The notes beneath the pieces were generated by a model. That model searched no databases. It had not been told where the DNA came from and saw only the letters and a program-made list of their open reading frames with translations. Of a DNA stretch of 34,854 bases, positions 1-34,854 are shown piece after piece. Source of the DNA: a virus; the IMG/VR virus record IMGVR_UViG_3300034093_003673, positions 1 to 34,854 of that record. The stretch is one strand, 5' to 3'. Position numbers and translations under genes: made by a program. Numbering within the stretch: the stretch's first letter is position 1; the number at the start of each line of letters is the position of its first letter.

Positions 1-3000
1 GCTGTAGACTTTCTGCAACCAGTCCTGGTGTGGTAATGCTAATTGAATTTGCACCAGGGTTTAGATTAATAATGCTGTTTTCGGCCCAGCCTTGATTACT
101 CCAATACAAAAATTCTTGAGCCATCTGCACCCAATCCATGATGTAGCCATTTTCAGTACGATCAAACACAAATCCTCGGTCAGTCAACAGTTTACCATAA
201 CTGAGCAAGAAATCGCAAACTGCTGATCGGTTAGTAAACACAAATCCATAAGGAACACGAACAATAGTATTGGTGTACTCAACAGGAACCTGTTCTGTTG
301 ATCCTCCGGCACTGAGTGTCTGTGTTTTTCCATTTACCCTGGATGCTAATATTTCAAAATAATTTTCTAAGCCGTTGTATCCTTGAACTGCCCATCCTGT
401 GTCAGTTACTTGAACTATTACTGAACTGTAAGATACCTGTTGTACCGGTGGGTTTTTATAAAGCAATAATCCATAGCTTTCGTCTGGCAACAACAAGCCG
501 GCATTTGACCCAGTTGGTGTTGATCGTTCGGTGTATAATTTTAAATATCGTTTGTCACTGAATGATGCTAGGCGCCAGCACAATCTAATATCTAGGTTAC
601 TCAATAGTGTGGTTAGGTCGTTACTACCATTGACTCCTAGTTGTTGATTGTAATCAATGATCCAGTTTATATAACTTGCACGGCTAACACCGTTGCCATA
701 TAATGGTGCCAGATTGCTGGCTTGGAGACGATATCTTCCTTCCCACAAATACTGACCAATACCCTCGTCATATACGTAACGATCGCGGTCTGCAAATAAA
801 CCAAAAAACTTAGCCGGCCTGGTTAACGCCAACAAGCGCATAACTGCAAACGGCCAAGCACTGCTAGATCTCCAGGTATTTTCAACTGGGCCGTCGTCCC
901 CAAACGTCCAGCTACGTCGGAATGTGGTGGTATCGTAGTTACCCACCACAGCCGATAATGGACTGAGTAGTTCTCCTTCTGTGCCAACCGGAATTACATT
1001 TAGTAACCCTGGGCGGACATATCGAGGATCAACTCTAGGGTTCACAGGATCTGCAATATATCCTCTTTCTAAATCGCCCCACAACACCAAGTTACCAGAC
1101 GTATAAGGGGCAGGACCATATCGAGATGCCCACCATGATGGTTGTTGAGTGAATCCCAGCATTTCCCAGGGCGTTGTATTAGGAGTAGTGGTATCATAAA
1201 AATAAAGATAGTTGCCGCGCCAAGCACCCAACAGTGGTTGCTGATCAAGTCGGTTACTACTCTGACTATAATTGTAAGTAAAAGGATTGCTTTGCGAATA
1301 ATTTTGTGAGGTATAGTCTAATTTATTGCTACCGATCCAAGATAAAAAGTCAGGCAACAATATAGAATTAATTTCTTCAAGTGTGTAATCCGTGGTTCGG
1401 AACTGCCCTGGTGTAACATCATCTGCCAGCAACGGCACCGTGGTATTAATTTTTAAATTGTTAAAAATTCTTGTTTCAAATTCTAATAATACATTATCTC
1501 GGAAATCACCAAATGCCACAGTGATGCTGCCATCGTGCCCCTGGATGACTAGAGTTGGTTGACTGCTGGTTTCCTCGTAAAAAATCTTAGGCTCGTATGC
1601 TGGATACAAACCCATCTTTGTTGGTGTATTTGGCACATAACTGCCGTAGGTAGTAGCATATTCTCTTATGGTTATTACGTCACCTACCACCAATGGAATT
1701 GTAATGATAATGCTGGCTGAATCAGCAGGCACAGTGTATTCGTATCCTTTGGTGAGAATGTTACCGTTGACATACACTAATATTGCTTTGAAGTTACTTT
1801 GTGTAAAATCGTAGACTTGATTGGTGGTGAATGTATTAGTGCTGATTAAACTATACGTGTAAGTTAACTCAGTATATGTTTCTCCAGCTGGAAGCATATC
1901 GCTCCAATAGAACGGAAAAATGCTACTACGAGACAACGTAATTTCTTGTATTGACGCATCCAAAACTTGAGTTGGTGTGAGATTTACAAAGTCACCATTT
2001 GATGCATAATCTATCAACAACGCTTTGTACTTGTTGTATTCTTGGCTGTTAAACTCCAAAGAATTAAACAACTCAAACTGCTGGCGGCGCAAGAATACTC
2101 CTGGCAATACCAACGGGGCAGAATTTTGTATTATTTGTGTTCCGTAAGGTACCAGTTCTCCAAGATCGCGAGTATTATTTGCACCAGTTATTGGTCCAAC
2201 AATGTTGCGCAAATTTTGCCCAATAGTTTCATAATGGGTTCTTATAGTGCCTAGTGTAAATTCTGTACTGTTGCCGTTTATTGCATTGTTTTCAAGATTT
2301 AATGGAATCTGATAAAAGCCAATCTGACTAGCAACATTGCTCAAGGCTTGAATTTCAATCACCGAGTTTAGTGCCACCAATGATGACAATGTTATAGTTG
2401 TGTTTGTGCTGGAAACTGTATAGGTGTATCTTAATGGGTCAAGATAAATGCCATCTATAAAAATTTGTATTGGTGAAAAAATTGTAAGTTGGTCCACTGG
2501 AACATCTAGCACCAACGGAGATCCATCATTGACGAATCTAAAAATTTGTCGGCTGCGAGATGTGGCCGCTGCCGGCTGCCATCCAAGTTCACTGGAGAAC
2601 GATACTCGATCAATGTATTGTCTTGCAAATCCTGTGCTAATTGCAGTGGTAGTGCTTACATTATTTTTAACATAGATAAAAGTGTCGTTGTAAAAATAGT
2701 TAGAAAAAACAATATCACCAACATTGTTGATGCTAAAATATTTTAAAGACAATCCCAACACATCATCTTGTACGGCTGTTTCTCCCTCGGCATATCCAAA
2801 AAGTTTGCTCCCGACAAAGGTGGTGCTGGGATATACTGCTCGGTCACCAAAGCTGTCTCCGTTGGTGTCATAAACATCAAATAATGGTGCTTGATTAACC
2901 CTGGTTTTCTGTTGCGCACTTTGCCAGGCCATTCCGTCAAACCAATAACTTAGACCTTTCTGAGTTGTACCATTGGTACTAACCACAGTTTGGTTCATTA

Positions 3001-5191
3001 AGGCCAGGCCGCCAGGCAATGGCACTAGGTCAATGATTGGGGTGCCAGTGTTGTTGGGATCAATAAACCTTACTTCATAAATGCGATTTCTAACTTGCTG
3101 GTCAGAGTCGGCAGCAAATATTGCCAAGGTACCTTCAACAAACGAATAGCCATCAATACCGTATCCACTTGTTCCATTGATGTTACTAAGTGCATCGGTT
3201 TCATTGAAGTCAATGATGTTTACTGGGCGCTTACCTTGTGTTCCAAAATTGTATAAACTTGTATCAGCTCGAAATTCAATAATAGGGCGTTTAGCTCGTT
3301 GGTTGTTATCAACCGTTGGAGTAATATTATTCAGTTCAGCACTGTAATTAATTACATCAATATGGAACCAACGATTACTACGGGCCCAAGCGTTTCTATC
3401 CATGCTGGCTCGATTAATTGTCAAATAATCAGGAATCAACGGAGCATTGGGGCTTGCATCGAGTGTCTTGATATACACTTCTGGGGTAATTAATTCGGTT
3501 ACTGGTATTAGTTTAATACCATTCCCAAGAGCCGCGCCTGGGACAGATGTGCCTGGCATCGGAGCACCTTCTGGACCCCCGGCTCCAATATTGAGCAAGC
3601 TTTCGGCAACAGTGTCATAGATATACTGTTGAAATTCGCCAGTGTGGCTGCCGCCAGTCATTTTTTGGCCTTGATAAAGATGCGATAGCCCAAAATAGGC
3701 CTCACCATCAACAAACCCAACACGCAATTCTCGACCAGGCCCTGTTCCTACACCTTCAACATAGAATTCAATATTTTGAAATTGTGCTGGATTAGTTAAT
3801 CCACGAAATTTAACTTTAAGTCCATTTGTAAATTTTACACCGTTGGGGCTGATATAATTTTTTGCACCAATGATTTCATCAAAGTCAACTGGTTGTGTGA
3901 CTTCGGCATCGACTAGACGAATCTCTCCAAAAATTTCTGGATTGGTGCTGTCTTGATAATACAATGTATCCAGTGTTGCAGTAAGCAAAGGCACTTGCTG
4001 GTAATAGCCAGACGCATTTTTATACCATTGTGTGCTACTGTTGGTCTGCCCGTATCTAATATCAAATCTTGACAGGTTTGGTACTTGCGTTACCGAGCTA
4101 AGTGTGATAAACGGTTGCCCATCATTGTCATACACATAACTTATACGCCATACACTGTATCTTTGCGTGATTACGTTTATATCTGTGGTCTGATCGAATA
4201 ACACACTGTCAAATGTGCCAATAGCGCCCGGTTGTGCATCACTGGGCAACGGATCATATTGTGTGGTAATTTGCCAGCCACCTTCTTCGGCACCTTGAAT
4301 AGTGTTAGTAAAAATCAAACTAAGCCCATCAAGCTGTGTGATTCCGTCAATTCCATCAGGAAATTGTTGTAAAAATGCAGACACATAGATATTGTTGATT
4401 TGATTAAATTCTAAATTGCAGACTAAATCAACTGGGCCAATTTGATTTAGGGTGTAATAAAAATCTTGCCCTGTTTTTAAAGGTACATAGAATTCTACAA
4501 CCCCTTGATCTTCTCCGTTGTTGACTACGCCAAAAACATCACGACTGCTGATGTTTGGTGCATACGGCAATCGGCCTGCCACTCCGGGTGCAGCCTGTAT
4601 CCAAAAATTGTGACCTGGTTGGTTAACTACAAAATTGTAATTTCCACCTCTTGCCAACGTAATAATTGGATTGGTGCCAGGTAAGCCACTAAATTCATAA
4701 GTTAGCGTATTACGAGTAACTGCAAAATCATCAGTGAGTGGTATTTCAGTTGTGCTAACGTCCACTGACAGTGGGCCGTTGGGTAACCAATAGTATTGAC
4801 TGTAGTTAGAAAATTTATCAAAGTCGCAGAACGGGTCCCACGAATAATATTGGCTCTGCCATAGACGATCTTGTCGACTAACATCGGCATCTTGTAATTT
4901 TAAAACATCTATCATTCCTGGGTAGGTGATAGCATCGTCGGCGGTGTTGGTTCCATTTTTTAAAAACGTTACGCCTGGCTCTAATTGATAGTCAGATCTA
5001 GTTTTAGTAGGTTCAGTGATGTAGTTGTTGGCGAGGTTAACTCCTGGACCAACTTTGCGTCCAACATATCCCTGTGAACGTTTAAAATTTGGTTCTTGTG
5101 TTAACTGGTCTAAAGTGGCTGCAAGAAATTTTTTATTTGTAGTTGTTTGAAAAATTTCTGGAAGTAAATTTACTGTCTTATTTGATGCCAT
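1..5191 (-). CDS. Giant virion structural protein, partial (gp7-position baseplate protein)
   Basis: An uninterrupted minus-strand frame starts at ATG 5191-5189 (MASNKTVNLLPEIFQ) and runs off the left edge, giving about 1730 visible codons with the C-terminus missing. It starts 2 bp after the gp6 stop codon, so it is co-transcribed and probably translationally coupled. The product is rich in aromatic residues, Asn, Thr and beta-type sequence, with no signal peptide, membrane segment or enzyme motif that I can see. Trp-rich stretches such as PSWWASRYGPAPYT and WPFAVMRLLALTRPAKFF are typical of large structural proteins of aquatic phages. In T4 the gene after 6 is gene 7, the largest baseplate wedge protein, so position suggests a wedge or peripheral baseplate role. 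That role is inference from synteny; the reading frame itself is certain. Confidence 0.85.
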   Translation of the reverse strand, partial: MASNKTVNLLPEIFQTTTNKKFLAATLDQLTQEPNFKRSQGYVGRKVGPGVNLANNYITEPTKTRSDYQLEPGVTFLKNGTNTADDAITYPGMIDVLKLQDADVSRQDRLWQSQYYSWDPFCDFDKFSNYSQYYWLPNGPLSVDVSTTEIPLTDDFAVTRNTLTYEFSGLPGTNPIITLARGGNYNFVVNQPGHNFWIQAAPGVAGRLPYAPNISSRDVFGVVNNGEDQGVVEFYVPLKTGQDFYYTLNQIGPVDLVCNLEFNQINNIYVSAFLQQFPDGIDGITQLDGLSLIFTNTIQGAEEGGWQITTQYDPLPSDAQPGAIGTFDSVLFDQTTDINVITQRYSVWRISYVYDNDGQPFITLSSVTQVPNLSRFDIRYGQTNSSTQWYKNASGYYQQVPLLTATLDTLYYQDSTNPEIFGEIRLVDAEVTQPVDFDEIIGAKNYISPNGVKFTNGLKVKFRGLTNPAQFQNIEFYVEGVGTGPGRELRVGFVDGEAYFGLSHLYQGQKMTGGSHTGEFQQYIYDTVAESLLNIGAGGPEGAPMPGTSVPGAALGNGIKLIPVTELITPEVYIKTLDASPNAPLIPDYLTINRASMDRNAWARSNRWFHIDVINYSAELNNITPTVDNNQRAKRPIIEFRADTSLYNFGTQGKRPVNIIDFNETDALSNINGTSGYGIDGYSFVEGTLAIFAADSDQQVRNRIYEVRFIDPNNTGTPIIDLVPLPGGLALMNQTVVSTNGTTQKGLSYWFDGMAWQSAQQKTRVNQAPLFDVYDTNGDSFGDRAVYPSTTFVGSKLFGYAEGETAVQDDVLGLSLKYFSINNVGDIVFSNYFYNDTFIYVKNNVSTTTAISTGFARQYIDRVSFSSELGWQPAAATSRSRQIFRFVNDGSPLVLDVPVDQLTIFSPIQIFIDGIYLDPLRYTYTVSSTNTTITLSSLVALNSVIEIQALSNVASQIGFYQIPLNLENNAINGNSTEFTLGTIRTHYETIGQNLRNIVGPITGANNTRDLGELVPYGTQIIQNSAPLVLPGVFLRRQQFELFNSLEFNSQEYNKYKALLIDYASNGDFVNLTPTQVLDASIQEITLSRSSIFPFYWSDMLPAGETYTELTYTYSLISTNTFTTNQVYDFTQSNFKAILVYVNGNILTKGYEYTVPADSASIIITIPLVVGDVITIREYATTYGSYVPNTPTKMGLYPAYEPKIFYEETSSQPTLVIQGHDGSITVAFGDFRDNVLLEFETRIFNNLKINTTVPLLADDVTPGQFRTTDYTLEEINSILLPDFLSWIGSNKLDYTSQNYSQSNPFTYNYSQSSNRLDQQPLLGAWRGNYLYFYDTTTPNTTPWEMLGFTQQPSWWASRYGPAPYTSGNLVLWGDLERGYIADPVNPRVDPRYVRPGLLNVIPVGTEGELLSPLSAVVGNYDTTTFRRSWTFGDDGPVENTWRSSSAWPFAVMRLLALTRPAKFFGLFADRDRYVYDEGIGQYLWEGRYRLQASNLAPLYGNGVSRASYINWIIDYNQQLGVNGSNDLTTLLSNLDIRLCWRLASFSDKRYLKLYTERSTPTGSNAGLLLPDESYGLLLYKNPPVQQVSYSSVIVQVTDTGWAVQGYNGLENYFEILASRVNGKTQTLSAGGSTEQVPVEYTNTIVRVPYGFVFTNRSAVCDFLLSYGKLLTDRGFVFDRTENGYIMDWVQMAQEFLYWSNQGWAENSIINLNPGANSISITTPGLVAESLQ

Positions 5192-5193
5192 TC

Positions 5194-8100
5194 TTAACTG
5201 CTCCCGCCGGTTTGTCCAATTGTACTACCTGGCGCACCCACTGTGGTCACTGGATAAAGCCCGGCCACACTGGTTTGACTACGTATATTACTCTGTGTCA
5301 ATGCGCTTATTACTTCAATGTCTGCCACAGTGGCAGCACTGACAAATATCTCGTTTGGTGCACTTCTAATCTCATACAGGTCGCCAAATGTTTTTAATGG
5401 GTTAAGTGGTACAATCACCACTGAGCTAATAATTGAACCCAATTGTTTGTGTAGATATGCACTCAGCTCTGAGAAGTAGAATGTATCGCCAAAGTCCCAC
5501 TTGTCAATACTAAAGTAACTATTGATATTAGAAATAACTTGACTCTTGATTTCGCTGTCGCTGGCAGTTGTGTTAAGGGCTTTGACAACTTTAATAGTGG
5601 CCCGCAACTGTGTGGGTGCCTTGGCGCCAAATAATGGTTTGAACATTACTGAGTTTAGCACTAAATTATCACTGACCATTTTATAATTATTGAGACTTGA
5701 ATAGTCTTGCGACAATTCATTGATGGTAGGTGCACTAGGCTCTGGCACGGTGCCAGTGGTATCTTTAATGTAGTTTTGATAAGCAGTGTAATATGCTTGT
5801 GGCACAAGATACATGTCAATGATATTTGAAGTTCCGGGATCAATGACATTGGTCAGTGAACTATTGTGTCGGTATTGGAATGACAATGAGTTGCGGCCCA
5901 CTTGCGCAAGAAAATCTGTGCGAGGAATTATTGTTCTTTGAAAGATACCATTGACCAAAGTGACTTGCAATTGGTAGAACAATTTACTTTGGTATGCATA
6001 AAATATTTGTCCGTTGATGTACTCGCTTTTAACTAATTCAATTGCATCCAATGTTGTCAACGAACTATTGACTATTCCTGGTTCAACTGGCAAATATCTT
6101 TCAAGATCATCAAAGTCTGTGGTCAGCTGGAAGAACGTCAGCTTGGAAGAAGCGTTGACTTTTGGGGCCACCAGATCATCAAAAAAGTCTGGGTTGTCTG
6201 CAACACCATCAGCGTCACTGTCTCGGTAACTCACAACAACTTCATAGTCGTTTACAAATCCATCGCTTTCAATTGGCTGGCCAATTATATCCATGGTAAC
6301 GTCAGTGGGTAATGGCTCATTAGAATCTGGTCTTGAATTGGTTTTTAACACTCTTATAAAGTCCTTGATTACTAATCCAGTCTTGCTGTCATAGACTTCA
6401 CTGCTGGTGCTGAAGAAGAATCTTGTTTGTATAACACTGGCAAATTTATATTGCAATGATCTAGAACTAACCACATAGTTAGATCCATCAGTTAAAAACT
6501 GCACTAGCCAGGACGCATCTAAATTTTGTCCAGAAGTATCTTGTGCGTAGGTTCTGCTAAAAGGTGCCGGATGTCCAGCATATTCAGCATTGAGATTTGT
6601 ACTAGTTATAAGATACCAGCTAGCAGTTAAATTGTTGTAGCCAAGACCAAAATTTCGATAAAGCTCAATTTGTTGAATCATGCTTTGTTTAATTTCTAAA
6701 GGCAACACATTGATAAACTTTGGAATCACTAGTTGTGCCAAAGCGCCAGATGGCACAAAATTGTTCAATGCAACTGGCCCTATCCCATCTGGCAAGTTGC
6801 CAAGTCCCTGTGCAGTACCATCAAGCACCACTGCCTCAACTGTGGCCCATATTACCATTTTTTCATCAGCGCGAACTGGTATTCCGGTCTGCAGTCTATT
6901 ATTTGCATCAAAGAATTTACCAGCAGGCGGTACAAATTTTACCAAGCTACCTTGTGTAATATATTGAGCATTATTATTAGTGTAAGCACCAATTGGCAAC
7001 GGATTGCTGGCTGTGCCGCTGTAAAAATATCCTGTGGTTTGATTATTAATTGTTGTGGTTTGATTCCATCCAGCACTCAACACGGTCAATGGAGGTCTTG
7101 GAAAGTTAGCATAGTAAAATTGCAACATACCTCGGCTGGATGCAAGTGGTTCCACTGAGTTGGTAATGGTATCAACAATCTCGTTACGATTTACCCAATT
7201 AAAATTAAAAGTAGGCAAAACATTTTCTTCGTAAATTACTCCGTCACTGGAAAATATATTGGTACTAGAATATTTTCCAGTGGGATCTGTTAGGTCAATA
7301 TACCTAGATGTACCGGTGCTAGCACGATCAACTGCTTTACTCTTGATAATTGAGTTGTATTTGGTGAATGGGAAGTTGTTGTAGTCTTCGCCATTGACCA
7401 TACGATTTTGTGTGTAGTAACGTGCAGGAGCACGTTGCTTGATCTCTGTGATGTTTTCTCTAGACTGTGCGTTAGTCACCGGTTGTGTGATACCACAAGT
7501 AAGAGTCAATGTTTCCAGTCTGCCCGAACGACTAATGTAGCTGATTGGCACTGAAATGTTTTGCATTTCTTCAGGATTAATGATGTACTGCAATCCGTTG
7601 CTGGATCTAACATAGGTACGGAAAGTGCCCACAGGAACACTGGAAAACACACCATCACCAAATGTCAGTGTAATCTGATCATTAGCTCGGCTGGTGATAG
7701 AATATAATGTACGTTGGTCTGGCGCAAGTTGTTCGACTGCACCGGCAAAAATATTTTCAACATAAATCCACTCGCTCGAAATACTACCAACATCATCAAG
7801 TTTGTAAAGCCAATGATCTTCTTGGTTACAACCTTCAATGTTAATGTTTACTGTGCGGTTAGGAATTGCTTCAGACAAGTTGAAGTCTTGATTTTGCAAT
7901 ACGCCTTGTTTGAACAAGAAAAAGAATCCAGTGTTTGCACTGCCAAATCCCTGTGCGTCATTGCGATACAATACGTTGAATGCACCATTGGGTTTTGGTG
8001 CTGGCTCGTAGACATATTCTTTCCCAATTGTGGTTGCACTCACAACTTCAAACGGCATGTTTACACCATCCACCACAGATGTGTAGGGAATAATTGGCAA

Positions 8101-8685
8101 ATAACCAGGGATAAGATTAATTGTGTACTCGCTGGTCTCAATGCCTAGTATATCCTGACGGTTACCTGGACGACCAAATTTTTGACTGTCAATAAATGCG
8201 GCATTCATGATTGATGTAAACTGCTCTAACCAACTTGAGTTAGTGGCGTCATTCCAATCAATTGTGATATTGGCTAGGTTAATACCATTAAAGTCTGTAA
8301 TATTTTCAGTGGTGCTAGCCGAAACAACCTTCAAGTAACCCTGCGCTTCAGTGTTTCTTTTAGGTGTGTAGCTGACCAAGTTTGCCAAACGCACCACGCT
8401 GTCACGGCGTTCGGCTGTGTCTAAAAAGTTCTCACGTGTGTTTAAGTCGTTTCTAAATGCCAGGGCTTGTCCCATAAAAGCCATGACGTCCAGCAGTGCA
8501 ATAAATTCACTGCTTTCAATATAATCGTTAAAAGTTTCTGGGTAATAAAGTCGGAGATAATCAACAAAACTCTTTCGCAGGGTTTCAAAATCATAACTTT
8601 GAAAGTCAGCTTCACGATAGGTTTGATAAAGCCTCTTCCAATCTTCTACACCAAATATTGCGGTTTGTCTTGTTGTTTTAGCCAT
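5194..8685 (-). CDS. 6: Baseplate wedge protein, gp6-like
   Basis: This 1163-aa protein has the recognisable N-terminus of the T4 gp6 / baseplate J family: a DWKRLYQTYREADFQSYDF segment, then LRLYYPETFNDYIESSEFI and LDVMAFMGQALAFRNDLN, within the first 85 residues. In T4, gp6 forms the dimeric wedge ring that joins wedges to the hub and triggers sheath contraction. The protein is much longer than T4 gp6 (about 660 aa); the extra length is in the middle and C-terminal half, which is Asn/Thr/Ser-rich and looks beta-structured. The C-terminal part (about residues 960-1110) again looks like a conserved wedge domain. It sits between gp25 and the giant structural gene, as expected for a wedge cluster. 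A TATAAATA late-promoter match lies 20 bp upstream of the ATG. Confidence 0.9.
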   Translation of the reverse strand: MAKTTRQTAIFGVEDWKRLYQTYREADFQSYDFETLRKSFVDYLRLYYPETFNDYIESSEFIALLDVMAFMGQALAFRNDLNTRENFLDTAERRDSVVRLANLVSYTPKRNTEAQGYLKVVSASTTENITDFNGINLANITIDWNDATNSSWLEQFTSIMNAAFIDSQKFGRPGNRQDILGIETSEYTINLIPGYLPIIPYTSVVDGVNMPFEVVSATTIGKEYVYEPAPKPNGAFNVLYRNDAQGFGSANTGFFFLFKQGVLQNQDFNLSEAIPNRTVNINIEGCNQEDHWLYKLDDVGSISSEWIYVENIFAGAVEQLAPDQRTLYSITSRANDQITLTFGDGVFSSVPVGTFRTYVRSSNGLQYIINPEEMQNISVPISYISRSGRLETLTLTCGITQPVTNAQSRENITEIKQRAPARYYTQNRMVNGEDYNNFPFTKYNSIIKSKAVDRASTGTSRYIDLTDPTGKYSSTNIFSSDGVIYEENVLPTFNFNWVNRNEIVDTITNSVEPLASSRGMLQFYYANFPRPPLTVLSAGWNQTTTINNQTTGYFYSGTASNPLPIGAYTNNNAQYITQGSLVKFVPPAGKFFDANNRLQTGIPVRADEKMVIWATVEAVVLDGTAQGLGNLPDGIGPVALNNFVPSGALAQLVIPKFINVLPLEIKQSMIQQIELYRNFGLGYNNLTASWYLITSTNLNAEYAGHPAPFSRTYAQDTSGQNLDASWLVQFLTDGSNYVVSSRSLQYKFASVIQTRFFFSTSSEVYDSKTGLVIKDFIRVLKTNSRPDSNEPLPTDVTMDIIGQPIESDGFVNDYEVVVSYRDSDADGVADNPDFFDDLVAPKVNASSKLTFFQLTTDFDDLERYLPVEPGIVNSSLTTLDAIELVKSEYINGQIFYAYQSKLFYQLQVTLVNGIFQRTIIPRTDFLAQVGRNSLSFQYRHNSSLTNVIDPGTSNIIDMYLVPQAYYTAYQNYIKDTTGTVPEPSAPTINELSQDYSSLNNYKMVSDNLVLNSVMFKPLFGAKAPTQLRATIKVVKALNTTASDSEIKSQVISNINSYFSIDKWDFGDTFYFSELSAYLHKQLGSIISSVVIVPLNPLKTFGDLYEIRSAPNEIFVSAATVADIEVISALTQSNIRSQTSVAGLYPVTTVGAPGSTIGQTGGSS

Positions 8686-8704
8686 AGTTTCTCACTGTAC
8701 ATTG

Positions 8705-8712
8705 TATTTATA
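8705..8712 (-). promoter_or_regulatory. Putative late promoter upstream of gp6 gene
   Basis: The minus strand reads TATAAATA, a perfect match to the T4 late promoter -10 octamer, 20 bp upstream of the gp6 start codon. It lies in the only sizeable gap (48 bp) inside the baseplate operon. A gp55-type sigma factor is encoded in the same window. Activity is inferred. Confidence 0.6.
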
Positions 8713-8733
8713 ACCCCAATTATCTACATAGTT

Positions 8734-9108
8734 TTAGATGAAGCTGGCACGGCGAGATTCTTGATCAAAGAAAATGGCCAGTCGCTCGGCTGTAGAACTT
8801 GGTACAATTTGAACCTGTAGCTCTATTAACATACCGTTTTGTTGTGGGTATACATTAGCGTCTGAAATATAAATTCTAGGATCTCCGCCAGCTACACGCT
8901 GAAGCTCTGCTAGTATTTTTGTCACTGTCTCTGGAGTTTGATTCTCAAATATGAAACTCCAGATAACAGTGCCGTACCCTGGACGGCCGACTAGTTCACC
9001 TTGTTGGATATTGAGGGCGTTTGATAAATCACGTTTGACTAGAGCAAAGTCAGTCAACGTGAATTTTTTATTTTGATTAATAGTGTTGAAACCAATAAAT
9101 GCAGGCAT
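8734..9108 (-). CDS. 25: Baseplate wedge subunit, gp25-like
   Basis: This 124-aa protein matches the T4 gp25 / GPW family in length (T4 gp25 is 132 aa) and pattern: FTLTDFALVKRDLSNALNI, then GELVGRPGYGTVIWSFIFE, then a beta-rich half ending near the C-terminus. The GE...PGYG core (residues 38-48) is the family signature. In contractile tails gp25 sits at the junction of wedge and sheath and nucleates sheath assembly. It lies 8 bp after the gp5-like stop codon and upstream of gp6, a conserved pairing in T4-like and related contractile systems. No clear Shine-Dalgarno sequence is visible, so translational coupling to the gp5-like gene is likely. Confidence 0.93.
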   Translation of the reverse strand: MPAFIGFNTINQNKKFTLTDFALVKRDLSNALNIQQGELVGRPGYGTVIWSFIFENQTPETVTKILAELQRVAGGDPRIYISDANVYPQQNGMLIELQVQIVPSSTAERLAIFFDQESRRASFI

Positions 9109-9116
9109 AGTGATAT

Positions 9117-11354
9117 TTATGCATTGTCAGATCGGTCAGTTGGCTTAAAAATAGGTGCCGGGACCTTGGTATCGTTTAGTGCGTTGATCAGGGTTTTGTC
9201 AATTGAGGCACGGTTTATTGTGCCCGACACTGACTCTGCTACACTACTACCGCCAGTAAGTCCAGCTAGTTTATTTGTTACAAAATTTGTAGCAAATTGT
9301 GCACTTTTAATAGTGGCAGATATAGCTTTGTTTAAATCAGCGGGTGCAACGCCTTTAACAAAAGACCCGGCAGCGGCTACGCCAAATTTTGTTGCTGTTT
9401 GTACCAAGCCCGACAGTTGTTGCGGAGCTTCAGTTCCAGTGACTAATCCGGCAGCTTTCATGCCAGTTAATGTAGTGCTCATAAATTGTTGTTGCATGGT
9501 ATTTTGTAATCCTGGATTGCTGAGTATTGCCGGTAGTCCAACTACTCCATTTTTACCTGACCATAATGTTGGTGACGCTAAAATAGTGCCAAGAGATTTG
9601 CCTTGTGACAATTGTGCTTGTATGCTTTTTCCAGCACCAGGTTTCAAAAAGCCTGCGCTTTCAAGCTGTGCTGGCTGAAATCCGTATTGGCCAATACCTT
9701 TGGTTGTGCTCACTGCATTTGCAGCCTGACCAACTGATGTTTTAGCTTGGGCCAACAAACCAGTTACTTGATTTTTATCAAGACTACCAACGTTGGCGGT
9801 GGCCAACGGAGTATCTAGCACTGCGGCAGCGTCAACTGCGTTTGTTACTGGCTCACTGGCTGCATTACCTAATGCGGCTTCTACTTGAGGGCTAGGCGTT
9901 GAAGGGGTATCGCCATCATAGTTAACTGAAACTGCCACACCTTTGTTGTGATAGGGATAAGGTTCGTGTGTGGGTGCTCGAGTCACGATGGTTTTAATTG
10001 CGCCTGGCTCCGCCTGCCAACCCGATGCACCATTGAATTGTGTCCCGTCAAGACTGTATTCTTTGATGGGCTTGATTGCATCAACGTTTTCTGGCGATCC
10101 ACTGTTGAGATTAATGGGTTGTGCTTGCAAATTAAGTTCGCCACTGCATTTCCACCCCCCTGATGCACCTTGTAAAACAACTGCACCGTCAGCTAAAATT
10201 CCTATTTTGGCTTTGCTGTATATTTTAAAATCTTCCACACTAGAAATCCCCATAATGCCTTGACTTTCAATTTGGACATTTTTTCCTCTAATGTTTAAAT
10301 TTTCGCCAGCATTGATGTTGATGTCTTTGTCAGCATGCAAATTAATTGACCCTTGTGTTCGAACATTAACTGAATTACTAGAGTAAACATCCACTGTGCC
10401 TTCGCTGCCAAATTCTAACCAGGTTGATCCATTGGCGTGAATAATATAAAAGCAATCAGCATCGTCACTCATGGTGATCTGATGGCCTTTGCTGGTTCTT
10501 ATTCTAATTAAATTGTCTTCGCCCTGAAGATCACCATCGTCCATGACCAATGTATGGCCGCCGCGACGTCCTTCAATTTTTGTGTCAGCCAGGTTGACTG
10601 CTCCTGACGCTACCCGGGCTTTGATGTCTTTTTCATCAAGTCCGCCTTGATAGATTGGACGTCCGGGAGTGCTGATACCAAACACTGTGCTGGGGCTTTC
10701 TCTTTGCGCATTGCTGGTTATTGGGCCGCGCACATTGTCACCCAATAGACCTTGGTTGGCCATGATAGCAAAAACATAGCTGTGTATTGGCTTGGGCTGA
10801 GTAAAGAATCTAGGATTGCTTTCTATGTTTGCATTATAAAAGTTGGCTTCAACCACTGGTAACTGTGTTGCTTTGGCACCGGCAATAAGACTCTTTTGTT
10901 CAGCGTTTTGTGCAACATAATTTTTTGAAGCGCCGATGGCCGGCAACATATGATTTGCACCACTGTCTGGCACACATCCAATGTAGTAACCTTGATTGGG
11001 ATCTCCGGCCACAAAGAAACAAATCACAGACACACCAAGGTCAGGTGGTGTAAACCACATGCCGTAGCTTTGCTGGTTGCCTTTGTAACTACCGGCTCCA
11101 GCTGTAGTACTTGCATTATTTTTTGGAGTGAGTCCGTAAAATGGCGGAATGTAGTTTACTGTTCGCCACAAACTTTTATCAGCAGGATTTTTCCCGCCAA
11201 ATTGTTCAATGTAAACTTGTAGGCGGCCAGCACGGGTTGGGTCAACATTGTTTTTTACCACACCAATATACGGTCCAAATTCTGTGGGTACTCCACCACG
11301 ATCAAATTTATAAGATGCGCCTCGGCCTTGGCTTCGTTGTATGTTATTTGACAT
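9117..11354 (-). CDS. 5: Baseplate hub spike protein, gp5/VgrG-like without an obvious lysozyme domain
   Basis: This 745-aa protein has an N-terminal OB-fold-like region with the gp5/VgrG signature (GPYIGVVKNNVDPTRAGRLQVYI, residues 27-49). A later region (about 250-420) contains the HTLVMDDGD and LIRIRTSKGHQITMSDD motifs, followed by short alternating repeats (SVNVRTQGSINLHADKDI and similar) that form the trimeric beta-helix needle. T4 gp5 carries a lysozyme domain between OB-fold and needle; I see no lysozyme-type catalytic motif here. Instead there is a C-terminal extension (about 540-660) with IGQYGFQPAQLESAGFLKPG and SPTLWSGKNG, a module I believe recurs in hub proteins of aquatic T4-like phages. 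The role is the membrane-piercing central spike. The hub assignment is strong; the function of the C-terminal module is unknown. Confidence 0.88.
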   Translation of the reverse strand: MSNNIQRSQGRGASYKFDRGGVPTEFGPYIGVVKNNVDPTRAGRLQVYIEQFGGKNPADKSLWRTVNYIPPFYGLTPKNNASTTAGAGSYKGNQQSYGMWFTPPDLGVSVICFFVAGDPNQGYYIGCVPDSGANHMLPAIGASKNYVAQNAEQKSLIAGAKATQLPVVEANFYNANIESNPRFFTQPKPIHSYVFAIMANQGLLGDNVRGPITSNAQRESPSTVFGISTPGRPIYQGGLDEKDIKARVASGAVNLADTKIEGRRGGHTLVMDDGDLQGEDNLIRIRTSKGHQITMSDDADCFYIIHANGSTWLEFGSEGTVDVYSSNSVNVRTQGSINLHADKDININAGENLNIRGKNVQIESQGIMGISSVEDFKIYSKAKIGILADGAVVLQGASGGWKCSGELNLQAQPINLNSGSPENVDAIKPIKEYSLDGTQFNGASGWQAEPGAIKTIVTRAPTHEPYPYHNKGVAVSVNYDGDTPSTPSPQVEAALGNAASEPVTNAVDAAAVLDTPLATANVGSLDKNQVTGLLAQAKTSVGQAANAVSTTKGIGQYGFQPAQLESAGFLKPGAGKSIQAQLSQGKSLGTILASPTLWSGKNGVVGLPAILSNPGLQNTMQQQFMSTTLTGMKAAGLVTGTEAPQQLSGLVQTATKFGVAAAGSFVKGVAPADLNKAISATIKSAQFATNFVTNKLAGLTGGSSVAESVSGTINRASIDKTLINALNDTKVPAPIFKPTDRSDNA

Positions 11355-11364
11355 TGTTTAACTC

Positions 11365-14300
11365 TTATTGATCTTTTACTATGCCAGTATTGGCAGTGAC
11401 ATTAATACCTGGCAACGCTACACCTGCGTAGTTGTTGGTGCCTGATGCAAATGCAGACCTAGCAATTTCCAATGCTGCCGCAGGTGTTGCACCGCCACGA
11501 CGAGCTGTAATATATGCAGGACTGGCTTGCAATTGAGATAGGGTTGGTTCTGCTACAACTGTGAGAGGTCTTAAAATTTGATCTGTGCCTTTGGCCAGCG
11601 ATGAAGTGGGTGTTGTACCGGTAACCGAAGTGGTTGGTACTGACGGCAACCCATTGGCGGCAGATGCCAGTCTTTCAAGTCTTGCTGTTTCAGCTGCCGA
11701 CTCATCAGGGGCGTCTCTTGGCGCTGTGCTGTCTGGTTGTTGTTCGGTAGTGCCCGCAGTGGTAGTGCCCGCAGTGGTAGTTGTTTGAGATTGTGTAATT
11801 GTGTTAGGAAATACCAAAAGTTTTCCTTCTAAGTCTTGTGTAAACTTGCCTTGTCTAAAATTGCTGGTCACTGTCACTGCTTTGTAAACATAGTTTTGAC
11901 TGGCAACTGCAGACCCTGGCACATCTAATAGTCCTGTGTTAATATTGTAGTCTGCAGGCTTGTTAAATGAGACTTCAAACAATGCCTCTCTAGCATCAAA
12001 ATTAATAGTACCGTCAGCTAGAAACGCATCAAAGTATGGATCAGTTGCGTTAGTGTTTAGAGATTTTTTTCTAATACCTGACCACACTTCGCCTTGTTCA
12101 ATCCAAGCAGGGTCACCCACTATGGACAATTTAACTGTGGCTTGGTCGCCGGGACTATAGAGATAATCGGCAGCGTTGGCGGCTGGCTCATTGGTGTACC
12201 AGGAATCAATGCCTTGATTGGTCTGCGCACTGTTTGGCGAGTACAATCGTTTTTCAACTTCACGATAATCTGATGTTCCGCGGCTGTTGACTTGTGCTCT
12301 GGTTCTACTGTTAATGGTTATGTAATATAGATAATTAAAATCTTGTTCAAAATTTAAAATTGAAGTGTTTTGTCCGGTAAACCAATAACTGTATTTTTTC
12401 TGGGCACCACGAAACACTCCTTTGGGAAAGTACTCGCTTTTTATGTCGTTAATTCCATAGGGTGCTATCTCGTAAGTTATCTCGTAAGCTAGATCATTTC
12501 GTTTAGAATCTGATTTTGGTAACGGCTTGGCTTCAACACCTATTCGGTACCAGGCAAAGGCCTGCGCACCAGTACCTTGTGGAATGACTTTTCCGTTCTG
12601 ATCAATAATTTTAGTCTGCTGTTTGTAAACATAATTGCTGTTGCGCACTGCAAGGTCAATAAACTGCACAATACTCATACCAGCTATTGCACTGTTGGTC
12701 TTGGCCCGAGTATTAATTGATTGTCCAGCACCCACGGCTTCGTTGGCTGTGGTAACATTGGTCATGGGCTTGCCATTTAAATCAGTGGTGGCCGGGGGCA
12801 CCACTGCCGCGCTGGCAATTTCTGGATGGCTGATTATGATATTGTATTTGTCAGCAACTTCATATGTGCCATCAGTGACTAACTCTTGTTGAAATTTGTT
12901 AAGGGCAGTTGCAAGCCCAATTGTCAGTGTGGGGTTTGGAGCTTCGGTTGCTGTGCCCGGCGCCACGGTACTGGGTTGCTCGGTAGTTGGTGTTTGATTG
13001 TTTAGAGATTCAGCCCAGGTGGTATTGCCGTTGAATAAATTTTGTAGGGTGGTGGCGGTTAATTCAATGTTAAAGGGTATCACTCCACGACCTTGGCCGG
13101 TTCCAATTACATTTTGTGGGCAAACAGCTTCACACTGATATTCAGTTAGTTTATTAGCAACCCTAAACTTGATACTGGTGAATTGAAAGGGTATAAATTT
13201 TTCTACTATGGCGTAATTGTCGCTTTTGCCGGCAGGATCAGTGCTAATTGGTGCGGTTATCATGTTACCATTTTCATCATACCCATAAAATCGTATAACC
13301 ATTAAATAATTTTGTGCGGCATAATTTTGATTTTTGATAGTTGTAGTTCCACCGCCGCCTACTGTGACGTATTGATTTACTGCCTTATATAAGTTATCAA
13401 GTAAAGTAATACCATTGGGTTCAACAATTTTAAATTTCATTTCAACTACATTGTGTGCCCCTCCAGTGCCTTTACCGTGTATTACGCTCTTGAGTTCTAT
13501 GTCATCAAAGTAGTAATCCAACGGGAAGTATTGATTGCGTCCTTGGGTTAAACTAACTCCGGCAGAGCCGCCGTCATTAAAATCTTGTACTTGTACACCT
13601 GACTGTTGTGGTGCGCCACCACTTTGCATCAACAGTTGATATCCAGGAATGTAACGTTTTTTTGTTGTCATGAGTCGTCGATAATCTTCGGGGCTCATGA
13701 GATAAAGACTTGCTGAATATGTGTAGCTAGCAAACTTATCTAAAATGTTATTTTGCGGTGTAATAGACCTTGCTGTTTTGTTAACCAATGTAGTAACATT
13801 GTTGCTGCCATTTGGCGTTTCGGGTGTAACTGCACCTGCTTCAAGTATACCTTCAGTGGTTCCGTCATCGCTGACTGCGCCCACGCCGGGAGTATATGAT
13901 GCTGTTGGGCTTTCGCCAGCGGGTACATTGTCAGGAGGTTGTGTTCCATCTGGCAATGCTGGAGGAAGGCTGCCCGGCCCAGGTAATTCAGCAGGGTCAG
14001 GAATTGGCCAATCAGCACTGGCTGGAGGAACTGCTTGAGTTTGGACTATTGCCCTTGTGTCATTGTTTGTTCCAAAGTCAACGTTTTCAGAGAATGCCAC
14101 TGCATTTGTGGGTATTCGAGTTGCTGGCTCAATTGGACTAACTTCTGGTAATTGAGTATTTGCACCATCATCTCGTGCCACTTGTGAGTTGGCAACAATT
14201 TGTCCACTACTGGACACTGGTGGTAAACCAAGCAACAATTCAATTTGCAATACTACATCTCGTAATTGTACGTTTATCTCTTGTATTTGTGGCAGCACTG

Positions 14301-14391
14301 TAACATCGCCGGCCTGGTACCGGGCAGCAAGAATTTCACGTTCTGCCAGCAGTCGTGCACGTTCTGCTTCTAGGGTTCGAACAGTTGCCAT
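11365..14391 (-). CDS. Large baseplate-associated virion structural protein
   Basis: This 1008-aa protein sits between gp53-like and gp5-like genes in the baseplate operon. Residues 1-60 are charged and look helical or coiled-coil (EAERARLLAEREILAARYQ). Residues about 60-200 are Pro/Thr/Ala-rich linker. The core from about 210 to 480 holds conserved-looking structural motifs: SASLYLMSPEDYRRLM, PLDYYFDDIELKSVIHGKGT, EMKFKIVEPNGITLLDNLY and PFQFTSIKFRVANKLTEYQ. The tail from about 860 on is again low-complexity Thr/Pro/Ala. Similar proteins are annotated only as virion structural proteins in aquatic T4-like phages. Position next to gp5 suggests a hub role, possibly the place of T4 gp27, but I cannot show gp27 homology by eye. 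Confidence 0.8.
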   Translation of the reverse strand: MATVRTLEAERARLLAEREILAARYQAGDVTVLPQIQEINVQLRDVVLQIELLLGLPPVSSSGQIVANSQVARDDGANTQLPEVSPIEPATRIPTNAVAFSENVDFGTNNDTRAIVQTQAVPPASADWPIPDPAELPGPGSLPPALPDGTQPPDNVPAGESPTASYTPGVGAVSDDGTTEGILEAGAVTPETPNGSNNVTTLVNKTARSITPQNNILDKFASYTYSASLYLMSPEDYRRLMTTKKRYIPGYQLLMQSGGAPQQSGVQVQDFNDGGSAGVSLTQGRNQYFPLDYYFDDIELKSVIHGKGTGGAHNVVEMKFKIVEPNGITLLDNLYKAVNQYVTVGGGGTTTIKNQNYAAQNYLMVIRFYGYDENGNMITAPISTDPAGKSDNYAIVEKFIPFQFTSIKFRVANKLTEYQCEAVCPQNVIGTGQGRGVIPFNIELTATTLQNLFNGNTTWAESLNNQTPTTEQPSTVAPGTATEAPNPTLTIGLATALNKFQQELVTDGTYEVADKYNIIISHPEIASAAVVPPATTDLNGKPMTNVTTANEAVGAGQSINTRAKTNSAIAGMSIVQFIDLAVRNSNYVYKQQTKIIDQNGKVIPQGTGAQAFAWYRIGVEAKPLPKSDSKRNDLAYEITYEIAPYGINDIKSEYFPKGVFRGAQKKYSYWFTGQNTSILNFEQDFNYLYYITINSRTRAQVNSRGTSDYREVEKRLYSPNSAQTNQGIDSWYTNEPAANAADYLYSPGDQATVKLSIVGDPAWIEQGEVWSGIRKKSLNTNATDPYFDAFLADGTINFDAREALFEVSFNKPADYNINTGLLDVPGSAVASQNYVYKAVTVTSNFRQGKFTQDLEGKLLVFPNTITQSQTTTTAGTTTAGTTEQQPDSTAPRDAPDESAAETARLERLASAANGLPSVPTTSVTGTTPTSSLAKGTDQILRPLTVVAEPTLSQLQASPAYITARRGGATPAAALEIARSAFASGTNNYAGVALPGINVTANTGIVKDQ

Positions 14392-14394
14392 TTA

Positions 14395-14694
14395 TTAAAA
14401 TCCCAAAGCGGATCGAAGTGTGGTGATCTTAGGCAGATAAATGTTGGTACCAGCTACAAAATCCCAGGGCGGTGCAGTTAATGTATTGGGATTGCGTTGA
14501 TAAAACACCCACCACAGGCCCGGTTGTTGATACAAGTCAAATGCCAGCAGATCTGGACGATATTGATATGTTTGATTTATTTTAAAATACACATCATCAT
14601 TTTCCCTGGGGATAGCACGATTAACCATGCTGTCAAGATAAAACTGAGAGTATGGAGTTAGAAAATATGGGCTAGTTGCAGTATAATTTGCCAT
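14395..14694 (-). CDS. 53: Baseplate wedge subunit, gp53-like (LysM-like)
   Basis: This 99-aa protein carries the pattern of the gp53 / LysM-like baseplate family: YQYRPDLLAFDLYQQPGLWW, then FYQRNPN, a PPWDF turn, AGTNIYLPK and an ending that reads ITTLRSALGF. It is about half the length of T4 gp53 (196 aa) and corresponds to the LysM-like part. In T4, gp53 clamps neighbouring wedges together. Its ATG overlaps the stop codon of the upstream gp48/54-like gene by one base (TAATG), and the 1008-aa gene follows after 3 bp, which indicates translational coupling. T4 likewise keeps gene 53 next to gene 5. Confidence 0.85.
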   Translation of the reverse strand: MANYTATSPYFLTPYSQFYLDSMVNRAIPRENDDVYFKINQTYQYRPDLLAFDLYQQPGLWWVFYQRNPNTLTAPPWDFVAGTNIYLPKITTLRSALGF

Positions 14695-17600
14695 TACCAG
14701 AATCCCCCTTTGAGCAAGTCGCCGTTGGCAAAACTCTTGAGACTAAATTGTTTGCTGACCTGACTGCGTGATTGTATTGGCAGCAATACTAAACTAATAT
14801 CAATTTTGGTGGGCACATACGTGGGGTTGTTTGTGCCCAAGGTTGGTGGTGGTGGTGGTGTAGTTATAGCACCTGGTTGTAATCCAGTTACACCTGCGTT
14901 TGCCAATCTAATTAGCGATGCAAAACTAGAGCTGGTGGGCAAAGTTTGTCTATTTCGTTTTTGTAACAAGTTAGTTCCGTTGATTTCTACAGTTCTTGCT
15001 CGAATATAATCTACGTCTCCGGGAAGATTGTAGCTAAAAGATTTTACCAAGCAAGGGTGCAAGTTAAATTGGAACTCTCCAAGGCCTTGCAAAAATACCA
15101 TTGGAGGTGGGGTTCCGCGCTGGGCATCTTGACCGTAAAACATTTTTGTGACACTGCGGAAAAAATGTATTACTGCCAACATATAATTAGCTTCGTTGGT
15201 GTCTTGCGCTGTAAATGTTGCCTGTAGTTGTATATCGTCTACGTAGCTATTTTGATAAAAATGTCCACGATAATTGCTGTGGGTCAAATCGTAGGTACTG
15301 TAATTGGCAGCGTAGACTGTGTTGATGACCGGGGTATAAGGGAACACTACTCCGTCAGTAACTGACAGCGGCCAAAGAATACCATCACTGCTGATACCTG
15401 GATCTTTGTAAAGATAGTCTGCACTGGGCGCCAATCTCAACTTTACTCGCCAATCACCTTCGTTGGCCTGTTTTCTTTGTGCCTCAATGGCAGCTTGATT
15501 TTGTGCCAGTTTGGTCTTGGCCAAGGTGATGGCTGCGGATCTTGACTCTTCGGCACTGAGCAATGTGCCGGGATCAACGTAACCATCGCCAACAAAAACA
15601 GGATTGTTATTTTCGTCTAGAGCCCAGCCAGGATTTAAGTTGCCGTCATCGTCATAAGGCAACCCATTTGGGTACAGACTGGGATCTTGTGTAATTGCTA
15701 CGTCAGCAGGGCCTTCGTTGAATCTTGCTTCTGCATCAGCTCGACTTTGTACATTCAATGCCTCAAAGTCATCGCCAACGTTTAGCGCATCAGCATATTC
15801 AGTTGCTTGTTCCTGGGTAAATCCACCGGCAACTATTTCGTTTGTGTCAAGATTGTACACATCATAAGTGCCAGTTTCTACATTGTATGCTACAGCAAAA
15901 TTACCAACTGGTGCAATAGCTGTTAAATTGGCATCTTGAAATGCCGCTGTAGTAGACTCTGTGGTTGTGGGGACTGCTTGAGGGTCTTGTTCACTGGTAA
16001 CAGCCTCTGGGCCAAAATCAATACTGCCCGGGGGCGGATCCTCCTCCTCGCCTGCTCCACCTGCTTGTATATCAACTGTGGTATTTACAGGGATGGGTTC
16101 AAGAGCTTCAACTCCGCCACCACCGCCACCACCGCCACCACCAGAGATAAGATTGTATCCGGTGACCACCAGATTTATTTTTGGGATTAGTAGTCTTGCC
16201 AAGGCCAATGCAGCTTCTGCTGGGGTCTGGTCAACATTTGTTATAATGTCTCCGATGCTTACAATTTTATTTGCAGTACCAATTGCATTGTTAATCTGAC
16301 TAAAACCTGGTATTTGATTCAACGCTAGGTCAATGGCTTTGTTAATTAACTTTTCAACCACAGGTCCTTGGTTATCTAAGCCTAACGAAGCTCTAATAGC
16401 CGCTGATGCACTGGTATTGGCAGTGACTTCAACTGTTTGAATTGCAGTATCACCTTGATCCGCATTGGGCAAGGTTGTATCTGTAACAACATCAGCACTG
16501 ACTCTTTGATTGCGACCTGTTGAGTTAAGTGCAATTTCAATATCTGCTACACCAATGTCGGCTGCCACAAGAGCTTGAGTGTTGATTGAATTTTGTGTTA
16601 GTACCAAAGTTTCAATGGCTAGAACTTGTTCTTCAGTTATACTACCATTTTGAGTGATGTATTGTGCAATCAGTGCATCAGTAATACGTTGAGTGGCGTC
16701 TAATCCCAGTGTGTCGTTGGCTACATTGTAAGGTACTAGCCCTAGATTTGATATTCCTATAATCGGTTGACCAGAATTGTTAACATCACTTACAAGATTA
16801 TTAAATGTCCTGCCTATTCCAGAGTCGTTTATTATAGATTTTTGTGCTGGGGTAAGTTGATCATAAAAATCGTTGATCAATGCTTTCCTGGCTTCTGTAA
16901 ATGTTAACGGGCTTGAATCACTAATTGATATATTTCGCACACTATCGATTACATCCTGTGCTTGATTCAGGGTATCTCTTGTGGTAACTGCAACATTCAA
17001 TCCATCGTTAATAACTCTTTGCAATACTTGTCGCTCTTCGGTGGTTAGGTTAAATCCGTTTCCATCAGCTTCTAGTAAATTACCTGCTAGGTTTGCATTT
17101 TCAATTGCCTGGGCTCGGCCGGCGGCCGTAGCTAAATTAGGGCTGGAAAGCGCAAGATTTGTTAGTTCAGTCTCCAGTGCTAGATCTAGTTGTGCTTGTG
17201 TGTCTGCTGACAATCCAGAGGCAGTGCTGTTAGCAACCGTGGTTGATTCTGATGTTTTAATTTGTACGTTAAATTGATTAACCGATAGCGGCACATTGAG
17301 TGACTGTCCATCGTCGGCTCTAGTCAATATAGTTTCGTCAATTGTGTCTATTATAGGATACGTGTCATCTACACCTTGTGTGTTGGCAATCACTGTGGCA
17401 GTCAATGTTTGAATTTCAGCAATAGATCCCGCGGCGTTAAATTGCGATGTCAAGTATTCGTCACTGCCACTTGATATAGTGTAGTAAGTGTTGTCTAAGC
17501 TTAGGGCTTGTGTGCCACCAGTGTTGGGGTTGGCAAATCCGGTCACAGCATTGTTGGTATAATCAACACCAATTTGGTAGTTTGCCGATCCTACCACACT

Positions 17601-17795
17601 TGTGTCAAATGTAAATCCAGTGGTGGTTGTATTGGTAACAAATGGATTGGATGTAAATGCATCAAATCCTGTTGCAGTGGTTCCTTGATAGGTGACATTT
17701 TGTCCGGCGTACCCCGAGCCGCCAATGGAATTAAATCCAGTGAACGCATCATACGTGCCGTAGCTGTAGCTAAAACCAAAACCATTTTCACCCAT
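14694..17795 (-). CDS. Baseplate tail-tube cap protein candidate (gp48/gp54-like C-terminus) with a long N-terminal extension
   Basis: This 1033-aa protein is the first gene of the baseplate operon. Residues 1-120 are Gly/Thr/Phe-rich; about 125-520 is a long, probably helical region of Leu/Ala/Asn/Thr; a run of ten glycines (nucleotides 16113-16142) follows, then an acidic linker. The C-terminal 270 residues look like a tail-tube or baseplate-cap fold: YVDDIQLQATFTAQDTNEAN, FFRSVTKMFYGQDAQRG, FNLHPCLVKSFSYNLPGDVD and YVPTKIDISLVLLPIQSRSQ. T4 gp48 and gp54 cap the baseplate and start tube polymerisation; that C-terminal resemblance is my reading and was not confirmed by alignment. Both T4 proteins are far shorter (about 320-365 aa). 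A TAAATA late-promoter motif lies 21 bp upstream. Confidence 0.75.
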   Translation of the reverse strand: MGENGFGFSYSYGTYDAFTGFNSIGGSGYAGQNVTYQGTTATGFDAFTSNPFVTNTTTTGFTFDTSVVGSANYQIGVDYTNNAVTGFANPNTGGTQALSLDNTYYTISSGSDEYLTSQFNAAGSIAEIQTLTATVIANTQGVDDTYPIIDTIDETILTRADDGQSLNVPLSVNQFNVQIKTSESTTVANSTASGLSADTQAQLDLALETELTNLALSSPNLATAAGRAQAIENANLAGNLLEADGNGFNLTTEERQVLQRVINDGLNVAVTTRDTLNQAQDVIDSVRNISISDSSPLTFTEARKALINDFYDQLTPAQKSIINDSGIGRTFNNLVSDVNNSGQPIIGISNLGLVPYNVANDTLGLDATQRITDALIAQYITQNGSITEEQVLAIETLVLTQNSINTQALVAADIGVADIEIALNSTGRNQRVSADVVTDTTLPNADQGDTAIQTVEVTANTSASAAIRASLGLDNQGPVVEKLINKAIDLALNQIPGFSQINNAIGTANKIVSIGDIITNVDQTPAEAALALARLLIPKINLVVTGYNLISGGGGGGGGGGVEALEPIPVNTTVDIQAGGAGEEEDPPPGSIDFGPEAVTSEQDPQAVPTTTESTTAAFQDANLTAIAPVGNFAVAYNVETGTYDVYNLDTNEIVAGGFTQEQATEYADALNVGDDFEALNVQSRADAEARFNEGPADVAITQDPSLYPNGLPYDDDGNLNPGWALDENNNPVFVGDGYVDPGTLLSAEESRSAAITLAKTKLAQNQAAIEAQRKQANEGDWRVKLRLAPSADYLYKDPGISSDGILWPLSVTDGVVFPYTPVINTVYAANYSTYDLTHSNYRGHFYQNSYVDDIQLQATFTAQDTNEANYMLAVIHFFRSVTKMFYGQDAQRGTPPPMVFLQGLGEFQFNLHPCLVKSFSYNLPGDVDYIRARTVEINGTNLLQKRNRQTLPTSSSFASLIRLANAGVTGLQPGAITTPPPPPTLGTNNPTYVPTKIDISLVLLPIQSRSQVSKQFSLKSFANGDLLKGGFW
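16113..16142 (-). repeat. Ten-glycine codon tract
   Basis: Ten consecutive glycine codons (mostly alternating GGT/GGC) form a simple sequence tract inside the 1033-aa structural gene, between its helical region and an acidic Pro/Glu linker. It probably acts as a flexible hinge. Confidence 0.9.
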
Positions 17796-17815
17796 ATATT
17801 GTGTACCTTTGTTAA

Positions 17816-17821
17816 TATTTA
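17816..17821 (-). promoter_or_regulatory. Putative late promoter of the baseplate operon
   Basis: The minus strand reads AGGTAAATATTAAC 21 bp upstream of the first gene of the baseplate operon. The TAAATA core is shared with the T4 late promoter TATAAATA, and the flanking GG is shared with two plus-strand motifs at 30197 and 33901. Coordinates mark the TAAATA core. Confidence 0.55.
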
Positions 17822-17855
17822 CCTAAAAAATAAACAGCACAGTTTAAGAAAAAGG

Positions 17856-17883
17856 TTGACAAATGTCGTTTTTCTGCTACAAT
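17856..17883 (+). promoter_or_regulatory. Sigma70-type promoter driving the gp55 operon
   Basis: A consensus -35 TTGACA (17856-17861) and a -10 TACAAT (17878-17883) are separated by 16 bp. Transcription would start near 17890, giving a leader of roughly 23 nt. A ribosome binding site AGGAGA (17896-17901) lies 11 nt before the gp55 start codon. This is a host-type promoter, unlike the TAAATA motifs in front of structural genes. Confidence 0.8.
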
Positions 17884-17912
17884 AAGTACTCATACAGGAG
17901 ACTTACTCAATC

Positions 17913-18815
17913 ATGAGTTTAATACCAAAAGCGGCACCTCGTGTCAATTACCTCAACAACAGAGATATCTTAAAAGAGATTCATCTAAGCAAAGCAACAT
18001 ATTGTAGCTATCTAGATCCAGTCACCGATCATCAATGTGATATTATTTTGCCCAGCGTGACCAAAATAAATCAGCGTACCATTGCCGAAGCACGTAGAAA
18101 TCGTGCTGCCAGACTCACTAGAGAACAAGGCGCCGAGGTCAATGAAAAGAAAATTGCCAACACTGACTTGGTATTTCGTATCATGACCTGGGAACACATA
18201 CCCATGGCACCTAAAAAAGTTCCCAAGAATGCTGTGAAAAAACGCAAACTAGAGGACATACTGGGCATTGAAGATGTACCAGTTGACGATCCGCTTGCTG
18301 ACATCATTGATGAACCAGTGTTAAACCCCACTCATGTGCGTGTTAATTTTCCCCCGTTTTGGCACTATAGAGTCACTGATCACAAAATTCCATATCTAGT
18401 GGGCAAGAGTCACTGGAAAGGCGATTTAGAAACCGGCGAGTACAGTCGAGATCACGGACAAATGACTCGCAAGTTGGCCATGATGTTTATGAAATTATGC
18501 GAACGATATGCTACAAGGAGCAACTGGCGTGGATACACCTACAACGAAGAAATGCGGGGGCAAGCCCTGTTACAACTCAGTCAAATTGGACTCCAGTTCG
18601 ATGAATCAAAATCGCAGAACCCTTTTGCGTATTATACTGCCGCTATCACTAATAGCTTTACTCGTATCTTGAATATTGAAAAGAAGAACCAAAACATTCG
18701 CGATGATATTTTGGAAATGAACGGACTTAATCCTAGTTGGACACGGCAAAATGCTGGCAAGGCTGGCATGGCTGCTATGAGTGGTCCAGTAACATCCAGT
18801 CTTGAGGATCAATAA
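17913..18815 (+). CDS. 55: Late-transcription sigma factor, gp55-like
   Basis: This 300-aa protein is recognised from its conserved C-terminal half, which includes DHGQMTRKLAMMFMKLCERY (about 188-207), an NWRGYTYNEEMRGQALLQL segment, NPFAYYTAAITNSFTRILN and EKKNQNIRDDILEMNGLNPS. The last two resemble sigma region 2 as found in phage gp55 proteins. In T4, gp55 replaces sigma70 on host RNA polymerase and recognises TATAAATA late promoters. It is longer than T4 gp55 (185 aa); the N-terminal 150 residues include a basic stretch and an acidic stretch and are not recognised. It heads the plus-strand operon behind a sigma70-type promoter and overlaps the next gene by one base (TAATG). TAAATA motifs elsewhere in the window are its likely targets. 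Confidence 0.92.
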   Translation: MSLIPKAAPRVNYLNNRDILKEIHLSKATYCSYLDPVTDHQCDIILPSVTKINQRTIAEARRNRAARLTREQGAEVNEKKIANTDLVFRIMTWEHIPMAPKKVPKNAVKKRKLEDILGIEDVPVDDPLADIIDEPVLNPTHVRVNFPPFWHYRVTDHKIPYLVGKSHWKGDLETGEYSRDHGQMTRKLAMMFMKLCERYATRSNWRGYTYNEEMRGQALLQLSQIGLQFDESKSQNPFAYYTAAITNSFTRILNIEKKNQNIRDDILEMNGLNPSWTRQNAGKAGMAAMSGPVTSSLEDQ

Positions 18816-19519
18816 TGCCTGAGCTCGATTATCAAGGCCTACCTTGGGTACAAGGACTAAACCTGCCCGTGGATACCAGAAAAGGCAATGGCGAGCCCAA
18901 TTTATTTGTGGCCGGGTGCAGTGTATCAGCTGGCATGTTTATAAACATTGAACAAAGTTATGGCAGTTTGTTGAGTGAAAAAACTCAGATGTCACTGGTA
19001 CTACTTGCCAATCGATCCACTAGCGTTGACTGGGCCGCAAACCAAATCATCAGCAGTGATCTCAGACCCGGTGACGTAGTAGTCTGGGGTATCACTGCGG
19101 TTCATAGACTTACATGGTTGACTTTGGGTACTGACAATAATTTTCAGCCCGTTCATTGTCTTCCCACTATGAATCCTAAATTTGCTAATTTTATGGGCAA
19201 CAGTGCTTATGATCTTGTAAAACGATTCATGGTCGAAGCTGAACAACATCATATGCTGGCGGCTGCCACCAAAATATTGCAGGTGAAAAAAGTTTGCGAG
19301 ATGTCGGGCGCACGCCTGTTATTTGGATTTTTGCCCTATTCTGGCACGGATATAGTCAAACAGCTCACAACGGCCTTTACAAATGATGCAGGATATGTTA
19401 AAATACCGTATAGTACCGAATCACCACACTGGACAGACTTTGGATCAGATGGAGCTCATCCTGGTCCAGAAAGTCACCGGTTGATAGCTGAAGCATTTTT
19501 TTCTAAACTCAAAAACTAA
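18815..19519 (+). CDS. SGNH/GDSL-type hydrolase-like protein
   Basis: This 234-aa protein has the layout of an SGNH-fold esterase: a block I-like GCSVSAG near the N-terminus with Ser36 as candidate nucleophile, a central beta strand VVVWGITAVHR, and a C-terminal block V-like DGAHPGPESH with Asp212 and His215 as the other candidate catalytic residues. SGNH enzymes hydrolyse esters, often acetyl groups on sugars, or act as acyltransferases. The substrate cannot be read here. The gene starts on the last base of the gp55 stop codon and lies 3 bp before gp47, so it is inside the recombination operon. Nearby glycosyltransferase-like and radical-SAM genes make glycan modification one possibility, which is inference. 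Confidence 0.72.
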   Translation: MPELDYQGLPWVQGLNLPVDTRKGNGEPNLFVAGCSVSAGMFINIEQSYGSLLSEKTQMSLVLLANRSTSVDWAANQIISSDLRPGDVVVWGITAVHRLTWLTLGTDNNFQPVHCLPTMNPKFANFMGNSAYDLVKRFMVEAEQHHMLAAATKILQVKKVCEMSGARLLFGFLPYSGTDIVKQLTTAFTNDAGYVKIPYSTESPHWTDFGSDGAHPGPESHRLIAEAFFSKLKN

Positions 19520-19522
19520 CGT

Positions 19523-20539
19523 ATGGCTAATTTATTTCGCAAGGCAGCAATCTTCACTGACATTCACTTTGGGCTTAAATCAAACAGTGCATTGCACAAC
19601 GAAGATTGTTTGGCTTTTGTCAAGTGGGCCACTGCCAAAGCCCGAGAGGAAGGTTGCGAAACCTGTATGTTTCTAGGTGACTGGCACAACAACCGATCCA
19701 GCTTAAACATTGTCACTTTAAATTATAGCTTACGAGCACTGGAACACTTAAATGCAAACTTTGAACGTGTGTATTTTATCCCTGGCAATCATGACTTGTA
19801 TTATCGCGATAAACGTGATGTACAAAGCGTGGAGTGGGCCAAACATCTTCCAAACGTACAAATTTGTAATGACTGGTTCAGTAGTGGTGACGTAGTTATT
19901 GCTCCGTGGTTATGCGGCGATGATCACAAGCGCATTCCAAAAATGAAAGGCAAGTACATGTTTGGGCATTTTGAACTGCCTGGCTACTTGATGAACGCCA
20001 TGGTAGAGATGCCGGATCATGGAGAAGTACGACGTGAAGATTTCAACAACTTTGAACATGTGTTCACTGGACACTTTCATAAACGTCAGACCAAGAAAAA
20101 CATCACCTACATTGGCAACTGCTTTCCGCACAACTATGCTGATGCCGGCGATGACGAGCGTGGACTAACTATACTTGAGTGGGGTCAAGAAACTGTATAT
20201 CATGCTTGGCCTAATCAGCCTACATATCGAGTGCTTGGATTAAGCAATGTCATTGACAACGCTGGCACCCTTTTGCACAAAGACATGCATGTACGAGTTC
20301 AACTTGACATTGAGATCAGCTACGAAGAGGCCAACTTTATCAAAGAAACATTTATTCGAGATTATGGCCTGCGTGAAATGGCGCTGATTCCCAACAAAAC
20401 TATTTCTGTTGACACTGACATGGCACCTGGTGAGATTAAATTTGAAAGTGTAGATCAAATTGTCACAGATCAAATCACCAACATTGAGTCAGAATTCTAT
20501 GACCCTAAACTGTTATTAAAAATTTATCAAACATTATAA
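19523..20539 (+). CDS. 47: Recombination nuclease subunit, gp47-like (Mre11/SbcD family)
   Basis: This 338-aa protein has the metallophosphoesterase motifs of Mre11/SbcD in order: DIH (Asp13, His15), GDWHN (52-56), GNHD (88-91), GHF (148-150) and GHFHKR (183-188). Together these form the two-metal nuclease site. The length matches T4 gp47 (339 aa). With gp46 it forms the complex that resects DNA ends in recombination-dependent replication and host DNA breakdown. In T4 genes 46, 47 and 55 are close together; here 47 lies between 55 and 46 but is separated from 46 by three accessory genes. The C-terminal 100 residues should carry the capping and gp46-binding regions. Confidence 0.95.
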   Translation: MANLFRKAAIFTDIHFGLKSNSALHNEDCLAFVKWATAKAREEGCETCMFLGDWHNNRSSLNIVTLNYSLRALEHLNANFERVYFIPGNHDLYYRDKRDVQSVEWAKHLPNVQICNDWFSSGDVVIAPWLCGDDHKRIPKMKGKYMFGHFELPGYLMNAMVEMPDHGEVRREDFNNFEHVFTGHFHKRQTKKNITYIGNCFPHNYADAGDDERGLTILEWGQETVYHAWPNQPTYRVLGLSNVIDNAGTLLHKDMHVRVQLDIEISYEEANFIKETFIRDYGLREMALIPNKTISVDTDMAPGEIKFESVDQIVTDQITNIESEFYDPKLLLKIYQTL

Positions 20540-20544
20540 ACACC

Positions 20545-21105
20545 ATGTTTGCACAGCCAACAACATCGACTATACCAAAAAAACTTTGGAGTAAATTAGA
20601 TTCGCACTATAACATAGTTGGTTATGCCAACTATACTGGGTTTCAACACAACATTTATTATTTGAAACAAATGTTTGCTGAGACAAAAAAAGAGGTGTAC
20701 GGGATCAATGATCGATACATCATCGAGCATCGAGACAACGACGTGTATATAGATTCAATGCGTGTTGGTATGTTCACTCACAACTTTTTTGACATACTCT
20801 ACGAATTTGATATTCCGGCATACACAGTTTTATTGTATACCAATCATGTTGGTATACAACGTGAGATTGATTTTTTATGTGCTCGCAGTCATCCCAATGA
20901 TCGGCCCACTGTGGTTGAATCCTTTGTGACCACTGAAGTCATGACTGATCATTACGCAGATATTCCACTAGAACCCGAAGCCATAAAACACCATGCTATT
21001 TGCATGTTGGGCAAGCAACGATCGCACAGATTTGGATTGTACCACAAGCTGTCGCAAGTACCCAGTGATAAACTTGTGTTGACTATCCAAGGTGCTAATT
21101 CATGA
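20545..21105 (+). CDS. N-terminal piece of a split glycosyltransferase-like protein
   Basis: This 186-aa product resembles the N-terminal half of a glycosyltransferase-like family common in aquatic T4-like phages. Diagnostic features are the FDIPAYTVLLYTN strand and LGKQRSHRFGLYHKL (155-169), which corresponds to the family's RPRPHR-like motif. In the family as I know it this motif is followed, in the same chain, by a C-terminal domain. Here the frame stops at 21105 and the C-terminal domain continues in the next gene, whose ATG overlaps this stop codon (ATGA). The two frames differ by -1 and I see no slippery heptamer at the junction. It could be a natural two-subunit enzyme, a gene broken by an indel, or a sequencing error. 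Confidence 0.7.
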   Translation: MFAQPTTSTIPKKLWSKLDSHYNIVGYANYTGFQHNIYYLKQMFAETKKEVYGINDRYIIEHRDNDVYIDSMRVGMFTHNFFDILYEFDIPAYTVLLYTNHVGIQREIDFLCARSHPNDRPTVVESFVTTEVMTDHYADIPLEPEAIKHHAICMLGKQRSHRFGLYHKLSQVPSDKLVLTIQGANS

Positions 21106-21647
21106 TTGTAATGCCACTTCCGCTGGTAGCAATCAATGACCAATGGATGTTAGACGATTCAATTGATGTTTCTCCTGTGACCACTACAGTGACTCATCCG
21201 TTGGTAGCCACCCCTCCAAACTACATGCCTGAACGATATCAGTGTGATTGGTACAAATACATAGCACTTGACATTGTGACTGAAAGCGCATTCAAATATC
21301 CTTATCCGTACGTTACTGAAAAAGTGCTAAGGTCCTTTGCGTGTAAACGAATGTTCATTTATCTTGGGCCTGCCAATGTGCTAGCATTGTTGCACAGCAA
21401 AGGATTTAAAACGTTTGATGGGTTTATTGACGAAAGCTATGATAGTATTGAAGATCCTAAACAACGATTTTTAAAAGTTGTTGATGTGGTGCACAAATTT
21501 TTAAATCGACCAATTGAAGAAATACAAAACTACATATCAACCAACTCTGGCATCTTTGAGCATAATTTAAAAACATTGGCCAAGCTTGAAGTTCAAGAAC
21601 TTGATCGTATTTGCAGACAACTGAATATACCCAATGATCAAGATTGA
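21102..21647 (+). CDS. C-terminal piece of a split glycosyltransferase-like protein
   Basis: This 181-aa product carries the C-terminal domain of the same glycosyltransferase-like family, similar to the nucleotide-sugar-binding half of GT10 fucosyltransferase-type enzymes: ALDIVTESAF (55-64), YVTEKVLRSFACKRMFIYLG (70-89) and GFKTFDGFIDESYDSIEDP (101-119). The Glu in TEK and the acidic residues around it are the probable donor-sugar contacts. The start ATG overlaps the stop of the preceding gene (ATGA), typical of termination-reinitiation. The frame is closed just upstream by stop codons at 21066, 21069 and 21096, so the piece cannot start earlier. Its end overlaps the radical-SAM gene by 14 bp. 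Confidence 0.75.
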   Translation: MIVMPLPLVAINDQWMLDDSIDVSPVTTTVTHPLVATPPNYMPERYQCDWYKYIALDIVTESAFKYPYPYVTEKVLRSFACKRMFIYLGPANVLALLHSKGFKTFDGFIDESYDSIEDPKQRFLKVVDVVHKFLNRPIEEIQNYISTNSGIFEHNLKTLAKLEVQELDRICRQLNIPNDQD

Positions 21648-23091
21648 CCATTATAATGTAAAATGTTGTGTGGATGTAGCACAGTTAACTGCTAATCCAC
21701 AATCTGCCTATGAGTTTTTTCAACTGCATTGGCAGGCAACGTTTGACGTCAACGATCGAATAGTTTTGTACAGTAGTCACCCATGGCCCATGGAACTGCT
21801 ACAGCACTTATACGCAGCCGCTGAACTGATTGATATTTCCAACTGTTTTGTATTGTTGGCCGGTCCAGTGATTGACCAACATCAAGTATTGCAACTTGCC
21901 ATCAACAATCAAGCGTTTGAAATCTTGGTCACTGATCTTGATGAAGCAACTCAGCCTTTGGAACATGCTTACCAATTAAGCAAGTCAATGTGTCCTCTTC
22001 CATGGATGCACTTGGAAATTAAAAATCAAGGCGAAATTTCTCCTTGTTGTATATCCACCAAATACATTGGCACTGTGAGTGACACTGGTATACAGGCAGC
22101 GTTTGATGGACCGGGTGTTGCAAATTTTAGGCAACAGTTTCTAACCGGTGATCGTCCCAGCGAATGTCAAGCATGTTGGAGACTAGAAGACAAAGGGTTA
22201 ACAAGTAATCGAACTAGACATCTAAGTTTTTTAAAAAAAGATTTACTGACCAAATATCTCTCTAATCCCAAAATTGTTAGTTTAGATTTAAAACCTGGTA
22301 ACACTTGTAACTTTAAATGCAGAATTTGCGGGCCCAGGGCAAGTTCTCAATTTGCGCACGAGCAGTCAAAATTTGATAGCGCAATACCAATAAAATCATA
22401 CAACTGGGCTGAGTCAACAACACAGGTCATGGACGAAGTTGAACAACTGTTGCCCAACATTGAAAATCTAGACCTCTATGGCGGTGAGCCGTTTTTAATA
22501 AAACCACTAGCACAACTTGTTAAACGTGCAGTAGATATTGGCGTAGCGTCACAAGTGCGGCTACACTATAACAGCAACGGCAGCGTTTTTCCTGCTGACT
22601 TATTACCGTATTGGAGTTACTTCAAACATGTAGATGTGCATTTTAGCATTGACAATGTTGGCAAAAGATTTGAATTAGAACGCGGTGGTAGCTGGGAACA
22701 AGTTGATCGCAACATAACACAATTAGTTGAGCTACGATTGCCAAATGTTAAAATAAGCGTTATGCCAGTTATAAGCATTATGAACATTTACTATCTTGAT
22801 GAACTACTGGCATGGTGTAACCGTCTTGAGTTACCCATAAATGCATTGTACTTGGATCACCCAGAGCCGTTTGCGTTGTCAAACTTAACGCAAGAAGCCA
22901 AAGATATCATTGTCAATAAATTTTCAGATAGTGGCTGGCCAGACATGCAACAGATATTAAAATTCATTCAAAAACAGCCGCCAGCAGATGGCAGCAAGTT
23001 TGCCGAGCTAACCAAACATTTTGATAAACTGCGCAATCAAGATTTTCGTAATACACACAAAGATATTGCAATTGCCATGAAAGTATGTTAA
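21634..23091 (+). CDS. Radical SAM protein with an N-terminal twitch/SPASM-like cysteine cluster
   Basis: This 485-aa protein has the radical-SAM CxxxCxxC motif as CNFKCRIC (Cys225, Cys229, Cys232), which would bind a 4Fe-4S cluster and S-adenosylmethionine, plus the GGEP motif at 283-286. Ahead of the core is a second cysteine group, Cys120 in CPLPWMH, Cys138-Cys139 in ISPCCIS and Cys178/Cys181 in CQACW, resembling an auxiliary-cluster (SPASM/twitch) domain placed before rather than after the core. Residues 1-110 are an additional alpha/beta domain I do not recognise. Such proteins recur in aquatic phages without an assigned substrate. It overlaps the glycosyltransferase-like piece upstream and lies 10 bp before gp46. 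Radical chemistry is well supported; the substrate is unknown. Confidence 0.88.
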   Translation: MIKIDHYNVKCCVDVAQLTANPQSAYEFFQLHWQATFDVNDRIVLYSSHPWPMELLQHLYAAAELIDISNCFVLLAGPVIDQHQVLQLAINNQAFEILVTDLDEATQPLEHAYQLSKSMCPLPWMHLEIKNQGEISPCCISTKYIGTVSDTGIQAAFDGPGVANFRQQFLTGDRPSECQACWRLEDKGLTSNRTRHLSFLKKDLLTKYLSNPKIVSLDLKPGNTCNFKCRICGPRASSQFAHEQSKFDSAIPIKSYNWAESTTQVMDEVEQLLPNIENLDLYGGEPFLIKPLAQLVKRAVDIGVASQVRLHYNSNGSVFPADLLPYWSYFKHVDVHFSIDNVGKRFELERGGSWEQVDRNITQLVELRLPNVKISVMPVISIMNIYYLDELLAWCNRLELPINALYLDHPEPFALSNLTQEAKDIIVNKFSDSGWPDMQQILKFIQKQPPADGSKFAELTKHFDKLRNQDFRNTHKDIAIAMKVC

Positions 23092-23101
23092 ACTACAAAA
23101 G

Positions 23102-24865
23102 ATGATACAAATAAAAAATCTAACTGTAAAGAATTTCATGAGTGTGGGCAACGCCACACAAGGTGTAAATTTTGATCGCAATGATCTAACTTTGGTCTTG
23201 GGGGAAAATTTAGACTTGGGCGGTGACGGTAGCAGAAACGGTACCGGGAAAACCACAATCATAAATGCGTTGAGTTACGCTCTATACGGCCAGGCTTTAA
23301 GCAACATTCGCAAAGACAATCTTGTCAACAAAACCAATGGCAAGAATATGTTGGTTAGTTTAGAGTTTTTTATAAACGGACAAGAATATAAAATTGAACG
23401 CGGTCGCAAACCCAATGTGCTTAAATTTTATGTGAACAACGAACAAAAGCTTGCCGAAGACGAAGCGCAGGGTGATTCTAGAGAAACGCAAGATGCCATT
23501 GAACGTATCATAAACATGAGCCATGACATGTTCAAACATGTGCTGGCACTGAATACCTACACTGAGCCGTTCTTGAGTTTAAAAGCCAATGATCAGCGAG
23601 CAATTATTGAACAGTTGTTGGGCATTACTTTGTTGAGTGAGCGAGCTGATCGTATCAAAGAACTCAATCGAGAAACCAAAGATGCCATCAGTCAAGAAGA
23701 ATTTCGTATTCGTGCTGTGCAAGAAGCCAACAAGCGCATTGAAGAACAGATTGAAGCACTCAAACGTCGTCAAACCATGTGGCAAACCAAACACAATGAC
23801 GAGTCTATAAAATTACAAACTGCCTTGGAACAGTTGCAAAAAATCAACATTGATGTAGAAATACAGGCTCACCGCGATCATGCCGTATGGGACCAAAAAA
23901 GAAAAGACATCAACGAGTTGTCTACTCAAATTGGTAGAACCAAGCTGGATTTGGGACGAGAAGAAAAAGCTGTCAGTAAACTAGTCAAAGAAATTGCTAC
24001 ATTAGAATCACACACCTGTCATGCATGTGGTCAATCATTTCACGATCAGTCTCACGAAACTGTGTTGGCTGCCAAGCAAAAAGATCTTGCTGAAACACAA
24101 GAACGACAACAAGAACAAGCAACACTGTTGCTCAATTTGGAAACTGCGCACAGTGATCTTGGAGAACTGGGCAAGCCTCCCCGGATGTTTTATGACAAAG
24201 AAGAAGATGCCATTCATCATCGAGCCACTCTAGAAAACTTACAACAACAAATATCTACTAAAACACTAGAAGTTGATCCTTATCAAGAACAAATTGATGA
24301 GATGACCGGACAAGCTCTACAGCTAGTGTCGTATGATCCTCTCAACGAACTTACAAGATTGCAAGAACATCAAGATTTCCTGTTAAAATTGTTGACCAGC
24401 AAAGACAGCTTTGTCCGCAAGAAAATCATTGATCAAAATCTAAGTTATTTGAATCAACGCCTTACAAACTATTTAGATAGAATTGGATTACCACATACTG
24501 TAAAATTCCAAAACGATTTAAGCGTCAGCATTGAAGAACTGGGCCGTGAACTGGACTTTGACAATCTAAGTCGTGGTGAGCGTACTCGATTAATTCTCAG
24601 CATGAGCTGGGCGTTCCGTGATGTCTGGGAAAGTTTGTATCATCCCATCAACTTGTTGTTTATTGACGAGCTCATGGACAATGGACTAGATACGCAGGGA
24701 GTAGAGAATGGCCTGGCGTTACTAAAGAAAATGAGTCGTGAGCGACACAAGAGTATTTGGCTTGTGAGCCACAAAGATGAGCTTTCAGGACGTGTAGAAA
24801 ACATACTCAAGGTTGTGAAAGAAAACGGATTTACCAGCTACAACAACGATGTCGACTTTATTTGA
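23102..24865 (+). CDS. 46: Recombination nuclease ATPase subunit, gp46-like (Rad50/SbcC family)
   Basis: This 587-aa protein shows the Rad50/SbcC architecture: Walker A in GSRNGTGKT (43-51), two coiled-coil arms of about 130 and 100 residues around a zinc hook CHAC (Cys306, Cys309), the ABC signature LSRGE (489-493) and Walker B LLFIDE (518-523), with a switch histidine in VSHKDE near the C-terminus. T4 gp46 is 560 aa. ATP binding closes the head dimer and controls the gp47 nuclease in end resection. The gene ends 17 bp inside the following radical-SAM gene. Its separation from gp47 by three accessory genes is unusual compared with T4. Confidence 0.95.
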   Translation: MIQIKNLTVKNFMSVGNATQGVNFDRNDLTLVLGENLDLGGDGSRNGTGKTTIINALSYALYGQALSNIRKDNLVNKTNGKNMLVSLEFFINGQEYKIERGRKPNVLKFYVNNEQKLAEDEAQGDSRETQDAIERIINMSHDMFKHVLALNTYTEPFLSLKANDQRAIIEQLLGITLLSERADRIKELNRETKDAISQEEFRIRAVQEANKRIEEQIEALKRRQTMWQTKHNDESIKLQTALEQLQKINIDVEIQAHRDHAVWDQKRKDINELSTQIGRTKLDLGREEKAVSKLVKEIATLESHTCHACGQSFHDQSHETVLAAKQKDLAETQERQQEQATLLLNLETAHSDLGELGKPPRMFYDKEEDAIHHRATLENLQQQISTKTLEVDPYQEQIDEMTGQALQLVSYDPLNELTRLQEHQDFLLKLLTSKDSFVRKKIIDQNLSYLNQRLTNYLDRIGLPHTVKFQNDLSVSIEELGRELDFDNLSRGERTRLILSMSWAFRDVWESLYHPINLLFIDELMDNGLDTQGVENGLALLKKMSRERHKSIWLVSHKDELSGRVENILKVVKENGFTSYNNDVDFI

Positions 24866-25967
24866 TTATAACACAGTTGATGAATATCAACTAGAAATTA
24901 CCACCTATTGCAATGCGGCGTGCCCGCAATGCCCTCGCAACAATTTTGGAGTGGGCATTAATCCGCACATGCCACTGAATCACTTGACTCGAGAAACTAT
25001 TGCGCAGGCTTTTCCCAAAGAACTCTGTCAGCGTTTGAGGCAAGTGTTTTTTTGTGGTAGCTACGGCGATCCCATCATGAATCCTGATTTTATAAACATC
25101 TTGATTGATTTTAGAAAGAAAAATCCCAAGCTGTGGTTGTATATACACACCAATGGTGGTGTACATGATCGCTACTACTGGGAGGAAATTGCTACTATTA
25201 TGAATGGGCATGGACAAATTGATTTTGGCATTGACGGACTTGCTGACACCTTGGACATGTATCGCCGCAATGTCAAGTATGCACATGTGATTACAAGTGC
25301 CAAGGCGTTTATCAATGCTGGTGGCCGTGCTCAATGGAATTATATAGTGTTCAAGCACAACGAACATCAAGTTGAAGAAGCAAAACAAACCAGTGAAATA
25401 TTAGGATTTAAAAGTTTTCTAGCAAGGCGAACTGGTAGATTTTTTAATCATCACACAGTTGAAGAAATGTCATCGTGGCCTGTGGCCAATGCTGATTATG
25501 TGTTGGAGCCACCATCTCGCAATGAATACAAAAATCGTAGTATGATGTTCTTGCCAGATCTCAAAAAAGAATATCCCAATCTCAAAGACTATTTTGCCAC
25601 CACTGAAATACAGTGTGATGCTTTGCGCGGCAACAAAGTTGCAATCAATGCTCAAGGACTGGTACTGCCTTGCAACTTTTTCAATCACAATTTGTATGAC
25701 GCTAGATTTTATGACAACTCGTTGCCGGGTGCAAACGAACTAAGTCATGGCAACAACAAGAATCAAGTCAGAGAGTTTTTAGAACAGTACGGGCTTGATC
25801 AATTAGATATACACAATCACAGTCTTGAAAATATTTTTAAAAATGCATTCTGGAAAGATCTAGTTGACTCGTGGTCTAACAAAAATCGCCTGTTTGAATG
25901 TGCTATGACATGTGGCAACAAATTAAAAAAGGTCTGGGACCAAGGAGGAAACAAACAATATGACTAG
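24849..25967 (+). CDS. Radical SAM/SPASM protein
   Basis: This 372-aa protein has CNAACPQC near the N-terminus (Cys21, Cys25, Cys28), the radical-SAM cluster motif, followed by FCGSYGDPIMNP (68-79) in the place of GGEP. The C-terminal half contains further cysteines (Cys256, Cys275, Cys351, Cys355) in contexts such as GLVLPCNFFNH and ECAMTCGNK, a SPASM-type auxiliary cluster pattern found in peptide- and sugar-modifying radical-SAM enzymes. It is a different subtype from the radical-SAM gene upstream of gp46, because here the auxiliary cysteines follow the core. The gene overlaps gp46 by 17 bp and the SDR gene by 8 bp. The substrate is not predictable from sequence alone. Confidence 0.87.
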   Translation: MSTLFDYNTVDEYQLEITTYCNAACPQCPRNNFGVGINPHMPLNHLTRETIAQAFPKELCQRLRQVFFCGSYGDPIMNPDFINILIDFRKKNPKLWLYIHTNGGVHDRYYWEEIATIMNGHGQIDFGIDGLADTLDMYRRNVKYAHVITSAKAFINAGGRAQWNYIVFKHNEHQVEEAKQTSEILGFKSFLARRTGRFFNHHTVEEMSSWPVANADYVLEPPSRNEYKNRSMMFLPDLKKEYPNLKDYFATTEIQCDALRGNKVAINAQGLVLPCNFFNHNLYDARFYDNSLPGANELSHGNNKNQVREFLEQYGLDQLDIHNHSLENIFKNAFWKDLVDSWSNKNRLFECAMTCGNKLKKVWDQGGNKQYD

Positions 25968-26568
25968 AGAAATTAAAATTAACAAAACATTTTTGATCAC
26001 CGGCGGCAATCGCGGCCTGGGCAAAGTAATAACTGAATGCTTTAATGGAGTCAATATCAGCCGTCAGACTGGTGCGGACATCACCAAAGATGTTGACGCT
26101 ATTGTTGCAGAAAGTTTAAAATACGATGTATTTGTAAACAATGCATTTGACGGGCCGCCACAAGAACCCTGGGCTAATTTTGCACAGACCAATTTATATC
26201 TAGCAATCTACGATGCTTGGAAAGCGGCCAACAAATCAGGTTATGTTTTTAACATAGGCAGTATTGGAAATCGCAGTATTGTTGCTCCTGAACCTAGATT
26301 TGAAACCTATCGTGTTGCCAAGGCTGCGCTGGATCATGCCAGTCGTCAGGGCACACAGGCATTTAAACAAAATCATGTACCTTTTAAAACAACACTAATC
26401 AACACTGACCGATTGGACACTGACCTTAGCCGGAGCCGCACTACGTGGACCGGCAACGGTGTCAGTTGCTATGAGGTTGCCAATTTCATCACCTACGCAC
26501 TACTCACAGGCTCAAATACTTGCATCGAAGACATTTCTTTTTATTGTAATCTTGACCACAAGGCATAA
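25960..26568 (+). CDS. Short-chain dehydrogenase/reductase (SDR)
   Basis: This 202-aa protein has the classical SDR motifs: the nucleotide-binding TGGNRGLG (14-21), NNAF (60-63) in place of NNAG, an active-site Ser in NIGSIG (Ser101), and YRVAK (Tyr117, Lys121). These support NAD(P)-dependent oxidation or reduction of an alcohol or carbonyl group. It is shorter than most SDRs (about 250 aa), with compact loops after the Rossmann core. The ATG overlaps the end of the preceding radical-SAM gene, so the two are translated together. A joint role in modifying a small molecule or sugar is inferred from that coupling only. Confidence 0.88.
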   Translation: MTREIKINKTFLITGGNRGLGKVITECFNGVNISRQTGADITKDVDAIVAESLKYDVFVNNAFDGPPQEPWANFAQTNLYLAIYDAWKAANKSGYVFNIGSIGNRSIVAPEPRFETYRVAKAALDHASRQGTQAFKQNHVPFKTTLINTDRLDTDLSRSRTTWTGNGVSCYEVANFITYALLTGSNTCIEDISFYCNLDHKA

Positions 26569-26579
26569 TTACATGTCCA

Positions 26580-27008
26580 ATGTCATGGACTTATCAAACT
26601 TTACCAGTAGAAACTTTACCCGAAGATTGTATAGGTTTTGTGTATCTAATCACCAACATGACTACCGGACGCATGTACATAGGTAAAAAACTAGCTAAAT
26701 TCTCCAAGACTACACAACGAACAGTCAAACTCAAAAACGGCACCAAGAAGAAAAAAAAGATTCGAACAAAAGTGGACAGCGATTGGCGCGACTACTATGG
26801 TAGTAGCCCAGAACTTACCAAAGATGTTGAATTGTTAGGCAAAGATAACTTCTCTCGTGAAATATTGTATTATTGCAAATCCAAATCAGAATGCAGTTAT
26901 ATTGAGGCTCGCGAACAATTTTCAAGACGAGTGCTGGAAAGCAAAGACTATTATAACGGACACATACAAGTTCGTGTACATGGCTCCCACATAATCAACA
27001 AACTCTGA
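26580..27008 (+). CDS. GIY-YIG-like nuclease domain protein
   Basis: This 142-aa protein carries a GIY-YIG-like pattern, GFVYLITNMTTGRMYIGKK (19-37), followed by a lysine-rich insert (GTKKKKKIRTK), VDSDWRDYYGSS and a central GKDNFSREILYYCKSKSE segment in which Arg and Glu are candidate catalytic residues. Related small proteins occur in many aquatic T4-like phages, annotated as putative endonucleases. Whether it is a homing enzyme or a phage DNA-processing nuclease cannot be decided: no intron or recognisable insertion border is visible. It is the last gene of the plus-strand operon and is followed by the 472-bp non-coding region. The start gives MSWTYQTLPVE, which matches the family's usual N-terminus. 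Confidence 0.78.
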   Translation: MSWTYQTLPVETLPEDCIGFVYLITNMTTGRMYIGKKLAKFSKTTQRTVKLKNGTKKKKKIRTKVDSDWRDYYGSSPELTKDVELLGKDNFSREILYYCKSKSECSYIEAREQFSRRVLESKDYYNGHIQVRVHGSHIINKL

Positions 27009-27198
27009 CTTGCGTCAAATCACCAACAGTATAAAGCAAGCACAAGCTAATTTCGTGTGCCCAATACCTGGATCTAGGATCGCAGGGAACGGAAGTCTTG
27101 CCGCTGTAGCAAGCACTCAATCACTATCCTTGACAGGACGAAGATCGCAAATTGCCGCGGTTTGATTGTTTGAAACTAATATAAAAGGCTAAAAAGAC

Positions 27199-27214
27199 GC
27201 TACAGTGATGTAGC
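27199..27214 (+). other. Hairpin with GTGA tetraloop
   Basis: GCTACA, GTGA, TGTAGC form a perfect 6-bp stem closed by a GNRA-type loop. The 5' arm with the next base (GCTACAG) is also complementary over 7 nt to CTGTAGC at 27104-27110, so two alternative pairings are possible. Confidence 0.6.
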
Positions 27215-27350
27215 AAGTTTGTGTAATGTGTTAGCGTATGTTATACAAATTGCCGTTGTGATAAAGACGGAGCTCGAGGTACAGGACAACCGCCTCTGCA
27301 ATTGCTCTAACGCTATGTGACTGGTTCAACTCAGATGATGCCAGATTTTT

Positions 27351-27371
27351 CTTTGCCCTGTGTGGGCAAAG
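27351..27371 (+). terminator. Perfect 8-bp hairpin, possible end of the plus-strand operon transcript
   Basis: CTTTGCCC (27351-27358) and GGGCAAAG (27364-27371) form a perfect stem around a 5-nt loop. There is no T-run downstream on the plus strand; on the minus strand the stem is followed by a short A/T-rich stretch (GAAAAATC). It may be a terminator or a stem of the candidate RNA. Confidence 0.4.
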
Positions 27372-27463
27372 TGTGACCGATTAATCTAGATGATACTTAA
27401 AATCGCTTCGCTCTAATTTAGAATCTAATTAGAAAACAATGTGTGAGCGCAAGCGAAACACAT

Positions 27464-27482
27464 AGATGTACGAAGTACATCT
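27464..27482 (-). terminator. Hairpin at the end of the minus-strand accessory operon
   Basis: AGATGTAC and GTACATCT form a perfect 8-bp stem with a 3-nt loop. It overlaps the stop codon of the DUF6165-like gene (27481-27483). A second hairpin (27439-27463) follows directly on the minus strand. The lack of a clear T-run makes a strong intrinsic terminator uncertain; an RNA-protecting or bidirectional role is possible. Confidence 0.45.
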
Positions 27483-27855
27483 AATATATCTTCTCTTCAA
27501 TTATAGTGCTGTTGCAAATTATGTTAATTTGCCTTTTGATACTTGCACGTAAGTCGTTTTTGATGTACACTGATCTTGCTAGTTCAATAAATTCATCATC
27601 AAATCTTTGTTCACGTTCATGCTGCCGTTTACGATCTTCAATGTCCCATAGTTCACTGTTGACTTTGTGTAGTTGTTCACCTAATTCAGTAATGTCATCT
27701 GGTAACTGCAAGGTCTGGGCTTGATACATCAACAGATCTACTTCCCGTTTAATGTTTGCCTGGCTTTCGGGAGTTTTTGCATGCTGATGTTTGATGGCCA
27801 GTATAGTAAGTTTGTCAATCAACTCACCAATGCTTACTGGCACATTAACTATCAT
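27481..27855 (-). CDS. DUF6165-like protein
   Basis: This product of about 124 aa begins MIVNVPVSIGELIDKLTILA and contains LHKVNSELWDIEDRKRQHE and DDEFIELARSVYIKNDLRAS, then a C-terminal IEEKIY. This pattern matches the family I know as DUF6165, small mostly helical proteins found in bacteria, often near sugar or polysaccharide genes, and in aquatic phages. Function is unknown. I chose the ATG at 27855 because it overlaps the upstream stop as ATGA and starts right at the conserved segment; an ATG at 27873 would add six residues (MARSKS). It is the last gene of the minus-strand accessory set and its stop codon lies in a hairpin. Confidence 0.78.
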   Translation of the reverse strand: MIVNVPVSIGELIDKLTILAIKHQHAKTPESQANIKREVDLLMYQAQTLQLPDDITELGEQLHKVNSELWDIEDRKRQHEREQRFDDEFIELARSVYIKNDLRASIKRQINIICNSTIIEEKIY

Positions 27856-28187
27856 AGATTTTGATCTGGCCAATCTCTAAACAAGGCATGCTGAATGTTA
27901 CCGGACACAAATTGATTGAAGCTTTTGTGTTTGACTTCTAACTCGCCTTCTAGTGGTGCCACACGTCGGAATGCCGAATCCATCTGTGCCATGTCACGGA
28001 ACTCCATGATGATCATCCACTCCGGCATGGCAGCAATGCTACGAAAACCCATCTTGCATCTAGTGATGCGATAGTCTTCCATCCGGCCTTCTGACTTCAG
28101 ATGATCAAAAAAGCTCTTCATTCCGTTGACCCAGTCTAGGTCAGAGATGTCGCCTTCTTTGTCTGCCCAAATTGTATATAAATCCAT
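27852..28187 (-). CDS. DUF6614-like protein
   Basis: This 111-aa protein reads MDLYTIWADKEGDISDLDWV, then MEDYRITRCKMGFRSIAAMP, EWMIIMEFRDMAQMDSAFRR and a C-terminal QHALFRDWPDQ. The pattern resembles the DUF6614 family, small dimeric alpha/beta-barrel (ferredoxin-like) proteins of unknown function seen in marine bacteria. The family assignment is from memory of the pattern. It lies 2 bp after the GNAT-like gene and overlaps the DUF6165-like gene by 4 bp, so the three are one translational unit. Confidence 0.7.
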   Translation of the reverse strand: MDLYTIWADKEGDISDLDWVNGMKSFFDHLKSEGRMEDYRITRCKMGFRSIAAMPEWMIIMEFRDMAQMDSAFRRVAPLEGELEVKHKSFNQFVSGNIQHALFRDWPDQNL

Positions 28188-28189
28188 AG

Positions 28190-28633
28190 TTACTCCAGTG
28201 GTCCTAGTATTTCAAATCCTGCCATGTCAGATTTGTATAAGTGTGCTTGTTCAAGATACAAGTACTTGAACCCGCGTTGTTTGTAAATTGCACATTCTGT
28301 TTTCATGGTTTCTATTCCCAGGCGCATTTTAGGTTTGTGATAAGTCCATGCAAACTGGTCGCACAAGGCATTATGCTGGTCAAATCTTCGAATCAGACTC
28401 CATGCTACCAGTTGATGATTGTCATAATAGCCAATAATGTCAGACTGTGTGTCTTTGTAACGTCCATGAAACATGGGCATTACTGATGCAAAATGCTTGT
28501 GTATACAGTAAGTTCTGTAAATGTCATCAAGTTGTGACATCATTTCTGGTGTGCAATCAGTGATGTACCGCCAATCCACAGATTCAGGGTAGTCAGTCTT
28601 ACTCAAATCAATTCTAGCAAACTGATAGGTCAT
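28190..28633 (-). CDS. GNAT-fold acyltransferase-like protein
   Basis: This 147-aa protein has the outline of a GNAT acyltransferase: helical N-terminal half, then SDIIGYYDNHQLVAWSLIRR (about 84-103) as the central beta hairpin, followed by a helix and KYLYLEQAHLYKSDMAGFEI, the usual C-terminal beta-alpha portion. The canonical acetyl-CoA loop (Q/RxxGxG/A) is not obvious, so catalysis is uncertain and a non-enzymatic or aminoacyl-transferase variant is possible. It overlaps the upstream 165-aa gene by 4 bp (ATGA) and is followed by the DUF6614-like gene. Confidence 0.6.
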   Translation of the reverse strand: MTYQFARIDLSKTDYPESVDWRYITDCTPEMMSQLDDIYRTYCIHKHFASVMPMFHGRYKDTQSDIIGYYDNHQLVAWSLIRRFDQHNALCDQFAWTYHKPKMRLGIETMKTECAIYKQRGFKYLYLEQAHLYKSDMAGFEILGPLE

Positions 28634-29127
28634 GTTCGGGGATCTTTGCGGAATTCAAACAATCCTTCGAGATAGTCTTCGGGCCAGTTATGATAGTAGC
28701 CTTTGGGTACAAGCTGTTGCGCAAAGCTGTTGAGCTTGCTCAAAGGCTGTACAAACACAATAGCCCAAGTACCTTGATTCATGCAAACACCATTGACTTC
28801 TTCGTGATCGTCAGGATGATCGGCCAAGGCAAGAATATCTCGCTGTACCAAAAAGTTTTGATTTAATTTATAAACTTGCTGGTTAAACTCCGTGGCAGAT
28901 ATCAACTTTGGATCATACACATAGGCAATCACTGTGTAGGGCTCTAACCCAACCTGTTGTAGATCAGCATAGGGAGTGGTCAGTCCCTGACGCAAATCAA
29001 ACTCATTGTTTAGTCTAGCACGTCTTGCAAAAGGACAAGGCGGCCAGCCGTTTAGATCTGAATTTGATTTCTCTACAAATCCAGTGATCCAGTTCATTAC
29101 ATCTATTCTTGCTTGTACAAAGTCCAT
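28630..29127 (-). CDS. Conserved hypothetical protein with a PPCPFA motif
   Basis: This 165-aa protein has NGWPPCPFARRARLNNEFDL (about 26-45), a central alpha/beta part PYTVIAYVYDPKLISATEFN, and NGVCMNQGTWAIVFVQPLSK. I recognise this only as a small conserved protein of aquatic phages and bacteria with no assigned function. The PPCPFA motif with a single Cys resembles a metal- or substrate-binding turn, but no partner residues can be assigned. It starts 4 bp after the short frameshift-reached gene and overlaps the GNAT-like gene by 4 bp. Confidence 0.75.
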   Translation of the reverse strand: MDFVQARIDVMNWITGFVEKSNSDLNGWPPCPFARRARLNNEFDLRQGLTTPYADLQQVGLEPYTVIAYVYDPKLISATEFNQQVYKLNQNFLVQRDILALADHPDDHEEVNGVCMNQGTWAIVFVQPLSKLNSFAQQLVPKGYYHNWPEDYLEGLFEFRKDPRT

Positions 29128-29131
29128 GATA

Positions 29132-29308
29132 TTAAAAGTACGGTAGTCCAGTTTTTTTGGTAGTTTCTAAATTCTCTTTGACTAGATCGCTGATCAACAA
29201 GCGTTCATTGAGTGAGAGATTCATGCCTTCAGAATATGTCAGCCCACCACGCATGTACCAACACATTTTTAACACTTCGGCCCGAATACCTTTGGCCTCC
29301 TTTTCCAT
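29132..29308 (-). CDS. Short MRGG-motif protein; likely the frameshift extension of the gp26-type gene
   Basis: From ATG 29308 this frame gives 58 aa: MEKEAKGIRAEVLKMCWYMR and GGLTYSEGMNLSLNERLLI, ending TKKTGLPYF. Small proteins with CWYMRGG and a KKTGLPxF ending occur beside the gp26 gene of aquatic T4-like phages, where they are annotated as baseplate hub or tail assembly factors. The frame is open for 20 codons upstream of this ATG (SEQIVKSIERM reads as genuine coding sequence) up to a stop within the gp26-type gene, and none of these is ATG, GTG or TTG. That open segment meets the gp26-type frame at the T TTT TTC heptamer. The more likely product is therefore a gp26-MRGG fusion of about 350 aa. 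Confidence 0.72.
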   Translation of the reverse strand: MEKEAKGIRAEVLKMCWYMRGGLTYSEGMNLSLNERLLISDLVKENLETTKKTGLPYF

Positions 29309-29346
29309 GCGCTCTATAGATTTTACAATCTGTTCAGAATTTTGGA

Positions 29347-30183
29347 CTAGGAGGCGGCTCCGAAAAAATTAGACATGTCCAAGGTAAACGGTTGTGCGTA
29401 TTCATGTGAGCAGTTGTTGCACTTGACGTTGATGGGTTGTAATTCACCTTGCTGTTTGTTTTCAATTATGGTGTCTCTAATTTTTACAAAAGTATTGCGA
29501 TCGCAATTGCTGAGCCATTCGTTGATTTGATCCTGATCACTGACTCGAGCAGTTGGTGTTGCCACTAATCCAATATTTTGTGCCAGAGCTTGAGTGGTAA
29601 TTGTGGTGATTTTTTTCAACACTTCGGTGAGATTATTGAGTTTTTCACTGTCAGTGACATCACTGGCCTGCAACATTTGTAGAGTTTTTTGTTCTTCAAA
29701 TTGAGTCATGCTATTATCGTTCATTTGCTTGTAACTCATGGGACGGAAGAATATTTCAAGGTCCCCCAGTCTCAAACTTTGACTGTAGTTTGGTGGTTTG
29801 ATGTTGTCTATGGCAATGCGCAAGTCAATGCCATAGTCGTTCTCGGTGGTACATGACGGACAAGAGCTGGTGATATCAAGTTCATGTCCATAGGTGGCAA
29901 TTCTTATTGCCAGCAATATTGTGTCAATGTCCATGCCAGGAATATGCCAGGCGTTTTTGATGTTTGGTATACAGCTTTGAATCACTGATATCACAGCAGT
30001 TCCGTTAAACAAGGAATCTGGGGTACGATAAGTGATTTCATCCAGTGTGGTCATAGGCAACACTGGATACTCTCCATTTTCTGTAAGATCTATACTGCCA
30101 GTGGGATAAAACTTGCCCTGGCTGGGTAATCTAATATAGATGGCGGGTTGTCTGAAATATTGACTCAGTGGGTTGGGATTCAT
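29347..30183 (-). CDS. 26: Baseplate hub assembly protein, gp26-like (T4_baseplate family)
   Basis: This 278-aa protein matches the T4_baseplate family pattern: RLPSQGKFYPTGSIDLTENG (18-37), PMTTLDEITYRTPDSLFNGT (43-62), VIQSCIPNIKNAWHIPGMDI (67-86) and LLAIRIATYGHELDI. Cysteine pairs CPSC (108-111) and CNNC (255-258) look like a zinc ribbon. T4 gp26 (208 aa) takes part in baseplate hub assembly. The start codon lies 36 bp downstream of a perfect TATAAATA late promoter. The C-terminus reads SNFFGAAS; the Asn-Phe-Phe codons contain the heptamer T TTT TTC, in the correct frame for -1 slippage into the next gene. Confidence 0.88.
   Translation of the reverse strand: MNPNPLSQYFRQPAIYIRLPSQGKFYPTGSIDLTENGEYPVLPMTTLDEITYRTPDSLFNGTAVISVIQSCIPNIKNAWHIPGMDIDTILLAIRIATYGHELDITSSCPSCTTENDYGIDLRIAIDNIKPPNYSQSLRLGDLEIFFRPMSYKQMNDNSMTQFEEQKTLQMLQASDVTDSEKLNNLTEVLKKITTITTQALAQNIGLVATPTARVSDQDQINEWLSNCDRNTFVKIRDTIIENKQQGELQPINVKCNNCSHEYAQPFTLDMSNFFGAAS
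29362..29368 (-). other. Putative -1 ribosomal frameshift site (T TTT TTC)
   Basis: On the minus strand the codons AAT TTT TTC contain an X XXY YYZ slippery heptamer, U UUU UUC, four codons before the stop of the gp26-type gene. Slipping -1 continues as CGG AGC CGC CTC CTA GTC and so on, directly into the MRGG frame. The predicted fusion is 274 residues of gp26, 18 bridging residues and 58 residues of the MRGG protein. Confidence 0.65.
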
Positions 30184-30198
30184 GGATTTCCTTTGCGG

Positions 30199-30204
30199 TA
30201 AATA
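30199..30204 (+). promoter_or_regulatory. Putative late promoter of the tape-measure gene
   Basis: The plus strand reads GCGGTAAATATATT, with the TAAATA core 35 bp before the tape-measure start. The flanking CGGTAAATATAT is repeated exactly before the portal gene at 33900-33911, which supports a shared regulatory function. Confidence 0.6.
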
Positions 30205-30218
30205 TATTGTGCTAGAAT

Positions 30219-30226
30219 TATTTATA
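30219..30226 (-). promoter_or_regulatory. Putative late promoter of the gp26-type operon
   Basis: The minus strand carries TATAAATA, identical to the T4 late -10 octamer, 36 bp upstream of the gp26-type start codon in the divergent gap between that gene and the tape-measure gene. Confidence 0.65.
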
Positions 30227-30239
30227 GGCTAAAAAATAC

Positions 30240-33200
30240 ATGGATCAACAATTACAAGATCTAATTGATCAAATGCGGGACCTAGTAAAGGTACTAAAAG
30301 TCACCAGCGGAACCCCCACTACCAGCCAGGGCAAAACTGGTGCAGATTCATCTGGGCAGAATGTCACCAAGCTGATCAACGCTCTTGGGCAACTGGCAGT
30401 AAAACTAGACGGTACCCGGCGCACAAGAGCCGAAGAAATGCAGGCCATGAAACGGTTTGCAGCCAATGTTAATCGAGCCACCACAGCACAAGATGCGCAA
30501 GCTGACGCAATTGCTAAAAACATACAAAAAACCAAAGATGAAGCGGCAGCCCGTGCCGAAGCATCTAGGATTGCCATGCTCAGTGCCAAGGACCTGGCTG
30601 CCGAGCAATTGGCTGCACAACAACGGGCTGAACAAGATCAGAAAAAAGCCAGAAACAATTCCTTGTCCGACGCCATAAATGCTCAGCGTCGAAGCACCAG
30701 CACAAGTCGTCAAGTGTTTGATGAAATGAGCATGGCTGGTAGCAGTGCTGATTTACTCAAAAATAAATTTTTAGATCTTGGTGGTGATAGTTTAAAAGCA
30801 CAAGCTGGGCTACAATTATTTGTTGCTGGCATTGAAGGCGTTACTAAATCACTGACAACCTACAGTACTGCACTATACAAAGGTGAGCGCGGCGCCGCAG
30901 TATCCGCCAAAGCACTGAACGATCTTGCAACTCCAATACTTGGTGTAATTGATACCTTGGGCACAATTATTAGTATTGGCAGTTTCTTTTTACCTGGTGG
31001 AACTTTTGTCAAAGTCTTTATGAAAGGTTTGGCTGTTGCCGGCGGAGGACTATTAAGTCTAGGCGCCAATGCCGCCAAGCTTGCTCTTAAATTTAATACC
31101 ATTGCTGCCGAGCAGGCTGACAAGTTGTTCAAGAGTTTCAACGAACTCAGCACAGTGGGTGCCGCTGGTGCTGAAGGCATGGACGGTGTGTTTACCATGC
31201 TTCAAACCATGGGCATGTCAGCGGCTGAGATTGAAGAGTTCAACAAACTAATTGTCAGCAGTGGTGGAAAATTAGCCTTGATGGGCACCACTGCTGCCGA
31301 AGGTGCAAAAGAATTCAGCGCAGTTGCTGGAGGATTGTACAAGAGTGATCTAGGACGCCAGCTTGAAATGTTGGGCATAAACGCTGGCGAACAGCGAGAA
31401 GCTGCCTTGGCTTACATGAATATTCAAGCTCGAACCGGGCAAATGCAGTTGAAGAGCACTAGACAACTAATTGAAGAGTCGGCTAAGTTTGCCAAAGAAT
31501 TGGACTTGTCTGCACAGTTAACCGGACAAACAAGAAAAGAACAACAGGCAGCACGTGAAGCTGCCATGGCAGAAACACGATTCCGTGCGGCATTGATTGA
31601 TGCTGAACAACGTGGTGATCAAGATGAAATGGCCCGCTTGCAACAAGCCCAACGCATGGCAGCCATTGCCAAGGGCATGGGCGACGAGCGTGGCTTTACT
31701 GGCATTTTACAAGCCGCTGCCGGTGGCGGAGCACTAGCAACGCCAGAAGCAGTGGCCGCAGAAATGACCTACGGGGTCAATCAGATATTAAGTCAACCCA
31801 ATCTCACTGATGCTCAAATGTTACAGCAAATGGGTGCAAGTGTAAAGTTACAAGAAGGACAACTGGCCGGGATCAACAAGTTTATTGGTGGCATTGATGT
31901 ATTACAAACCAATCTTGTTGCTGGTAACGATCTCCAACGACGTGCTGTGTTATTATCTGAAGGAGCGGCCAAGGCAGGATTTACTGGACCAGATGCAATT
32001 ACCAAGTTTTTAGAAACTGAACAAGGTAAACGTATTGCTGCCGGTGGTGATACCAAACTTATGGTTGAAGCTGGCCGTGCACAACAAGGTGCGGCCATGA
32101 CCATGGACAGTGTGGTCAAAACTTTTAACGGTGCAGCCAACATACATGAAACAGCAGCCAAATCATTCAACGATGCTGTTAATCTGTTTGCAAAAACAGT
32201 GGGTGCACAGCCAGTAGCTGGCGGAATTCCAACCACAAACGCACCTCTACTGCCACCAGAAGCTCCGGCAATTCAGCAAGCCACCGTGGTTGCAAAAGAA
32301 ACAAGAGAACTAGCAAACACAGTAGCAGAGCAGGCAGCAGCCGCTGGTGACGCTGTCAAAGAAGCTGAAAAAGCATTAGAAACTGCTAAAAAATCCAATG
32401 CAACCAAGGAAGAACAAGCTAAGGTTGAGCAACGAATTCTTGACGCAAAAAAAGAACAAGAGCGACTTGAACAAGAAGAAATTCGTGCAGCCAGAGAAGC
32501 ACGACAGCGAGAACTTGAAGCTAAAAATGCTCGTCGTGAACAGCGTCGAACTGAAAACGCAGCCAAAGCGACAGGTCAAGCAGCACCAGCTGGATCTCCA
32601 AATGCTGGAATGCCACCGGCACCTGGCGCCACTGGACAAACAGCACCATCACGAAGTGGCGCAGGAGCTCAAGGTGCAGCCACTGCGCCAGTTGGTGCAA
32701 AGGTACAAGAGAAACCTATAGCCACAGTGCTGGCTGCCGGACCAGGGTTTACCACGGTAGCAACAACAGACAATGACAAACAACAAAGAAAAGGCGCAAG
32801 AAATTGGCGCAACAACAATCCTGGTAATCTAGAATTTGGTGATTTTGCAAAGAGCATGGGTGCAGTTGGTACTGACGGAAGATTTGCTGTATTTCCAGAC
32901 ATGCAAGCTGGCATGCGAGCCAAAGAAGAACTGTTGTTTGGTGCAAGATCAAAATATGTTAATTTAAGTATTGCTGATGCTATTTCTAGGTATGCACCAC
33001 CAATTGAAAACAACACTGATGCTTATATCAAAGCAGTAACGGCAGCAACCACAGCAACTCGAGACACAACATTAAATTCATTAAATGCAACACAACGTTC
33101 GGCATTCTTAGAAGCCATAAACAGACAAGAAGGATTCCGACCAGGCGATGTATTGCAAGCAGCTGAAGGTGGTATTTTAAAATCACAGCCAGGTGGTACA

Positions 33201-33899
33201 CTAGTTAACGCTGCCGAAGTTGGAGTAAACGAAGCATTTGTGCCACTACCAAAAGGCAAGAAGATTCCTGTAGATTTTGGTAGAAATACTGAAAAGATAT
33301 TCAGAGACATCTCAGATATCTTACGTGGAACATCCAATTCAACAATTCCTCAACAGCAAGCATATTCTAATATTACACCGCTAATTAGCAGTATTGGCGA
33401 TGCCAACAAAGCAACAATTTCTCAGTTGTATTCAGATATTGCTTCTTTGATCAGTGGTATCAGTGACACTAACAAAGCAACAACTACTCAAGCATATTCA
33501 GACATTACATCAATGATTGGTGGAATTGGTGATGCAAACAAAACATCTACCACTCAGGCATATTCAGATATCACATCTTTGATCAATGGCATCAGTGATA
33601 ATTTGGTTGTGGCCGGACCAACAACTACATCAACTACTTCATTGGGTAACGGTAAAGATAATATCAAAAATCTTAAAGACATGTCTCCGGAATCTCTGTT
33701 GTCGCCAAATTTTGATGTTAAAATTCTGGCCACAGCAATCGCTAGCGAAATAAAATCTGCACTACGAGAAACAGCTACCAACAATCAGCCACAGGATATT
33801 AATTCTGGTGTAATAGTTGATGCTATCAATGAAATGGTCAGGGAACAACGTACCACCAACACCATCAGTCAGCGAATACTACAGGTATCGCAAGCCTAA
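30240..33899 (+). CDS. Tail tape-measure protein with an embedded lytic-type domain
   Basis: This 1219-aa protein has the make-up of a tape measure: long Ala/Gln/Lys/Glu helices (1-150 and about 680-790), a hydrophobic segment IISIGSFFLPGGTFVKVFMK with GLAVAGGGLLSLGA near 240-275, and a second helical region around 400-500. Residues 853-945 form a separate domain opening with RNNNPGN (857-863), then GRFAVFPDMQAGMRAKEELL and RYAPPIENNTDAYI, a pattern of phage muralytic or peptidoglycan-binding domains. It is followed by AEGGILKSQPGGTLVNAAEV and FVPLPKGKKIPVDF, which is typical of phage tail length proteins. Four 22-residue repeats lie near the C-terminus. It corresponds functionally to T4 gp29 (590 aa), although direct homology is not proven. 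Confidence 0.85.
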   Translation: MDQQLQDLIDQMRDLVKVLKVTSGTPTTSQGKTGADSSGQNVTKLINALGQLAVKLDGTRRTRAEEMQAMKRFAANVNRATTAQDAQADAIAKNIQKTKDEAAARAEASRIAMLSAKDLAAEQLAAQQRAEQDQKKARNNSLSDAINAQRRSTSTSRQVFDEMSMAGSSADLLKNKFLDLGGDSLKAQAGLQLFVAGIEGVTKSLTTYSTALYKGERGAAVSAKALNDLATPILGVIDTLGTIISIGSFFLPGGTFVKVFMKGLAVAGGGLLSLGANAAKLALKFNTIAAEQADKLFKSFNELSTVGAAGAEGMDGVFTMLQTMGMSAAEIEEFNKLIVSSGGKLALMGTTAAEGAKEFSAVAGGLYKSDLGRQLEMLGINAGEQREAALAYMNIQARTGQMQLKSTRQLIEESAKFAKELDLSAQLTGQTRKEQQAAREAAMAETRFRAALIDAEQRGDQDEMARLQQAQRMAAIAKGMGDERGFTGILQAAAGGGALATPEAVAAEMTYGVNQILSQPNLTDAQMLQQMGASVKLQEGQLAGINKFIGGIDVLQTNLVAGNDLQRRAVLLSEGAAKAGFTGPDAITKFLETEQGKRIAAGGDTKLMVEAGRAQQGAAMTMDSVVKTFNGAANIHETAAKSFNDAVNLFAKTVGAQPVAGGIPTTNAPLLPPEAPAIQQATVVAKETRELANTVAEQAAAAGDAVKEAEKALETAKKSNATKEEQAKVEQRILDAKKEQERLEQEEIRAAREARQRELEAKNARREQRRTENAAKATGQAAPAGSPNAGMPPAPGATGQTAPSRSGAGAQGAATAPVGAKVQEKPIATVLAAGPGFTTVATTDNDKQQRKGARNWRNNNPGNLEFGDFAKSMGAVGTDGRFAVFPDMQAGMRAKEELLFGARSKYVNLSIADAISRYAPPIENNTDAYIKAVTAATTATRDTTLNSLNATQRSAFLEAINRQEGFRPGDVLQAAEGGILKSQPGGTLVNAAEVGVNEAFVPLPKGKKIPVDFGRNTEKIFRDISDILRGTSNSTIPQQQAYSNITPLISSIGDANKATISQLYSDIASLISGISDTNKATTTQAYSDITSMIGGIGDANKTSTTQAYSDITSLINGISDNLVVAGPTTTSTTSLGNGKDNIKNLKDMSPESLLSPNFDVKILATAIASEIKSALRETATNNQPQDINSGVIVDAINEMVREQRTTNTISQRILQVSQA
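33363..33602 (+). repeat. 66-bp tandem repeats in the tape-measure gene
   Basis: Copies start at 33363, 33429, 33495 and 33561, exactly 66 bp apart and in frame; the fourth is partial. Each encodes a 22-residue unit of the form YSDITSLIxGIxDANKATTTQA. The copies differ at many codon positions, so the repeat is old or under protein-level selection. A helical repeat at the end of the tape measure is likely. Confidence 0.88.
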
Positions 33900-33902
33900 C
33901 GG

Positions 33903-33908
33903 TAAATA
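33903..33908 (+). promoter_or_regulatory. Putative late promoter of the portal gene
   Basis: The intergenic sequence ACGGTAAATATATC places a TAAATA core 22 bp before the portal start codon. An AGGA ribosome binding site (33920-33923) follows at proper spacing. It shares a 12-base CGGTAAATATAT with the motif before the tape-measure gene. Confidence 0.6.
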
Positions 33909-33929
33909 TATCATCGTATAGGAATCTCA

Positions 33930-34854
33930 ATGTCTTGGAAGAAGTATTTCAAAGTAGCAAATGTTGGTGGAGAACTCAGCCCATTATCGGGCAAAGGTTC
34001 TGACGGATTACCCGGCTATGGCCGCAATGATGGCCGACCGCCAGTTGCCAACCATGCTGATATTGCTTACCGCAACTATGCTAGTAGACTCCCAGAAGTC
34101 TACACTGGTCACCCAAATCGCATTGCACGTTACAATCAGTACGAGCAAATGGACATGGACAGCGAAATTAACGCATGTCTAGATATTCTAGCTGAGTTCT
34201 CCACTCAGACGATTAAGGAAGAGCAAACACCATTCCAGATCAACTACAACGAAAAACCCACTGACAACGAAGTAAAAATTATAAAACAGCAGTTGTTGCA
34301 GTGGACAAAACTGAACAAGCTAGATCAACGAATTTTTCGTATTTTTCGTAACACATTGAAATACGGGGATCAGGTATTTGTTAGAGATCCAGAAACGTTT
34401 GAACTCTACTGGGTAGACATGACCAAAGTTGCCAGGGTCATTGTCAACGAAAGTGAAGGTAAAAAACCTGAACAGTATGTTATTAGAGACATCAATCCCA
34501 ACTTTCAAAACTTGACAGTGGCAGCCAAAACCACAACTGATTATCAAAGTAACCCGGCTAGTTCAGGTTATGTTGCACCCATGAATTACGCAGTTCCTAA
34601 TTCAGGTGGTGGCGGCGGTGCCGGGGTTGGGCAGTCAAGGTTTGCGGCTGCCATGAATGAAACAGTGCTGGATTCAAAACATGTGGTGCATTTGAGCTTG
34701 ACCGAAGGCTTGGACTTTTATTGGCCGTTTGGACAAAGTATATTGGAAACAATTTTTCGAGTATTCAAACAAAAAGAACTGTTAGAAGACAGTGTTTTAA
34801 TATATCGTGTTGCCCGTGCTCCAGAACGTAGAGTGTTTAAGATTGACGTGGGAA
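33930..34854 (+). CDS. 20: Portal protein, gp20-like, partial
   Basis: The frame starts at ATG 33930 (MSWKKYFKVANVGGELSPL) and runs off the right edge after about 308 codons. The near-terminal segment LEDSVLIYRVARAPERRVFK followed by IDVG closely matches the most conserved stretch of T4 gp20 portal proteins. Other supporting parts are YNQYEQMDMDSEINACLDIL and FRIFRNTLKYGDQVFVRD. The portal dodecamer forms the DNA entry vertex and nucleates head assembly. The C-terminal crown is outside the window. A Gly-rich loop (NSGGGGGAGVGQ) is an insertion relative to what I expect in T4. A TAAATA motif and AGGA site precede the gene. Confidence 0.95.
   Translation, partial: MSWKKYFKVANVGGELSPLSGKGSDGLPGYGRNDGRPPVANHADIAYRNYASRLPEVYTGHPNRIARYNQYEQMDMDSEINACLDILAEFSTQTIKEEQTPFQINYNEKPTDNEVKIIKQQLLQWTKLNKLDQRIFRIFRNTLKYGDQVFVRDPETFELYWVDMTKVARVIVNESEGKKPEQYVIRDINPNFQNLTVAAKTTTDYQSNPASSGYVAPMNYAVPNSGGGGGAGVGQSRFAAAMNETVLDSKHVVHLSLTEGLDFYWPFGQSILETIFRVFKQKELLEDSVLIYRVARAPERRVFKIDVG

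Follow-up and report, generated by a model that had tools for sequence, protein, structure and literature searches.

In phage lambda, a small tail gene yields a minor long form (gpG/gpGT) through a −1 slip close to its 3′ end. Among T4-like phages, frameshifting is reported to be conserved in several groups, with T4 itself using genes 26 and 51. Tail assembly chaperone genes of T4-like phages have been identified (Vladimirov, Gautam and Davidson, 2022, Virology 566:9-15). Later papers refer to poly-T slip sites and frameshifting in these genes and, for certain T4-like phages, to a short and a fused gene that are separate. Moreover, the tail assembly chaperone locus of the Vandenendeviridae and Andersonviridae (phage Adele) has a −1 frameshift with a poly-T site and a conserved extension. 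The locus described here lies in a 34,854-base virus record (the window), apparently a fragment. It resembles lambda gpG/gpGT in the position of the predicted slip and in a predicted minor long form, with a different slip heptamer. It is like the Adele locus in its predicted −1 slip at a poly-T site with a conserved extension, but that locus belongs to another phage family and carries the motif GTTTTT. With the T4-like chaperones of 2022 it shares the gp26 family (PF12322), a short and a predicted long form and poly-T slip sites, whereas the clade of the window is uncultivated and related to jumbo phages. The probable frameshift of the window is a new member of an already known kind, and any novelty would lie in how widely it occurs in jumbo phages and in its stimulators; the statement of an earlier note on this DNA that it knew of no such description for the gp26 locus of T4-like phages is overtaken by the 2022 paper and the papers that cite it.

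Our analysis indicates that the locus very probably uses −1 programmed ribosomal frameshifting to make the long form of a tail assembly chaperone in a T4-related contractile-tailed phage, itself probably a jumbo phage (Table 1). The gp26-type open reading frame (ORF) matches PF12322 T4_baseplate, the gp26 family, at 65.1 bits (cut-off 24.5; E 9.7e-18), and PHROG 150 (baseplate hub), and its 3′ end reads AAT TTT TTC GGA GCC GCC TCC TAG on the minus strand. The frames are as the earlier note had described them: a U UUU UUC heptamer stands in phase near the 3′ end of the gene, the −1 frame is closed by a TAA (29371-29369) just 5′ of it and then stays open until the TAA ending at 29132, and no ATG, GTG or TTG precedes the internal Met at 29308. 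This −1 frame reads FFRSRLLVQNSEQIVKSIERMEKEAKGIRAEVLKMCWYMRGGLTYSEGMNLSLNERLLISDLVKENLETTKKTGLPYF and continues for 76 codons after the Phe pair before its TAA, giving a predicted fusion product of 274 + 76 = 350 aa (about 350 in the note) beside an unshifted product of 278 aa. The 58-aa ORF that begins at the internal Met is probably just the 3′ part of the extension. AF2 models, with alignments built from the window and IMG/VR rows only, gave a pLDDT of 87.9 for gp26 and an all-helical extension with a mean pLDDT of 92 and a predicted helix at 11-40. Elsewhere in the window, the surroundings of the locus include a GIY-YIG protein with kinship to SegE homing endonucleases (26580-27008), two small ORFs match DUF6165 and DUF6614, domains of unknown function (27481-28187), and two ORFs among phage genes (21634-25967) carry cysteine motifs that, judged by eye, are suggestive of radical SAM enzymes.

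Table 1. Features of the frameshift locus, with positions in the window
Feature	Position	Strand	Basis
gp26-type gene, zero frame, short form (TAC-N), 278 aa	30183-29347	minus	PF12322, PHROG 150, AF2 model
Slip site T_TTT_TTC, in zero-frame phase	29368-29362	minus	sequence; invariant in 248/248 IMG/VR relatives
Zero-frame stop TAG, 4 codons 3′ of slip site	29349-29347	minus	sequence
−1 frame extension, C-domain of predicted long form	29361-29132	minus	open frame; conservation; all-helical model
5′ arm GCCTCCT of putative stimulatory stem	29355-29349	minus	window fold z, stem statistics
3′ arm AGGAGGC of putative stimulatory stem	29301-29295	minus	window fold z, stem statistics
58-aa ORF from internal ATG ("MRGG protein" as a gene caller would annotate it)	29308-29132	minus	sequence
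1219-aa ORF, candidate tape measure protein, divergent	30240-33899	plus	layout only

Cyanophages S-SSM7 and S-RIM8, which encode gp26 and a small "gp51", are like the window in having a homologous gp26 (99.1%), an identical in-phase heptamer and a −1 extension that starts FFR. They differ in an extension of 59-70 codons, in a zero-frame stop one codon after TTC and in an upstream Shine-Dalgarno-like element, and profile comparison of the window-type and cyanophage extensions gave no detectable homology (probability 4%). T4 is like the window in its gp26 family protein and in gp51, which by alignment combines a gp26-like domain with an extension, and unlike it in having no slip site and in placing the short and long forms on two separate genes. 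Specifically, T4 gp26 has neither extension nor slip site, gene 25 coming next, while residues about 1-198 of T4-type gp51 align with gp26 proteins (96.7% and 98.5%) and residues 198-249 with the cyanophage extension (93.3%, E 2.7e-7). The two matches join exactly where the slip-site Phe falls, so that by alignment T4 gp51 is a gp26-like domain and extension in one frame, and T4 carries the short and long forms as the paralogous genes 26 and 51. The window does not show this split arrangement: its extension sits in the −1 frame behind gp26, and the scanned ORFs, which cover part of a genome only, included no further one recognisable as gp26-like.

The homology to T4 also bears on what the two forms do. 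A 2010 review counts gp26 and gp51 among the chaperones of hub assembly and describes gp51 as essential but of unknown function, and the GenBank record of AM101 names gp26 and gp51 tape measure protein assembly chaperones; the gene of the window, presented by the earlier note as a baseplate part, is better called a tail (baseplate hub) assembly chaperone. Frameshifting could be real and both forms nonetheless structural parts of the baseplate hub, as might be argued from the genetic work cited in the 2010 review, which puts gp26 in the hub, and from fold searches of the PDB, in which neither the gp26 nor the extension model matched a solved structure, solved chaperones included. We consider this unlikely, given that the two-form design with a slip near the 3′ end resembles the lambda chaperones, that the T4-like genes have been published as tail assembly chaperones, and that gp51 is absent from the T4 virion according to the same review.

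The case for frameshifting as such is carried by the conservation of the slip site and of the extension behind it. T_TTT_TTC stands in phase in all 248 IMG/VR relatives from viral metagenomes, including all 168 that were fetched by gp26 alone (queries: the gp26 of the window and a cyanophage gp26), a procedure that avoids selecting for the extension and in which the heptamer always lies within 75 nt of the gp26 stop. Together with the window and named phages, these relatives reduce to 149 lineages below 80% identity. In the codon 5′ of the Phe pair the first two bases vary and the third is always T, about two-thirds of the Phe codons elsewhere in the gp26 genes of the relatives are TTT, and Phe-Phe pairs elsewhere in the same genes are written T_TTT_TTC in only 3 of 39 cases (window-type) and 0 of 61 (cyanophage-type). 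Because the phase of the heptamer is invariant while other Phe-Phe pairs seldom take this form, the heptamer is kept by nucleotide-level selection beyond amino-acid conservation. The zero-frame stop follows four codons past the slip site in 84 of 99 window-type lineages. Moreover, a search with the extension alone returned 484 encoding stretches, the best 80 of which all match from residue 1, the slip-site Phe, and all carry the in-phase heptamer; homology of the extension in the relatives thus begins at this Phe and runs onward. A sequencing error or pseudogene is ruled out by this conservation. Some bacterial and archaeal MAGs also include contigs with this phage locus, probably through viral contamination, and six such loci likewise carry the in-phase slip site.

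These data also weigh on the explanation in which the small protein is an independent gene whose translation is coupled to that of gp26 and begins at ATG 29308 (58 aa) or at some non-canonical codon, with the heptamer incidental. An independent start does occur in sister lineages, as in Vibrio phage SD25 (Ackermannviridae, near 1419), where gp26 and the small next gene share a TAATG stop/start overlap without a slip site, and several GenBank records annotate a separate ORF. Relatives of this kind, with their own start and no slip site, had been named in the earlier note as what would speak against frameshifting, and they were found only in other lineages (the SD25 overlap; T4 gene 51), with none in the clade of the window. 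The first ATG of the extension is scattered over codons 3-38 in the relatives, its position not conserved, both conservation and the predicted helix span the internal Met at codon 21, and an independent gene leaves the invariant phase of T_TTT_TTC unexplained, so that we regard this explanation as very improbable. A minor internal start within the extension may nevertheless exist: by raw count, a start codon preceded by a loose Shine-Dalgarno match falls among the first 35 extension codons in 42 of 99 window-type lineages. Transcriptional rather than ribosomal slippage on the run of six T, yielding a fused message, is scarcely credible, since polymerase slippage usually requires longer runs and no codon phase, whereas the run here, with rare exceptions, has a length of six T, and it keeps to the heptamer phase and ends in C throughout.

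Beyond the slip site, the RNA that follows it points to −1 frameshifting. Folding 3′ of the slip site exceeds that of synonymous-codon controls that keep the protein, with a mean z of −1.71 ± 0.13 over 99 window-type lineages and of −1.71 ± 0.21 over 49 cyanophage-type lineages, and the window itself gives a fold z of −2.82 against dinucleotide shuffles. In the window clade, GCCTCCT pairs with AGGAGGC, for which some lineages use instead a copy lying about 21 nt farther 3′. Of 89 lineages, 50 have a perfect 7-bp stem at one or other of these sites, compared with 32.8 ± 2.4 (maximum 40, 1000 trials) when halves are swapped between lineages, a null that yields no formal probability, the lineages being related. 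The arms co-vary, GCCTCTT tending to accompany AAGAGGC, and where Glu codons fall at the pairing positions they are more often GAG (36/80 and 42/69, against 79/351 elsewhere in the extension). A consensus fold of the 89 window-type sequences returned no common structure because the 3′ arm sits at two positions, and it was the per-sequence and synonymous-shuffle tests that revealed the stem signal it had missed. A downstream stem appears, on this comparative evidence, to be favoured beyond what the protein requires, with co-variation, and its role as a stimulator is putative. In cyanophage-type gp26 genes, a strong Shine-Dalgarno-like element lies a few bases 5′ of the heptamer (mean duplex energy about −6.6 kcal/mol) and recalls the stimulator of dnaX, and only a weak signal of this sort occurs upstream in the window type. 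Overall, the −1 frameshift and the parallel with tail assembly chaperones that the earlier note proposed are strongly supported by the comparison with relatives, in which it had suggested looking for a conserved heptamer and a downstream stem-loop: the slip site is invariant, the extension starts from it, and the stem arms co-vary.

The arrangement extends to many named phages. The same slip site with an open −1 extension was found in Atu_ph07, Phosso, Cassandra and PAC2 (PA5oct-like), SCTP-2, 121Q, RaK2 and Serratia BF, a set in which Atu_ph07, 121Q, RaK2 and the PA5oct-like phages represent jumbo phages, as well as in S-SSM7, S-RIM8, a KVP40-like Vibrio phage, a CC2-like Aeromonas phage and Vibrio 2.275.O. 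A tblastn search of the extension against named phages recovered only Atu_ph07 and Phosso, and reading of the frames revealed extensions in the other frameshift-type phages looked at despite these misses. In database records the extension may stand as an ORF of its own, be labelled a small gp51 or go unannotated. Xanthomonas phage XacN1 (near 1680), with T_TTT_TTT followed by A, provides the single variant seen among frameshift-type loci. In a 484-kb uncultured phage (LR756508.1, 225722-228271), a distant gp26 relative without the heptamer is followed by an extension-like +1 frame, perhaps reached by a +1 shift, perhaps belonging to a gene of its own. Furthermore, a BFVD search with the gp26 fold of the window matched larger uncharacterised jumbo-phage proteins (about 400-550 aa), for example in Erwinia Special G and in Ralstonia RSL1 and RSF1, a lead to unrecognised chaperones in those jumbo phages.

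Computation established the slip site with its phase and its conservation, the extension, the bias towards a stem, and homology with gp26 and gp51 of T4; it is from these, together with analogy, that we infer slipping, its efficiency and the chaperone roles, as well as binding and the ratio of products. In the mechanism we consider most likely, the majority of ribosomes would end at the zero-frame TAG and release the short form, while a minority would slip −1 on T_TTT_TTC, both Phe tRNAs shifting to pair in the −1 frame with the aid of an RNA stem starting 6 nt 3′ of the slip site. The slipped ribosomes would produce the long form with its helical C-terminal domain. If lambda gpG/gpGT is the guide, coating of the tape measure protein would fall to the short form and recruitment of tail subunits to the few long forms. 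The 1219-aa ORF is a candidate for this tape measure protein by layout: it stands head-to-head with the gp26-type gene on the opposite strand, as in RaK2, whose head-to-head neighbour is noted as similar to tape measure protein, and its sequence similarity to that neighbour is insignificant (E 0.05).

Taken across lineages, the comparison lends itself to a broader reading, to which we give roughly even chances, that the gp26 lineage of jumbo and marine phages holds a frozen slip site whose RNA stimulator has been repeatedly replaced, and that other lineages obtain their two-form chaperone through stop/start coupling or from a duplicate gene in fused form, making a natural series for the loss of frameshifting. 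On this reading, the 5′ arm of the window clade would stay fixed as GCCTCCT while its 3′ arm takes either of two places in the extension, a compact hairpin would serve in some relatives, and cyanophages would have added the Shine-Dalgarno-like element. The evidence on stimulators and the wide survey of jumbo phages may go beyond earlier work, and they provide a large comparative set with candidate stimulators for the tail assembly chaperones of the T4 superfamily. The findings correct an annotation error that recurs in metagenomic contigs and in the genomes of jumbo phages and cyanophages, in which one frameshifted gene appears with a hypothetical protein, a small "gp51" or nothing behind it, and they support reading T4 gp51 as a hard-wired long form.
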